From: Croceibacterium selenioxidans
GTDB taxonomy: Bacteria > Pseudomonadota > Alphaproteobacteria > Sphingomonadales > Sphingomonadaceae
Assembly: GCF_018599195.1 (NCBI RefSeq)
Contig: NZ_JAHFVK010000001.1
Coordinates: 1,612,001-1,676,000 of the forward strand
Direction of reading: 5' to 3'
Length of the DNA: 64,000 bases
Positions 1 through 64,000 of the stretch are shown one piece after another. The notes under the pieces are model-generated. The model saw only the letters and a list, made by a program, of their open reading frames with translations. It was not told the DNA's origin and did no database searches. Every line of letters begins with the position of its first letter. Within the stretch, counting starts at the first letter, position 1. The position numbers were made by a program, and so were the translations under genes.

Positions 1-1
1 C

Positions 2-1447
2 GGCGTCGTGCGAATCGTCATCGTCGAACAGGACGGGGAGCAGATCGTCCCGGTTTCCCATGGCACTGGCTTTGCCGTCGGTCCCGAGATGATCGTCACC
101 AACGCCCACGTCGTTGCCGAAGCGCGTGCGGACGACAACCTCTCGATCGGCATCGTTCCGTCTGACGGCACCACTGCAGTCTATGCGCGGATGGTAGCAG
201 TAAGTCCGCGTAACGACCTCGCCTTGCTCGCCACAACCCAGCCGATGCGGCTTCCCCCGCTGACGATATCGGGCAATCCCGCGACCGAGAGCGGAAACGT
301 CACCGCGGTCGGCTATCCCATGAACGTGGACCGGGCGCAGGGCTTGTCCTCCGCGGACATCTTCCGCGCCCAGCCTCCCGTAAAGAGCACCGGCACCCTG
401 GCCGGACGGCGGCCGACCCGCGAATTTGATTCGCTTCTCCACACCGCCCCGATCGCGCGCGGCTCCAGCGGTGGGCCTCTGCTCGACGACTGCGGCCGCG
501 TGATCGGCGTCAACAGTTTCGGGGCGGAAAGCGGCGGCGCGGACGCGGAGTTCTTTTTCGCCGTCTCGACGCGCGAGCTGCTGCCCTTTCTCCGCGCGAA
601 CAACGTCACCCCGCAGGTCAACGGCATGCCCTGCCGCTCCATCGCCGACCTCGAGCTGGCGGAGCGGGAGCGCGCCGAGCAACAGCGGCAAGTCGCCCAG
701 GCAGAGGCCGCCACCAAGGAGCAGGCGCTCGCCCGCCGACAGGCCGAATTGCGCCGCGAGATCGAGTTCGCCCTGTTTGACGAACGCGACAACGGACTCG
801 CTCTTGCCATGACACTGTTGATTTGCGCGCTCGGCGCCGCGGGTCTCGCGATTCATGCCCACCATGTCGGACTGAAGCACAACGCCGAGATCGGCTTCGG
901 CCTGGCTGCCGTGGCGGTCGTCGGCGCAGCTTTGGCATGGATCGGCCGGCCGGGCTTCGACGAGATAAAGGGCCGGCTCGAAGAGCGGCTGCGAACCGAG
1001 ATGGCAGCGGAGGAGAAGCGCGGACCGATGGTCGCCCCGACCGCCGGCAACATGATCTGTTCCCTCGTTCCCGAGCGCAGTCGCGTGACGGGGGCGGCAG
1101 AAGCCAACGTTCCCTTCAACTGGTCAGCCGATGGTTGCGTCAACGGTCGCACCCAATACGGGTTCTCGAACGGAACCTGGTCCCGGGTGCTGGTGCCGCA
1201 AGACGAGGAATCGGTTTCGGTAAACACCTTCGACCCCACTTCGAAGGAATACCGGATGGAAAGGTACCTGCTCGATCGCGAGACCATGGAACGCATTCGC
1301 GCGGCGCGGGCCGAATTCCAGGCGCCCGCTTGCGGTGCCGGCCAGGACGCATCGAGCGACTACGGCGCGATGCAGGCCGGGATTCTCGCATTGCTGCCGG
1401 AGAGGCCGAACGAGCGGCTGGTTTACAGCTGCGCTAAGGCAGGCTGA
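2..1447 (+). CDS. Trypsin-like serine protease with C-terminal membrane segments (5' partial)
   Basis: S1/HtrA-type peptidase, probably cutting misfolded or signalling proteins in the periplasm. The frame is open to the window edge, so the true start and any signal peptide lie upstream; numbering here is from the GTG at 8. The triad is readable: His34 in TNAHVV, Asp70 in RNDLALL and Ser154 in GSSGGPLLD. A charged, probably coiled-coil stretch (about 215-255) leads to two hydrophobic segments (about 263-284 and 294-312), then a soluble tail with four or more Cys. No PDZ domain is visible, unlike DegP/DegS. Putting the membrane anchor after the protease domain is less usual than an N-terminal anchor. 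Family is well supported; substrate is unknown. Confidence 0.85.
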   Translation, partial: GVVRIVIVEQDGEQIVPVSHGTGFAVGPEMIVTNAHVVAEARADDNLSIGIVPSDGTTAVYARMVAVSPRNDLALLATTQPMRLPPLTISGNPATESGNVTAVGYPMNVDRAQGLSSADIFRAQPPVKSTGTLAGRRPTREFDSLLHTAPIARGSSGGPLLDDCGRVIGVNSFGAESGGADAEFFFAVSTRELLPFLRANNVTPQVNGMPCRSIADLELAERERAEQQRQVAQAEAATKEQALARRQAELRREIEFALFDERDNGLALAMTLLICALGAAGLAIHAHHVGLKHNAEIGFGLAAVAVVGAALAWIGRPGFDEIKGRLEERLRTEMAAEEKRGPMVAPTAGNMICSLVPERSRVTGAAEANVPFNWSADGCVNGRTQYGFSNGTWSRVLVPQDEESVSVNTFDPTSKEYRMERYLLDRETMERIRAARAEFQAPACGAGQDASSDYGAMQAGILALLPERPNERLVYSCAKAG

Positions 1448-1476
1448 CAAAGCGCAGAAATCGGGCAGATACGCCA

Positions 1477-1503
1477 GACTCGACGGACTCGGAGCACGGA
1501 CTC
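1477..1503. promoter_or_regulatory. Three clustered GANTC (CcrM) sites upstream of the atp operon
   Basis: GACTC occurs at 1477-1481, 1486-1490 and 1499-1503 in the 187-bp gap before atpH. GANTC is the CcrM methylation site, and a ccrM-like gene lies at 27922-29046. Three sites in 27 bp is far above chance for this composition. A promoter role is inferred; no convincing -35/-10 pair was seen. Confidence 0.5.
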
Positions 1504-1634
1504 GCGCTCACCGAGTTGCATCCCCGCCCCCCCTTTGCTACGGGCGCGCCAGCTTTGCCGGGGTGCCTCGTTCGCGCCCGCTTTCGGCAAACTGACATTT
1601 TCCGTTTCACCGGACCTAAGAGGACCTTTCGCGC

Positions 1635-3721
<2,087 letters not shown>

Positions 3722-3731
3722 GGAACGCTAA

Positions 3732-6090
<2,359 letters not shown>

Positions 6091-6092
6091 TC

Positions 6093-6350
6093 ATGGCGTT
6101 GCACTTCGAACTCGTCACGCCGGAACGTCTGGTCCGCTCCGAGGAAGTCCACATGGTGGTCGTCCCCGGTACCGAGGGCGAGTTCGGCGTGCTCGAAGGT
6201 CATGCTCCGGTCATGTCCACGATCCGCGATGGCGCGGTTAAGGTTTACCGCACCTCAGGCTCCGATTTCGAAAGCATCGAGGTTCGCGGTGGCTTCGCCG
6301 AGGTGGGCGAGAACGGCCTGACCATCCTCGCGGAGCACGTCGAGAGCTGA
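6093..6350 (+). CDS. atpC: F1F0 ATP synthase subunit epsilon, short form
   Basis: Epsilon binds the foot of the gamma shaft. This copy has only 85 aa and consists of the N-terminal beta-sandwich ([12 protein letters not shown] onward, [19 protein letters not shown]). The C-terminal helical hairpin that inhibits ATP hydrolysis in the roughly 135-aa E. coli protein is missing, and the stop is followed directly by a terminator, so this is not a frameshift artefact visible here. Alphaproteobacteria often use the separate zeta protein as inhibitor. Starts 2 nt after atpD. Confidence 0.93.
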
Positions 6351-6380
6351 GCCTTCGACCTCGCGTACGAAAAAGGAAAA

Positions 6381-6405
6381 GGGCGCCCCTTGCGGCGCCC
6401 TTTTT
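6381..6405 (+). terminator. Rho-independent terminator of the atp operon
   Basis: A perfect 7-bp stem GGGCGCC/GGCGCCC (6381-6387 with 6394-6400) encloses a 6-nt loop and is followed by TTTTT, 30 nt after the atpC stop. An A-rich run precedes it, so it may also act on the opposite strand. Confidence 0.9.
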
Positions 6406-6670
6406 CATTCGGGCGGATGCGCTTCCCGATAGGCGTCCCATAGGACGCCCGGCTGATCGCCCGGCTTGGCCAAGGGAACACGCGCATTTGCCCCACGCGC
6501 AACAGGCGCTGGAATAGGCTCTTCCCTGCGATTCAGTCGACCAAAATAGGGATGCGGCCTACGTGACACGGCGGTCTCCGGTGCGGCCCAAGACGCTTAT
6601 CGCTCAATGACCCTTGCTCGGCGGTTGAGCGATTGGGTTACCGACCCCGTAACCATGCCCGCGCCGCGTG
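6406..6670. other. Non-coding gap between the atp terminator and a DMT permease
   Basis: This completes a 320-bp gene-free stretch with the terminator. It holds a small hairpin, GCGTCC-CATA-GGACGC, around 6433-6448 and one GANTC site (GATTC, 6530-6534). I see no plausible gene, tRNA or strong promoter; the short frames here lack start signals and known motifs. Confidence 0.5.
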
Positions 6671-7594
6671 TCAGGCCGGCTTGGCCGTCCCCAAGCGACC
6701 TTCCCACCACAGGAACAGGCCCGCTCCGATAATGATCGCCGCACCCAGAAGCGCGATCGGATCCGGATGATCGTCGAAGAATATCCACCCCAACGTCACC
6801 GCCATCAGCAGCTGCCCGTAGGTCATCGGAGCGACGGTGCCGGCACCCGCCTTCACAGTCCCCATGAAGATCAGCCACTGCGCTAGCGAGGCGCTGAGGC
6901 CGATGAAAGCGCAGCGCGCGACCACGCTCCAGTGCGGCCAATGCATGGCGAAGTTCTCCAGCCCGGTGAAATGGGCGGCCGTCGTGGCGAAGAGCAGGAA
7001 GATCATGGCGGTGACCGACATGTAGTACTGCATGGCGAGGATGCTGGCCCTCCCCTGCACAGCCCGGTTGGCGATGATGGTGACGGCCATGCCCGTCGCG
7101 CCCAGCAGCGGAAAGAGAATGCCCCATCCCGCGACTGCGAAATTCGGACGAAGAACCACGAATACCCCAGCAAAGGCAATCAGGGTCGCGATCCAAGTCG
7201 CCGGTCGCGCGCGCTCTCGGAGCAGGACCGTGGCGAGCACGGCGGTGATCATCGGCTGCGTAAAGGCAATCGTCGTCGCTTCAGCCAGCGGCATGATCCA
7301 GACGGCCAGGAACATGCCCATGGCCGAAATACTGATCGCGATCCCACGAACCCACTGCAGCTTATCGCGTGGCAGGGCCAACGATCGCCAGCCCTCGTAC
7401 CGCACCATCAACGCGCCAAGCAGCAGCGTGCCGGCAATATACCGCGTCGCCGCCATCGCCGGCGCCGGCCAAGCGCCCGGCATGCCCTTGATGATCGCAT
7501 CGCCAATCGAGAGTGTGCAGAAACCAGCCAGCGCATAGAGCAGCCCGGCGCGGTCGGATTGATGCAAGGAAAGCCGGCTCCCATGCGGCGCCAT
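6671..7594 (-). CDS. DMT-superfamily (EamA) permease
   Basis: Inner-membrane transporter with about ten hydrophobic helices in two EamA halves of five. It is 307 aa from the ATG at 7594; an in-frame TTG at 7645 is possible, but the ATG has AAGGGG about 13 nt upstream. Repeat motifs such as MPLAEATTIAFTQPMI and the C-terminal MTYGQLLMAVTLGWIFF are typical. Members export metabolites or amino acids, but the substrate cannot be read here. It is transcribed away from the glycolipid cluster, sharing a short intergenic region with a CtrA-type site. Confidence 0.85.
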   Translation of the reverse strand: MAPHGSRLSLHQSDRAGLLYALAGFCTLSIGDAIIKGMPGAWPAPAMAATRYIAGTLLLGALMVRYEGWRSLALPRDKLQWVRGIAISISAMGMFLAVWIMPLAEATTIAFTQPMITAVLATVLLRERARPATWIATLIAFAGVFVVLRPNFAVAGWGILFPLLGATGMAVTIIANRAVQGRASILAMQYYMSVTAMIFLLFATTAAHFTGLENFAMHWPHWSVVARCAFIGLSASLAQWLIFMGTVKAGAGTVAPMTYGQLLMAVTLGWIFFDDHPDPIALLGAAIIIGAGLFLWWEGRLGTAKPA

Positions 7595-7649
7595 GCCGCC
7601 CAGTCGCCCCTTAGCCTCAAGCAGGAACCAAGCAAGCGCGATCAATCGT

Positions 7650-7664
7650 TTAACAACATCTTAA
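7650..7664. promoter_or_regulatory. Candidate CtrA-binding site (TTAA-N7-TTAA)
   Basis: TTAA at 7650-7653 and TTAA at 7661-7664 are separated by exactly 7 nt, the full consensus of the cell-cycle regulator CtrA. It lies 24 nt before the PAP2 gene start and 55 nt before the divergent permease start. The match is seen directly; binding is inferred. Confidence 0.45.
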
Positions 7665-7688
7665 GCATGTTGCCTTAGCCATGTCCCC

Positions 7689-8657
7689 ATGATGGACCTG
7701 TTGCGGAAATGGCCCGAAATCAGCTTCACCGTAGCCCTGGCCGGCCTGGTGACTGTCGTTTCGTGGCTATTCGAACTGCCGTTTAATCTCCCCTCGGGAG
7801 AGCGGGCCGCGTTTGTCGGTATCCATTATCTCTACCCGCTTCTAGGTTTGTCGGTCTGGGCCTGCTTCGCACTCGTCGGGCAGCGTCGGGCGCTGCTCTC
7901 AACCTTTCTGGTGGCATTGCCATGTTATGCAGCGGTGTTGCTGCTCCACTTCAACTTGAAGCTGTGGATTCCCCATATCAATCCGACACTGTGGGACTGG
8001 CTCTACTGGGAGATCGATCGCGCGCTCCGGCCATTAGTGCTCGCCTGCTTCGCGTTGAGGCGCGCGCTTGTGCCAATCGTGCCGCTCGACAGCAACCTCT
8101 ACATGACCGCCTTCATTGGCATGTTCTATGTCAGCTTCTGCTATCATGCGCTGCGCACACCCGAGCACTTCCGAACGCTTTTCCTGGCAGCGCTGATATT
8201 CCAAGGCCTCGGCGCGATAGCATATTTGCTCATGCCCGCGCTTGGCCCGTTCCTTTACGAGCCGGGGCTCGAGCCGCTGCAAAGCGGCGCGCAGGCAGGG
8301 ATGCTTGAGGCCTGGCGGCAGAATGCGGCCAATGGAGAGGTGTGGCTTGCAGCCAATGGCAGCCTGAACTTCACCGCAGGAGTCGCGGCGATGCCATCGC
8401 TCCATACGGGGGGTAGCTTCCTTTTTCTGCTGTTCGCTTGGCGTTACGGCCGGGTGCTGGTGCCGCTCTATATCTTGCTCTTCGGATTCATCGCCATCGA
8501 TGCGATTGCCAACCGCTGGCATTACCTGGTCGACTTGCCGGTCGGTATCGCGCTGGCCTTTGCTTCTGCCTGGCTCGCTGAGCGGCTAACCCCGCACCGG
8601 GACATCCTACCGGAGGATCAGTTCCCGGAGCCCGTCACATCTCCTGCAACCACCTGA
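7689..8657 (+). CDS. PAP2-superfamily membrane enzyme, inositolphosphorylceramide-synthase-like
   Basis: Integral membrane phosphatase/phosphotransferase of 322 aa. It has the AUR1/IPC-synthase pattern: C2-like AMPSLHTGGSF (Ser237, His239) and C3-like NRWHYLVDLPVG (275-286; His278, Asp282), both on the extracytoplasmic side, with about six to eight transmembrane helices. The first canonical PAP2 motif (K-X6-RP) is not evident, again like AUR1-type enzymes. In sphingolipid-making Sphingomonadales such an enzyme could move a phospho-head group onto ceramide, or dephosphorylate a polyprenyl-PP carrier. It heads a run of glycosyltransferase-type genes, which favours glycolipid assembly. Fold call strong; substrate inferred. 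Confidence 0.75.
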   Translation: MMDLLRKWPEISFTVALAGLVTVVSWLFELPFNLPSGERAAFVGIHYLYPLLGLSVWACFALVGQRRALLSTFLVALPCYAAVLLLHFNLKLWIPHINPTLWDWLYWEIDRALRPLVLACFALRRALVPIVPLDSNLYMTAFIGMFYVSFCYHALRTPEHFRTLFLAALIFQGLGAIAYLLMPALGPFLYEPGLEPLQSGAQAGMLEAWRQNAANGEVWLAANGSLNFTAGVAAMPSLHTGGSFLFLLFAWRYGRVLVPLYILLFGFIAIDAIANRWHYLVDLPVGIALAFASAWLAERLTPHRDILPEDQFPEPVTSPATT

Positions 8658-8775
8658 AACGGTTGGACGCTCCTGAAGGACCGTAATGATCCATCAACTT
8701 TGCCGGCCATTAAAAGACTATGTAAAATCAAATACTTGACCGACGCCGACGCCTAGATTCTCGTTCAGGAGCACC

Positions 8776-9789
8776 ATGACCAAGTTGATCATCCAAATTC
8801 CCTGCCTGAACGAGGCGGAGGTATTGCCGGCCACTCTCGCCGCACTACCCCGCCGAATAGAGGGAATCGACGAGATCGAATTTCTTGTCATCGATGATGG
8901 CAGCGACGACGGCACTGCGGAGGTCGCCCGACTTTGGGGCGTGCAGCACGTGGTCCGCCACCGGCGCAACCGCGGTTTAGCCGCGGCATTTCGGAGCGGG
9001 TTAGAAGCCGCTCTCGAGGCCGGGGCGGACATCGTCGTCAACACCGACGCGGATGGGCAATATGAAGGCGCTGACATCGCCTTGTTGGTCGCTCCGATTT
9101 TGTCCGGTCAGGCAGACATCGTCGTTGGCGATCGTGGCGTGACCAACAATACGCACTTTTCTCCATTCAAGCGCCTGCTTCAACGCCTCGGCAGCGCAGC
9201 GGTGCAGCGGCTGGCCAACGCCGATGTCCCGGACGCCGTCAGCGGCTTTCGCGCGATCACTCGCGAAGCCGCCCAACGGATCAACATCACCACCGAATTC
9301 AGCTACACCACGGACATGCTCATCCAGGCCGGGCGCAAGCGCATGGCCATTCTGACGGTGCCGATCCGAACTCACGAAACAACTCGCCCTTCCCGGCTAT
9401 TCAAGTCGATCCCGCGCTTCATCGCAAATACCGGAATGACGATGGCTCGCGCTTACACCACCTACAACCCATTGAAGGTTTTTGTCTGCAGCGGCCTGTT
9501 GATTGCCTTCCTGGGGATATTGCCGATCCTGCGCTTTATCTGGTTCTGGATGGAAGGCGCGGGCGATGGCCATGTGCAATCATTGGTCATCGGCGGTGCC
9601 TTGCTGGTCTCCGGCGTGCTTATCGCGATAATGGGCATTCTGGCCGACCTTATCGGCGCCAACCGCAAACTGATTGAAACCAGCCTCATCCGCATCAGGG
9701 CGATTGAAGAAAAGCTCGAAGCGGCTAGCCGCAACGCACAGCCGGTTGTCGACAGCGGGCGATCCCGCCAGCCTCGTGAGGCAGCGTGA
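8776..9789 (+). CDS. GT2 glycosyltransferase, polyprenyl-phosphate sugar transferase type
   Basis: DPM1/ArnC/GtrB-like enzyme of 337 aa that probably moves a sugar from a nucleotide donor to a polyprenyl phosphate at the inner membrane. The GT-A domain shows LVIDDGSDDGT (Asp40, Asp41) and the metal-binding NTDADGQY (Asp91, Asp93), and ends with two membrane helices (about 235-257 and 272-298), as in GtrB. A GATTC site lies 16 nt before the start. Its stop overlaps the GTG start of the next gene (GTGA), so the two are coupled. The following gene looks like the matching GT-C user of the lipid-linked sugar. Confidence 0.85.
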   Translation: MTKLIIQIPCLNEAEVLPATLAALPRRIEGIDEIEFLVIDDGSDDGTAEVARLWGVQHVVRHRRNRGLAAAFRSGLEAALEAGADIVVNTDADGQYEGADIALLVAPILSGQADIVVGDRGVTNNTHFSPFKRLLQRLGSAAVQRLANADVPDAVSGFRAITREAAQRINITTEFSYTTDMLIQAGRKRMAILTVPIRTHETTRPSRLFKSIPRFIANTGMTMARAYTTYNPLKVFVCSGLLIAFLGILPILRFIWFWMEGAGDGHVQSLVIGGALLVSGVLIAIMGILADLIGANRKLIETSLIRIRAIEEKLEAASRNAQPVVDSGRSRQPREAA

Positions 9790-11447
9790 CCGCCACGACT
9801 CAAACGGCGAAAGTTTCGCGATGGTCCCTGCCTGGGCGAGACTCTCCAGCCTGGCCGACGGCCGGGCTCGCGATCCTCTTAATAGTCGAATTGAAAATTG
9901 CCCTGACTCGGGCGTTGAATTGGGACGAGTTCTGGCACTTCTCGCAGGTCCACAGTCTGCTCGACGGCACTCTCAGCACGCCGCTCCAGACACTTTACAC
10001 CAGAGCGTTCACCTGGGTCGTGGCACTGCCAGGATCGAGCATCGACCATGTTCTGATAATTCGTATGTTCATGTTCGCTTGCTTGATCACAACGACATTC
10101 TGCATCGTTGGCATGGCGGCGAAGTTTTTCTCCAAGGCCGAAGCACTACTGGCTGGCCTGCTGTACCTTTCGGCCGGGTTCGTACTGCAGCACGGAAGCT
10201 CATTCCGGTTTGATCCGATGGCCGCGATGCTGCTTTCGAGCAGCCTGCTCATACTGCTTCGGTCCAATCTCGATGCGACCCGCTTGATTGTTGCTGCGGC
10301 CCTGATTGCACTCTCCAGTTTGCTCACGATCAAGAGTGGCCTGTATCTTTCGGCCTTCTTCGGCGTTGCGTGGCTCCGATGGGCGGAGGGAAGTTTCTGC
10401 CGCTCAGTCTTCCTGCGTCTCTGCGCAGTCGCTGGGCTCGCGTTTGGGTTCTTCGGTCTGCTCTATTGGTTGCACAGCGCCGGACTTGCCGGAAGCACCA
10501 CAGCTTCGGCGGAATTCGTCGTCAGCAACGCGGCTCAGCGCATGTTTTCGGGCGACGGTCCATCCACTCACGGCGTTGCCTTGAAAGCGGCCATGCTTGC
10601 ACCCGTGTTTGCACTTTGCATCGCCATGACGCCTTTCGCGCTTCTTCGGTCGCCTGTCGATCGCGACCGGAAGATACTTTTCGCGGGACTTTGGCTTCCG
10701 ATATTGATCCCCGCATTCTACCAGAACTCCTATCCCTACTTTTATGTGTTCATCCTGCCTCCTGTTGCGGTCGCGTGCAGCGTGGCTCTGCACGCAATTG
10801 CACAGCGACACGGCGTTATGATGATTGCACTTGCGCTGACGCTGTGTGGCCTCCTGGCCGGCCTGATGGAGCAGCGCGGCATACTTGAGCGTCAACGGAG
10901 TTTGGTCGCCGCCGGCGAAGCCATATTCCCCCGACCGGTCGCCTACTTCGACTTTCCCGGCATGCTCGGCAATTACCCCAAGGCAAACGCGTTCATGACG
11001 AACTGGGGGTCGAGAAATTATCTTGAAGGACTCAGCCCGTCATTTCGTTCGATCATGGGCCAGAAACCAGTTCCTTTGCTGATCGAAAACAGGGAAATGT
11101 TTACAAACGTCCTCAGCGGAAGGCCGGACGTCCATGTTCTTCCCGACGATGCCATTGCCTTGCGTGAGAACTACATCCGCTTCTGGGGCCCCTTCTGGGT
11201 CGCAGGCCGAGAACTGGGGGGAGGCGAAAGCCGCACGACCCAAATCGGGGTCCCTGGCCCATACACGGTCGTGGGCGGGCCCATTGAGATCGACGGGAGA
11301 CTCCATCCTGCCGGTGCCGTTGTCGAACTCAGTCGCGACGTCTATCGGCTCAACTCCACCGGTATACCCGTGCAGCTCGTCTGGGGCGATCATTTGAAGC
11401 GCCCGTCGACACCCCCGCCGCCGTCGCCCTACTGGACAGGTTTTTGA
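9786..11447 (+). CDS. Multi-pass GT-C-like (ArnT/PMT-type) membrane glycosyltransferase, putative
   Basis: A 553-aa protein with roughly ten hydrophobic helices in the first 370 residues and a soluble C-terminal domain. After the first helix comes NWDEFWHF (Asp47, Glu48), the acidic pair that GT-C enzymes keep in their first periplasmic loop. This suits transfer of a sugar from the lipid donor made by the preceding GT2 onto a lipid or glycan outside the inner membrane. The start overlaps the GT2 stop. Overall similarity to named GT-C families is weak by eye, so function is inferred from topology, the DE pair and context. Confidence 0.6.
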   Translation: MTATTQTAKVSRWSLPGRDSPAWPTAGLAILLIVELKIALTRALNWDEFWHFSQVHSLLDGTLSTPLQTLYTRAFTWVVALPGSSIDHVLIIRMFMFACLITTTFCIVGMAAKFFSKAEALLAGLLYLSAGFVLQHGSSFRFDPMAAMLLSSSLLILLRSNLDATRLIVAAALIALSSLLTIKSGLYLSAFFGVAWLRWAEGSFCRSVFLRLCAVAGLAFGFFGLLYWLHSAGLAGSTTASAEFVVSNAAQRMFSGDGPSTHGVALKAAMLAPVFALCIAMTPFALLRSPVDRDRKILFAGLWLPILIPAFYQNSYPYFYVFILPPVAVACSVALHAIAQRHGVMMIALALTLCGLLAGLMEQRGILERQRSLVAAGEAIFPRPVAYFDFPGMLGNYPKANAFMTNWGSRNYLEGLSPSFRSIMGQKPVPLLIENREMFTNVLSGRPDVHVLPDDAIALRENYIRFWGPFWVAGRELGGGESRTTQIGVPGPYTVVGGPIEIDGRLHPAGAVVELSRDVYRLNSTGIPVQLVWGDHLKRPSTPPPPSPYWTGF

Positions 11448-11463
11448 GGCTCACTGACCGGTC

Positions 11464-12363
11464 ATGGAGCGCCTCCTTTCATTCGCCCGCCATCTGAACC
11501 AGCGGAGCGACGCGTATCGTAAGCCGGCCCTGGTCCTGGCCTTGATCGTCTTTGCCGTGGGATGTGCCTTCTCATATCGGCAACTGGATTTTCGGCTGGA
11601 CGATCTTCGGCCGCTCCCCCTCGCCATGTTGGCAGTGCTGGTGGCCCCGTCGCTCATCTATGGCGGCCTCGGGTTGGTTCTGCTGGCACGCAGCGCCGGG
11701 CTACAGATGCCCATCCGGCGGGCGACCATCATCTCGGCCTATGCCTATCTGGCAGAACTGCTTCCGCTTCCCGGCGGAGCTGTCATACGGACGGGAGCAT
11801 TGGTCCGGGCCGGAGGGACCTTGCGCGACAGTTCCATGCTGGTCCTGCTAACCGCCGTCCTGTGGGTTGCCCTGGCGATGATGGGAGCCGGATTGACCCT
11901 TGTGCCAACATCAATTGGCCTAGCCTGGCCGTTGATGTTGATTGGGACAATTGGGGTGGGCGGCGTGCTGCAGTGGCTCTGGGCGAAAGCCGGGTACCGG
12001 ACCGCACTTCTGACACTTGTGCACCGGATTGCTGGCATCGCGATCACCGCCTTGCGCCTTAAGTTTGCCTTCGCGGCATTGGGAGTATCGATCGGTCTCA
12101 TCGAGACGTTCCCGTTCGTCCTGGCGCTGCTGATGGGCTCGGCATCCTCGATCGCGCCGGCGGGATTGGGAGTAAGCGAAGCACTCGCCGCGTTGGCCGC
12201 GACTACGGGGCAGATTCCGCCGGCCACAGCCTTCTTGGCCGTGGGCATCGACAGGTTGATGTGTTTGGCCGGCTGCGCGCTGGTGGCGACCGCTTTCCAA
12301 GCCTTCAGGCGGTCGGAAGCTGCGGGTGACCGGGCCACCACAGCTCCTATCACGGGGAAATGA
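11464..12363 (+). CDS. Flippase-like / UPF0104-family membrane protein
   Basis: About eight transmembrane helices in 299 aa, with the features of the lysylphosphatidylglycerol-synthase transmembrane (AglD/MprF-type) family: a G-rich YLAELLPLPGGAVIRT segment and a late APAGLGVSEALAAL motif. Relatives move lipids or lipid-linked sugars across the inner membrane. It lies 16 nt after the GT-C-like gene and 3 nt before the methyltransferase, so it probably serves the same glycolipid pathway. The transported lipid is not known. Confidence 0.75.
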   Translation: MERLLSFARHLNQRSDAYRKPALVLALIVFAVGCAFSYRQLDFRLDDLRPLPLAMLAVLVAPSLIYGGLGLVLLARSAGLQMPIRRATIISAYAYLAELLPLPGGAVIRTGALVRAGGTLRDSSMLVLLTAVLWVALAMMGAGLTLVPTSIGLAWPLMLIGTIGVGGVLQWLWAKAGYRTALLTLVHRIAGIAITALRLKFAFAALGVSIGLIETFPFVLALLMGSASSIAPAGLGVSEALAALAATTGQIPPATAFLAVGIDRLMCLAGCALVATAFQAFRRSEAAGDRATTAPITGK

Positions 12364-12366
12364 GAG

Positions 12367-13062
12367 ATGACGAACGGTACCTCGGCAGTGACCGAGCACA
12401 GTCTCGCCCTTCACAGCGGTGACTATGTCGAACGATACAATTCCAAACCGCTCGCCCGGGTAAAAAACCTGGTTCCCAGAATGAACCTTACCCGAGAAAC
12501 GCGGATAGCGGATTTTGCCTGCGGGAACGGAATGTTGCTGCAGGCGATCGGCGATAATTTTGCGTCATACGATGGCGTCGACTTTTCTCCCGACTTCATC
12601 GCGGCGGCGAACGCCTGGGCAGAACGGACGGGCAAACAACGCTATCGCTTCCACTGCAGCGATATTCGAGATTTCTGCGCACGCAAGCCGCAGGCCTTCG
12701 ACGTCGCAGCCACGCTGGATTTCTCCGAGCATATCGATGACGATCTGGCAGTCGATATTTATGCGGCGATCCGGCAATCGCTTCGCCCGGGCGGGAGCCT
12801 TCATCTGCATACGCCGAACCTGGATTTCTTTTTGGAGCGGGCCAAGGCAAGCGGTATCCTACGCCAGTTTCCCGAGCATATCGCGGTGCGCAACGCTACG
12901 CAGACCGCGGATTTGCTTATCAAAGCGGGCTTTGACCGCAGTGAGATAAAGACTGAGATAGTGCCACATTACAATGTGTTGAAGTGGTTGCACCCCCTGT
13001 CCAAGTTGCCGGGGGTCGGCAGTCATTTCAGCGCAAGGCTGTGGGTCACAGCAGTTGCCTAG
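12367..13062 (+). CDS. Class I SAM-dependent methyltransferase
   Basis: A 231-aa Rossmann methyltransferase with motif I DFACGNG (49-55), an acidic residue after the second strand (GVDFSPDF) and TLDFSEHIDDD in the post-motif region. The substrate is unknown; its place between a lipid flippase-like gene and a GT4 gene suggests methylation of a sugar or lipid head group. The ATG start overlaps nothing and follows the previous stop by 3 nt. Confidence 0.82.
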   Translation: MTNGTSAVTEHSLALHSGDYVERYNSKPLARVKNLVPRMNLTRETRIADFACGNGMLLQAIGDNFASYDGVDFSPDFIAAANAWAERTGKQRYRFHCSDIRDFCARKPQAFDVAATLDFSEHIDDDLAVDIYAAIRQSLRPGGSLHLHTPNLDFFLERAKASGILRQFPEHIAVRNATQTADLLIKAGFDRSEIKTEIVPHYNVLKWLHPLSKLPGVGSHFSARLWVTAVA

Positions 13063-13098
13063 CTCCGCCAACTTTGGCTTCACATCTCGGCCGACGCC

Positions 13099-14247
13099 AT
13101 GGTTCAACGCGTAACACTTGTCGCGCCGATAACTCCGTTCCGAGGGGGTATAGCACGGCACAGCACTGCGCTTGGCCGGGCGTTGGGCGATCGCAAAGAT
13201 ATACAATTCGAAGCCGAGAGTTTCGCCAAACTCTACCCGACGTGGCTTTATCCAGGCGAAAGCGAACGGGACCCGACAAGCTCAAGCGAAGCTCCGTTTA
13301 CGGCGCAACATTCGCTTAATTCCCTTGATCCTGTTGGCTGGCGGAAGGCGGCCGCGCGCATTTCGCGGCGCGGGCCTGGAGTGGCTGTTATTCCCGCATG
13401 GACTTTCTTTTTGGGGCCGGCGCTCGGTACGATTGCCCGTTATCTGAAGCGACACGGGCTTAAAGTCATGATGATCGTGCATAACGCCGCCGACCATGAG
13501 CGAAGCTTATGGAAGTCGAGACTGTCCAATTGGCAACTCGCAGCGGCAGACGGGTTCGTTGTTCATACGGACGAAGTCGCCCACGATTTGCGCAAGGCCG
13601 GCCATACCCAACCGATTTGCGTCATTCCTCATCCCATCTTCACGGACTTCCCCGAAGCCCAGCATACACTCCCGCGTCGCGGTCGGCTTGAGTTGCTCTG
13701 CTTTGGTCTCGTGCGCCACTACAAGGGTGTCGACATCGCCCTTCGCGCGCTCGCCCACCCCGGGCTGGAAGGGGTGCACCTGACGGTGGCGGGAGAGATC
13801 TGGGAAGGCGAGAAAGATATTCGCGCACTCGCGCAAAGTCGCGCGTTGGATGGAAGGGTCGAACTCGTCTCCCGCTACGTCTCCGACGTCGAAGCTGCGG
13901 AGTATTTTGTACGTTGCGATGCAGTTCTCGCACCATACCGGAGTGTCAGCGGATCGGGTGTTCTTGCCGTGGCCCAGCATTATCGAAGGCCTGTCATCGC
14001 GGCCGATCTACCCGGGTTCTCAGGCCTGATCGAACATGGCAAGAACGGCTGGCTGTTCCCCACGGAAGATGAGGCGGCCCTTGCAAGGCTCCTGCGCGAC
14101 AGGGTTAGTCGGCAGTCTGCCCAGGCGCTAGGACGCAACATTGCTGGAGAGCTGTCCGACGGGGGCTGGCGGGAGTACGCAGATGCCCTGATTGCGTTCG
14201 CCAATGGCGAGGTTAACGAGCGCTTCCGGCCTCCGGGATCAAGCTGA
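13099..14247 (+). CDS. GT4-family glycosyltransferase
   Basis: GT-B fold enzyme of 382 aa. The N-terminal half begins VTLVAPITPFRGGIARHS, with the glycine-rich loop that contacts the acceptor; the C-terminal half has ELLCFGLVRHYKGVDIALRAL and the donor-site region SGSGVLAVAQHYRRPVIAAD. Retaining GT4 enzymes build glycolipids, LPS core or exopolysaccharide on the cytoplasmic face. It ends the six-gene cluster; 110 bp separate it from cpaF. Donor and acceptor are not readable. Confidence 0.85.
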   Translation: MVQRVTLVAPITPFRGGIARHSTALGRALGDRKDIQFEAESFAKLYPTWLYPGESERDPTSSSEAPFTAQHSLNSLDPVGWRKAAARISRRGPGVAVIPAWTFFLGPALGTIARYLKRHGLKVMMIVHNAADHERSLWKSRLSNWQLAAADGFVVHTDEVAHDLRKAGHTQPICVIPHPIFTDFPEAQHTLPRRGRLELLCFGLVRHYKGVDIALRALAHPGLEGVHLTVAGEIWEGEKDIRALAQSRALDGRVELVSRYVSDVEAAEYFVRCDAVLAPYRSVSGSGVLAVAQHYRRPVIAADLPGFSGLIEHGKNGWLFPTEDEAALARLLRDRVSRQSAQALGRNIAGELSDGGWREYADALIAFANGEVNERFRPPGSS

Positions 14248-14357
14248 CTTTTAGAGAAAATCAAGCTTTGCGGAATATTCACCAAGTTCCGAGAGAAGCC
14301 AGGCCAGGGGGCTGAGACCTTCGCGTCACTGGTAACATCGAATCAAAAGGACTTGGA

Positions 14358-15887
14358 ATGAGCGCTTTCGGCCGGAAAAACGGGGTTGCAGGAATGAGCC
14401 CCGGAGCGCGTCCGAGTTTCGGCGTGGCGAGGCCCATGAAGGGCGGCGGGGCGGTTCCGCGCGAAGCCGGTGGCGGCCAACAGTTTCCGTCGGTTCCCAA
14501 CGAACTGCCGAGCGGTGACACAAGTGCGCCCTCTGGCGGCGGGTCGAACCGCGAAGACGCGATGTCGCGCCTGGCCGATCGCGCTAACGCGGCCGGTGGC
14601 TCGGTTACCTCGGAAGTCGGCGGCTTCGAAGCGTCGGTCCACAAGATCAAGGAGCAAGTGCTCCCCCGGTTGCTCGAGCGCGTCGATCCCGAAGCCGCCG
14701 CGACCCTTTCCAAAGATGAACTGTCGGAAGAATTCCGTCCGATCATCATGGAGGTGCTGACCGAGCTCAAGGTCACTCTCAACCGGCGTGAGCAGTTCGC
14801 GCTCGAAAAGGTGCTGATCGACGAACTGCTCGGCTTCGGTCCGCTCGAGGAATTGCTCGGCGACCCGGACGTGTCCGATATCATGGTCAACGGCCCGCTG
14901 CAGACCTACATCGAAAAGAAGGGCAAGCTGCAGATCGCGCCGATCCAGTTCCGTGACGAAGCGCACTTGTTCCAGATCGCCCAGCGCATCGTGAACCAGG
15001 TCGGCCGCCGCGTCGACCAGACCACGCCGCTGGCCGACGCTCGCCTCAAGGACGGTAGCCGCGTCAACGTAATCGTGCCGCCGCTGTCGCTGCGCGGCAC
15101 CGCCATCTCCATTCGTAAGTTCTCCGAGAAGCCGATCACGATCGACATGCTCAAGGACTTCGGTTCGATGAGCGAGAAGATGGCGACTGCGCTGAAGATC
15201 GCGGGCGCCTGCCGCATGAACATCGTCATCTCGGGCGGTACCGGTTCGGGCAAGACGACCATGCTCAACGCCCTTTCGAAGATGATCGACCCGGGCGAGC
15301 GCGTCCTGACGATCGAAGACGCGGCCGAACTCCGCCTGCAGCAGCCGCACTGGCTGCCGCTCGAAACCCGTCCGCCGAACCTGGAAGGCCAGGGCGCGAT
15401 CACCATTGGCGACCTCGTCAAGAACGCCCTGCGTATGCGCCCTGACCGCATCATCCTGGGCGAAATTCGTGGCGCCGAGTGTTTCGACCTGCTCGCCGCC
15501 ATGAATACCGGTCACGACGGTTCGATGTGTACGCTCCACGCCAACAGCCCGCGCGAGTGCCTCGGCCGTATGGAGAACATGATCCTGATGGGTGACATCA
15601 AGATCCCGAAGGAAGCCATCAGCCGCCAGATCGCGGAATCGGTCGACCTGATCGTGCAGGTGAAGCGCTTGCGCGACGGCTCGCGCCGTACGACCAACAT
15701 CACCGAGGTCATCGGCATGGAAGGCGACGTGATCGTCACCCAGGAACTGTTCGCGTTCGAATATCTCGACGAGAGCGAGGACGGAAAGATCATCGGTGAA
15801 TTCCGCGCCTCCGGCTTGCGTCCCTACACGCTCGAAAAGGCCCGTCAGTTCGGGTTTGACCAAGCCTATCTCGAAGCCTGTTTGTAG
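14358..15887 (+). CDS. cpaF: CpaF-type secretion/pilus ATPase
   Basis: Hexameric VirB11/TadA-family ATPase that powers Flp (Tad) pilus assembly from the cytoplasm. It is 509 aa, with a low-complexity Gly/Pro-rich N-terminus, then the N-terminal domain and Walker A GGTGSGKTT (about 292-300), and the Asp and His boxes (GEIRGAECFDLLAAMNTGHDGSMCTLHANS). No other tad/cpa gene is in the window, so it stands alone here. A GAATC site (14340-14344) is 13 nt upstream of the start, which in a CcrM-containing genome could link expression to the cell cycle. Confidence 0.92.
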   Translation: MSAFGRKNGVAGMSPGARPSFGVARPMKGGGAVPREAGGGQQFPSVPNELPSGDTSAPSGGGSNREDAMSRLADRANAAGGSVTSEVGGFEASVHKIKEQVLPRLLERVDPEAAATLSKDELSEEFRPIIMEVLTELKVTLNRREQFALEKVLIDELLGFGPLEELLGDPDVSDIMVNGPLQTYIEKKGKLQIAPIQFRDEAHLFQIAQRIVNQVGRRVDQTTPLADARLKDGSRVNVIVPPLSLRGTAISIRKFSEKPITIDMLKDFGSMSEKMATALKIAGACRMNIVISGGTGSGKTTMLNALSKMIDPGERVLTIEDAAELRLQQPHWLPLETRPPNLEGQGAITIGDLVKNALRMRPDRIILGEIRGAECFDLLAAMNTGHDGSMCTLHANSPRECLGRMENMILMGDIKIPKEAISRQIAESVDLIVQVKRLRDGSRRTTNITEVIGMEGDVIVTQELFAFEYLDESEDGKIIGEFRASGLRPYTLEKARQFGFDQAYLEACL

Positions 15888-15900
15888 GATCCGGACCCTC

Positions 15901-15922
15901 TCCACCCCAAAGTTGGGGAGGA
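15901..15922. terminator. Hairpin between convergent cpaF and small membrane-protein gene
   Basis: CCCCAA-AG-TTGGGG (15905-15918), with flanking TCC/GGA extending the stem, lies between two convergent stops. No long T-run follows, so it is a likely weak bidirectional terminator. Confidence 0.5.
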
Positions 15923-15927
15923 TCTGA

Positions 15928-16158
15928 CTAACCCGCCAGCCACCCCTTGAGCGCCATCCACATAAGGATCGCGCCGGGAAAGAAGCACAAGAAAAACAGC
16001 GTGGTCCACGGCATGCAGCCGACCGCATCGACATGCTTGCGCTTTTGCCGCCGGCGCTCAGCGACCATCGCGGCGAGGGCCACTAGCAGCAGCGCCCCGC
16101 CAGTCAGTCCCATCAAAGTCGCATCGCTGGCGAAGAGCAGGAATTCGGGCTCGTCCAT
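15928..16158 (-). CDS. Small two-helix membrane protein, unknown function
   Basis: A 76-aa protein from the ATG at 16158 (an in-frame TTG at 16194 is less likely). Two hydrophobic segments (LMGLTGGALLLVALAAM and a C-terminal one) flank a basic RRRQKRKH stretch, so the middle is probably cytoplasmic. No family recognised. It is convergent with cpaF and divergent from the DMT permease. Confidence 0.6.
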   Translation of the reverse strand: MDEPEFLLFASDATLMGLTGGALLLVALAAMVAERRRQKRKHVDAVGCMPWTTLFFLCFFPGAILMWMALKGWLAG

Positions 16159-16233
16159 CGCACGCGATATGGCCGGGACATCCCGCGTCGGCAACGCTTG
16201 ATCGCCACCCGTATCGTCCTAAGGCGGACGGCA

Positions 16234-17148
16234 ATGCACGCCGCCCCTGTTCATCGTCCCCTGCTCGCCCTGCTCATCCGCCTCGGTGCCGTTGCCGGGC
16301 TGGCGACGATGTCCGCGCTGATCAAGCTGGCGGCCGAGCGCGGCGTGCACTTGCTCGAAATCATGTTCTGGCGTCAGTTCCTCACAATCCCGGTCATGCT
16401 GGCCTGGGTCTGGGCGACGACCGGGATCGGCAGCCTGGCCACCAAGCGGCCCTGGACGCATTTCCGGCGCGGTCTCTACGGAACCATCGGGATGGTCCTC
16501 AACTTCGGAGCGGTCATTATCCTCCCGCTGGCGGAGGCCACCACGCTCAACTTCACCGTGCCGATCTGGGCGGTCTTGCTCTCGATCGTCGTGCTGAGGG
16601 AGAAGGTCGGGCTCTGGCGCTGGTCGGCGGTGGCTTTGGGTTTCATCGGCATCGTGGTGATCGCGCAACCGGGCAGCGGCCATTTCCCGATCTATGGAGC
16701 CCTCGTCGGTCTCGCGGCGGCCTTCATGATCGCGTTGATCTCAATTCAGATCGCAGACCTCAGCAAGACCGACAAACCGCTGACGATCGTATTCTATTTC
16801 GCGCTGTTCAGCGCGCCGCTGACGGCCGTGGCCCTGCCGTTTGTGATGACGAGTCACGATTCCACGGAGTGGCTGCTCCTGGCCGGGATCGGCGCGACCG
16901 GCCTGGTGGGCCAGCTGCTTCTGACCGCCGCCCTGCGCTTCGGACCAGTCGCCAGCGTTATCGTGATGGATTACTCGGCCCTGTTCTGGGCGACCCTCTA
17001 TGGCTGGCTGTTGTTCGACATGTTGCCGCCGGCCAGCACCTGGTTCGGGGCGCCCCTGATCGTGACCGCAGGCCTGATCATCGCCTGGCGTGAACATCGT
17101 TTCGCCAGAACCGCCCGGCGCGAGGCTGTCCCGATGGAGGGAACATAA
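16234..17148 (+). CDS. DMT-superfamily (EamA) permease, second copy
   Basis: A ten-helix EamA-type inner-membrane transporter of 304 aa. The ATG at 16234 is chosen over an upstream TTG (16198) because AAGGCGGA lies close before it. It keeps the same LPLAEATTLNFTVPIW motif as the permease at 6671-7594, so the two are paralogues. The substrate is unknown. A small lipoprotein gene follows on the same strand. Confidence 0.85.
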   Translation: MHAAPVHRPLLALLIRLGAVAGLATMSALIKLAAERGVHLLEIMFWRQFLTIPVMLAWVWATTGIGSLATKRPWTHFRRGLYGTIGMVLNFGAVIILPLAEATTLNFTVPIWAVLLSIVVLREKVGLWRWSAVALGFIGIVVIAQPGSGHFPIYGALVGLAAAFMIALISIQIADLSKTDKPLTIVFYFALFSAPLTAVALPFVMTSHDSTEWLLLAGIGATGLVGQLLLTAALRFGPVASVIVMDYSALFWATLYGWLLFDMLPPASTWFGAPLIVTAGLIIAWREHRFARTARREAVPMEGT

Positions 17149-17205
17149 GCCGAAACGAAGGGTTGGACCCTTCAAGAAGCGCAAAGCTTCGGAAGGAGTT
17201 GGGAT

Positions 17206-17334
17206 ATGATTCGCAAGATCGTTCTTGCCTTGGGACTAGCTGCGTTCTCGCTGTCGGTCGCCGCGTGCAACACCGTAAAGGGAGCCGGACAGGACATCGA
17301 ATCTGTCGGCCAGGCCGCCGACAACGAGATTTGA
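17206..17334 (+). CDS. Entericidin-like small lipoprotein
   Basis: A 42-aa ORF with GGAAGGAG about 7 nt before the ATG. It has a positively charged start (MIRKI), a hydrophobic core and the lipobox SVAAC (Cys21), followed by a short tail, NTVKGAGQDIESVGQAADN, that matches the entericidin A/B pattern. It should be a membrane-anchored lipoprotein; in enterics these form an antidote/toxin pair linked to stationary-phase lysis, but no partner is visible here. Followed by its own strong terminator. Confidence 0.85.
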   Translation: MIRKIVLALGLAAFSLSVAACNTVKGAGQDIESVGQAADNEI

Positions 17335-17358
17335 GATAGCTTGACCTGAGGGTCGCAA

Positions 17359-17388
17359 GGCGCCCGTCGGAGATGTCCGGCGGGCGCC
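17359..17388 (+). terminator. Terminator after the entericidin-like gene
   Basis: A 13-bp stem with one G-T wobble (17359-17371 with 17376-17388) and a GATG loop, followed by TCTCTATAT, 24 nt after the stop. It also lies before the convergent gene's end, so it may act both ways. Confidence 0.85.
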
Positions 17389-17401
17389 TCTCTATATAGG
17401 G

Positions 17402-18079
17402 CTAGCTGAGCCGCCGCGCCTGACGCAGGATTGCCGCGTGTTCATGCACGAACTGCCCTGAGGCTTTCTCTCGCGAACACTGGATCGCGGCGGCGGCGAC
17501 CTCTCGTGCTTCGATGGAGCGATAGCGCGACATACCGCCAAGCATAAACAAGTCCGTCAAAGGAGCGAAGAGCATCGCCATCCTCTCCAGCCGCCGCGCC
17601 TCTCCCTGGCGCTTCCCACGTAGAAGCCCGGGGCGCAGGATATCCAACCGGCGGAAACGGAGCTTGCTAACGGCCGCTTCCACTTCGCCCTTCACCCGCA
17701 GGTAGAAGGTTTTCGAATTGGGGTTGGCGCCCACCGAAGAAATCAGCACGAAATTCTTGACGCCCGCCTCGCGAGCCGCGCTCGCTACCGACAAGACCAG
17801 ATCATGATCGACTGAGCGGAAGGCTTCTTCGCTCCCCGCCTGCTTCATGGTCGTACCCAGTGCACAAATCATCGCGTCAGGAGCGATGGCCGCCACCACT
17901 TCCGGCCATTCGCCTGGCGGAGCTACCAGCATCTCCATCTTCGCCCCGCGCGGCATAGGTGTTTCGCGACGGGCAAGCGCCACCACGCGCAACCAGGCTT
18001 CGTCCTTTGCCGTCTCCATCACGCGATGGCCGACGAGACCCGAGGCGCCGACCAACAGAACGCGATACGGCTCAGACAT
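17402..18079 (-). CDS. NAD(P)-binding oxidoreductase, HTATIP2-like
   Basis: A 225-aa atypical short-chain dehydrogenase. It has the dinucleotide motif VGASGLVGH (10-17), CALGTT near the cofactor, and SSVGANPNSKTFYLRVKGEVE, where Tyr and Lys sit in the YxxxK arrangement typical of HTATIP2-type proteins. The reaction is unknown. Its start overlaps the end of dgt by 8 nt, so the two are cotranscribed. Confidence 0.75.
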   Translation of the reverse strand: MSEPYRVLLVGASGLVGHRVMETAKDEAWLRVVALARRETPMPRGAKMEMLVAPPGEWPEVVAAIAPDAMICALGTTMKQAGSEEAFRSVDHDLVLSVASAAREAGVKNFVLISSVGANPNSKTFYLRVKGEVEAAVSKLRFRRLDILRPGLLRGKRQGEARRLERMAMLFAPLTDLFMLGGMSRYRSIEAREVAAAAIQCSREKASGQFVHEHAAILRQARRLS

Positions 18080-19232
18080 TGGACAGCCCTTCGGGCACCG
18101 AGCCGTAGATCTTGCGATATTGCTCCATTGCGTAGCGGTCGGTCATTCCGGCGATGAAATCGGCAATATGACGGCTCCGACCGGGCTCTTCTTCGGGCAG
18201 ACTCGCGCCCCAACCCTCCGGCAGTAACGAGGGCTGCTGGTGGTAGCCGGCATAGAGCTTGGCAATGACGTTTCGCGCCCGCTCCGCGGTGGCCAGCTGT
18301 ACGTCGTGGTAATAGAGGCGGCGGTAGAGGAAGGACTTCAGCTGCCGCTCCTGTGCGGCCATCGTCGGAGAGAGCGTTGCCAGCGCCCGGCCCGCGGCGC
18401 GCACGTCCTCCACGGAGCCGATGCCGGCGAGATTGGCGCGCGTGGTTTCCAGCAGATCGTTGACCATCAGCCCGATCTGGTCCCTCACCAGTTCCCGCAA
18501 GAGCACTTCGTGGGGTTGCCCGGGAAAGCGCGCTTCGACCGCACGCCAGTTGTCGGCTACGAAATCGAGTTCGAGCAACTCGTCGAGCGTGAGGTATCCC
18601 GAGCGCAAACCATCGTCGATGTCGTGGTTATCATAAGCGATGTCGTCGGAGAGCGCGGCGACCTGGGCTTCGAGCGATGGCCAACGCACGAGATCGAGCG
18701 GATAGGCCGCGTCGAGTTCGGTCAGCGCCCAGCCCGGCTCGGTCACCGGACCGTTGTGCTTCGCCAGCCCTTCGAGCACTTCCCAGCTGAGATTCAGCCC
18801 CGGAATGCCTGCATAGGGGCAATTCAGGCGCATGAGGACGCGCAAGGTATTCTCGTTGTGGGCAAACCCGCCCCGCTGCTCGAGCGCGGCGTCGAGGGCC
18901 TTCTCACCAGCATGGCCGAACGGCGGGTGGCCAATGTCGTGGGCCAGACACAGCGCCTCGGTCAGGTCCTCGTCCAGTCCCAACGCCCGGGCGATGACGC
19001 GGCCGATCTGCGCAACCTCCAGGCTGTGGGTCAAGCGGACGCGGAAATGGTCGCCGTCGGGAGCGATGAAGACCTGGGTCTTGCCTGCCAGGCGCCGGAA
19101 GGCGATCGAATGGATGATGCGGTCGCGATCGCGCTGAAAGGCGCTGCGCGGGCCGCGGCTGCCTTCGTGCCCCTGCTGGAACTCGCGTCCGCGCGAAGCG
19201 GCTGGATCGGCGGCATAGGGCGCGCGGTTCAT
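18072..19232 (-). CDS. dgt: dGTP triphosphohydrolase-like HD-domain protein
   Basis: HD-superfamily enzyme, 386 aa, hydrolysing dGTP (or other dNTPs) to nucleoside and triphosphate. The metal site is clear: His69 in RLTHSLEVAQ and the CLAHDIGHPPFGHAGE block (His98, Asp99, His102, His107), followed by the second conserved region SDDIAYDNHDIDDGLRSG. Length suits the type-2 dGTPase-like family. It lies downstream of the racemase gene with a 95-bp gap and upstream of the NAD-binding gene. Confidence 0.93.
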   Translation of the reverse strand: MNRAPYAADPAASRGREFQQGHEGSRGPRSAFQRDRDRIIHSIAFRRLAGKTQVFIAPDGDHFRVRLTHSLEVAQIGRVIARALGLDEDLTEALCLAHDIGHPPFGHAGEKALDAALEQRGGFAHNENTLRVLMRLNCPYAGIPGLNLSWEVLEGLAKHNGPVTEPGWALTELDAAYPLDLVRWPSLEAQVAALSDDIAYDNHDIDDGLRSGYLTLDELLELDFVADNWRAVEARFPGQPHEVLLRELVRDQIGLMVNDLLETTRANLAGIGSVEDVRAAGRALATLSPTMAAQERQLKSFLYRRLYYHDVQLATAERARNVIAKLYAGYHQQPSLLPEGWGASLPEEEPGRSRHIADFIAGMTDRYAMEQYRKIYGSVPEGLSNV

Positions 19233-19327
19233 GGTTGGGCGCTAGACTTGCGCCCCGCGGTTTACAACCCGCTCAACGCCAGGAAAGTGAATGAAATCCG
19301 CGCCGAGCAAGCTCGCGAAGGATTTGC

Positions 19328-20023
19328 TCAGCCCTCGCCCAGGATCCACTCCACCGCCTTCTCGGCATGGATCCGTGTGCTGTCGTAAATGGGCAGCACG
19401 TTGGCATCGACGTCGACCACCATCTCCAACTCGGTGCAGGCGAGAACGATGGCATCGGCGCCTTCCTTCTCCTTCACCGTGATCATGGTTTTGAGTTTGC
19501 GTTCGGCGTCGCGGGTCGCCTTGCCGACCATCAGCTCGTCGTAGATGATCCGGTCGAGCGTCTCGACGTTGGCTAGGTCGGGCGGCAAGAGATCGACGCC
19601 GTGGGCCACCAGCCGGCGACGGTAAAAGCTCTCGGTCATCACGTTGCTGGTGCCGAACAGGGCCGCGCTCTTCACGCCATCCGCGCCCATTCGCTCACCA
19701 ACGCATTCGGCGATGTGCAGGATCGGCACTTGCACCGCCTCGGCAACGTGGTCGTATTCGCGATGCATCGAGTTCGCGCCGATAACGATCGCGGTCGCCC
19801 CGGCCTGCTCAAGTCGCCGGGCGGCGTCGACCAGGATTGCGGCGGCGCGGTCCCAGTCCGCCTCGTCGTGCAGGGCGTAAAGCTGCGAGAAGTCGAGGCT
19901 CTCGATCAACAAGGGCGCGCTATGCCGCGCATCGGTGCGCTGCTGCACTTTGCGGTTGATGTGTTCGTAATAGGTGCGGGTGGAGACCCAGCTCATCCCC
20001 CCTATCAGCCCGAGCTTGCGCAA
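19328..20023 (-). CDS. Aspartate/glutamate-racemase-family protein with Ser/Cys catalytic pair
   Basis: A 231-aa two-lobed PLP-independent racemase. The N-terminal lobe starts LGLIGGMSWVST; the first catalytic position sits in GANSMH (Asn84, Ser85), and the second in LACTE (Cys196). Classical aspartate racemases use two cysteines, and E. coli YgeA uses Thr/Cys; here the first residue is Ser, so the reaction may be one-directional or substrate-specific. Substrate unknown. It follows pntB by 26 nt on the same strand. Confidence 0.85.
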   Translation of the reverse strand: MRKLGLIGGMSWVSTRTYYEHINRKVQQRTDARHSAPLLIESLDFSQLYALHDEADWDRAAAILVDAARRLEQAGATAIVIGANSMHREYDHVAEAVQVPILHIAECVGERMGADGVKSAALFGTSNVMTESFYRRRLVAHGVDLLPPDLANVETLDRIIYDELMVGKATRDAERKLKTMITVKEKEGADAIVLACTELEMVVDVDANVLPIYDSTRIHAEKAVEWILGEG

Positions 20024-20049
20024 CTTTTAATCCCTCACTTGCAGACCGG

Positions 20050-21525
20050 CTATTCCGCCAGCGCCTTGTTGATTTCTTCGACCATCTTCTTGGCATCGGC
20101 CAGCAACATCATCGTCTGGTCCATATAGAAGACGTCGTTATCGACCCCGGCATAGCCCACCCCGCCCATGCTCCGCTTGATGAACATGACCGTCTTGGCC
20201 TTGTCCACATCGAACACGGGCATGCCGTAGATCGGGCTCGACTTGTCGGTCTTGGCCGCCGGGTTCACCACGTCATTGGCGCCGATGATGAAAGCGACAT
20301 CGGCCTGGGCGAACTCGCTGTTGATGTCCTCCAGCTCGAACACCTCGTCATAGGGCACGTTGGCTTCGGCCAGCAGCACGTTCATGTGCCCGGGCATGCG
20401 GCCCGCTACCGGGTGGATCGCGTACTTGACGTTGACCCCCTCCTTCTTGAGCAAGTCGCCCATCTCGCGCAGCGCGTGCTGCGCCTGGGCCACGGCCATG
20501 CCGTAACCCGGGATAATGATGACGCTCTCGGCCTGCTGGAGCATGAAGGCGGCGTCGGCCGCGCTGCCCTGCTTGTAGGGGCGCTGCTCCCTGGCTTCGC
20601 CTCCGGCAGAGCTCGTATCCGCGCCAAATCCGCCCGCTATCACGCTGATGAAGCTGCGGTTCATGGCGCGGCACATGATGTAGCTCAGGATCGCGCCCGA
20701 GCTGCCGACCAGGGCGCCGGTGATGATCATCGCGGTGTTGTGCAGCGTGAACCCCATCGCCGCCGCCGCCCAGCCCGAGTAACTGTTGAGCATCGACACG
20801 ACGACGGGCATGTCCGCCCCGCCGATCGGGATAATCAGCAGGAAGCCGATCGCGAAGGCGAGCGCGACGACGATCCAGAACATCATGTTCTCGGCCGGGC
20901 CGGCGTCCGGAGAGACGGCGAACAGTCCGGTGAGGACGACGATTGCCGCGAGGGTACCGAGGTTGATTACGTGTCGTGCAGGCAGAAGGATCGGCGCTCC
21001 CGACATGTTGCCGTTGAGCTTCGCAAAGGCGATGACCGAGCCGGAGAACGTTATCGCGCCGATAGCGGCGCCCAGCGCCATCTCGATGCGGCTGACGGTA
21101 AGGATATTGCCGTCGAGGCCGAGAATGCCGAACGCGTCGGGGTTCACGAACGCCGCGGCCGCGACCAACACCGCGGCCAGGCCAACCAGCGAGTGGAAAG
21201 CGGCCACGAGTTGCGGCATCGCGGTCATCTGGATGCGGCGGGCGATGACGAAGCCGATCACCCCGCCGATCGCGATGGCCCCCGCGATTTCCGCTACGCT
21301 GGCGATCTGGTGAGTGATCAGCGTCGTCACGACAGCGATCAGCATGCCCGCCATGCCGAAACGATTGCCCCGCTGGCTCGTCGAGGGCGAAGAAAGCCCG
21401 CGCAAGGCCAGGATGAAGCACACGCCGGCAATAAGGTAGGCCAACGAGACCCACGGGTTCACCGCATGCACCGCGTCGGCGGCGATGCTGAGGTCGGTCG
21501 TGTTGTCGGGGGGAAGAAGCGCCAC
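20050..21525 (-). CDS. pntB: NAD(P) transhydrogenase subunit beta
   Basis: Membrane and NADP-binding subunit of the proton-pumping transhydrogenase that makes NADPH. About nine helices are followed by the dIII domain with VIIIPGYGMAVAQAQ and the C-terminal KRSMGGVGYAG. The GTG at 21525 is chosen (491 aa) because AAGGAG lies 8 nt upstream; TTG at 21531, overlapping the pntAB stop, is the alternative. It is the third part of a split transhydrogenase. Confidence 0.95.
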   Translation of the reverse strand: MALLPPDNTTDLSIAADAVHAVNPWVSLAYLIAGVCFILALRGLSSPSTSQRGNRFGMAGMLIAVVTTLITHQIASVAEIAGAIAIGGVIGFVIARRIQMTAMPQLVAAFHSLVGLAAVLVAAAAFVNPDAFGILGLDGNILTVSRIEMALGAAIGAITFSGSVIAFAKLNGNMSGAPILLPARHVINLGTLAAIVVLTGLFAVSPDAGPAENMMFWIVVALAFAIGFLLIIPIGGADMPVVVSMLNSYSGWAAAAMGFTLHNTAMIITGALVGSSGAILSYIMCRAMNRSFISVIAGGFGADTSSAGGEAREQRPYKQGSAADAAFMLQQAESVIIIPGYGMAVAQAQHALREMGDLLKKEGVNVKYAIHPVAGRMPGHMNVLLAEANVPYDEVFELEDINSEFAQADVAFIIGANDVVNPAAKTDKSSPIYGMPVFDVDKAKTVMFIKRSMGGVGYAGVDNDVFYMDQTMMLLADAKKMVEEINKALAE

Positions 21526-21527
21526 GG

Positions 21528-21809
21528 TCAACGCTCCTTCTTCTTGTACATCGCCAGCATCCGCGCCGTGACCGCGAATCCGCCGAAAATGTTCACACTC
21601 GCCAGCACTACACCGGCAAGACCGAGCCACTTGGCCACCGGATTACCTGAGGCCGCCGCCGCGATCAGCGCACCGACGATGATCACCGAGGAGATGGCAT
21701 TGGTCACCGCCATCAGCGGCGTATGCAGCGCGGGAGTGACCGACCAGACGACGTAGTAGCCCACGAAACAGGCCAGCACGAAGATCGAAAGGATCGTGAT
21801 GAAGTCCAC
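21528..21809 (-). CDS. pntAB: NAD(P) transhydrogenase subunit alpha part 2
   Basis: The membrane part of PntA as a separate 93-aa protein with three to four helices (ITILSIFVLACFVGYYVVW to the cytoplasmic YKKKER end). Starts GTG at 21809, sharing one base with the stop of the DUF559 ORF. The GGGGAGG that acts as its likely ribosome-binding site, 7 nt upstream, belongs to the flanking dispersed repeat. Normally it follows pntAA directly; here a VOC gene and a DUF559 ORF intervene. Confidence 0.95.
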   Translation of the reverse strand: MDFITILSIFVLACFVGYYVVWSVTPALHTPLMAVTNAISSVIIVGALIAAAASGNPVAKWLGLAGVVLASVNIFGGFAVTARMLAMYKKKER

Positions 21810-22303
21810 TAGTTAACCTCCCCGGCACGGGGAGGGGGACCAGCCGAAGGCTGGTGGAGGGGGCCCTCCGCCAACGCGTCGATTCTGGCCGCAGTATCGA
21901 CCGCGTCGGCTATGACGCGCGCTGCCGAAATCCGCACAACCCTGAACCCGTTTTCCTCAATGTACTTTTCACGCCGAGCATCGCGCTCTGCCCGTCCCGC
22001 CGTGTCGTGAACGAACCCATCGACTTCGATCACCAGCCGCGCCTGCAGACAGCAGAAATCTGCGATGTAGGGGCCGATCGGATGCTGCCGGCGGAACTTT
22101 ATTCCTTGGGGGCGCTGTCTCAATGCGCGCCAAAGCAGCCGCTCGGGGATGGTCATTCCCCTGCGCAGTTTTCGCGCGTTGTAGACTACGGGACGTTGTG
22201 CGGGGCGCGAGCCCCCTCCACCACGCTTCGCGCGGTCCCCCTCCCCGTGCTGGGGAGGCAAAACGGCGCCGCCGTTCTTCTCGTCCACGCTTCCCCCCAC
22301 CAT
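21809..22303 (-). CDS. DUF559 (Vsr-like nuclease-fold) protein between inverted repeats
   Basis: A 164-aa ORF with a DUF559 core: ARKLRRGMTIPERLLWRALR, then FRRQHPIGPYIADFCC, the acidic LVIEVDGFVHD and ENGFRVVRIS. This is the PD-(D/E)XK endonuclease-like fold with Asp in ADFCC and Glu/Asp in IEVDG as candidate metal ligands. Both ends of the ORF read through copies of a dispersed palindromic repeat (N-term LPPQHGEGDRAKRGGGG, C-term LHQPSAGPPPRAGEVN). The two copies are in opposite orientation. A later ATG at 22156 would drop the N-terminal repeat part and the first core residues. It splits the pnt genes. Biochemical role unknown; no methylase nearby. Confidence 0.75.
   Translation of the reverse strand: MVGGSVDEKNGGAVLPPQHGEGDRAKRGGGGSRPAQRPVVYNARKLRRGMTIPERLLWRALRQRPQGIKFRRQHPIGPYIADFCCLQARLVIEVDGFVHDTAGRAERDARREKYIEENGFRVVRISAARVIADAVDTAARIDALAEGPLHQPSAGPPPRAGEVN
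21817..21865. repeat. Dispersed palindromic repeat, arm at the 3' end of the DUF559 ORF
   Basis: Two hairpins: CTCCCCG-GCA-CGGGGAG (21818-21834) and ACCAGCC-GAA-GGCTGGT (21839-21855), ending GGAGGGGGC. It is in reverse orientation relative to the copy at 22211-22259, and supplies the Shine-Dalgarno-like GGGGAGG of pntAB. Confidence 0.8.
22211..22259. repeat. Dispersed palindromic repeat, arm at the 5' end of the DUF559 ORF
   Basis: Inverted copy of the arm at 21817-21865: GCCCCCTCCACC, a hairpin ACCACGC-TTCG-CGCGGT, CCCCCTCCCC and a GGGGAG stem. It lies inside the ORF just after its start, giving the residues HGEGDRAKRGGG. Together the arms bound a segment of about 443 bp. Confidence 0.8.
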
Positions 22304-22308
22304 CAGCC

Positions 22309-22800
22309 TCAGACCTTCTGCGCGATCTCGATCGCGTTACCCTCGGGATCGAGCAGGTACATGACCTTGATCCCAAGCGGCGCGACTTCGGTGATGTCGA
22401 GCGTGGGAGTCACCCCCTTGTTTGCCAAGGCGACCTTTACCGCCTCGATGTCAGAGGTCTCGAGCGTGACCTGCGTGATCCCGCGAACCGCAGCGTGGCC
22501 GGGCGGCTTGGGCCGAGTGGCGGCAGGCTGCGAATCCGCGAGCTGGATCAGTTCGATCCGCTGGTTACCGTTGATCAGCCAACGGAAATGAACCGCACCG
22601 TCCCTCAGCGACGCGTCCTTCTCGACCGTGAAGCCGAGGTTGTCGACGAACCAGGCCGTTTCCTTCTCGATATCGGCGACCGAGATCGCGACCATGAAGG
22701 GGTTGAATTGCAGCCCAGCGGAGAACTCCGGCCCCTGGGCGCTGGCCGGAACGGCGAGACCCAATGCCGCGAGCGCCAGCGAAATACGCAACCTGTTCAT
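22309..22800 (-). CDS. Exported VOC (glyoxalase-fold) protein
   Basis: A 163-aa protein with a signal peptide (MNRLRISLALAALGLAVPASA, cut after about residue 21) and a single VOC domain: MVAISVADIEKETAWFVDNLGF, GITQVTLETSDIEA and DPEGNAIEIAQ. The last Glu is in the place of a metal ligand. VOC proteins are usually cytoplasmic enzymes, so export is unusual; function unknown. It overlaps the pntAA stop by 4 nt (ATGA), so it is cotranslated with the transhydrogenase. Confidence 0.8.
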   Translation of the reverse strand: MNRLRISLALAALGLAVPASAQGPEFSAGLQFNPFMVAISVADIEKETAWFVDNLGFTVEKDASLRDGAVHFRWLINGNQRIELIQLADSQPAATRPKPPGHAAVRGITQVTLETSDIEAVKVALANKGVTPTLDITEVAPLGIKVMYLLDPEGNAIEIAQKV

Positions 22801-23918
22801 CCCTTGACCCTCTCGTTCACGATTTCCCCGCCGCGCGTCAGGCGCACGGCGTTGCCGATTTCATCGTCCAGCACCGGACGGCCCTGCTCCTTGTCCCAAA
22901 AGGCGGAGAGGAAGTTGAAGTGATTGCGGGCAAACAGCGCCGAGGCGTCCGCGGCCAGGTGAGCCGGTGTGTTCGAATAGCCGATGATCTTCACGCCATG
23001 ACGCTCGACCAACTGGTCGGCCACCGAGCCCTCGACGTTGCCGCCTTGCGCCACGGCAAGATCGTAGATCACGCTTCCCGGCTTCATCGTGGCGATCTGC
23101 GCATCGGTGATCAGGCGCGGAGCCGCGCGCCCCGGGATGAGCGCCGTCGTGATGACGATGTCCTGCTTGGCGATGTGGTTCGAAACCAGCTCGGCCTGGG
23201 CCTTCTGGTATTCTTCGGACATTTCCGTCGCATAGCCGCCGCTGCCTTCGCCCTCGATGCCAGCGACGCTTTCGACGAAGATCGGCTTGGCGCCGAGCGA
23301 CTGGATCTGTTCCCTGGTCGCCGAACGCACGTCGGTCGCCGAAACCTGCGCGCCCAGGCGCTTGGCGGTGGCGATCGCCTGCAGGCCCGCCACCCCGACA
23401 CCCATGACAAAGGCCTTGGCTGCCGCGACGGTGCCCGCCGCGGTCATCATCAGGGGAAACGCGCGGCCATAGGCGTCGGCTGCGGCCAGAACCGCCTTGT
23501 AGCCGGCGAGGTTGGACTGGCTGGAGAGCACATCCATGCTCTGCGCCCGCGTGATGCGCGGCATGAACTCCATCGCCAGCGCCTCGAGCCCCGCCTTGGC
23601 GTAAGCCTCCACCCGCTCGCGCTGGCCGAACGGATCGAACACGGCCACGACCCATGCGCCGGGTGCAGCGCCCGCCAGCGTCGCAATCTCGGGCGCTTGG
23701 ATGCCGAGCACGATTTCCGCGCCCTTCACCACCTCGGCGGCCAGACCCAGCTCAGCCCCTGCCGCTTCGTAGTCCTCGTCGGAAATCGACGCGTCGACAC
23801 CAGCGCCGCGTTCAACCGCGACGGTAGCGCCCAGCGCTTTGAACTTTTTGACCGTCTCCGGCGTAACGGCCACGCGGGTTTCGCCCGCGGCCCGTTCCTG
23901 CAAGACCGCGATGCGCAT
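22797..23918 (-). CDS. pntAA: NAD(P) transhydrogenase subunit alpha part 1
   Basis: Soluble NAD(H)-binding dI domain of transhydrogenase, 373 aa, cytoplasmic. It opens with MRIAVLQERAAGETRVAVTP, typical of the alanine dehydrogenase/PntA family, and has the Rossmann motif GVGVAGLQAIATAKRLGA. Its membrane partner pntAB is displaced 990 nt downstream by the VOC and DUF559 genes. It is preceded by a 40-aa cytochrome oxidase subunit IV gene, 18 nt upstream. Confidence 0.96.
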   Translation of the reverse strand: MRIAVLQERAAGETRVAVTPETVKKFKALGATVAVERGAGVDASISDEDYEAAGAELGLAAEVVKGAEIVLGIQAPEIATLAGAAPGAWVVAVFDPFGQRERVEAYAKAGLEALAMEFMPRITRAQSMDVLSSQSNLAGYKAVLAAADAYGRAFPLMMTAAGTVAAAKAFVMGVGVAGLQAIATAKRLGAQVSATDVRSATREQIQSLGAKPIFVESVAGIEGEGSGGYATEMSEEYQKAQAELVSNHIAKQDIVITTALIPGRAAPRLITDAQIATMKPGSVIYDLAVAQGGNVEGSVADQLVERHGVKIIGYSNTPAHLAADASALFARNHFNFLSAFWDKEQGRPVLDDEIGNAVRLTRGGEIVNERVKG

Positions 23919-23936
23919 CCCCCCAGCCGCGCCTGA

Positions 23937-24059
23937 TCAGGAAATGACGATGATGATCAGGAGGACCAGCGCGACGAGAATCGGCACGGTCCATTTGAGC
24001 AGGTTGATGAAGCCGCCGTAGGTCTTTTCCGCAGCCTTCATGTCGTTAGCCGATGCCAT
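23937..24059 (-). CDS. aa3-type cytochrome c oxidase subunit IV
   Basis: A 40-aa ORF reading MASANDMKAAEKTYGGFINL, then a single transmembrane helix. This is the pattern of the small bacterial subunit IV of aa3-type oxidases: a short polar N-terminus (TYGGF) and one C-terminal helix. It starts ATG and ends 18 nt before pntAA, so it is the first gene of the coxIV-pntAA-VOC-DUF559-pntAB-pntB run. The other oxidase genes are not in the window. Confidence 0.85.
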   Translation of the reverse strand: MASANDMKAAEKTYGGFINLLKWTVPILVALVLLIIIVIS

Positions 24060-24199
24060 TACCCTGAATTCCCTTGTGAGCGTCGTTAGCAGTTGCTGAC
24101 CGCTCTATAGCTGCACGCGAATGCGCTCAACCCCTCCTTAATCCGCTCTTTACTCGATCCCGGTATGCAGCGGCTTGGTAGGGACTGGGGACAATACGA

Positions 24200-25618
24200 A
24201 TGGCCGAGGCCGAGCAGCGCCTTTTAATGCTGATTGACGACGAGCCTGCGCAGAGCAGGTTGATTTCGGCGCTGGCCGCGCGCGAAGGCTGGCGGACTGT
24301 TGTCGCCAATGACGCCGAAACCGCCATCGCGACCCTTGGCACCCGCCAGGGAATGCAGCTTTCGGCGATCATTCTCGACCAGTTTGTTCCGGGTGACCAA
24401 GCTTGCGAGCTCATCGCCGAGCTCAAGAGCCGCCGCCCCGCTGTGCCGATCCTCATGCTCACGACCAGCACTTCGCCGCTGCTGGCGGTCGAGGCGATGC
24501 GGGCCGGTGCAACCGACTATCTCGTCAAGCCGGTCGCTCCGGACCGGATGATGCTGGCGCTGCGCAATACCACGACGCACGAGGCCCCGCGCGACGAGTT
24601 GACGCCGCTGACCGAGAAGATGCCGGCAGTGCTCGATTTCGACGCCATGGTCGGCACCGCCCCCCCGTTCCGCGACGCGCTGGCGAAAGCGGCGAAGGCC
24701 GCACGGGGCCACGGTTCGATCCTCATCGAAGGCGAAAGTGGCACCGGCAAGGAAATGCTGGTGCGCGCCATGTACGCGGCAAGCCCGCGGGCGAAGGCCG
24801 CCTTCCGTATGATCAACATCGGCAGCGTTCCTGCCAACAGCCTCGAATCGATGCTCTTCGGCCACGAGAAGGGCGCCTTCGCCGGAGCGTTCGACCGCCA
24901 GACGGGCGCCTTGCAGAATTGCGACGGCGGCACGCTGGTACTCGATGAGGTCGATCGCCTCTCGCCCGAACTCCAGGACCGCCTGGTCGAATCGCTGACC
25001 AATCGCTCGGTCCGCCCGATTGGCGTGGCTCACAGCTTCAAGGTCGACGTCCGCATCATTTCCGCCAGTAACCTGCCGCTCGCCGACCTGGTGACGGCGG
25101 GTCATTTCCGGGCCGAACTGCTCGATCTGTTGAACGGAACCAAGATCGTGCTTCCTGCGCTGAGAGAGCGGACCGGAGACATTCCCTCCCTCACCCGGCA
25201 CTTCCTAGCCCGCATCGGTGAACAGCCCGGCTTGCGTCCGCTCGGCATCACCGACGGCGCCCTGCAGTTGCTGGCCGCATTCGACTGGCCTGGCAACGTT
25301 CGCCAGCTGCAAGCCGTGCTGTTCCGTGCCGCCGTGTTCTGCGACGGCAACGCCCTTACCGCGACCGACTTCCCGCAACTGAGCGAAATCCTCGGCGACA
25401 TGGAGAACGCGACGCAGCCGGCGCAGGACGGTGGTGGTGTGCAGCTCTACACCTCCGACGGACACCTCCGCCTGCTCGAGGAAATCGAAGCCGACGTGAT
25501 CCGCCTTGCCATCGGCCACTACCGCGGTCGCATGACCGAGGTGGCGCGCCGCCTGGGGATCGGTCGGTCGACGCTCTATCGCAAGCTTAGCGACCTCGGG
25601 ATCGAGAGCGCAGCTTGA
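24200..25618 (+). CDS. NtrC-like response regulator with a modified GAFTGA loop
   Basis: A 472-aa three-domain regulator: a receiver (phosphoacceptor Asp60, Lys110), an AAA+ domain with Walker A GESGTGKE (178-185) and Walker B GGTLVLDEVD (243-252), and a C-terminal Fis-type helix-turn-helix (about 446-469). The sigma-54 contact loop reads GAFAGA (225-230) in place of GAFTGA; loss of the Thr usually prevents sigma-54 activation. It may act as a sigma-54-independent regulator, as NtrX-type proteins in some alphaproteobacteria do. No partner kinase is adjacent. Confidence 0.9.
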   Translation: MAEAEQRLLMLIDDEPAQSRLISALAAREGWRTVVANDAETAIATLGTRQGMQLSAIILDQFVPGDQACELIAELKSRRPAVPILMLTTSTSPLLAVEAMRAGATDYLVKPVAPDRMMLALRNTTTHEAPRDELTPLTEKMPAVLDFDAMVGTAPPFRDALAKAAKAARGHGSILIEGESGTGKEMLVRAMYAASPRAKAAFRMINIGSVPANSLESMLFGHEKGAFAGAFDRQTGALQNCDGGTLVLDEVDRLSPELQDRLVESLTNRSVRPIGVAHSFKVDVRIISASNLPLADLVTAGHFRAELLDLLNGTKIVLPALRERTGDIPSLTRHFLARIGEQPGLRPLGITDGALQLLAAFDWPGNVRQLQAVLFRAAVFCDGNALTATDFPQLSEILGDMENATQPAQDGGGVQLYTSDGHLRLLEEIEADVIRLAIGHYRGRMTEVARRLGIGRSTLYRKLSDLGIESAA

Positions 25619-25655
25619 GTGTCCCGCGAATCCCATTTCAACGAGACTGGCTTCG

Positions 25656-26660
25656 ATGAGCGAAAGGCCAGGTTTGGATCTGCAGATGTCTGAGCGCCCC
25701 CATGAGATAGCGGAAGAGACGATTGCGTTTCTCCGGCATCATCTCCTCGATCCGACACCCCAGAACTACACACTCTGCTTCGCGGCCCATTCCGGCGCGC
25801 ATCCGGCGCTCCACAAGGCTTTGGCCGCAATCAGCGACGATGGCATTCGCGTCACCCAAAAGGATGCCGACGAGCTTTTTGCGCAATTCCTTACCGCTCT
25901 TCCTCCAGGCCTGACAAACGACGAGCCCGACTTTGCCAGGGCGCTTCGTCATCAGGCTCTCAAGATCACTGACGCCGTGAACGACGCTGCCGTTGTCGCG
26001 GGCGCCTTCAATCTCGAGTTGAGCAGCGACTACGATCGACTGAAAACCGATCCTGCGAACGTCGCAACCATCCTGGCAACGATGCTCGACCGGTCCCGCA
26101 AAGCCGAAAACGAACTGGCCGCGGCGATGGCCGAACTTCAGACCTTGAGGACCGAGCTGGAGGCGGCGCGCGAGGATTCCAATCGCGACGCGGTGACAAA
26201 CCTGCATAATCGACGGGCCCTGCTTGCCCACTTGGCCGAGCTCGCGGAAGCCAAGCGCGACCATGTCCTGGCCATCTGCGATGTGGACCACTTCAAGTCG
26301 GTCAACGACACATACGGTCATGTCGTCGGAGACCGGGTCCTGAAATCGATCGGAAACGCGCTCTCGACAGCTTGCGCCCCGCACGTGGTCGGACGTTGGG
26401 GAGGCGAGGAATTCCTGGTCATCCTCTCGGACACTGAACTCAGCGACGCAAAGCGCATCATCGAGGAAGCCCGGGAACATGTTGCCGGCACCCGGTACAA
26501 GCTCCGCGCGACCGATGAGCCCATTGGCACGATCACCTTCTCGGCCGGTCTCGTTTGCGTGAACGACACCGACAATGGTGCGCAGGAAGCGATCATTCGT
26601 GCCGACGAATTGCTCTACCGGGCGAAATCCGAAGGCAGGAATCGCTCGATCGCCGCCTAG
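25656..26660 (+). CDS. GGDEF diguanylate cyclase, I-site absent
   Basis: Makes the second messenger cyclic di-GMP from GTP. It is 334 aa, with about 170 residues of helical N-terminal region (no transmembrane helix seen) and a C-terminal GGDEF domain with the active-site motif GGEEF (249-253). The inhibitory RxxD I-site expected five residues before the motif is not there (sequence CAPHVV), so product feedback inhibition is probably lost. It follows the NtrC-like regulator by 37 nt, with a GAATC site between them. Confidence 0.88.
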   Translation: MSERPGLDLQMSERPHEIAEETIAFLRHHLLDPTPQNYTLCFAAHSGAHPALHKALAAISDDGIRVTQKDADELFAQFLTALPPGLTNDEPDFARALRHQALKITDAVNDAAVVAGAFNLELSSDYDRLKTDPANVATILATMLDRSRKAENELAAAMAELQTLRTELEAAREDSNRDAVTNLHNRRALLAHLAELAEAKRDHVLAICDVDHFKSVNDTYGHVVGDRVLKSIGNALSTACAPHVVGRWGGEEFLVILSDTELSDAKRIIEEAREHVAGTRYKLRATDEPIGTITFSAGLVCVNDTDNGAQEAIIRADELLYRAKSEGRNRSIAA

Positions 26661-26678
26661 TGCCGCGCGCGCGCGGCA
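26661..26678. terminator. Perfect 18-bp palindrome between convergent genes
   Basis: TGCCGCGCGCGCGCGGCA begins right after the cyclase stop and 10 nt before the convergent folP stop. It can form a GC-rich hairpin on either strand but has no T-run, so it is at most a likely bidirectional terminator. Confidence 0.5.
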
Positions 26679-26688
26679 GAGCGGCAAA

Positions 26689-27810
26689 TCAGTCGTCGGC
26701 CAGGCCCCTGAAGTCCGTCAGCGCCGCATCGCGCAGCCCGCGCCAGACATTGCGGGCCTGCACCGTGTCATAGACATCGTGGACGCGGAGTAGCTGGTAG
26801 CCGGCCTGCATTCCCGCGACCGCGAGTGTCACGCTGCCTCCGAGGCGCTTGTGCGCCTCCACTTCGTTCGAGAGCGCGCCGATCATCCGCTTGCGGCTCG
26901 CGCCTAGCAGCAGCGGCTGGCCCAGGGCATGGAACAGCGGCAGCGCGTTGAGCAGCGCGAGGTTTTCGGCCAGCGTCTTGCCGAAGCCGATGCCGGGGTC
27001 GAGCACGATCCGCTGGCGGGGGATGCCCACCTCGACCGCTCGATCGCGTGCAGCGCGGAGCCAGTCGAACACGTCGAACACCACGTTGCCGTAGTGGCCG
27101 TCCGCGTGCAGATCCTCACCATCGCCAGGGGCGTGCATGAGCACAACCGGCACGCCACTGGCTGCGGCGAACTCGAGGCTGCGCGGGTCGTGCCGCAAGG
27201 CTGAAACGTCGTTGATGATATGCGCGCCCGCTGCGAGCGCGGCCTCCATCACTCCCGGACGCCGAGTATCGACGCTGACGGCCGCACCCATCTTGACGCA
27301 GTGCTCCACCGCCGGGACCACCCGCTTGATCTCATCTCCCTCCCACACCGCAGCGGCGCCCGGGCGGGTGCTTTCCCCGCCAATGTCGACGATCGCCGCT
27401 CCGGCCTCGAGCATGGAGCCCGCATGGGCCTGAGCCTCCGCGGGATCGTCGAGGAACTTGCCGCCATCCGAAAAACTGTCGGGGGTCACGTTGAGAATGC
27501 CCATCACCTGCGGCTGGTCTAGCCGGACCGTGCGTTCCCCCAGTTGCAGCGGGGGATGAGCCATGCGCAACCCTGCCCATTGTGCTTCGGCTTCGGCGCC
27601 GAGCGTGTCCGGCAGCCGTGCTAGAGCCTCGTCTATGCCCTCCGGCGTCACCAGCTCCCGCTGCACCACTGTCCCGTCTCGGCTGATTGTGACCGCGAAC
27701 TCGCGGGCATAGACCATCCCACCGGCAAGGCGGATCGCGTCGCCAGCCACGGTCTGGGGACTGGATACCAGCGTCAGCGGCTGGATGTAGAGCTTGTCGG
27801 GCAAGTCCAT
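26689..27810 (-). CDS. folP: Dihydropteroate synthase with N-terminal extension
   Basis: Folate-pathway enzyme joining p-aminobenzoate to 6-hydroxymethyl-7,8-dihydropterin diphosphate; the sulfonamide target. The TIM-barrel signature GILNVTPDSFSDGGKF is at 104-119, with later ESTRPGA and the IINDVSALR strand. At 373 aa it is about 100 residues longer than E. coli FolP, the extra part being an N-terminal region (1-100) of unknown role. It lies just downstream of ccrM on the same strand. Confidence 0.95.
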   Translation of the reverse strand: MDLPDKLYIQPLTLVSSPQTVAGDAIRLAGGMVYAREFAVTISRDGTVVQRELVTPEGIDEALARLPDTLGAEAEAQWAGLRMAHPPLQLGERTVRLDQPQVMGILNVTPDSFSDGGKFLDDPAEAQAHAGSMLEAGAAIVDIGGESTRPGAAAVWEGDEIKRVVPAVEHCVKMGAAVSVDTRRPGVMEAALAAGAHIINDVSALRHDPRSLEFAAASGVPVVLMHAPGDGEDLHADGHYGNVVFDVFDWLRAARDRAVEVGIPRQRIVLDPGIGFGKTLAENLALLNALPLFHALGQPLLLGASRKRMIGALSNEVEAHKRLGGSVTLAVAGMQAGYQLLRVHDVYDTVQARNVWRGLRDAALTDFRGLADD

Positions 27811-27814
27811 TCCT

Positions 27815-27901
27815 TCGTCATTGCGAGCGAAGCGGCGCCATCCAGAGCGCTTCGCGTAATCGCTCTGGATTGCCGCGTCGCTTCGTTCCTCGCAATGACG
27901 A
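27815..27901. repeat. Long imperfect palindrome between ccrM and folP
   Basis: An 87-bp inverted repeat whose outer arms are CGTCATTGCGAG/CTCGCAATGACG (27816-27827 with 27889-27900) and inner arms ATCCAGAGCG/CGCTCTGGAT. It resembles dispersed intergenic palindromes known in alphaproteobacteria. It may attenuate ccrM-to-folP readthrough; no ORF is inside. Confidence 0.8.
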
Positions 27902-27921
27902 GTTTAGGAGCGAGGGTGAGA

Positions 27922-29235
<1,314 letters not shown>

Positions 29236-29239
29236 GGCT

Positions 29240-29881
29240 TCAGGCCGAAAAAAGATCCATCTGCGCGACCGGCGAGAAGCTGCGCCGGTGCAGCGGCGTC
29301 GGGCCGTGCACGCGCAGCGCTTCGAGATGATCGGGCGTGCCGTAACCCTTGTTGCGCTCCCACCCGTACTGCGGATGAGCCAGGTGATACTCGCGCATCA
29401 GCCGGTCGCGGTGCTCCTTGGCGAGGATCGAGGCCGCCGAGATGCACGGCTCCAGCGCATCGCCGCCAACGATCGGCCGGGCGGGCCAGCGCCACTCCGA
29501 ACGCCGTCCGGCGGGCGTCAGGTTGCCGTCAACCAGCACTTCGGCGGGTTCGCAGCCCACTGCCTCGCACAATCGGGCGACGGCCTGGGCCATGGCCCAC
29601 ATCGTCGCCTGAAAGATGTTGAGGGCGTCGATATGTTCAACCTCGACCACGCCAATCCCGAACGCGCAACGGCGGCGGATACGCGCTTCCAGCTCCCCGC
29701 GCCGCGCGGCGGCAAGCTTCTTGGAATCGTCGAGCCCGGCAGGTCGCGGCTTGCACAGCAGCACCGCCGCCGCCACAACGGGCCCTGCAAGCGGCCCGCG
29801 GCCGGCCTCGTCGACGCCAAAGACGAGTTCGCCCGAAGCCAGAGACGACGCAAATTCGCGAGAGGGAGTTCCGGATAGCAT
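29240..29881 (-). CDS. rnhB: Ribonuclease HII
   Basis: Removes ribonucleotides and RNA from DNA-RNA hybrids. From the ATG at 29881 it is 213 aa with the motif FGVDEAGRGPLAGP (catalytic Asp24, Glu25), later LVDGN and the DALEPCISAASILAK block. An open frame continues to 30109, but that part overlaps the divergent dehydrogenase gene and has no RNase H homology. No strong Shine-Dalgarno is visible before the chosen ATG. Confidence 0.9.
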   Translation of the reverse strand: MLSGTPSREFASSLASGELVFGVDEAGRGPLAGPVVAAAVLLCKPRPAGLDDSKKLAAARRGELEARIRRRCAFGIGVVEVEHIDALNIFQATMWAMAQAVARLCEAVGCEPAEVLVDGNLTPAGRRSEWRWPARPIVGGDALEPCISAASILAKEHRDRLMREYHLAHPQYGWERNKGYGTPDHLEALRVHGPTPLHRRSFSPVAQMDLFSA

Positions 29882-31040
29882 GCGCAAGGTCAAACAACTG
29901 CTCGCCGCCCTATCTCCCGCAACGCTGTTGATCGCAAGCTGCAGCAGCGCCCAGTCGGGGGATAGTCCGGCGCAGGCGGGCTCTTCACCGTTTGCGATCG
30001 CAGAAAAGGGTTCGTTCGATTCTCCCTGGGCGCTCGCCTTCGCGCCGGGCACCCAAACGCTGTTCATCACCGAGAAGCCGGGCACGATGAAGTTCGTCGA
30101 TCTGGCCACGGGCCGCCTGGGCAGCGTTACCGGGCTGCCGAAGGTTCTCGTTCAAGGCCAGGGCGGCCTCGGCGACGTGGCGTTCCTGGCTTCGGAGAGC
30201 GCGCCCACGGTCAGCCGCCGGACGATCTATCTCACCTGGGCCGATCCGGGCGACGGCACGGCCAGCTTCGCCGCGATGGGCCGCGGCACGCTGGTCTGCG
30301 ATCCCGGGGCCGATTGCCGGATAGAGGGCCTGACGCAGATCTGGCGCCAGCAGCCCGCGATCAAGAGCGCCGGACATTATTCGCACAAGATCGCCTTCTC
30401 GCCCGACGGCAAGTACCTGTTCCTCTCCTCGGGCGAGCGCATGCAGGGCGATCCGGCGCAGGATCTTGGCACCAACCTGGGCAAGATCCTGCGGCTCAAC
30501 CTCGACGGCACGCCCGCCGACGGCAACCCGTTCGCCGACCGGGGCGGCGTGAGCCGGGAGATCTGGAGCTATGGCCACCGCAACCTGCTTGGGCTCCACT
30601 TCGACCTCGACGGCCAGCTGTGGGACCTCGAGCATGGCCCGCGCGGCGGGGACGAAATCAACAAGGTCGAGCCCGGGAACAACTACGGTTGGCCGGTGCG
30701 CTCCAACGGCGACAACTACGACGGCTCGCCGATCCCCGATCACTCCGCCAACGACGGATTTACCAAGCCCGCGATTTCCTGGAACCCGGTGATCGCCCCG
30801 GGCGATTTCGTGTTCTACAGCGGCAAGCTCTGGCCGCAGTGGCGCAACCAGGCCGTCATCGCCAACCTCGGCTCCATGTCGATCGTGCGGGTCAAGTTGG
30901 CTGACGGCAAGGGCACCGAGGAAGCGCGTATCAAGTTCGACAAGCGGTTGCGTGATATCGTTGAGGCAGCCGATGGCTCGCTCTACGTGATCGAGGACGG
31001 CGCTAACGGGCGGCTGTTGCAGCTGACACCGGCGAGGTAG
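29880..31040 (+). CDS. PQQ-type soluble sugar/sorbosone dehydrogenase-like lipoprotein
   Basis: Beta-propeller dehydrogenase of the glucose/sorbosone family (YliI-like), probably using PQQ in the periplasm. From the ATG at 29880 it has 386 aa: signal LLAALSPATLLIASC with a lipobox (Cys21), then propeller blades including SPWALAFAPG, GGLGDVAF, HYSHKIAFSPDGKYLF, the GHRN motif and DEINKVEPGNNYGWP. GGAG lies about 11 nt before the start. Its ATG overlaps the rnhB ATG on the opposite strand (GCATGC). Substrate not readable. Confidence 0.88.
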   Translation: MRKVKQLLAALSPATLLIASCSSAQSGDSPAQAGSSPFAIAEKGSFDSPWALAFAPGTQTLFITEKPGTMKFVDLATGRLGSVTGLPKVLVQGQGGLGDVAFLASESAPTVSRRTIYLTWADPGDGTASFAAMGRGTLVCDPGADCRIEGLTQIWRQQPAIKSAGHYSHKIAFSPDGKYLFLSSGERMQGDPAQDLGTNLGKILRLNLDGTPADGNPFADRGGVSREIWSYGHRNLLGLHFDLDGQLWDLEHGPRGGDEINKVEPGNNYGWPVRSNGDNYDGSPIPDHSANDGFTKPAISWNPVIAPGDFVFYSGKLWPQWRNQAVIANLGSMSIVRVKLADGKGTEEARIKFDKRLRDIVEAADGSLYVIEDGANGRLLQLTPAR

Positions 31041-31049
31041 CCCGACGAG

Positions 31050-31189
31050 GCCCTCCACCATCCGCTTCGCGGACGGTCCCCCTCCCCATCGCTCCGCGAC
31101 CGGGCGGATTTTCAGGCTACGTCAGATCCTCCCTGTGAGCGACGCTCATGGGGAGGTGGACGCGCCCTGCAAGCGCGTGACGGAGGGTC
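31050..31189. repeat. Inverted pair of the dispersed repeat (no ORF inside)
   Basis: A left arm CCCTCCACC...GGTCCCCCTCCCC (31050-31087) and a right arm CCTCCC...GGGGAGG...GGAGGGTC (31128-31189) in reverse orientation, separated by 40 bp. Same family as the arms flanking the DUF559 ORF; it looks like a non-autonomous (BIME/MITE-like) copy. Confidence 0.75.
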
Positions 31190-31265
31190 AAGCGAGCCCA
31201 CGCTGCCTCGGCTGAGGATTTCATCATTGCCATCACCCCCTGCGAACCCTATCGGCGCGCGCCTT

Positions 31266-31784
31266 ATGGCCGAGCCTGCAGCCTCCACCCTGATTCCCCT
31301 CGACCAGGTCGATCCGGCTCTGGTGGAAGACGTGCTGGATCGCGCGTTCGGCCCTGGCCGGCAAGAACGCACGGCCTACAAGATCCGCCAGGGTACCGAT
31401 TGGCTTCCGGGGCTAAGCTTCGCCGCGCTCGATGCCGAAGAGTACCTCGTCGGCACGATCCAGGCCTGGCCGGTCGCGCTCAATGATCCCCAAGGCCGCG
31501 CCCACCCGCTGATTATGGTCGGCCCGGTCGCGATCACTCCCGAGCGGCAGGACCAGGGCTTCGGTCGGGCGCTGATGGCGGCGCAAGCTGCCGCGATCGA
31601 CCCCGCTGCCCCGATTCCGCAAGTCCTGATCGGTGACGCGCCCTACTACGGACGCTTCGGCTTCACCGAAGCCCCGCGAGGCTGGCAGTGCCCCGGCCCG
31701 TGGGACCCGGCCCGTCTTCTGATCCGCGGCGCCGCTCCGGCTACATTGCCTCAAGCGGGTATGTTGGGCCCCTGGCTGGGATAG
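31266..31784 (+). CDS. GNAT-family N-acetyltransferase
   Basis: A 172-aa acetyl-CoA-dependent transferase from the ATG at 31266 (an in-frame TTG at 31227 is less likely). The GNAT core is readable: AITPERQDQGFGRALM (motif A, Q/RxxGxG/A-type) and YYGRFGFTEA. This YhbS-like layout gives no substrate. It stands alone downstream of a repeat element. Confidence 0.85.
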   Translation: MAEPAASTLIPLDQVDPALVEDVLDRAFGPGRQERTAYKIRQGTDWLPGLSFAALDAEEYLVGTIQAWPVALNDPQGRAHPLIMVGPVAITPERQDQGFGRALMAAQAAAIDPAAPIPQVLIGDAPYYGRFGFTEAPRGWQCPGPWDPARLLIRGAAPATLPQAGMLGPWLG

Positions 31785-32091
31785 ACCGGCGAACTAAGCC
31801 GCGCCTTGGGTGCATGAGCAGCCAAAAACCACTTTCCTACAAACAACGAACCAGCCCACAACGGGGTTGGCTCTTTGATATTGTTGGATTCTCTCTTGGT
31901 CTCGCTTGAGCGAAAAGTGTCAACTTGACCCGAAGGGGCAGGAACCGAAAGGTCACACTCGATAACCCAAGGTGACACAAAATTTGGCTGTTTTCCGCGA
32001 AAAATCCGCAAGGTGACACTTTCGAAAAACTCGACGCCACCGTGTCACCCCGTCACCCCAAAGTGTCAATTTGGCGCTCTGCTGAATTCTG
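31785..32091. other. Gap with repeated GTGTCA/TGACAC words
   Basis: A 307-bp gene-free stretch between a GNAT gene and a convergent periplasmic-protein gene. GTGTCA (or its complement) occurs at 31917-31922, 31973-31978, 32014-32019, 32042-32047 and 32063-32068, usually inside AAGGTGACACxxx or AAGTGTCAxxTT. One GATTC lies at 31887-31891. No coding frame with a plausible start was seen. The words may be operator sites or decayed repeats. Confidence 0.6.
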
Positions 32092-32376
32092 CTAGCACAT
32101 CGATCCCCGCGTAACGTTCGTAGGCGCCTGACAACCTCCGGCAGCTTGCCTCACCGTATCGTCGAGCCCTTGTTTCGTGCGGTTATGGACCTCTTGCCAC
32201 TGCGCCCGTGTCAGGCAAATCCGTCGGGATCGCGTGAGCGAGCCAGTCATCTTGTCGGTGCGGCAGATGCGCTTTTCCTGTTTGGCTTGCGTGTCGGCTG
32301 GCGGCGCCTGCGTCTCTTGCGCCATGACGCTCGTCGACGCGAGGAGCATGGCTGCACCGAATATGCCGACCTTCAT
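32092..32376 (-). CDS. Small periplasmic protein, unknown function
   Basis: A 94-aa protein from the ATG at 32376, which has GGAGAAGG about 6 nt upstream. Signal peptide MKVGIFGAAMLLASTSVMA, then EKRICRTDKMTGSLTRSRRI with conserved Cys and Arg, a pattern I recognise from small exported proteins of sphingomonads. It has three or four Cys and no known domain. Convergent with the GNAT gene. Confidence 0.75.
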   Translation of the reverse strand: MKVGIFGAAMLLASTSVMAQETQAPPADTQAKQEKRICRTDKMTGSLTRSRRICLTRAQWQEVHNRTKQGLDDTVRQAAGGCQAPTNVTRGSMC

Positions 32377-32561
32377 CACCTTCTCCCCGGCCATTGGTCT
32401 TCAATGTAATCGCGATGGCAACCTACGCCTTCTACCAAGCTCCGCAACGATCTCGTTCGGGTGACGGCCACCCGTCGGAACGGGCTGAATTCCGTCTTAA
32501 TGCCCCCCTCCGAAAAGATGCGAGATTGTTACAGGCGTCACCATCTGCCATCTCAGAGCCA

Positions 32562-33110
32562 ATGCCGTACGATGAACCACCAGATCTGGCAGCCATGACG
32601 CTGCGGGAGATAACCGAAGTTATCGAAGCGCACGAACTTCCGCCTGTAGATCGCTGGAATCCCCGCGATACTGCAGACAGCCACGCGCGAATCGCCGCAG
32701 ACGGCACCTGGTTCCACGAAGGCCGGGAAATTACTCGGCCCGCGATGATCCGGACCTTCTCCTCGCTGCTCAAGCGCGACCGCAAAGGACGGCACTGGCT
32801 GGTCACGCCCGAGTGCAAGCAGTCGATCGAGGTCGAAGATGCGGCCTTCATCGCCATCGACACCAAGGTCCTCGACGGCGCGCTCGCCTTCCGCCTCAAC
32901 ACCGATGAACTGGTTATCGCGGGCCCGGATCATCCGCTTCGCACCGCCGGAGACCTTGATACGCCCTCGGTCTACTTGATGGTGCGCCACGGCTGCGAAG
33001 CGAAACTCAACCGTTCGACCTGGCTGCAACTGGCTCATCACGCGCTCGCCAACGACGACGGGTTCTGGGTCGAAAGCCAGGGCGAGCGCTTCTCGCTCTA
33101 CCCAGAATGA
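32562..33110 (+). CDS. DUF1285-family protein
   Basis: A 182-aa cytoplasmic protein from the ATG at 32562; the open frame to 32394 is upstream noise. It has the DUF1285 pattern: DGTWFHEGREITRPAMIRTFSSLLKRD, HWLVTPECKQSIEVEDAAF and a C-terminal LMVRHGCEAKLNRSTW. Function is unknown. Its stop overlaps the NUDIX start by 4 nt and the CCA gene follows, suggesting an RNA/nucleotide-linked operon. Confidence 0.85.
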   Translation: MPYDEPPDLAAMTLREITEVIEAHELPPVDRWNPRDTADSHARIAADGTWFHEGREITRPAMIRTFSSLLKRDRKGRHWLVTPECKQSIEVEDAAFIAIDTKVLDGALAFRLNTDELVIAGPDHPLRTAGDLDTPSVYLMVRHGCEAKLNRSTWLQLAHHALANDDGFWVESQGERFSLYPE

Positions 33111-33703
33111 GTGCGCTGTTCGAACGGCTGAAGTTGCTGTTCGACGAAGGGCACAGCGTCGAACTGCCCGGCCTCCGCAATGACGGGCAGTTCGCTCCGC
33201 CTGAAATCCGGCCCGCAGCGGTGCTGGTGGCAGTGACCGAGCGGGATGAGCCCGGCGTGATCCTGACGCATCGGCCGGATTCGATGCGGGCTCATGCCGG
33301 ACAGGTGGCTTTCCCGGGCGGCAAGCTTGATCCGGGTGAAGACGCAGTCGAGGCCGCGCTTCGCGAAGCCCACGAGGAACTGGCCATAAACCCTTCGGAT
33401 GTCAGGATTATCGGCGCCAGCGATCGCTTCATCACCGGAACCGGCTATGACGTGACACCGGTGCTTGGACTGGTCCCGCCGGATCTGGCGATCTCACCCA
33501 ATCCGCTCGAAGTCGCCTCCTGGTTCGAGGCGCCGCTCGCCTTCGTTCTCGACCCGGCCAATCAGGCTCACAAGGAACGCGAATGGTTTGGCCAGATGCG
33601 GCCCTACATCGAGATCGAATGGCAGGGCCATGTCATCTGGGGCATCACCGCGGCCATCATCGCCAACCTATCGCAACGGTTGGCGTGGCCGCGGAGAGAC
33701 TGA
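33107..33703 (+). CDS. NUDIX hydrolase, CoA-pyrophosphatase type
   Basis: A 198-aa NUDIX enzyme, probably splitting coenzyme A or related dinucleotides. The NUDIX box runs from GGKLDPGEDAVEAALREAHEEL (72-94) and is preceded by the NudL-type signature RAHAGQVAFPGG. Start overlaps the DUF1285 stop by 4 nt. Substrate assignment rests on the family signature only. Confidence 0.87.
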   Translation: MSALFERLKLLFDEGHSVELPGLRNDGQFAPPEIRPAAVLVAVTERDEPGVILTHRPDSMRAHAGQVAFPGGKLDPGEDAVEAALREAHEELAINPSDVRIIGASDRFITGTGYDVTPVLGLVPPDLAISPNPLEVASWFEAPLAFVLDPANQAHKEREWFGQMRPYIEIEWQGHVIWGITAAIIANLSQRLAWPRRD

Positions 33704-33768
33704 AGTCTGTCCTACTCGCTCTCGCTGTGCCATGCGGCGCAAATGATCGCGAACTGCCCGCAGCCAGA

Positions 33769-34950
33769 ATGAATACCGCAGCGCCGTATCTGCCTGCCGC
33801 GCCGTGGACTGCCCGAGAGGACCTCGCGGCCCTCGTCGCTGCCCTCGGCTCGGACAACGTCCGCTGGGTGGGCGGCGCTGTGCGCGACACCCTGCTCGGC
33901 CATCCAGTCGCCGACATCGACGCCGCTACCCTGCATCCACCCCAGACGGTCATGGAACGGCTCGGACAGGCGGGCATCCGTGCCATCCCCACAGGTATCG
34001 ACCACGGTACGGTGACCGCGATCCTGCCGGGCGGCAATGTCGAAGTGACGACGCTGCGGCACGACGTCAGCACCGATGGGCGCCGCGCCACCGTGGCATT
34101 CGCGACCGATTGGCGAGAAGATGCCCAGCGGCGCGACTTCACCATCAATGCGCTCTATGTCGACCCGGTGACGCTCGAACTCTTCGACTGGTTCGAGGGA
34201 ACGGCCGACCTCAAGGCACATCGCGTACGGTTCATCGGGGATGCGCGCCAACGGATCCGCGAAGATCACCTGCGCATCCTGCGCTACTACCGCTTCCAGG
34301 CCCGTTTCGGCAGCGAGCTGGACGATGAGGCAGAAGAGGCTTGTGCCCAACTTGCGCCCACGCTCAAGGGGCTGAGCCGCGAACGCGTGGCAGCGGAACT
34401 CCTCAACCTGCTCTCCCTGCCCGACCCCTCTGCGACAGTGGAGCGGATGGAGGCACGCGGCGTGCTGCCGGTCATACTGCCCGAAGCGGGCGCACCGGGG
34501 GTCGCTGCGCTCCACGCGCTTGTCGACGAGGAAAGCCGCCAGGGTGCCAGATCAGACCCGCTGCGTCGGCTTGCCGCGCTGTTGCCGGCAGACCCCCGCG
34601 CGGCTGAACAAGTTGCCGCCCGGCTGAGACTGTCGGCAGCGCAGAAGAAGCGGCTGGTGACGGCCGCGGGGCGAAAGCCCGATCCAGGCGAGGCGCGTTC
34701 CCTCGCCTATCACCTGGGCCACGACGAAGCGATCGACCGGCTCCTTCTGGCGGGTGCCGACATCTCGCCACTCAGCGGGTGGGACATTCCGCAATTCCCG
34801 ATCAAGGGCGGCCAAATTGTCGCACGCGGAATCTCGGCGGGACCGGAAGTCGCGAGAATCCTGCGCGAAATCGAGCACCGCTGGGTCGAGGAAGGATTTC
34901 CGGGTCCGGAGCGGGCGACTGCCCTGCTGGATGAGCGGCTGCCGCGTTAA
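33769..34950 (+). CDS. cca: CCA-adding tRNA nucleotidyltransferase (class II)
   Basis: Adds or repairs the CCA end of tRNAs. The nucleotidyltransferase head shows WVGGAVRDTLLGHPVADIDAAT (GGxVRD and the DxD pair), followed by RRDFTINALYVDP and the RIREDHLRILRYYRFQARF motif. The ATG at 33769 gives 393 aa; the upstream open frame to 33583 overlaps NUDIX and is not homologous. It may add CCA or only A; that cannot be read here. Confidence 0.92.
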   Translation: MNTAAPYLPAAPWTAREDLAALVAALGSDNVRWVGGAVRDTLLGHPVADIDAATLHPPQTVMERLGQAGIRAIPTGIDHGTVTAILPGGNVEVTTLRHDVSTDGRRATVAFATDWREDAQRRDFTINALYVDPVTLELFDWFEGTADLKAHRVRFIGDARQRIREDHLRILRYYRFQARFGSELDDEAEEACAQLAPTLKGLSRERVAAELLNLLSLPDPSATVERMEARGVLPVILPEAGAPGVAALHALVDEESRQGARSDPLRRLAALLPADPRAAEQVAARLRLSAAQKKRLVTAAGRKPDPGEARSLAYHLGHDEAIDRLLLAGADISPLSGWDIPQFPIKGGQIVARGISAGPEVARILREIEHRWVEEGFPGPERATALLDERLPR

Positions 34951-35194
34951 CAGTTGTATTGGCTAACCTTTCGGCGCGGGAAGGCAACGGCTCATCCGAA
35001 ACCGATTTGCGCGATGGCCCTTGCATCCCGAAGCAGGAAACGAAGTCGCAACATGCAGGACCGGTGACGCCCGTCATCGGCGCGGGGTCGCCAGAAATTG
35101 CCGCAACTATAGCGGCCAGCCCCACTCCCCTCATTTCGGCTGTCCCCGCCCGCTCGAACGGGCGCCAAGTGTTTTGGAGACAATGGAGAGTACG

Positions 35195-35701
35195 ATGAAG
35201 TTCTTCCCCCTGGCTGCCGCTTCCGTCCTGGCGCTGGCTGGCCTTTCGGCCTCGGCGTTTGCGGCTCCCACCGTTGGTGCCACTGTCTACGGCCCCGACG
35301 GCAACGAAGTCGGCAAGATCGAACAGGTGACCGGCGGCAATGTCGTGATCGACACCGGCAACCTCAAAGCGGCTATCCCCGCCGACACGATCAGCGACGG
35401 CGAGAAAGGCCCGACGATTGGCTGGAACAAGGCCGATCTCGAAGCTGCGGCTGGTGCGGCGAATGCAGAAGCGGGCGCGGCGCTAGAGGCCAAGCTCGTG
35501 GGCGGCACCGAAGTCTACAGCAGCGACGGCATCGTTCTCGGCAAGGTGAACAAGGTCGAAGGAGACCTCGTAGTGGTCGACCTCAAGGATGGCGCGACCT
35601 CGCTGCCCAAGAAGCAGATGGCCGTACAGGCCGACAAGCTCACGTTCCTCGCGACCGCCGCCGACGTCGAAGCGGCTCTCGCAGCCCAGGGCGGCGATTG
35701 A
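35195..35701 (+). CDS. Exported protein with two PRC-barrel-like repeats
   Basis: From the ATG at 35195 (GGAGAG just upstream) it has 168 aa: a signal peptide ending near ASAFAA, then two repeats of the form VYxxDGxxLGKVxxVxGxxVVVD around residues 32-56 and 115-140, joined by an Ala-rich stretch. The repeats resemble PRC-barrel folds found in small stress or surface proteins. Function unknown. A 244-bp upstream gap probably holds its promoter. Confidence 0.75.
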   Translation: MKFFPLAAASVLALAGLSASAFAAPTVGATVYGPDGNEVGKIEQVTGGNVVIDTGNLKAAIPADTISDGEKGPTIGWNKADLEAAAGAANAEAGAALEAKLVGGTEVYSSDGIVLGKVNKVEGDLVVVDLKDGATSLPKKQMAVQADKLTFLATAADVEAALAAQGGD

Positions 35702-35709
35702 TCAGGGAT

Positions 35710-35740
35710 ACCGGGTGCCCCCGCACCCGGTGGAGGGGGC
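35710..35740. repeat. Single arm of the dispersed repeat
   Basis: CCGGGTG-CCCCCG-CACCCGG (35711-35730) followed by TGGAGGGGGC, matching the second hairpin and GGTGGAGGGGGC end of the arms at 21817 and 31050. It lies 9 nt after a stop codon and may also act as terminator. Confidence 0.7.
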
Positions 35741-35789
35741 CCGCCAAGGGTCGCTACTTGGGCGGGTTCCCTCCGTTCGCGGCTTAGGC

Positions 35790-38075
35790 TCAGAACTTGT
35801 TGTCGCGGGGAAAGCCCTGCGGAGGGAGCCGCCCAGCGGCACCGCGGGCGACTTTCCACATGTGGATGTCCTTCTCGGTCCGGGTTCGGCCTGTGTCGCC
35901 TCCCATCTCCCATGACAAACCATCCTCCAGCCTGAGCGTCGTGGCATCTCCCAGCCCACCATCGCGATAACGCTGCAAGGTCACTCCCTGCCCTCGCGAC
36001 ATGACCGGCAGCTCTTCGAGACTGAAGACCACCAGCTTGCGGTTCTCGCCCACCACGGCGACATGATCGTGCTCGGGAGCGATCGGGCGGACAACGACCA
36101 GCTTTCGCCCGTCCTTGAGGTTGACCACCTGCCGGCCCTTGCGGGTCTCTGCCAGCAGCTCGTCGGTCACCGCGGCAAACCCGTGGCCGGTGCTTGAGAC
36201 CAGCAGCAACTGGGTGCCCGGCTTGTGGACGATCAACTCGACAATCTGGGCTGACGCATCAATGTCCAGGGTATTGCGCAAGGGCTCGCCGAAGCCCCGA
36301 GCCCCGGGGAGCTTGTCTGCGCCGATGGTGAAAAAGCGTCCGTCGTCAGCGGCTACGAGCAGCTTGTCGGTAGTCTGGGCATGGAGCGCAAAGGCCGGAC
36401 CATCACCTTCCTTGAACTTCCAATCCTGCTCCAGCGGCAAATGCCCGCGCGCGGCTCTGATCCAGCCACGCTGGGAGAGGATCACCGTCACAGGCTCCTT
36501 TTCGATCATCGCGTCCATGCTGAACTCGACGGTGGGCGCCGCCTCGGCAATAGTGGTCCGGCGGCGGCCGAGCGCGGTGTCTTCAGCGTAGTCTTTCCGC
36601 AAAGCGGTGAGGTCGCGCTTGACGCGAGTCCGTTGCCGGGCCGGGGAATCGAGCAGCTTCTCAAGGTCCGCGCGCTCGGCCAGTAGCTCGTCACGCTCTC
36701 GCTTGAGCTCCATCTCCTCGAGCCTGCGCAAGCTGCGCAAGCGCATGTTGAGGATCGCCTCGGCTTGCCGGTCCGTCAGCCCGAACTCCGCCATCATCAC
36801 GGGTTTGGGCTCATCCTCGGTGCGGATGATCTCGATCACGCGGTCGAGGTTGAGGAAGGCGATAATATAGCCTTCGACAAGCTCCAACCGGTCGGCAATT
36901 TTCTGCAACCGGTGACGACTACGTCGCTGGAGGATGTCGATCTGGTGCGCGACCCAGTTCGACAGCAGTTCATGCAAGCCCATAACCATCGGTGTGCGGG
37001 TGGCGTCGAGCACGTTGAGGTTGAGGCCGAAACGCGTCTCGAGATCGGTGAGCTTGTAGAGGCTTTCCTTGAGGAGCTCCGGATCTACGTTACGGCTCTT
37101 GGGCACGAGGACGATGCGGATTTGTTCGTCGCTTTCATCGCGAACGTCTTCCAGAATCGGTAGTTTTCGATCGGCGATAGCCTGGGCGATCTGCTCGATG
37201 AGCTTGCCCTTCGGGACCATGTAGGGGATCTCTGAGATCACCAGCTGGTACTGTCCGCCCCCAAGGCGCTCGATGCCGGCCTGCTGGTCGGCCTCGTCCT
37301 TGGACTCCGCCGCGAAGAACCGCCCGCGAACCCGGAAGCTGCCGCGGCCCGTCTCGTAGGCTTGCGAGATCGCCTCCTTCGAATCGACGATCAGCCCCCC
37401 GGTGGCGAAGTCCGGCCCGTGGAATAGCTCCATCAGCCGGGCATGCTCGACGTGCGGATTGTCGATCAGCTCGAGCACCGCGTCGATGACCTCGGCAACG
37501 TTGTGGCTCGGGATCGAGGTCGCCATGCCCACCGCGATGCCGCTCGCGCCATTGGCGAGGAGGTTCGGGAACAGGCCCGGGAAGATCGACGGCTCTTCTT
37601 CCTCGTTGTTGTAAGTCGGGACGAAATCGACCGTACCTTCGTCGAGCCCCTCCATCAGCTGCATCGCCGTGCGCGTCAGACGGCACTCGGTGTACCTTTC
37701 CGCCGCCGCGTTATCGCCGTCGATGTTGCCGAAGTTCCCCTGCCCTTCGACCAAGGGATAGCGCAGCGTGAACGGCTGCGCGAGGCGGACCATCGCGTCG
37801 TAGAGCGCGAGGTTGCCGTGCGGATGGTACTTGCCCATCACATCGCCCACCACGCGGCTGGATTTCTTGAACGCGCTCGAAGGATCTAGCCGCAACCCGC
37901 GCATGCCCCACAGGATCCGCCGGTGAACCGGCTTCAGGCCGTCGCGCAAGTCGGGCAGAGAGCGCGCCGTGATCGTCGAAAGCGCATAGACCAGATAGCG
38001 CTCGGACAAGGCACTATCGAACGGCGCGTCGACGATGGCGTCGAACGGATCCTTCTCGTCTTCGATAACAGTCAT
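35790..38075 (-). CDS. parC: DNA topoisomerase IV subunit A
   Basis: Type IIA topoisomerase subunit that decatenates daughter chromosomes. It is 761 aa, with catalytic Tyr128 in ERYTECRLT, a winged-helix tower region and a C-terminal beta-pinwheel. The quinolone-binding stretch reads [12 protein letters not shown], where E. coli ParC has HPHGDSACYEAM: the Ser80 place is Leu88 and the Glu84 place is Asp92. GyrA was ruled out by length and by the shorter C-terminal domain. Its gene is alone on its strand, followed downstream by an exported-protein gene. Confidence 0.93.
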
Positions 38076-38166
38076 GCCCCCGCCCTAGCAGCGGCTGGAA
38101 CCACGCGACAGGCGGGGAATGGGGCTTTCAACACCAAGGATAGGGAAGACAGCGAACGACGCGTTT

Positions 38167-38496
38167 CTACCGCTTCTGCATATCCCAACTTTCGGCCGGG
38201 ATACGCACTTCGATCCCGTCGAGAGCGTCGGTCAGCTCGATCTGGCACGACAGTCGGCTGGTGCGGCAAACGCCCACGGCCAGGTCGAGCATGTCTTCCT
38301 CGTCGTCGCTGGCCGGTGGCAGACGCTCGAACCAATCAGTGGGAAGGATCACGTGACAGGTCGAGCAAGCCATCTGCCCTTCGCATGTTCCTTCGAGCGG
38401 CATGCCGGCAGCCTGGGCGACCTCGAGCAAGCGCATGCCCGGCTCAGCGGCCGCATCTACGCGTTCTCCGTCACTTGTAATGAAGGCTACACGAAT
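38167..38496 (-). CDS. [2Fe-2S] ferredoxin, adrenodoxin type, non-canonical start
   Basis: Electron carrier with four Cys ligands in the C-x5-C-x2-C-x36-C spacing (Cys38, 44, 47, 84 from the start used). It starts with ATT at 38496, giving 109 aa; AAGGA lies 8 nt upstream of this ATT, while the only conventional in-frame start (TTG at 38526) lacks a ribosome-binding site and is inside the upstream gene. It follows the desulfurase gene by 5 nt. It may serve iron-sulphur assembly with the two cysteine desulfurases. Confidence 0.85.
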   Translation of the reverse strand: MRVAFITSDGERVDAAAEPGMRLLEVAQAAGMPLEGTCEGQMACSTCHVILPTDWFERLPPASDDEEDMLDLAVGVCRTSRLSCQIELTDALDGIEVRIPAESWDMQKR

Positions 38497-38501
38497 GGCT
38501 G

Positions 38502-39587
38502 TTATCCTTGCTGCGCTGCAGCACAATTAACCAGTTCGGCCGCCCGTTCAAGCTCCTCGAGCGTGGTGTAGCGTCCAAAACCGAGACGGATCGATCCGCG
38601 TGCCTGTTCCTGCGTCAGGCCGATCGCCGAAAGGATGCGGCTCGGCTTGTTGCTCTCGCTGGCACAGGCCGACCCGGCAGAGAACATGACCTCGCGCACG
38701 TCGGAGATCAGGCGCGAGACGTCGAGGCCTTTGTGGCGGATGTTGAGGTTGCCGCGATAGCGCTGCGCCGCGCTTCCGTTGACTTGCCAATCGGGGAAGA
38801 GCTCAAGCGCGCGGTCCCACAGGGAAGCCACATGGACGGCGTCCTGGTCCATGCGTTCGAGCGCCACTTTCGCGGCCATGCCCATTCCCGCGCACAGGGC
38901 CGGACTGAGAGTTCCCGATCGAAGCCCTCCTTCCTGTCCGCCGCCGGTAATCTCGGGCGCGAGCTCAATCCCGTCGCGCACCCACAAGGCGCCGATCCCT
39001 TTGGGACCGTGAAACTTGTGCGCGCTGATCGCAATCAGGTCAGCCTCGCCTATGGGGATCTTGCCAGCGGCCTGGACCGCATCGCACATAAACAGCGCGC
39101 CCCGTGCTTTCACCCGCTCGTACAAATCCGCGACGGGCTGGATCGTACCAACCTCGTTGTTGACCTGCATCACCGAAACGATCCCGACACCTTCGGGCAA
39201 GGCAACCTGCGGGTCGACTAGGGCATCGCGATCGACCGGCAGGATCGTCGTGTCACCCGGCAGGTCGAGAGCGGTATCGAGAACCGCCGAATGCTCGATG
39301 GCGCTAACAGCCACCGGCCTCCCTGCCCGACCCGCCTCGCTCCCGCGCAGGGCGAGATTGATCGCCTCTGTCGCGCTACCTGTAAAGACGACGGTTCCTC
39401 CCGAAGGAAACAGCGCCGCCACGCGCTCACGGGCGATTTCGACCGCCGCTTCCGCCTGGCGGCCCATGCGGTGAATGCTGTGGGGGTTTCCAAACCCCGC
39501 CCCGCCCGGCCCATCAAGCCAACGCAGCATCTCCTCTCGCGCCTCGGGGGCGAGCGGCGTCGTGGCCTGGTAATCGAGGTAAATCAT
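38502..39587 (-). CDS. Cysteine desulfurase (copy 2 in the pair)
   Basis: PLP enzyme that takes sulphur from cysteine for Fe-S clusters or tRNA modification. Starts ATG at 39587, overlapping the stop of the copy upstream by 4 nt. The PLP Lys is in SAHKFHGPKGIGAL, and the catalytic Cys loop is SAGSACASESNKPS. 361 aa, similar to NifS/IscS (class I) enzymes. Confidence 0.9.
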   Translation of the reverse strand: MIYLDYQATTPLAPEAREEMLRWLDGPGGAGFGNPHSIHRMGRQAEAAVEIARERVAALFPSGGTVVFTGSATEAINLALRGSEAGRAGRPVAVSAIEHSAVLDTALDLPGDTTILPVDRDALVDPQVALPEGVGIVSVMQVNNEVGTIQPVADLYERVKARGALFMCDAVQAAGKIPIGEADLIAISAHKFHGPKGIGALWVRDGIELAPEITGGGQEGGLRSGTLSPALCAGMGMAAKVALERMDQDAVHVASLWDRALELFPDWQVNGSAAQRYRGNLNIRHKGLDVSRLISDVREVMFSAGSACASESNKPSRILSAIGLTQEQARGSIRLGFGRYTTLEELERAAELVNCAAAQQG

Positions 39588-40666
39588 GCGCGCGACTGCG
39601 CTTCGCTGGCGACCGCTTGCCAAGCCTCGGCAAAAGCATCGAGCTGCGAGACCGTGGTGTTCCAGCCGATGCTGATCCGAACCGTGCGCGCGGCAACGTC
39701 CTCGTCCACGCCGAACGCTTCCAGAGCCCGGCTACGCTTCAAGGTACCCGAAGAGCAGGCGCTGCCAGCCGAGATCGCGAAACCCATGGCGTCGAGCTTG
39801 ATCAACGTCACCGCGGCGGCCAGCCGCTTGGCTGACACGGCGATGATATGCGAACATTGCAGTCCGGGCCTAAGCACGTCTCCGCCCCGTCCGAGCAAGT
39901 CCTTGAACTCGAAGCGCTCGGGATAGGAAGTCAGCCAGGTCTCGACCCCGCCGACCTCCAGCGCCGCTGCGAATCCGAGTGCGCCCGGGAGGTTCTCCGT
40001 ACCCTGCCTGTAGCCGCGCTCATGTCCACCCGTCGGTTCGAGCATGGCGTAGTCTTTCACCAGCAAGGCACCGATCCCGATCGGACCGCCGAGCTTGTGG
40101 GCGGAAACCACGATCATGTCGGCATCCGGCAGCGGCACCTTGCCGGCAGATTGCGAACAGTCCGCCAGCAGCAATCCCCCGCCTTCCCGCACCTGGCGGG
40201 CGACCGAATCGTCACCGTGCGGCAGCAGCACCGTGCCGGTTTCGGAGTTGATCGACTGCACCGCGACAATCGACCGGCCGGGCCGCGCAAGCGACTCGGC
40301 CAGAACCTCACGATCGACGCAGGCGTGCCTGTCCTGGTCCTTGCCGAGCGTCAGGATCTCGGCATCCGGTGCGGCGCGAAAGACGGCGTCATGCTCGACC
40401 GCCGAGACGAGCCGGCGATCGGCCTTGGCCTGCCCAAGCCCGATAGCCAGGGCTTCACTTGCGCCAGAAGTGAAGATTACCTCTCCCTCCCAGCCAAGCG
40501 CCGCTTTTACGCGGGCCCTGGCGTCTTCGAGGGCCGCCCGGGCCGCCCTTCCTTCAGCATGCGGGCTCGACGGATTGGCCCAGATCTCGAATCCGCGCTC
40601 GACCGCCTCGCGAGCTTGTGGGCGCAGGGGCGAGGTAGCGGCATGATCCAGATAGATACGGCTCAT
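39584..40666 (-). CDS. Cysteine desulfurase (copy 1 in the pair)
   Basis: A paralogue of the next gene: PLP Lys in SAHKLGGPIGIGAL and the catalytic loop SAGSACSSGTLKRS. It starts ATG and its frame is 360 aa. The two copies are only moderately similar, so this is an old duplication or separate gains rather than a recent tandem copy. Gene order is desulfurase-desulfurase-ferredoxin with tight coupling. No IscU/SufB scaffold is next to it. Confidence 0.9.
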   Translation of the reverse strand: MSRIYLDHAATSPLRPQAREAVERGFEIWANPSSPHAEGRAARAALEDARARVKAALGWEGEVIFTSGASEALAIGLGQAKADRRLVSAVEHDAVFRAAPDAEILTLGKDQDRHACVDREVLAESLARPGRSIVAVQSINSETGTVLLPHGDDSVARQVREGGGLLLADCSQSAGKVPLPDADMIVVSAHKLGGPIGIGALLVKDYAMLEPTGGHERGYRQGTENLPGALGFAAALEVGGVETWLTSYPERFEFKDLLGRGGDVLRPGLQCSHIIAVSAKRLAAAVTLIKLDAMGFAISAGSACSSGTLKRSRALEAFGVDEDVAARTVRISIGWNTTVSQLDAFAEAWQAVASEAQSRA

Positions 40667-40676
40667 CGCGCGGGAA

Positions 40677-40704
40677 TTGCGAAATTTTGCATCAACACTA
40701 TATA
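40677..40704 (+). promoter_or_regulatory. Possible promoter of the alpha/beta hydrolase gene
   Basis: TTGCGA (40677-40682) and TATATA (40699-40704) are 16 nt apart and 59 nt before the hydrolase ATG; the AT-rich stretch stands out. The divergent desulfurase gene starts at 40666, so some of it may serve that gene instead. Only moderate consensus matches. Confidence 0.3.
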
Positions 40705-40762
40705 GCCCGCGACTTCACGCGCGCCACCTGCGCCAGTACCCTACCGAACAAGAGCTGCGACC

Positions 40763-41419
40763 ATGCCCTCCGTCATCTTCCCCGGCCCCGAAGGCCGCCT
40801 CGAAGGCCGTTTTGCACCAGCCCCGCGTCCGCGCGCGCCTGTGGCCATGATTCTCCACCCTCATTCGCAGGGTGGCGGCACGATGAACGACCGTATCGTC
40901 CAGCGGTTGTACAAGACTTTCGTCGACCGCGGCTTTGCCACGTTGCGCTTTAATTTTCGCGGCGTCGGCCGCAGTCAGGGCAGCTTCGACAATGGCATCG
41001 GCGAACTGTCCGACGCGGCCGCCGCCCTCGACTGGGTGCAGTCGATCCATCCCGAGTCGCAGACCACCTGGGTCGCCGGGGTAAGCTTTGGCGCGCTCAT
41101 CGGCATGCAGTTGCTGATGCGCCGTCCGGAGATTCGCGGATTCATCTCGATCGCCCCGCCGGCCAACATGTACGACTTCTCGTTCCTGGCTCCCTGCCCT
41201 GCCTCTGGCATCTTCATCCAGGGTGCGGCGGACACTGTCGTGCAACCCAATTCGGTCGTGAAGCTGGTCGAGAAGCTGCGCACGCAGAAGCACATCACGA
41301 TCCATCACGAGGAAATCCCACGGGCGAACCATTTCTTCGAGAACGAGATCGAAGAACTGATGGGCTCGGTCGACAACTACCTCGACTTCCGCCTGTCGCC
41401 CGACTGCCCGATCCGCTGA
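40763..41419 (+). CDS. Alpha/beta hydrolase
   Basis: A 218-aa serine hydrolase. The nucleophile elbow is GVSFGA (Ser108), with Asp in GAADTVV and His in RANHFFENE as the rest of the triad; HPHSQGGGTMND early on carries the oxyanion-type loop. This dienelactone-hydrolase-like, small single-domain layout gives no clear substrate. Followed by a stem-loop 9 nt after the stop. Confidence 0.85.
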   Translation: MPSVIFPGPEGRLEGRFAPAPRPRAPVAMILHPHSQGGGTMNDRIVQRLYKTFVDRGFATLRFNFRGVGRSQGSFDNGIGELSDAAAALDWVQSIHPESQTTWVAGVSFGALIGMQLLMRRPEIRGFISIAPPANMYDFSFLAPCPASGIFIQGAADTVVQPNSVVKLVEKLRTQKHITIHHEEIPRANHFFENEIEELMGSVDNYLDFRLSPDCPIR

Positions 41420-41427
41420 ACTGACTG

Positions 41428-41461
41428 GTTGAGCAAGGCCTCGCGAGGGGTCTTGCTCAAC
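41428..41461 (+). terminator. Stem-loop after the hydrolase gene
   Basis: GTTGAGCAAG (41428-41437) pairs with CTTGCTCAAC (41452-41461) across a 14-nt loop. There is no T-run, so termination strength is uncertain. Confidence 0.6.
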
Positions 41462-41475
41462 AAAGCCTCTCTGTA

Positions 41476-41493
41476 GTAATGTTACATCATTAC
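41476..41493. promoter_or_regulatory. Candidate Zur operator upstream of the TonB-like gene
   Basis: GTAATG-TTACAT-CATTAC is an 18-bp inverted repeat, differing at only a couple of positions from the Zur consensus GTAATGTTATAACATTAC as I remember it. It lies 49 nt before the ATG and is part of an AT-rich promoter-like stretch. A GAGTC site follows at 41496-41500. Confidence 0.4.
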
Positions 41494-41542
41494 AGGAGTC
41501 ACCGGAGCATAAACCGGGGCCGTACAAGGAGAGGAGCAGGGC

Positions 41543-42217
41543 ATGGCCTATCTGGACCAATCGAATGATCCGCGTCGCCGCGTCACCGCCATTGCGGGCG
41601 TGGCCATCATCCACGCGGCCCTTGGCCTTGGGGTGGTTACCGGGCTGACCGTGGCGGGCTTTGCTCCGCCGGTGGATGTGTGGAGGCCAATCGTCCTGAC
41701 GCCAGACCCGACGCCTACTCCGACCCCGCCGAAGCCACAGGCCAGCGACCAACCGACTTCGAGCACGGTCGTCGCGCCACAGCGGCCCATCGACTTGCCG
41801 ATACCCAAGGACGACGGTGTTGCTACATTCGACAAGCCAATCGATCCGCCAGATGGAACCGGGCTGAAGGTCACGCCTACGTCAACGCCAATGCCATCCC
41901 CCACTCCCAGTCCGTTTCTCCAGCCTCGACTCGCAAGGCCGAGCAACGATCGCAATGGCTGGGTCACGAACAATGATTATCCCGCCGCACTCCTCTACAG
42001 AGAGGTCGAGGGCACGGTCGGCTATAAGCTGATCATCGGAACCAACGGCAAGGTATCGGCCTGCGATGTGACCCTATCGTCCGGTAATCGCCAACTCGAC
42101 GACGCCACCTGCCGGCTGATCGCGCGCCGTGCCCGGTTCGAGCCCGCGACCGATGGCGCCGGCGCCAAGATCATGGGCTCGTTCAGCGGTACGGTGCTCT
42201 GGCAAATTCCCGACTAG
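41543..42217 (+). CDS. TonB-family protein
   Basis: A 224-aa energy transducer for TonB-dependent outer-membrane receptors. One N-terminal anchor helix (about 14-38), a Pro-rich periplasmic linker (PTPTPTPPKP and PMPSPTPSP), and a C-terminal domain (YPAALLYREVEGTVGYKLIIGTNGKV) ending in FSGTVLWQIPD. Starts at ATG with AGGAGAGGAG upstream. ExbB/ExbD are not adjacent. A Zur-like operator upstream suggests zinc-responsive expression. Confidence 0.85.
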   Translation: MAYLDQSNDPRRRVTAIAGVAIIHAALGLGVVTGLTVAGFAPPVDVWRPIVLTPDPTPTPTPPKPQASDQPTSSTVVAPQRPIDLPIPKDDGVATFDKPIDPPDGTGLKVTPTSTPMPSPTPSPFLQPRLARPSNDRNGWVTNNDYPAALLYREVEGTVGYKLIIGTNGKVSACDVTLSSGNRQLDDATCRLIARRARFEPATDGAGAKIMGSFSGTVLWQIPD

Positions 42218-42420
42218 CGTGCTTGTTCGGCGGCACGGTCGACCGGGGCGGTGCCGCTCGAATCCGGCAGCAACCAGATCATCAAGTTGATGACCATTAC
42301 CACCGCCAGAAGCAACATGAGCCAAATCTGCTTCTGCGCTCCGCCCCTGCGCCACAGGAAGACCGCCCCCCCGATAAGGACCAGCGTGGCGAGCATGACG
42401 AGTGAAAGCACGATATCCAT
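42214..42420 (-). CDS. Small two-helix membrane protein
   Basis: A 68-aa protein with two membrane helices (about 3-22 and 32-50) separated by a short basic loop (WRRGGAQKQ), so probably an inside loop. Its stop overlaps the TonB-like gene's end by 4 nt on the opposite strand. Similar proteins are known in sphingomonads, but I can name no function. Confidence 0.65.
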   Translation of the reverse strand: MDIVLSLVMLATLVLIGGAVFLWRRGGAQKQIWLMLLLAVVMVINLMIWLLPDSSGTAPVDRAAEQAR

Positions 42421-42496
42421 GGGGCTGACCTAGACGGCGGCGCCTCGCAAATCCATGCGGATTGACAGACTCGATCCTCGGCCGCAAAAACCCGCC

Positions 42497-44338
42497 ATGC
42501 CCATTTCAAATGAAACCATCACCCGCCGCCAGGCGCTCGCCACGCTTGGTGTCGGTGCCTCGATGTTGGCGCTGCCCGCCTGGTCGGCGGCCTCTGCCCA
42601 AACCTCGCCGGCCGACGCGACCACGCTGCTCAACGATGTGGCGTGGAACCTGCTCGAACAATCTCCGACTGGGGCGACCGGGCTTGGCCTCGACGTGGGT
42701 AACCGGGCCTATATGCGCGGCCGATTGGGCGGCACTACGCCCGCCGCGGTTGAGACGCTGGCCGCAACCCTGCGCGCCGATCTCGCCCGGGTGCGAGCGA
42801 CGGACACTTCGAAGCTCGATCCCTCGACCAGGACCAGCTTCGAGGTGGTGGAAAGCGCCTATTCGACGGCGCTCGATGGCTTTGCCCTTCCCTATGGCGA
42901 CGTGGCCGTGGGGGGCTGGCGCAACGCGCCCTATGTCGTGATTCAGAACGTCGGCGGCTACATCGACTATCCGCGCTTTCTCGATGCCGATCATCCCGTG
43001 CGCGATGCGGCAGACGCCGAGGCCTACGTCTCGCGCCTGGAGCAGATACCGGCCAACCTCGACGGCGAACTCGAACGCATCCGCTCGGCCGCCGGCCTGG
43101 GAGTCATCCCCCCGTCGTTCCTGCTGGCCAAGGCTATCACCCAGATGGAAGCCTCGGTCGCGGACGCCAAGTCAGGCGGTTCGATGGTCAGCTCCCTCAC
43201 CCGCCGCGCAGCAGAGGGCAATATCGCGGGCGATTGGGAAAAGCGGGCCTCGGCCATAGTCAAAGGGCCGATTGCCACGGCGCTCGAGCATCAACTCACC
43301 GAATTGAAGCGCCAGGCCGGAAAGTCAGACACCGACGCTGGCATGTGGTCGCAGCCCGGCGGTGACGAGTGGTACGCCTGGGCCCTCCGCGCGAGCACGA
43401 CTACCCGCATGACGCCGGACGAGATTCACGAGATGGGCCTGGCCCAGCTCGACGAGATCCACTCGCGGATGGACCCGATCCTGCGCAGTCTCGGCTATAC
43501 CGAGGGGCCGGTCGGAACCCGGATGACTCAGCTCGGTACCGATCCGCGGTTCAAGTTCGCGCCGGACGATCCCGGCCGGGCGGAGATCATGGAATTCGTC
43601 CAGGAGCGCATTTCGTGGATCCGCGCGCAGATGCCCCGCGCTTTCCGCACATTGGTGCGTGCCAACCTCGAAGTGCGGCGTCTGCCGCTTGCGGAAGAGC
43701 CTGGCGCTCCGACCGCGTATGGCGGGGCCGGTTCAGTTGACGGCTCGATCCCCGGCAAGGTTTGGCTCAACCTGCGGACCACTGACCTGCACCGCAAGTT
43801 CGACGTCCCCACCCTCGTCCATCACGAAGCCATCCCGGGCCACGTCTGGCAGGGCGAATATTCGAACCAGCTCCCGCTGATCCGCTCGATCCTCTCGTTC
43901 AACGCCTATTCGGAAGGTTGGGCCCTCTACGCAGAGCAGCTGGCCGACGAGCTCGGCGCGTACGACGAAAACCCGGCGTGGCGGCTCGGATACCTCCAGG
44001 ACCAGGCCTTCCGCGCCTGCCGCCTGGTGGTCGACAGCGGCCTCCACGCCAAGCGCTGGACGCGCGAGCAGGGCATCGCGTTCTTCATGGAGCGCAACGG
44101 CAACAAGCGCGAGCAGGTTGAAAGCGAAGTCGATCGCTACTGCTCGTGGCCCGGCCAGGCTTGCGGCTATAAGGTGGGCCACACCGAGATCGTCCGCCAG
44201 CGCGGGCGGGCGCAGCAAGCGCTCGGCCCTGCCTACGATTTGCGCGATTTCGACGAGGCCGTGGTCCAGGGCGGCAACGTGCCGCTCGACGTTCTGGCGA
44301 AGACCATCGACCGCTACATTGCCTCGGAGAAAGCGTGA
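42497..44338 (+). CDS. Tat-exported DUF885 metallopeptidase-like protein
   Basis: A 613-aa exported protein. The N-terminus ITRRQALATLGVGASMLALP has a twin-arginine (RRQ) signal, cut near SAASA. The central and C-terminal part is DUF885, with the zinc motif HHEAIPGHVWQ (about 441-449, an HExxH-like HEAxPGH) and downstream NAYSEGWALYAE as a candidate glutamate ligand. Members are carboxypeptidase-like. The upstream start at 42455 would precede the Tat region and is rejected. Confidence 0.87.
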   Translation: MPISNETITRRQALATLGVGASMLALPAWSAASAQTSPADATTLLNDVAWNLLEQSPTGATGLGLDVGNRAYMRGRLGGTTPAAVETLAATLRADLARVRATDTSKLDPSTRTSFEVVESAYSTALDGFALPYGDVAVGGWRNAPYVVIQNVGGYIDYPRFLDADHPVRDAADAEAYVSRLEQIPANLDGELERIRSAAGLGVIPPSFLLAKAITQMEASVADAKSGGSMVSSLTRRAAEGNIAGDWEKRASAIVKGPIATALEHQLTELKRQAGKSDTDAGMWSQPGGDEWYAWALRASTTTRMTPDEIHEMGLAQLDEIHSRMDPILRSLGYTEGPVGTRMTQLGTDPRFKFAPDDPGRAEIMEFVQERISWIRAQMPRAFRTLVRANLEVRRLPLAEEPGAPTAYGGAGSVDGSIPGKVWLNLRTTDLHRKFDVPTLVHHEAIPGHVWQGEYSNQLPLIRSILSFNAYSEGWALYAEQLADELGAYDENPAWRLGYLQDQAFRACRLVVDSGLHAKRWTREQGIAFFMERNGNKREQVESEVDRYCSWPGQACGYKVGHTEIVRQRGRAQQALGPAYDLRDFDEAVVQGGNVPLDVLAKTIDRYIASEKA

Positions 44339-44341
44339 TCG

Positions 44342-44611
44342 CTACCTGCGCGTCCTGAGCCGGCTCGGCATTGTCGACTGAAGCCCGATGGTCAGTTCGG
44401 TCAGATGCCGGGTAGCCATCTGGGCATTGCTAAGATAGCGGAGCGACGTTTCATCCAGCGAGCCGCGGCCGAGCAGCTCAAGGTTGCCGCTCACCGCCTG
44501 CACAAGGTTGGCCAGCTCATGCGCCAAGCCGGGAAGTCGGTCGACTGTCCCGTTCGGCGCGGTCGCGGAATTCGCATCCGCTGGCAGATGGCCCTGTCCT
44601 TTGTCGGCCAA
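44342..44611 (-). CDS. Stand-alone histidine-kinase DHp-like protein
   Basis: An 89-aa protein starting TTG at 44611, with GAGGGG 9 nt upstream. Its H-box-like segment LPGLAHELANLVQAVSGNLELL (conserved His about 31) looks like the dimerisation/phosphoacceptor helix of a histidine kinase, but there is no ATPase domain downstream or in neighbouring frames. It could be a histidine phosphotransfer protein or a kinase remnant. It follows, on the opposite strand, the DUF885 stop by 3 nt. Confidence 0.5.
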   Translation of the reverse strand: MADKGQGHLPADANSATAPNGTVDRLPGLAHELANLVQAVSGNLELLGRGSLDETSLRYLSNAQMATRHLTELTIGLQSTMPSRLRTRR

Positions 44612-44767
44612 GTCGATTTACCCCTCATGTCCCAGCTTCGTGCTTGGCACGACAGCCCGTCCTGTTGCGAAGACTGCAGGATAGTGAGGTGATCCGCTTT
44701 GTTTTTGTGACTAAATGCCCGAAACCGGCGCCTAATCGCGGCACAACCATGCAGATCACGCCAAACC

Positions 44768-45478
44768 TCACATCGGCCGGGGCGGCTCAGAAAACAACGC
44801 CCGATAGAGCCCGCCACCGATCGCACCACCGATTAACGGCGCTACCCAGAACAGCCACAGTTGCTGAAGTGCCAGGCCGCCCACGACTAGCGCGGGTCCT
44901 GTGCTACGGGCCGGATTGACCGAGGTGTTCGTCACCGGAATACTGATCAAGTGGATCAGCGTAAGAGCGAGCCCGATAGCTATCGGCGCAAATCCCGCTG
45001 GCGCCCTGACGTCCGTCGCTCCGAGGATCACCATCAGGAAACCGGCAGTCAAAACGATCTCGATGATCAAACTCGCGGCAAGCGAATAGCCCCCCGGCGA
45101 TCCCGCGCCGAAACCATTTGCGGCAAGGCCATTGGTCGCCAGATCGAAGTCTGGAGAGCCGCTCGCGATGCAGAACAGCAGGTAGGCGGCCGCGATTGCG
45201 CCGATCACTTGGGCCACGACGTAATAGGGAATGTCCCGTGCGGGAAAGCGCGAGCCCGCCCACAGGCCTAGCGTCACGGCCGGATTGAAGTGCCCTCCCG
45301 ATACGTGGCCGAGTGCAAAGGCCATCGTCAGCACGGTAAGTCCGAACGCCAAGGCCACGCCGAGCAGGCCGATTCCCACTTCAGGGAACGCCGCCGCCAA
45401 GACAGCGCTGCCGCACCCACCGAATACTAACCAGAAGGTCCCGATAACCTCCGCCGCCATGCGTCTGCCGATAGTCAT
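44768..45478 (-). CDS. aqpZ: Aquaporin Z-type water channel
   Basis: A 236-aa MIP-family channel with six helices. Both pore motifs are intact: NPA at 65-67 (GGHFNPAVT) and NPA at 188-190 followed by Arg191 of the selectivity filter. The ATG at 45478 has GGAGAG 6 nt upstream; an upstream frame to 45526 is not needed. AqpZ-like rather than glycerol-facilitator, as no GlpF insertions are seen. Confidence 0.95.
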
Positions 45479-45653
45479 GGGCTCTCCTTCCCCGCGATTG
45501 CCACTACGCCCCCTGAGGAGCGGCAAGGGAGGTTGACCATTCCATGGGTCTAACGACCATCAGGGCTTTCCCGTAGTACGGGACGCGGAATCCTACGAGA
45601 AGGGCTGAAAAGTCGGAGAAATTCGTGGGGTTAGATCCAGCGCGGTACCCCGG

Positions 45654-47873
45654 TCATCCCATGCCGGCGACGACAACCTGCATGAATTGCGGCTTCGACT
45701 TCCTGCCCCCTTCGTTCAGGGCCAGGGGATAGTGGCCCGGAGGCAAGGCTGCGAGCGGCATGCCCGCCGCCGCAAGCGCGTAGGGAGAAACGCGGTGGCG
45801 GGTGCATAGGCCACCCGCCCCGTCTCCGACCAAGGGCGTCTCGAACTCGATGGCGATCATCAGGTCCTCGCTTCGGTTCACAATGCCCACCGCAAGCTGG
45901 CCTTCGCCCAGGTCGAGCACCAGGCCCGTGCCCACGGGAACGCCTACAAGGCCCTCCACCATCGCGCCGGTCCTGGAAAGGTTGCGCATCACCGCTTCGT
46001 AACGGTGATCGTCGTGAATCACCCCGACACGGCGAAATACAGAGCGTCGCTCCGGTCGGTGAATCTCGGGGCCGTTCGGCTCAATTTTTAGTTCGCCGCT
46101 ACGCATGCGCTCGGCGACGATCGAAGCCGGCAAGGCCTTGGAATAGATCCAGCCCTGGATGTATTTGGCGCCCTTCTCACAAACCAGGTGGAATTGGTCG
46201 AAAGCCTCGACACCCTCGACCGTAGTTTCCATCCCCAAGGCGTCGCTCAGGCCGATGATCGCCGTAATGATCTTGGCGCTGTTCTGGTCCTTCTGGGTGC
46301 AGGAATCGACGAAGCTCTTGTCGACCTTGAGTTTGTCGAACGGGGCAGAGCGCAAATAGCTCAGTGAAGAGTAGCCGGTACCGAAATCATCCAGCGCCAG
46401 CCTCACCCCCAGATGCTTGAGGGACTGGAAGGTTCGATCGGTCTGTTCGCTGTCCCCCATGAATACGCTCTCGGTGAGCTCAAGCTCGAGCCGATCTGGG
46501 GTCATTTCCGCAGCGGCGAGCGCGTTGGTGACCACCGAGACGAAGTTCACGTTGTTGAACTGGACCGCCGACACGTTGACCGCCACGCGAACAGTTTCTG
46601 GCCACGAGGCGGCGTCGGCACAGGCACGACGGAGCGCCCATTCGCCCAACTGATTGATCAGGTTAGATTCTTCGGCCGCTGGGATGAAAATGTCAGGCGA
46701 AACCGGCCCACGTTCGGGATGTTCCCACCTCATCAGCGCTTCGAAACCGACGACCACGTGATCGCTGGTCCTGACAACCGGCTGGTAATGAAGCTGAAGC
46801 TGTTCGGAAGCCAGGGCCTCGCGCAAGTCTTTGAGCAGGAGCGCGCGCTCTTCCTCTTCGTCCCTGAGGTCGGACGAGTAGAAGCGGAACTGCCCTCTCC
46901 CGCCGTTTTTGGCCGCGTACAGGGCTAGGTCGGATGCCCTGGTGATTTCCTCGCGTTCGATACCGTCATAGGGAGCAATGGCGATGCCAACGCTTGTGCC
47001 GATGATCGCGCGTTTGCCGTCGATCGGATAGGGCTGGGAGACGATCTGGATGACCTTGTCGGCCAGTTCGCCGAGCTTGCCGCGGTCATCGAGATCCGGA
47101 AGGATGATCTGGAACTCGTCTCCGCCCAGTCGCCCAATCTCGCCACGATCACCGACGATATTTCGCAGCCGCTCCGCGACCTGGCGCAACAGGTCATCGC
47201 CCGCCTGATGCCCCATGGTGTCGTTGACGTATTTGAAGCGGTCCAGGTCGAGCATCATCAGCGCGCAGCTGCGCTTCGCAGACCTGTAGGCGCCGAGAAT
47301 GCTATCGAGCCTGCGAACCATGCGATGGCGGTTGGCGAGCCCGGTGAGAGCATCGTATTCGGCCATGCGCGAGTCGATCAGCTTGCGCTCGTATTCGACA
47401 GTGATGTCCTTGGCACTGCCGCGATATCCTTCGAACTTGCCGCCCTTGTCGAACTTGGGATGGCCGCAAAGCGACCACCATGCCGGTCGAGAACTGCCAC
47501 CATCGAGGACGACGCGCACGGTCAGGTCATTGATCTTGCTGTGCGCGTTGAGTTGAAAATTGAGCGGCCTTTCGCTCTTGTCGTCGGGATTGTCTGGATC
47601 CGTCTCGAACAGCAGGACAAGCGGCCTTGCGAGGAGCAAATCGACGGGTCGCCCGATCTTTTCCGCTGCTGTTTCGGAGAGATAGATCAGGCGTCCCTCC
47701 GCATCGGTCGCCCAGATCCAGCCCATGCCGGCCTTTTCGAATTCATCGAGTACCTGCAATCGGCGGTCGGCATCCCCCGCTCGAATGACGGCAACGTCAC
47801 CGTGATCGGGTCCGCTATCGGCGCGGCTTGAAACTGCGCCCGTAAGCCCTTTGAGAATGCTCCGAACTGCCAT
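45654..47873 (-). CDS. PAS-GGDEF-EAL-PilZ cyclic di-GMP protein
   Basis: A 739-aa cyclic di-GMP protein with four domains in order: PAS (about 40-165, FEKAGMGWIWATDAEG), GGDEF (175-330, intact GGDEF at 250-254), EAL (345-595, EALMRW at 379-384 and DDFGTG at 496-501) and a C-terminal PilZ domain (about 615-710, RRSVFRR...NLSRTGAMVEG). Catalytic EAL residues are kept, and the GGDEF may be active or act as GTP sensor. Having the effector PilZ fused on suggests self-sensing of cyclic di-GMP. No transmembrane helix. Confidence 0.93.
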   Translation of the reverse strand: MAVRSILKGLTGAVSSRADSGPDHGDVAVIRAGDADRRLQVLDEFEKAGMGWIWATDAEGRLIYLSETAAEKIGRPVDLLLARPLVLLFETDPDNPDDKSERPLNFQLNAHSKINDLTVRVVLDGGSSRPAWWSLCGHPKFDKGGKFEGYRGSAKDITVEYERKLIDSRMAEYDALTGLANRHRMVRRLDSILGAYRSAKRSCALMMLDLDRFKYVNDTMGHQAGDDLLRQVAERLRNIVGDRGEIGRLGGDEFQIILPDLDDRGKLGELADKVIQIVSQPYPIDGKRAIIGTSVGIAIAPYDGIEREEITRASDLALYAAKNGGRGQFRFYSSDLRDEEEERALLLKDLREALASEQLQLHYQPVVRTSDHVVVGFEALMRWEHPERGPVSPDIFIPAAEESNLINQLGEWALRRACADAASWPETVRVAVNVSAVQFNNVNFVSVVTNALAAAEMTPDRLELELTESVFMGDSEQTDRTFQSLKHLGVRLALDDFGTGYSSLSYLRSAPFDKLKVDKSFVDSCTQKDQNSAKIITAIIGLSDALGMETTVEGVEAFDQFHLVCEKGAKYIQGWIYSKALPASIVAERMRSGELKIEPNGPEIHRPERRSVFRRVGVIHDDHRYEAVMRNLSRTGAMVEGLVGVPVGTGLVLDLGEGQLAVGIVNRSEDLMIAIEFETPLVGDGAGGLCTRHRVSPYALAAAGMPLAALPPGHYPLALNEGGRKSKPQFMQVVVAGMG

Positions 47874-48259
47874 TGACCGCCTGTCGACCCCAAGTCTCGG
47901 TCAATGTGTAAATCGGGATGGTTTAATTTGAACTAACGGCGGACCTCGCACGGGCAGTTTTCCACCGTCCAGGGAGAAACCCCTAGATCTCGGGTAACCA
48001 TAACGTGGTCAAGAGCTGAGATGGGACGCGCCCTTTTCTCAGAAATATCTATCAATCTCTTCGGTGCCGTTGCTCCACTTGGAGCACCTCAACAGGATCG
48101 CAGAGACCGCAAAGAAGAAGCGGTCGCAGTGAAACCGCCTTCCCTTTCAGGTGATCGTCATTTGTCCAGCCAAAGCCTCGAATTGACGATGCCGTGAAGC
48201 CTCTCGGCGACCTTCGCGTGTCTTCGCACTTGTGGCGCGGCGATTAACCTTAAAGACAA
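47874..48259. other. Gene-free region between the GGDEF-EAL gene and pckA
   Basis: Together with the pckA terminator this is 434 bp without a supported gene. It holds three consecutive small hairpins in 48071-48149 (listed separately). No convincing ORF or tRNA was seen; the promoter of the GGDEF-EAL gene (transcribed leftward) must lie near 47874-47990. Confidence 0.5.
48071..48149. ncRNA. Candidate structured RNA with three hairpins
   Basis: TGCTCC-ACTT-GGAGCA (48071-48086), GACCGC-N9-GCGGTC (48105-48125) and TGAAA-N10-TTTCA (48130-48149) follow one another. The spacing suggests a folded RNA or operator array; the strand, ends and expression are not visible, and no poly-T terminator follows directly. 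Confidence 0.25.
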
Positions 48260-48288
48260 CCGTCCGCCCCCGGGACGAGGACGGACGG
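48260..48288 (-). terminator. Terminator downstream of pckA
   Basis: CCGTCCG (48260-48266) pairs with CGGACGG (48282-48288) around a 15-nt loop, 20 nt past the pckA stop; reading leftward it is followed by TTGTCTTTAAGG, a modest T-rich tail. Confidence 0.7.
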
Positions 48289-48307
48289 GATACGTTTACG
48301 AGTCGGC

Positions 48308-49903
48308 TCAGGCCGCTTGCGGAGCGGCCTTGCGCACGCCCTCGTCGACGTGGGCTTCGAACTGGGCGAAGTTTTCCACGAACAGTTGCACCAGCTTGGC
48401 GGCGGTCTGGTCGTATTCGTTCTTGTCCGCCCATGTCTCGCGCGGATCGAGGATTGCGCTGTCGACCCCTGGCACAGCCACCGGAACTTCGAAGCCGAAG
48501 TTGGGATCCTGGCGGAATTCGGCATTGTTCAGGCTGCCATCGAGCGCAGCATTGAGCAGCGCGCGCGTCGCCTTGATCGGCATGCGCTTGCCGACGCCGT
48601 ACTTGCCCCCAGTCCAACCGGTGTTGAGCAGCCAGCACTGCACACCGCCACTAGCGATGCGCTGCTTGAGCAGGTTGCCGTAGACCGAGGGATGACGCGG
48701 CATGAACGGCGCACCAAAGCAGGTGCTGAAAGTCGCTTCCGGTTCGGTCACTCCGATCTCGGTGCCCGCGACCTTGGCGGTGTAGCCCGAGAGGAAGTGG
48801 TACATCGCCTGGTCCGGCGTCAGGCGCGCCACAGGCGGCAGCACTCCAAAGGCGTCGGCGGTGAGAAATACCACGTTCGCGGGAACAGGACCGAGGTTCT
48901 TCTCCGAAGTGTTCGGGATGAACTCGATCGGATAGGCACCACGGCTGTTCTCGGCGAGACTGGCGTCGTCGAAATCGAGTTCGCGGGTCTCGGGGTCCAT
49001 GACCACGTTTTCAAGCACGGTGCCGAACATACGGGTGGTCGCGTAGATTTCCGGCTCCGCCTCGGGCGAAAGGCGGATCATCTTGGCGTAACAACCGCCT
49101 TCGAAATTGAATACGGCGGTGTCCGACCAGCCATGCTCATCATCGCCGATCAGAGTGCGGCTGGCATCGGCAGAGAGCGTGGTCTTGCCGGTGCCTGACA
49201 AGCCGAAGAACACCGCGGTCTTGCCGTCGGGCCCCACGTTGGCCGAGCAGTGCATCGGCATCACGCCCTTCGCCGGCAACAGGTAGTTGAGGATGCCGAA
49301 CACGCTCTTCTTCATCTCGCCGGCATAAGCCGTGCCGCCGATAAGGATCAGCTTCTCGCTCAGGTTGACCGCCACGACCGTCTCGCTGCGGCTGCCATGG
49401 CGCTCAGGATCGGCGCGGAAGCTCGGCAGGTCGATGATGGTGTATTCGGGCGCGAACGAAGCGAGTTCGTCCTTGCTCGGGCGCACCAGCAGCGTCCGGA
49501 TGAACAGGTTGTGCCACGCGAGCTCGTTGATCACGCGCACGTTGACGCGGTATTCCGGCTGCGAACCGCCAAACAGGTCGGCCACGTAAAGCTTGTCCTT
49601 CGTGCCGAGCGCGGCGAAGAAATCTTCCTTGAGCGCGGCGAAGTGCTCCGGCGTCATCGGCACGTTGACCTTGCCCCACCACACGGTGCTCTCGGTCTCG
49701 GCGTCGCGGACGATGAACTTGTCCTTCGCAGAGCGGCCAGTGTGTTTGCCGGTCTGAACGACGAACGGCCCATGCTTCGCAAGTTGACCTTCGCCATTGG
49801 CGACGGCCTGCTCGACGAGCGCCGCAGTACCAAGGTTGGCGAGGATTACCGCGTCAGTCTTGATGCCCTGCGCCGACAGCGGAACGGTAAGCGAACTGGT
49901 CAC
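48308..49903 (-). CDS. pckA: ATP-dependent phosphoenolpyruvate carboxykinase
   Basis: Gluconeogenic enzyme converting oxaloacetate and ATP to PEP, CO2 and ADP. The frame has the P-loop [13 protein letters not shown], metal-site MHCSANVG and C-terminal [12 protein letters not shown]. The GTG at 49903 is preferred: AGGGAG lies about 9 nt upstream and the resulting 531 aa equals the family length, while the open frame to 50041 is not homologous. It is divergent from chvI, which in rhizobia lies beside pckA as well. Flux to sugars is thus next to carbon-state regulators. Confidence 0.95.
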
Positions 49904-50163
49904 TAAGGGGTCTCCCTTCGAAAATCGCAATACGAGGCCGCTCCCCCAATAAGGCGGCAAGTCTTGATCCGTGCGCATAGTCGGCGAACGGTTCGCCGTC
50001 AAACCGGGGAACCAAGAGCCTTTGCGTCGGTCCATCTGCAATCTGAAATCCTACATTTCAATAGTTTATGCGGATTCCATTTGCGAAATTCGCCAGCTCC
50101 AATTGTCTCCTCAGGACTAACGCGGTAACCCGAACGCGATGAATAGCTCTCTGGACCGGCGGA
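49904..50163. promoter_or_regulatory. Divergent pckA/chvI promoter region
   Basis: 260 bp between pckA (left) and chvI (right). It is AT-rich at 50041-50098 (CATTTCAATAGTTTATGCGG) and has a GATTC site at 50073-50077. No clear -35/-10 or known operator was recognised, though ChvI control of pckA in related bacteria makes this the natural place. Confidence 0.45.
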
Positions 50164-50922
50164 ATGATGGCTGAACAGGCGCCTGGCGACCCCGCACCGG
50201 TCGAACTACAGCGCAGCATCGCGCTGGTCGATGATGACCGGAATATCCTGACGACTCTGTCGATCGCCCTGCAGGCCGAAGGGTATGCTACCCGCGTCTA
50301 TTCGGATGGCGAGGCCGCCCTCAAGGCGCTGACCGAGAATCCCCCAGACCTCGCCGTCTTCGACATCAAGATGCCCCGCATGGACGGCATGGAATTGTTA
50401 CGGCGGCTGCGCGAGACAAGCGACTTGCCGGTCATCTTCCTGACCAGCAAGGATGAAGAGCAGGACGAAGAAGCAGGCCTGGCGATGGGCGCCGACGACT
50501 ACATCGCCAAGCCGTTCAGCCAGCGTCTCTTGCTCGCGCGTATCCGCGCTATCCTGCGCCGCGCCTCGTCTCTCCGCGATCCGGGCGCCGAACCTGGGGA
50601 AGAGGATACGCCGGACGGTCCGATGATCGAGCGGGGGCGTCTGCGGATGGATCCGTCACGTCACCGGGTCATGTGGATGGATCGGCCGGTCTCGTTGACC
50701 GTGACCGAATTCCTGATCCTCGAAGCGCTGGCCCAGAGGCCGGGCGTCATCAAGAGCCGCAACCAGCTTATGGATGCCGCCTATCCCGATGACGTCTTCG
50801 TCGACGACCGCACCGTCGATAGTCACATCAAGCGCCTGCGACGGAAGTTCCGCGTCGTCGACTCGCAATTCAGCGCGATCGAGACGCTTTACGGCGCAGG
50901 CTACAGCTTCTCAGATGGTTGA
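50164..50922 (+). CDS. chvI: ChvI-type response regulator
   Basis: OmpR-family transcription factor of 252 aa: receiver with the acidic pocket VDDDR, phosphoacceptor Asp67 ([10 protein letters not shown]) and TSKDEE/AKPF residues, then a winged-helix DNA-binding domain ([13 protein letters not shown]). The gene overlaps chvG by 8 nt. In alphaproteobacteria ChvI controls acid/envelope response and gluconeogenesis, and its neighbourhood here (pckA, chvG, hprK) fits that identity. Start at the first of two ATGs (50164/50167). Confidence 0.9.
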
Positions 50923-52471
50923 ACCGGAGCCGCACGAACGCCGCGTCGGGCGTTGGTTTCCCTTCACGTCGAACGCCTCGCTGACCTCCCGCATCCTCGC
51001 GGTGAACCTGATCCCGTTGCTGCTGCTGGCAGGCAGCCTCTTTTTCCTCGACTCCTATCGCCGGCAATTGCTCGACGAGCGCTTCAAGCTGGCGCGCATC
51101 GAAGCCCAGATCACGGCGGAGGCGCTCGCCGGCGCCACCCGCGAACGGCAGGAAGCGCTGCTCATCCAGATCGGCAAGGAACAGCACATGCGGCTGCGCA
51201 TGTACGACGCCGAAGGCAACCTCTGGGCCGACAGCTTCGAACTGGCCAAGCCGTCGTTTCAACTGGGTGATCCCGTGTCGGCGCCGTTCCCTCAGGACTT
51301 TGCCAGGGCTCTGGACACGACGGTGGACTTCCTGGTCGGGGCCCGCTCCGTGCCCCCCTTCGTCGAGCCGAAGGAGCAGGGTGCGGACGCCTGGCCGGAG
51401 CTGGTCCGGGCTCGCGAGCAGGGCCTGACCCAGATCGAATTGCGGCTGGCCCCCGACAGGACCCCCGTGATCACTGCCGCGGCGCCTGTCGGCCTTAACG
51501 GCGCGAGCTTGCTGACCACGCGAAACGCCAGCGACATCACCGCCGCCGTCCGCGATGCCCGCACTTCGCTGCTCATTCTCTTTGCCGTGTCGCTCGTCAT
51601 CTCGATCGTGCTGTCGCTATTCCTGGCGCGCACGATCATCGATCCGCTCCGCCGCCTGGCGCGCGACGCCGTGCGTGTGAGGCTGGGGAGAGAACGCGAA
51701 GTCGAGGTCCCCCGGATGCAGCAACGCGGGGACGAGATCGGCGTCCTCGCGCGCGCCGTGTCGGACATGACCATTGCCCTGCGCCAGCGTATCGACGGCG
51801 TCGAGGCTTTCGCCGCCGACGTGGCGCACGAGATCAAGAACCCGCTCGCCTCCCTGAGGAGTGCCATCGAGTCTCTCCCCAAGGTGAAGGACCCGGCCCT
51901 GCGCGATCAGTTGCACGAGATCGCCGCCCACGACGTGCGTCGCATCGACCGCCTGGTAACCGAGATAGCCGAAGCCAGCCGGATCGACGCGGAGCTCAGC
52001 CGCGCGACTTTCGAGCCGCTCAATCTGGCCACGCTCATCAGCAACGTCGTCAAGGCCCGCGAGGACCGCGGCCTCAACGCGGCGAGGACGGTGGAAATCC
52101 GGCAAAGCGGTTCGGGCCTGGTAAGCGGCGTGCCGATCCGTCTCGAGCGCGTGATCGACAATCTGCTCGACAACGCCGTATCGTTCTCGCCCCCTGGGGG
52201 GACCATCCATGTGAACGTATATCGCGAAGGCGACACGGTCCGGGCCGCGATTTGCGACGAGGGCCCCGGCATACCGGAAGGCTCGCGTGAGAAGGTCTTC
52301 GCCCGGTTCCACACCTCACGTCCCGAAACAGAGGGTTTCGGCGATCACAGCGGCCTGGGGCTGGCCATCGCCCGGACCATCGCAGAAGCCCACGACGGCG
52401 CGCTTTACGTCACCGATCGCCCGGATGCGGCAACAGGCGCGTGCCTGGTGCTGGACTTACCGGCGGCATGA
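50915..52471 (+). CDS. chvG: ChvG-type sensor histidine kinase
   Basis: Inner-membrane sensor kinase of 518 aa from the ATG at 50915, overlapping chvI. Two membrane helices (about 27-45 and 208-232) enclose a periplasmic sensor domain, followed by a HAMP domain, a DHp domain with His305 ([12 protein letters not shown]) and an ATPase domain with [14 protein letters not shown] and DEGPGIP. An upstream frame to 50774 is chvI in another frame. Its signal (acid/envelope stress) follows from family. Confidence 0.93.
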
Positions 52472-52887
52472 TCCCGGTCCCTCACCAGGCTACCAGCGTA
52501 GCCATCAAGTCGCGCGGACTGTTGATCGAAGGGCCGCCGGGAAGCGGCAAGTCGACTCTAGCGCTCTCGCTGATCGACCGCGGAGCGACTCTCGTCGGTG
52601 ATGACGGCGTGATGCTGGAAGTCCGCCAAGGCCGCCTGTGGGCCCTGCCGCCACCGCTCATCACCGGCCTGCTGGAGATCCGCAATGTCGGCCTCCTCAA
52701 TTTGCCCGCCGAGGCCGCCCCGATCGCGCTGATCGTCCAACTTGATTCGAGCGCGCCGCGCCTGCCCGATACGGTCGAATCCATCACGCTGCACGGCGTC
52801 AGGATCCCGTTCGTCCGACTCTATCCTGCCAATCCGGCGCTGGCGCTGCGAGCTGAGTGGGCTCTGACCCTGCACGGGACGCCCTGA
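52468..52887 (+). CDS. hprK: HPr kinase, short alphaproteobacterial form
   Basis: Phosphorylates HPr on Ser. At 139 aa it consists only of the C-terminal catalytic domain: P-loop GPPGSGKS and the HprK signature EIRNVGLLNL. The N-terminal domain of Gram-positive HprK is absent, as in other alphaproteobacteria. Its ATG overlaps the chvG stop (ATGA). It lies upstream of EIIA and HPr, its likely target. Confidence 0.9.
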   Translation: MIPVPHQATSVAIKSRGLLIEGPPGSGKSTLALSLIDRGATLVGDDGVMLEVRQGRLWALPPPLITGLLEIRNVGLLNLPAEAAPIALIVQLDSSAPRLPDTVESITLHGVRIPFVRLYPANPALALRAEWALTLHGTP

Positions 52888-52932
52888 TCGGCCCACTTCA
52901 CAAGTGTTACTTAGAGGGGCAAAGCGTGTCGG

Positions 52933-53838
52933 ATGTCCAGCGAGTCACCTAAGCGGCAGCAGATTCTCCTGGTCACGGGCATGCTCGGCGCCGGCAAGTC
53001 GACCGCCCTGCGCGAACTCGAAGACCTTGGCTGGGAAGCTATCGATAACTTCCCGGTCCGCCTGCTCCAGCGCCTGGTCGGCACCGAACCGACCGAACAA
53101 TCGCTAGCGATCGGCTTCGACTGCCGCACCCGGGGGTTTGTCCCGGAAACCATCATCGAGCTGGTCAAGAAGCTCATCGATCGCGACGGCATTGCCGTCA
53201 CCACGCTGTTTCTGGACTGTTCGGGCCACGAGCTCGAGCGGCGCTTCAACGAAACGAGACGGCGACATGCCCTCGCCCACGACCTTCCGGTTGCGATGGG
53301 CATAGCGGCCGAGCGGGAACTCCTGGCACCCTTGCGGCGCTGGGCCGACGTACTGATCGACACGACGCATTTCTCCAGCAATGACCTGCAGCAGCGCGTG
53401 CGCGAGCTTTTTGCTGCGAACGCCCCACGGGATATGACCATCACGGTTTCGAGCTTCGGCTTTGCCCGGGGCATGCCCCCCGTGGCAGACCTAGTGTTCG
53501 ACGTGCGGTTTCTCGATAACCCGCACTGGGACCCGGAACTGCGGCTTCAAACCGGCTTGGACAAGCAAGTGGGCGACCACATTCGCAAGGATCCGGCCTT
53601 CGAGTCGGCCTTCGTTCGCATCCGCGACTTGCTGCTGGAGCTGCTCCCGCGGTATTCGGCACAGGGAAAAACCTATGTTAACATCGCCTTCGGTTGCACC
53701 GGTGGCAGGCATAGGTCCGTGTTTGTCGCTGAAAGTATAGCCGAGGCCTTGCGTAAAGGAGGGTTTTCGCCCACTGTGCTGCACCGCAACCTAGGGTCGC
53801 GGACTGCCGAAATGATCGAAGGGCCGCAACAGTCGTGA
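52933..53838 (+). CDS. rapZ: RNase adapter protein RapZ
   Basis: P-loop protein of 301 aa (GMLGAGKST, 16-24) that in E. coli guides RNase E to the GlmZ/GlmY RNAs for glucosamine-6-P synthesis; in alphaproteobacteria its job is not settled. The C-terminal domain has the FGCTGGRHRSV motif. It lies 46 nt after hprK in the PTS-related operon. Confidence 0.93.
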   Translation: MSSESPKRQQILLVTGMLGAGKSTALRELEDLGWEAIDNFPVRLLQRLVGTEPTEQSLAIGFDCRTRGFVPETIIELVKKLIDRDGIAVTTLFLDCSGHELERRFNETRRRHALAHDLPVAMGIAAERELLAPLRRWADVLIDTTHFSSNDLQQRVRELFAANAPRDMTITVSSFGFARGMPPVADLVFDVRFLDNPHWDPELRLQTGLDKQVGDHIRKDPAFESAFVRIRDLLLELLPRYSAQGKTYVNIAFGCTGGRHRSVFVAESIAEALRKGGFSPTVLHRNLGSRTAEMIEGPQQS

Positions 53839-53911
53839 CCTGTTTGTTTTTGGTCCGGACGCAAGGGATCGTCCAGATTGCGCGCCCGTTTTTCGTGAGT
53901 CGCTGCCCCAA

Positions 53912-54316
53912 ATGATTGGTATGATTCTGGTGACCCACGGCCAATTGGCCGAGGAGTTTGTCCACGCGATGGAGCATGTCGTCGGCAAGCAGGTCGACGT
54001 CGCTACCGTCTGCATCGGCCCGCACGACGACATGGAGGCGCGCCGCAAGGAAATCGCCAGGGCCATCAAGCAAGTCGATTCCGGCAGCGGAGCAGTCCTT
54101 CTCACCGACCTGTTCGGTGGCACGCCCTCCAATCTCGCGATTTCGCTGCTGAAGAGCGGCAAGACCGAGGTCATTGCCGGGATCAATCTGCCCATGCTCA
54201 TTCGCCTGGCTGGCGCGCGCAAGGACATGGACCTCGCCTCGGCGGCCCGGGCCGCGCGTGACGCCGGACGCAATTACATAACAATCGCCTCCGAGTTTCT
54301 CGGCCAGGAGGCGTGA
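53912..54316 (+). CDS. PTS EIIA component, mannose/fructose (EIIA-Man) type
   Basis: A 134-aa EIIA-Man domain with phosphoacceptor His9 in LVTHGQLAEEF and the DLFGGTPSN motif. No EIIB/EIIC permease is nearby, so it is probably a regulatory PTS rather than a sugar importer, as in other alphaproteobacteria. Overlaps the ptsH start by 4 nt. Confidence 0.92.
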   Translation: MIGMILVTHGQLAEEFVHAMEHVVGKQVDVATVCIGPHDDMEARRKEIARAIKQVDSGSGAVLLTDLFGGTPSNLAISLLKSGKTEVIAGINLPMLIRLAGARKDMDLASAARAARDAGRNYITIASEFLGQEA

Positions 54317-54615
54317 CAGGATCCGAGGGAGACAGGGGCTTGGGAGAGACCTGCCGCGAAGTCATGATCGTCAACAAGCGCGGGCTTCACGCTCGTGCGA
54401 GCGCCAAGTTCGTCGCAGCCGTGGCCGGAATGGAAGGAAGCGATGTTCGCGTTTCCAAGGACGGCCATTGTGCCGCCGGCGGTTCGATCCTGGGCCTGAT
54501 GATGCTCGGCGCTGCCAAAGGCGATACTGTCCGCCTTTGCGTCAGTGGGGCCGAGGCCGAACAGCGGCTTGAAGAACTCGCCGCATTGGTCATGGACGGT
54601 TTCGGCGAGGACTGA
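54313..54615 (+). CDS. ptsH: Phosphocarrier protein HPr
   Basis: A 100-aa HPr with His26 in GLHARAS (site of EI phosphorylation) and Ser58 in AGGSILGLMML, the HprK target. A longer N-terminus (about 13 residues before the core) than in E. coli. It starts GTG overlapping the EIIA stop. Enzyme I (ptsP) is not in the window. Confidence 0.92.
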   Translation: MTGSEGDRGLGETCREVMIVNKRGLHARASAKFVAAVAGMEGSDVRVSKDGHCAAGGSILGLMMLGAAKGDTVRLCVSGAEAEQRLEELAALVMDGFGED

Positions 54616-54642
54616 CCCTTCGCCAGCCAGTTCGCCCCCATC

Positions 54643-55443
54643 ATGCGCCGCACGATAACCGGATTTTCCAACCCAACGGTGAAGTACCTTCGCTCGTTGA
54701 GGGACAAGAAACATCGCAAGCGCGAGGGCAAGTTCCTCGCCGAAGGCCTGCGGTTGCTCACCGACGCGCGCGAATGTGGTCGGCTTCCCGAGATGCTGGT
54801 CATGGCCGAGGGGCGTGATCCCCATCCGCTGCTCGATGCGCTGGAGGCGGACGTAGAGCGCGCGGGAGGTGAGATTGTCGAGACCAGCGCGGATATTCTT
54901 TCGAAGATCACCGGCAAGGACAATCCTCAGGCGATCGCCGGAGTCTTTGCGGAATTCGACACTTCCCTGGCAGCACTCGACCGCGGCGCCGCGCCGATCT
55001 GGCTCGTGGCGCAATCGCTGCGCGATCCCGGCAATCTCGGCACCATGCTGCGGACCGGGGACGCCGTTGGGGCCGGCGGGCTTATTCTGCTCGACGACAG
55101 TGCCGACCCGTTCTCGGTCGAAGCAGTGCGTGCGAGCATGGGGGCGATCTTCACGCAGCAGGTGGCACTGGCCCGCTGGGAGGAGTTCCTGCCGTGGCTG
55201 CGTTCCGGGGCCGGACAACTCGTCGCGGCGAGCCTGCGGGATGCCCTGCCCTATCGCGAGGCGCCCTATGCCGCGCCGTGCTTCATTCTGGTGGGCAATG
55301 AATCGCGCGGGCTTCCCGAAGAGTACGAGATCGCCTGCGACCTGCGGGTGACCATGCCGATGCGCGGGAGAGCAGACAGCCTCAACGCTGCGGTGGCGGG
55401 CGCGGTTTTGGCTTACGAAGTGTTGGCGAACCTCAAGGTCTGA
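54643..55443 (+). CDS. SpoU-family RNA 2'-O-ribose methyltransferase
   Basis: A 266-aa SPOUT-class enzyme methylating rRNA or tRNA ribose. Motifs in order: N-terminal substrate-binding domain (KKHRKREGKFLAEGLRLL), then AQSLRDPGNLGTMLRTGDAVGA (motif 1), LVGNESRGLPEE (motif 2) and MRGRADSLNAAVAGAVLAYE (motif 3). Target RNA not assigned. It follows ptsH by 27 nt. Confidence 0.88.
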   Translation: MRRTITGFSNPTVKYLRSLRDKKHRKREGKFLAEGLRLLTDARECGRLPEMLVMAEGRDPHPLLDALEADVERAGGEIVETSADILSKITGKDNPQAIAGVFAEFDTSLAALDRGAAPIWLVAQSLRDPGNLGTMLRTGDAVGAGGLILLDDSADPFSVEAVRASMGAIFTQQVALARWEEFLPWLRSGAGQLVAASLRDALPYREAPYAAPCFILVGNESRGLPEEYEIACDLRVTMPMRGRADSLNAAVAGAVLAYEVLANLKV

Positions 55444-55455
55444 CCCGTCTGCTCG

Positions 55456-56085
55456 CTAGTCCCCGGTTACCAGCGCTGCGATCTTCCACTGCCCACCCAC
55501 ACGTGACGCAATCAGGCGATAATCGACGATTGAGCGAAGCCTTCCGGTCGCAACGTAGCCTTCGCGGCCATCCGCCAGGGTAACAGCCTGAAACGGCTGC
55601 TCGGAATCGAGCGAAGCCACCTCGACTAGATCCCACGAAATGGTTGCAATCACCCGCGCCGATGCGCTCGGCTCCGCCCGGACCGGCTCGTCGCGCGCGA
55701 CAACCAGCATCGTGCTGAACGGATCCGCATCGCCGAGATCCTGTTCGAATATCCAAGGCAAGGTCAGGTCGCCACCGGGATTGACCACGCAACCGAGAGC
55801 CAGGAGCTTGTCGAGCTCACCCCACAGACCATCGTCGAGCCGCGAGCGAAGTTCTGTGCCCCCCGCCCCACCCCCGAAGTCGAGCAGAATGTCATCTGTT
55901 GCCAGCGCGATAACGGCATCGGTGTCGCGCGTCTCGACGGCCGTCTTGAGGCTGTCGAGAAACGACCTGGCTCCTTCGACTTCGGAGCACGTATCTTGCG
56001 GAGCCCACTTGCTTTCGGCGAGCGCGCTTTCGGAATGGCAAAGCAGGATTGGGAGAAGCAGGGTTGGCGCGAGCCTCAGCCTCAT
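55456..56085 (-). CDS. Exported NTF2/SH3-like protein, unknown function
   Basis: A 209-aa exported protein with a signal peptide (LAPTLLLPILLCHSESALA). The first half resembles the NTF2/SnoaL fold (LDSLKTAVETRDTDAVIALATDDILLDFGG), and the second an SH3b-like segment (AEPSASARVIATISWDLVEVAS). Overlaps rmuC by 4 nt (ATGA); no function is assigned. Confidence 0.7.
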   Translation of the reverse strand: MRLRLAPTLLLPILLCHSESALAESKWAPQDTCSEVEGARSFLDSLKTAVETRDTDAVIALATDDILLDFGGGAGGTELRSRLDDGLWGELDKLLALGCVVNPGGDLTLPWIFEQDLGDADPFSTMLVVARDEPVRAEPSASARVIATISWDLVEVASLDSEQPFQAVTLADGREGYVATGRLRSIVDYRLIASRVGGQWKIAALVTGD

Positions 56086-57452
56086 CCCGCGCTCCGGACC
56101 TCGTCATCGTCCGAGGTGTCGACCAGGCGCGGTGTCGGCACATCGTCTGCCGCGCCATAACGGGGTGCGCTTTCGATGACAGGTACCTCGTCGATCTCCC
56201 GCTTGCCGATCTCGATGTGCTTCTCGCGCAGCCTGCGCCCGGCCGAGAGCACGTTGCGCTCAAAGCTGCCGACGAACTTGTTGTAGTTGCCGACCGCGGT
56301 TTCCAGCCCCGAACCGACCCGTTTGAGGTGCTCGGCGGAGACCGCGAGCCGATCGTAAAGCTCGCCGCCCATGCGGCCGATCTCACGGGCCTCGCGCGCG
56401 AGCCCGTCCTGCCGCCAGACTTGCGCGACGGTGCGGCAGATGGCGACGAGATTGGTCGGGCTCGCCAGCAGTACCCGCCGCTCGAAAGCGAAGTCCCACA
56501 AGCGCGGATCGTGTTCGAGCGCGGCGGCGATGAAGTGCTCGCCCGGCACGAACATCAGCACGTAGTCAGGCGCTTCCTCGAACTGGCTCTGATAGCTTTT
56601 GGCACCGAGCGTCTGGATGTGGTTGCGCATCGAGGCCGCGTGCAGATCGAGGTGGCGGATGCGCTCGGCATCGTCGGCCGCCTCGAACGCTTCCTGGTAG
56701 GCGTTGAGCGAAACCTTTGCATCGATCACCAGCAGTTTGTTGCCGGGAATGCGCACGATCGCATCGGGGCGCAACCGGCCTTCCTCGGTCTCCACCGAAT
56801 GCTCGGTCACGAAGTCGGTATGCTCGGCCAGGCCGCACTGTTCGAGAACGTTCTTGAGTTGCTGCTCGCCCCAGCGCCCGCGGGCCTTCGGAGCATTGCG
56901 CAGGCTGTTGCCGAGTTGTTGCGCCGCTGCCCGTACAGCCTCCTGCCCCTCTCGCATCGACTGGATCAGCCCGGTCAACTGACCGAACGCATCGACGCGC
57001 TGGCTTTCGAGGGCGCGGACCTGCTCCTCGTAGCTCTTAAGCCGCTGGTTGACCGGTTCGAGAAGCGCGGAGACCGCTTCCTTGTTGGCCTTTTCCGAAT
57101 TGCCGAACCGTTCCTCGGCACGCTTGAGGAAATCCTCCTGTGCCTTCGACAGGACTTCGCTGCCCGCCGCCTTGAACTGGGTAAGCAGTTCGGCGCGCGC
57201 CTCGTTCAACTGCGCGATCTGCTTGTCGAAGTTCTCGGCATTGGCCTTGAGCGTCGCGATTTCGATCCGCGCCTGACCAAGCTCCGCCGCGGCCTGCTTG
57301 AATTGTCCGTCCCGCTCCTTGGCCATCCCATCGACTTCCGCATGGCGCGCCTTCCAGTCCGCGACCGGGCGCGATCCGGCGAACCAGCCGAGCGCGGCAC
57401 CGGTCACCAGGGCGCCAAGTGCGATCAGTATGACGAGAAGCGGTTCCACCAA
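56082..57452 (-). CDS. rmuC: RmuC-family protein
   Basis: A 456-aa protein of the DNA-recombination-limiting family (PD-(D/E)XK-like). An N-terminal membrane helix (VILIALGALVTGAALGWFAG), a long coiled coil (about 45-200) and a C-terminal nuclease-like domain with WGEQQLKNVLEQCGL and LLVIDAKVSLNAYQEAFE. In E. coli it limits inversions between short inverted repeats. Starts ATG at 57452, on the opposite strand from fhs. Confidence 0.9.
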   Translation of the reverse strand: MVEPLLVILIALGALVTGAALGWFAGSRPVADWKARHAEVDGMAKERDGQFKQAAAELGQARIEIATLKANAENFDKQIAQLNEARAELLTQFKAAGSEVLSKAQEDFLKRAEERFGNSEKANKEAVSALLEPVNQRLKSYEEQVRALESQRVDAFGQLTGLIQSMREGQEAVRAAAQQLGNSLRNAPKARGRWGEQQLKNVLEQCGLAEHTDFVTEHSVETEEGRLRPDAIVRIPGNKLLVIDAKVSLNAYQEAFEAADDAERIRHLDLHAASMRNHIQTLGAKSYQSQFEEAPDYVLMFVPGEHFIAAALEHDPRLWDFAFERRVLLASPTNLVAICRTVAQVWRQDGLAREAREIGRMGGELYDRLAVSAEHLKRVGSGLETAVGNYNKFVGSFERNVLSAGRRLREKHIEIGKREIDEVPVIESAPRYGAADDVPTPRLVDTSDDDEVRSAG

Positions 57453-57582
57453 ACCTCCGGGAATTGAGAACGAAAAGAGAACCTATTCGGGAAAATCCAA
57501 CATTGCAAGGCTGCGGCCCGCTCGATCCCCCGATCATCACGCACCGCCGCAAGATTCGCGCTTGAGCATCACGCCCGTAAGA

Positions 57583-57601
57583 TTGTATGGGCCACATACA
57601 A
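57583..57601. promoter_or_regulatory. Inverted repeat operator candidate upstream of fhs
   Basis: TTGTATG-GGCCA-CATACAA: perfect 7-bp arms with a 5-nt spacer, 93 nt upstream of the fhs ATG. The shape suits a dimeric repressor (GntR-type sites have similar TTGTAT arms). The regulator is unknown. Confidence 0.4.
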
Positions 57602-57602
57602 A

Positions 57603-57636
57603 TTCGTGATTGCGAAAATTTCGTGATTGCGAAAAT
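57603..57636. repeat. Tandem 17-bp direct repeat upstream of fhs
   Basis: TTCGTGATTGCGAAAAT occurs twice head to tail (57603-57619 and 57620-57636), immediately after the inverted repeat and 58 nt before fhs. Probably a regulatory array; two copies only, so not a CRISPR. Confidence 0.6.
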
Positions 57637-57694
57637 TCGCGACCCATTAACGCCCGCATCACCTGGCGGGCCAGAAACCGGAAGAGGACGCCTG

Positions 57695-59362
57695 ATGGCC
57701 ACCGATATCGAGATCGCCCGCGCAGCCAAGATGAAGCCGATTACTGAAATCGGCGCCCGCCTGGGCATCCCCGATGAATCGCTTGAGCCCTATGGCCGCT
57801 TCAAGGCCAAGATCGCCATGGACTGGATCAACCAGCAGGCGGACAAGGAAGACGGCAAGCTGATCCTCGTCACCGCCATCAACCCGACTCCGGCGGGCGA
57901 AGGCAAGACCACCACCTCGGTCGGCCTCAACGATGGTCTCAACCGCATCGGCAAGAACTCGATCGTCTGCCTGCGCGAACCGAGCCTCGGCCCGTGCTTC
58001 GGCGTCAAGGGCGGCGCGGCTGGCGGCGGCTATGCCCAGGTCGTGCCGATGGAGGACATCAACCTCCATTTCACCGGCGACTTCCACGCGATCACCAGCG
58101 CGCACAACCTGCTCAGCGCGATGATCGACAACCACATCTACTGGGGTAACGCGCTCGAGATCGACACCCGCCGCATCACCTGGCGCCGCGTGCTCGACAT
58201 GAACGACCGCGCCCTGCGCCAGATCGTTAACTCGTTGGGCGGCGTTTCGAACGGCTACCCGCGTGAGACCGGCTTCGACATCACCGTCGCCTCGGAAATC
58301 ATGGCGATCCTGTGCCTCGCCACCTCGATCGAGGACCTGGAGGAGTCGATCGGCAACATCATCATCGGCTACCGCCGCGACAAGACCGCCGTGCGCGCTC
58401 GCGACATCAACGCCCATGGCGCGATGACCGTGCTGCTCAAGAGCGCGATCCAGCCGAACCTGGTGCAGACGCTGGAGAACAACCCGGCGTTCATCCACGG
58501 CGGCCCGTTCGCCAACATCGCCCACGGCTGCAACTCGGTGACCGCGACCAAGACCGCGCTCAAGCTCGCCGACTATGTCGTGACCGAAGCCGGTTTCGGC
58601 GCTGACCTGGGTGCGGAGAAGTTCTTCGACATCAAGTGCCGCAAGGCGGACCTCAAGCCGTCGGCAGCCGTGATCGTCGCCACCGTGCGCGCGCTCAAGA
58701 TGAACGGCGGCGTCGCCAAGGCCGACCTCGGCAAGGAAGACGTCGAAGCGGTGAAGAAGGGCGTCGTGAACCTGCTGCGCCACATCGAGAACGTGAAGCA
58801 GTTCGGTGTGCCGGCAGTCGTCGCGATCAACAACTTCATCACCGACACCGAGGCCGAAGTGCAGGCGATCAAGGAAGCGGTCGCCGCAGTTGGCAGCGAA
58901 GCCTTCGTCTGCACCCACTGGGCCAACGGCAGCGCCGGCACCGAAGAGCTGGCCAAGCGAGTTGTCGAGATCGCCGAGAGCGGCCAGTCGCAGTTCGCCC
59001 CGCTCTACCCGTCTGACATGCCGCTGTTCGAGAAGATCAACACGATCGCCACGCGCATCTACCGCGCGGACGAAGCGATCGCCGACTCCTCGGTCCGCAA
59101 CCAGCTGCACCAGTGGGAAAAGGACGGCTTCGGTCACCTGCCGATCTGCATGGCCAAGACCCAGTACAGCTTCACCACCGACCCGACCAAGCTCGGCGCG
59201 CCGAGCCACCACACGGTGCCGGTGCGCGAAGTGCGCTTGGCGGCGGGCGCCGGCTTCATCGTCGCCATCTGCGGCGACATCATGACCATGCCCGGCCTGC
59301 CCAAGGTCCCGAGCGCAGAACACATCCGGCTCGAGAACGGCCAGATCGAGGGTCTGTTCTAA
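57695..59362 (+). CDS. fhs: Formate-tetrahydrofolate ligase
   Basis: Makes 10-formyl-tetrahydrofolate from formate, THF and ATP. It is 555 aa, with the ATP-binding TPAGEGKTT at 65-73 and the family block [14 protein letters not shown]. The ATG at 57695 with GAAGAGG upstream is chosen over an open frame from 57587. It is preceded by the inverted repeat and tandem repeats listed above and followed by a terminator. Confidence 0.96.
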
Positions 59363-59390
59363 GAGCCGATTCACTCGGTGTGAAATCGAA

Positions 59391-59418
59391 GGGCCGCTCC
59401 CCAAGGGGCGGCCCTTTT
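59391..59418 (+). terminator. Terminator after fhs
   Basis: GGGCCGC (59391-59397) pairs with GCGGCCC (59408-59414), extended by CC/GG inside, with TTTT following, 28 nt past the stop. Confidence 0.88.
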
Positions 59419-59481
59419 CGTAAATCAATTCCGGAACGCCCCGCCCTGTCGTTCGCTCCCTTCACGGGAAAGGAGCTAACG

Positions 59482-59892
59482 ATGTCGATCGAAAAGATGA
59501 TTGCCGAGCACCCGGAGGTCGGCGGCGAAGACAATCCTTCTCTGGGAATGGCGGTCAGGCACGCGATGCACTGCGCGGCGATCTGCAATTCCTGCGCCGA
59601 TGCCTGCTCGGCCGAGGACATGGACATGCGCCGATGCATCCGCTTGTGCATGGATTGCTCGGACGTCTGTACCGCGACTTACCGCGTGGCCAGCCGCCGG
59701 ACCGACCATAACCGTCAGCTCATCCGCACCATGCTGGCCGCCTGCATCGAAGCTTGCGACATCTGCCGGGCGGAATGCGAGACGCATGACCATGCGCACT
59801 GTCACCGTTGCGCAGCCATGTGCAGTGAATGTTCGGTCGACTGCCGGGAAGCGTTGATCATGCTCAACCAGGAAGTTCACGCGGAGGCCTGA
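59482..59892 (+). CDS. Cys-rich four-helix-bundle copper-binding protein (Csp-like)
   Basis: A 136-aa protein with 17 Cys, mostly in CxxC/CxxxC spacing along predicted helices (HCAAICNSCADAC, CIRLCMDCSDVC, CIEACDICRAEC). This matches the four-helix copper-storage (Csp3/DUF326) family, which binds many Cu(I) ions inside the bundle. It has no signal peptide, so it is cytosolic. AAGGAG is 7 nt before the ATG. Convergent with def. Confidence 0.88.
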   Translation: MSIEKMIAEHPEVGGEDNPSLGMAVRHAMHCAAICNSCADACSAEDMDMRRCIRLCMDCSDVCTATYRVASRRTDHNRQLIRTMLAACIEACDICRAECETHDHAHCHRCAAMCSECSVDCREALIMLNQEVHAEA

Positions 59893-59906
59893 ACCTCCCA
59901 GCGGCG

Positions 59907-60476
59907 TCAGGCCGCCTTGCGCAACTTCTCAAGCTTCTTGAGCGCCATGTTACGCTTGAGCCGGCTCAGGTGGTCGATGAACAGAATGCCCTCGAGATGG
60001 TCCATCTCATGCTGGATGCACGTGGCCATCAGGCCGTCCATTTCTTCCTCGTGCACCTGGCCTTCGAGGTCCTGCCAGCGGACCCGGCACGTCTTCGGGC
60101 GCTCGACATCGGCGTAGATGTCGGGGACCGAAAGGCAGCCTTCCTGGTAGACGTTCAACTCGTCCGCCGGGTCGAGAATCTCCGGGTTGATGAATATCCG
60201 CGGCTCTTTCTTGAGCGGCTGGTGCGTGTGGTGATGCCCGCCATGCGCGGTGCATTCCTCGGGCTCGGCATCCGGGTCTTCGGGCTGGAGGTCGATCACC
60301 AGCACGCGCAGCGGCACGCCGACCTGGATTGCCGCCAGGCCGATGCCGTTGGCGTCATACATCGTCTCGAACATGTCCTCGACGAGCACCTTGAGCTCGT
60401 CGTCGAACTTCTCGACGGGGGTCGACACGGTTTTCAGCCGGGAGTCCGGCACTTCGAGGATTTCGCGGATAGCCAT
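59907..60476 (-). CDS. def: Peptide deformylase with a His-rich loop
   Basis: Removes the N-formyl group from new proteins; Fe(II)/Zn enzyme. From the ATG at 60476 it has 189 aa: motif 1 GIGLAAIQVG (44-53), motif 2 QEGCLS (Cys114) and motif 3 QHEMDH (His156, His160) are all intact. Between the first and second motifs is a roughly 25-aa insert with CTAHGGHHHTH (75-85), which most deformylases lack. It lies downstream of recR and a small membrane gene. Confidence 0.93.
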   Translation of the reverse strand: MAIREILEVPDSRLKTVSTPVEKFDDELKVLVEDMFETMYDANGIGLAAIQVGVPLRVLVIDLQPEDPDAEPEECTAHGGHHHTHQPLKKEPRIFINPEILDPADELNVYQEGCLSVPDIYADVERPKTCRVRWQDLEGQVHEEEMDGLMATCIQHEMDHLEGILFIDHLSRLKRNMALKKLEKLRKAA

Positions 60477-60539
60477 GGCGCGCAAATAAGCATTTTCGCC
60501 CCGAACGACAAGTGAACGCCTGCGCGCAAAGTCACAACC

Positions 60540-60785
60540 TTACGGCCGGTCCGCCGGGCGGTTAAGGAACATACAAGCGGCGGCCAGCAAGCTGACCGGA
60601 ATCGCGATCGGCAGCCACCACCTGAAGAACTGCCAGTAGAGTTGCGCCGTGGGACGGCCCGTCGCGGGGTCGACGTATATCTGCAGCGGATTGCGCTCGG
60701 CTAGGTCAAGGGACATCCACAGCGATGGAAGCGCCGAGGCGACCATGGCGATGAGCCAGCCCCCGACGATCCAGTTGCGTTTCAT
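60540..60785 (-). CDS. Small two-helix membrane protein between recR and def
   Basis: An 81-aa protein with two hydrophobic helices (about 5-25 and 53-72) separated by a hydrophilic segment with [17 protein letters not shown]. Starts ATG overlapping the recR stop by 4 nt. No family identified; the coupling implies cotranslation with recR. Confidence 0.6.
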
Positions 60786-61378
60786 CCCACCGGCCTCCGC
60801 GCCCGCAATGCCTGGGCCAGGGTGCCTTCGTCGAGATAGTCGAGTTCACCGCCGACGGGCAGACCGTGGGCGAGCTGGGTAATACGTACCGGATAGGCCT
60901 CAAGCCGATCAGCTATGTAATGTGCGGTGGTCTGGCCTTCGAGGGTGGCGTTCATGGCGAGCACGACCTCGTCGATCCCGCCCGCGGCCACGCGTTCGAT
61001 CAGTTTTCCGATCGAAAGATCCTCCGGCCGCACGCCGTCGAGCGCGGAGAGCCGGCCGCCCAGGACATGGTAATGGCCCGTGAACAGCCGCGCTCGGTCG
61101 AGCGCCCAGAGGTCCGCGACATCTTCCACCACGCAAAGCTGGCGGGAATCACGGCGCGGGTCCGCGCAGATGCCACACGGGTCCTGCGTGTCGACGTTGC
61201 CGCAGGTGCGGCATTCGACCAGCGAGACCCGCACGTTCTCCAGAGCATCCAATAACTGGACCAGCGCCGTCTCGCGCCGCTTGATCAGCCACAGCACCGC
61301 CCGCCGGGCCGAACGCGGGCCAAGGCCGGGCAGGCGGGCCAATGCGCCCGCGAGCGCCTCGATCTCTTGCGATGCCAT
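60782..61378 (-). CDS. recR: Recombination protein RecR
   Basis: Gap-repair protein working with RecF/RecO. A 198-aa protein with a Cys4 zinc finger (Cys56, Cys59, Cys68, Cys71), an HhH start ([15 protein letters not shown]) and a Toprim domain with VVEDVAD and [15 protein letters not shown]. It is divergent from fmt. Confidence 0.95.
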
Positions 61379-61422
61379 GGAGCGGGAGATAGGGCCAAGC
61401 CGGGCGAAGAGGAAGGGACCCT

Positions 61423-62328
61423 ATGCGCATAGTCTTCATGGGCACCCCGGCCTTTTCGGTGCCGACGCTTACCGCGCTGCACGAGGCCGGGCACGAGATC
61501 TTGGCCACCTACACCCAGCCGCCCCGCCCCGCGGGACGCGGCAAGCAGCTGCAGCCCTCTCCGGTCCAACAGGCCGCCGACGCCCTCGGCATCGAGGTGC
61601 GCCATCCTCTCACGTTGCGCGACATGGAAGCGCAGGCAGACTTTCTCGCGCTGGAGCCGGAGATCGCCGTGGTTGTCGCCTACGGCCTCATCCTTCCTCA
61701 GCCGATCCTTCAAGGGCCGGTGCGGGGCTGTCTCAATGTGCACGCCTCGCTCCTGCCCAGGTGGCGGGGCGCGGCGCCGATCCAGCGCTCGATCCTTGCC
61801 GGAGATCACGTGACGGGCGTCACCATCATGCAGATGGAGCAAGGGCTGGATACCGGCCCGATGCTCGCGACAGCCCGGGTCCCCGTGGAGGACAAGACCA
61901 GCGGCGAGCTGTTCGAGGAACTGGCCGAGATCGGCGCGAGGCTGATGGTCGATACCCTCGCGCAGCTCGACCAGCTTCGGCCCGAGCCGCAGCCAACCCT
62001 CGGGGCGACGTACGCCGCCAAGATCGACAAATCCGAAACCCGGATCGACTGGCGTAAGTCCGCCGAGTTGCTTGAGCGCGAGGTGCGCGCCTTCGCGCCT
62101 TTTCCCGGCTCATGGCTCGAGCTTGATGGCGAGCGCATCAAGGTGCTTCGTGCGCGGGTCGTCGGAGTGAATGGAGCGCCGGGGACGGTGCTGGATGAAG
62201 AGTTTACGGTCGCTTGCGGCGATGCGGCGATGCGGGCCGTGACGGTCCAGCGTGCCGGCAAGCCCGCGATGAGCGCGACGGACTTCCTGCGTGGCAAGCA
62301 GGTACCGGTGGGAACTGTCCTGAGGTGA
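61423..62328 (+). CDS. fmt: Methionyl-tRNA formyltransferase
   Basis: Formylates initiator Met-tRNA using 10-formyl-THF. It has 301 aa with an N-terminal Rossmann domain ([15 protein letters not shown]), the catalytic triad Asn105/His107/Asp143 around [18 protein letters not shown] and [11 protein letters not shown], and a C-terminal tRNA-binding domain. fmt, def and fhs in one window cover the formylation cycle. Its stop overlaps the truA start. Confidence 0.96.
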
Positions 62329-63071
62329 CGCGGTTCGCCCTCACCCTCGAATTCGACGGAGGCCCGTTCATGGGCCTGCAGCGGCAGGACCACGGCCCTT
62401 CCATCCAGGCCGAGGTCGAACGCGCCGTGCGCGAAGTGACCGGGGAAACGGTGACGATGCATAGCGCCGGACGTACCGACAGCGGGGTCCATGCACTCGG
62501 TATGGTGAGCCACGTAGACATCGAGAAGGACATCGCTCCGTTCCGCCTGATGGAGGCGCTCAACGCTCGCCTCCGGCCGCAGCCTATTGCCGTGCTGGCG
62601 TGCGAACCCAAGGCGGGGGACTGGCACGCGCGCTTCTCCTGCCTGGGCCGCAGCTACCTCTATCGCATCCGCAATCGCCGCGCTCCGCTGACGCTCGACC
62701 GTGGGCGGGCGTGGCACGTGACGCGTCCGCTTGACGCCGAGGCCATGCACCGCGCGGCGCAAGTCTTGGTGGGGCGGCATGACTTCACAACCTTCCGCTC
62801 GGTTCATTGCCAGGCGAACGATCCGGTGAAGACTCTCGACCGACTGGACGTGCGGCGCGAGGGCGACCTGATCAGCATCGAGGCCGAAGCGCGCAGCTTC
62901 CTGCATCATCAGGTCCGCTCGATGGTGGGCACTCTAGGACTTGTTGGCCTTGGGCAGTGGAGCGTCGAGCAGGTGGCCGATGCTCTCGCGGCCCGCGACC
63001 GCGCAGCGTTGGGGCTGAACGCGCCGGCTCAGGGATTGTATTTCGTCGCGGCGAAGTATCCTGACATCTGA
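62325..63071 (+). CDS. truA: tRNA pseudouridine(38-40) synthase
   Basis: Isomerises uridine to pseudouridine in the tRNA anticodon arm. Catalytic Asp52 in [12 protein letters not shown]. Starts GTG at 62325, overlapping the fmt stop, giving 248 aa; the open frame to 62214 is fmt read in another frame. Ends close to the end of the convergent PBP gene with a hairpin between them. Confidence 0.95.
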
Positions 63072-63100
63072 TCCACCCCGAGCTTGTCTCGGAGAGGATC
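63070..63100. terminator. Hairpin between convergent truA and the PBP gene
   Basis: GATCC/GGATC outer arms and CCGAG/CTCGG inner arms (63078-63082, 63088-63092) with small internal loops form a stem overlapping both stops. Likely bidirectional terminator; sequence resembles common sphingomonad intergenic repeats. Confidence 0.6.
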
Positions 63101-64000
63101 AGGGTGTCGCTGTCGGTGTCGCCTGAGCTACCGGCCGCTCGCGATTGCGCGGGTCGGCGTTAATCCGAACCCCCTGCTCGTCGATGCGCAGGTCGACTGG
63201 CACGCCCTGGATATCGCCGGAGATCACCGCACCGCCGTTCTGAACCCCGATCGTCGCGTTGCCATCGCCAAGCGGGATAGTGCCGAGGTCGGGCAAGTCG
63301 AGCTGCTGCACCGGCCCGCTCGGATCGGGCGTCGGCGTCGGACGCGGGCGTTGCGGGGCCGCGCGCTCACCAAGCGCCTGCTGCATGAAGTCCTTCCAGA
63401 TTTGCGCCGGAAGCCCGCCACCATAGACCCCGTTGAGCGGGGTGTTGTCGTCGTTGCCAATCCACACTCCGACCACCAGGTCCCCGGCATAGCCGACGAA
63501 CAGCGCGTCACGATTGTCCTGGCTGGTCCCGGTCTTGCCGAAGTTGGGGCCGTTGAGCGTTGCTGCCCGCCCGGTGCCCCGGTTGACCGCTTGGCGCAGC
63601 ATGGCCTCCATGTCCGCGTGTTCGCTTTCCGACAGGCTTGAGCGGCCGTCGAACCAGGTCTCCAGCCAGCCCGGTTCCTCGGCCTTGATCGCGGTCGGTT
63701 TCACTGGAAAGTCATTGGCGGCAATTCCGGCATAGGCGGCGGTCAGCTCCATCAGTGTCATGGTAGACGTGCCGAGAGCCAGGCTGGGGTCGCCGCTGGC
63801 TAGCGGAGAGGTGACGCCAAGTTCGCGAGCCGCATCGATCACCGCCTTGTCGCCGACCTCGCCCCACAGGCGAACGGCCGCGACATTGCTCGACTGCGCG
63901 AAAGCATCGGCCAGCGTGATGGTTTCCGAATAGCGCCCGCCGGCATTGCGCGGGCGATAGGACCCCTGCTCGATCGGTTGGTTGGATATCCTGTCGTCCG
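63099..64000 (-). CDS. Penicillin-binding protein 1A-type transpeptidase (C-terminal part)
   Basis: The end of a bifunctional peptidoglycan glycosyltransferase/transpeptidase; the gene continues past the window edge. The transpeptidase motifs are visible: SxN in the AQSSNVAAVRLW block and the KTGTS box in NFGKTGTSQDNRDALFVGYAGDLVVGVW. The C-terminus has a Pro/Thr-rich linker (QRPRPTPTPDPSGP) and a short beta-rich tail. Which PBP1 class (mrcA-like) it is cannot be settled without the N-terminal part. Confidence 0.9.
   Translation of the reverse strand, partial: DDRISNQPIEQGSYRPRNAGGRYSETITLADAFAQSSNVAAVRLWGEVGDKAVIDAARELGVTSPLASGDPSLALGTSTMTLMELTAAYAGIAANDFPVKPTAIKAEEPGWLETWFDGRSSLSESEHADMEAMLRQAVNRGTGRAATLNGPNFGKTGTSQDNRDALFVGYAGDLVVGVWIGNDDNTPLNGVYGGGLPAQIWKDFMQQALGERAAPQRPRPTPTPDPSGPVQQLDLPDLGTIPLGDGNATIGVQNGGAVISGDIQGVPVDLRIDEQGVRINADPRNRERPVAQATPTATP

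Follow-up and report, generated by a model that had tools for sequence, protein, structure and literature searches.

In REP/RAYT systems, the lineages of the enzymes and of the repeats match each other, and the RAYT genes are mostly single-copy, vertically inherited and resident at one locus for a long time. The relevant sections of two descriptions of these systems (the REPtron and the REPIN) report that the nuclease gene is always flanked by two inverted palindromic repeats and that the repeats are also dispersed, often as inverted pairs (PMC2817692, PMC3733652). The CGTC REPs of alphaproteobacteria are palindromic repeats reported without a dedicated transposase, the stems of which almost always open on AT pairs and bear a head of the CGTC type (PMC3733652, in part). 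A further family, the BoxC/PIT/TM repeats (TMECO), is described in the main text of Holder et al. 2015 as orphan repeats that combine a hairpin with a mirror purine block, are G/C-rich and form close inverted pairs; they occur in more than 260 bacteria, with 23 copies and five inverted pairs in Escherichia coli MG1655, have been linked to instability, and in E. coli, according to the same text, their surroundings yielded no mobility genes (PMC4666352). That main text mentions neither DUF559 nor ycjD, and among the titles and abstract openings that searches of open PMC papers listed, none links DUF559 or ycjD to repeats. On the enzyme side, YcjD was handled as a PD-(D/E)XK member in 2005 (PMC1189080, in part), and Caulobacter VsrA is itself a DUF559 protein, whereas classical vsr genes adjoin their cytosine methylase (PMC12907096, in part).

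The locus analysed here lies in a stretch of 64,000 nucleotides from Croceibacterium selenioxidans, referred to as the window, and consists of a DUF559 gene between inverted repeat arms. This unit has a REP/RAYT-like architecture with an unrelated enzyme and is not a RAYT. Like REP/RAYT repeats, the arms are also dispersed, often as inverted pairs; in contrast, the enzyme is of the PD-(D/E)XK type where theirs is an HUH tyrosine transposase, the arms carry a mirror third block, and of 334 arms only 2 have GTAG no more than 8 nt from the outer end (12 when GTGG is also allowed). An earlier note on this DNA had proposed just such an architecture, in which a Vsr-like nuclease stands where a Y1 transposase would be, and the proposal is supported by the great excess of arms over random windows, by the pairs of like orientation and by a repeat presence and type that follow DUF559. 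The same note's suggestion of a new class of element fares less well, as the repeat is not new in structure and resembles the BoxC/PIT/TM triplex repeats. However, those were described as orphans, whereas the arms here frame a DUF559 gene, and the DUF559 genes here lie between repeats rather than beside a cytosine methylase. The arms lack both the initial AT pairs and the CGTC-type head, and an assignment to the CGTC REPs is ruled out by the published structure of the latter (PMC3733652, in part).

The DUF559 cassette and its repeat in the window

Positions 21817-22258 of the window hold a DUF559 gene between inverted arms of a dispersed repeat (Table 1), which confirms a claim previously made from the letters alone. 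The open reading frame (ORF), the neighbours of which are pntAA2 and a glyoxalase-family gene, matches Pfam PF04480 (DUF559) over amino acids 41-141 with an E-value of 2.8e-30 and 104.8 bits (cut-off 20.6); the Pfam search of this ORF yielded otherwise only MTES_1575, below its own cut-off, and no HUH tyrosine transposase. The two arms, each 48 nt long, face in opposite orientation with 346 nt between them and are 88% complementary. Each consists of an outer hairpin (CCTCCCC...GGGGAGG), a short inner hairpin of variable sequence and a block of purines in which the 3' side of the outer hairpin recurs in mirror order. As had been stated, the frame runs through both arms, and by reading of the sequence the last ATG, GTG or TTG ahead of the DUF559 domain is a TTG at codon 15, outside the arm and one base beyond it.

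Table 1. Coordinates of the DUF559 cassette and of further repeat copies in the window
Feature	Position	Strand	Detail	Basis
DUF559 ORF (PD-(D/E)XK, Vsr-like), 164 aa	21809..22303	-	domain about 21881-22183	ORF list, Pfam, model
Type-B arm adjoining pntAA2	21817..21864	+	outer hairpin 21817-21835, inner variable hairpin 21839-21855, third (mirror) block 21856-21864	
Second, inverted arm	22211..22258	-	third block 22211-22219, inner hairpin 22220-22236, outer hairpin 22240-22258	
Dispersed type-B arm, first half of the ORF-less pair	31050..31113	+		pattern match, comparison with congeners
Second, degenerate arm of ORF-less pair	31124..31189	-	order reversed relative to DUF559 arms	
Possible half arm, weak	35710..35742	-	inner hairpin and third block	sequence match

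A strict arm pattern, CCTCCACC-N(4-24)-GGTCCCCCTCCCC, was found at 15 places in the genome to which the window belongs and at none when the same pattern was searched backwards, so the repeat is not a product of chance. The ORF-less inverted pair reported for positions 31050-31189 is real, but its arms stand in the opposite order to the DUF559 arms, with the hairpins inside and the third blocks outside. At the same intergenic site, congener G004 carries a pair in the usual order, and relative to it the halves in the window are swapped, as though the outer halves had dropped out of a tandem of pairs. The pairs of congeners G001 and G004 at this site are different ones, while G005 has none and G002 and G003 have other repeat-like sequence. 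The single arm reported for 35710-35740 retains an inner hairpin and a third block, but it is weak because it is a half arm at best and has two mismatches. Separately, positions 27819-27842 hold a possible CGTC-type REP, with three mismatches to what we take to be the typical CGTC-REP pattern, and the translation of the overlapping ORF resembles such repeats.

Pair geometry was counted within 88 typed matches for neighbouring copies no more than 500 bp apart (n = 34). The same orientation class, with the third blocks facing inward, accounted for 32 of these pairs, with one pair reversed and one direct. Gaps in the 32 alike-facing pairs measured 16-103 bp in 25 and 354-396 bp in seven, and at least five of the latter seven enclose a DUF559 match. 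An inner hairpin paired from end to end was present in 31 of 52 distinct copies, compared with a mean of 5 and a maximum of 11 in shuffled sequences.

Common to the arms is one grammar, a pyrimidine/purine hairpin followed by a purine block that mirrors its 3' strand. With 20 of the 334 arms untestable, the third block mirrored the hairpin better than shuffles of the same tail did on average in 302 of the remaining 314 (mean identity 0.92 vs 0.71), and among 312 arms it lay on the inner side in 262 and on the outer side in 19, the two sides being tied in 31. The arms have the grammar of the intrastrand-triplex repeats BoxC/PIT/TM, a likeness that is structural and comes without a shared alignment; triplex folding in vitro has been reported by others for TMECO (PMC4666352, in part).

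Arms around DUF559 genes across genomes

DUF559 loci were gathered from a contig search (close relatives only), the genus, 119 genomes of one bacterial family and further searches. To score arms, the upstream 300 bp were locally aligned to the reverse-complemented 300 bp from the downstream side, with a threshold score of at least 20, and random windows at least 500 bp away, drawn from the 56 sufficiently long loci only, served as the control. From 162 candidate loci, 160 were testable (L102 had no domain and one further locus had too short a flank), and 129 of these 160 reached the threshold, compared with 0 of 560 random windows; in the 56 loci that supplied the control, DUF559 itself reached it in 46. 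The pairing of inverted repeats with DUF559 recurred in an enlarged set, with arms at 167 of 208 loci (46 of 54 named, 121 of 152 from the family and 0 of 2 from E. coli). Loci of Xanthomonas, Pseudoxanthomonas, Luteimonas, Thermomonas and associated MAGs were not treated as independent, and because all 31 of them represent one locus in a single context, contexts were counted instead of loci. By single-linkage clustering, which may merge unrelated places, the 208 loci formed 74 contexts, and arms were in the majority in 58; counted within the family only, arms were present in 49 of 56 contexts. Among the other named hosts with arms were Novosphingobium, Erythrobacter, Brevundimonas and MAGs labelled Elusimicrobia and Deltaproteobacteria.

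The arms also recur away from DUF559 genes. In 22 genomes of the Xanthomonas group, a 22-nt arm core has between 1 and 63 exact places each, and its reversed control has one place in one of the 22. In the family, dispersed type-B copies were present in 53 of 102 DUF559-bearing genomes vs 1 of 17 DUF559-free genomes, and dispersed type-A copies in 31 of 102 vs 0 of 17. The reversed-pattern control is invalid for type A, where it matches as often, because the type-A motif is a near mirror of itself. The earlier note had raised the possibility that arms are equally common without any relation to DUF559; for the two patterns searched this is not the case, as copies of type A or B are present in 60 of 102 DUF559-bearing but only 1 of 17 DUF559-free genomes.

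Enzyme lineage, catalytic residues and repeat type

In order to compare repeats with enzymes, the arms were clustered and a tree was built of 152 family DUF559 domains, type B being six arm clusters merged by a common core. All 30 of the 30 type-B-armed proteins fell into one clade (SH-aLRT 99), which corresponds to one change on the tree vs a shuffled mean of 25.7, with 0 of 500 shuffles as low. Type T likewise showed one change, type A five and type A2 four; type C arms showed no clustering (four changes, with 35 of 500 shuffles as low), and the arm types taken together, type C included, gave 8 changes vs 52 when shuffled. The B clade comprises 43 rows, of which 30 have type-B arms, seven a related arm (F) and six no arms. 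For 51 elements with their nearest protein in another genome, the arms were closer to those of that element than to those of same-genome paralogues in 47 cases and less close in four.

A common tree is to be expected of linked arms and genes whether or not they work together, and since arm and gene are co-inherited anyway, evidence in trans weighs more. Of 18 genomes with at least 23 type-B copies, 15 carry B-clade DUF559, vs 4 of 42 genomes with zero copies (p 4.6e-8), the 42 having been drawn from 49 such genomes with DUF559 and five short domains having been left off the last tree. By reading, two of the four zero-copy exceptions have F-type arms (L337, L327), one has B-like arms (L336) and one weaker arms (L339). 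Three genomes have many type-B copies without B-clade DUF559, namely G016 (100), G017 (31) and G081 (26), all matches of which were examined. Together, the comparisons support the conclusion that repeat presence and type follow DUF559.

Across 35 aligned proteins, 11 columns are invariant, including E19, E58, D60 and H64. Among armed DUF559 genes, 163 of 167 have E58, D60 and H64 intact, vs 33 of 41 armless ones. In one armless clade of seven genes, E19 and H64 are missing in all and D60 also in five; six of the seven have flanking genes common to L002, whose neighbours are a SufBD-family gene on one side and, on the other, an ABC ATPase gene that is SufC-like by position, with the same neighbour genes found at L076, L083, L084, L270 and L085, and the seventh, L272, gives a short match only. 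This loss of residues is statistically weak because the clade represents one or two events. L002 itself (1501-1818, C2:928726-929043) is the second DUF559 gene of the genome that contains the window, and it is without arms and without E19, D60 and H64.

An AF2 model of the window protein (pLDDT 86) matched structure 3HRL best (E 2.1e-5), then the homing endonuclease I-Bth0305I (3R3P, E 1.7e-4) and Vsr (1CW0, E 0.019), and 3HRL also matches the protein by sequence (E 2.3e-13). The Vsr model TIGR00632 gave 17 bits (E 0.005), short of its cut-off of 97.85. As modelled, the window protein is of the PD-(D/E)XK / Vsr-type fold and has the catalytic residues. A reading as a defence system was set aside, the PADLOC match having an E-value of only 0.008. 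Elsewhere, a single open frame of 316 aa (G024:C1:571818-572573) contains two DUF559 matches, the second of lower score.

A proposed explanation and comparison of sites

We consider it reasonably probable, with some reservation, that the cassette represents a REP-like element in its autonomous form and that DUF559 is a structure-recognising nicking nuclease acting on the arms. Its substrate would be the arm, a hairpin whose 3' tail could fold back as a third strand to give an intrastrand triplex. Once an arm is exposed as a single strand, as might happen on the lagging-strand template, DUF559 would nick at the inverted arm pair, and the DNA between and including the nicked arms would then be copied or moved to a new place. 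Short-spacer pairs would be non-autonomous passengers, and the DUF559 gene would simply be a long spacer. The gene would mostly stay at one locus for long, as RAYTs do, and the long residence that it seems to have would fit a system in which the pairs rather than the gene make up the active population. We infer binding, nicking, single-strand or triplex recognition and movement from the arms, their grammar and pairing, the match of arms to enzyme lineage, the co-occurrence, the conserved catalytic residues and one site that has three states in congeners. Counting against DUF559 as the mover of the arms are the 33 DUF559 genes with intact catalytic residues and no detectable arms, the replacement of H64 by R in L080, which is the only B-type protein of the two DUF559 in the repeat-rich genome G001, the three repeat-rich genomes without B-clade DUF559, and the one-sided repeats of E. 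coli ycjD.

At the L080 site, G001 has a DUF559 cassette together with a 135-bp pair, G000 has pairs only and G004 has neither. Among the matches listed, this 135-bp pair recurs at no fewer than 39 further places in G001, at 19 in G004 and at 8 in G000. The comparison does not fix the direction of change at this site or at pntAA2, no target duplication is visible at either (the GATC at the ends is palindromic), and no clean excision product was seen among the compared sites. The window DUF559 has no match at the pntAA2 loci of all five congeners, four of which were read directly; the earlier note had named DUF559 at the same place in all relatives, with decayed or absent repeats, as a pattern that would refute its idea, and these loci do not show that pattern. 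Among 30 loci compared, the window protein matches only its own locus and that of G012, the latter in two frames. A simple recent insertion at pntAA2 is nevertheless less likely, because many other genomes hold DUF559 at this place. A mobile or homing cassette is at this stage a conjecture: DUF559 is often long-resident (31 of 31 Xanthomonas-group loci, 16 pntA1/pntA2 junctions), and no target duplication was seen.

These junctions bear directly on homing, in which an I-Bth0305I-like DUF559 would cut an empty allele, for example the pntA1/pntA2 junction, and be copied in by recombination, with the arms as by-products or regulatory help. The second-best fold match, DUF559 at 16 such junctions plus two more (L327, L336) and the unmatched window protein there in five congeners are all consistent with it. 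To our knowledge, however, the I-Bth0305I system has no repeat arms, and the sites of DUF559 vary: B-clade DUF559 occurs in 18 contexts, and the distance from the right arm to the pntA2 start is 6-7 nt or about 19-21 nt, depending on the locus. Homing also leaves the ORF-less pairs, their orientation and the matching of arm and enzyme unexplained, and we regard it as unlikely. Residence at pntA1/pntA2 takes 8 changes on the B-clade tree vs about 13.7 when shuffled.

Housekeeping repair is a further account that we hold to be improbable. DUF559 would here be a Vsr-like mismatch nuclease, and the arms would be terminators or remnants of one ancient insertion, kept because they fold. The SOS response of a Caulobacter cytosine-methylase mutant depends on VsrA (PMC12907096, in part), and vertical residence in Xanthomonas and its kin as well as the weak match to the Vsr model would fit such a role; yet none of the 560 random windows near the same loci has such an inverted pair, the arm type changes with the enzyme lineage, and the dispersed copies track the presence of DUF559. 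More doubtful again is that another enzyme (a RAYT, an IS200-type or other transposase) moves the triplex repeats and that DUF559 merely sits in one of them, as the repeat-rich genomes G016, G017 and G081 without matching DUF559 and the 2 to 6 places, presumably repeat, that the ycjD query still gives in ycjD-less E. coli records might suggest, since arms stand in 49 of 56 DUF559 contexts within one bacterial family and no other arm-framed gene turned up within the random control windows.

The recurrence of the same pairing in many bacteria makes DUF559 a candidate for the enzyme that moves this widespread repeat family. We give roughly even chances to the broader proposition that DUF559 proteins are the dedicated mobilising nucleases of BoxC/PIT/TM triplex repeats across bacteria. 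A REP-like system would then have evolved a second time, independently, with a Vsr-type nickase that recognises a hairpin able to form a triplex, where in REP/RAYT a Y1 transposase reads a REP. If true, this would be a second route, by an unrelated enzyme, to the REP/RAYT life style, and a large family of proteins that still goes by the name "unknown function" would gain a role; the nuclease, lying between copies of its own variant of a BoxC/PIT/TM-like repeat, is a candidate open to testing.

In E. coli, ycjD lies between sapF and fabI, and 3333 of 5426 genomes cover at least 80% of the query. E. coli was rejected as a source of empty sites, because in four ycjD-less strains an efflux operon follows sapF (see also PMC12817139, in part), and this is not a clean empty allele. 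A shorter allele, found in strain 167, arose by deletion between short direct repeats and was likewise rejected as an excision. In K-12, ycjD (L148, 1081-1640) has triplex-type repeats downstream only. Just upstream of pntAA2 in G003 (L126) there is no DUF559, but a piece, GGTGGAGGGGGC, that resembles the inner arm half stands beside the start codon. A plasmid of Sphingomonas parapaucimobilis (L274, 1986-2381) carries a type-B-armed DUF559 at the same pntA1/pntA2 junction as the window.
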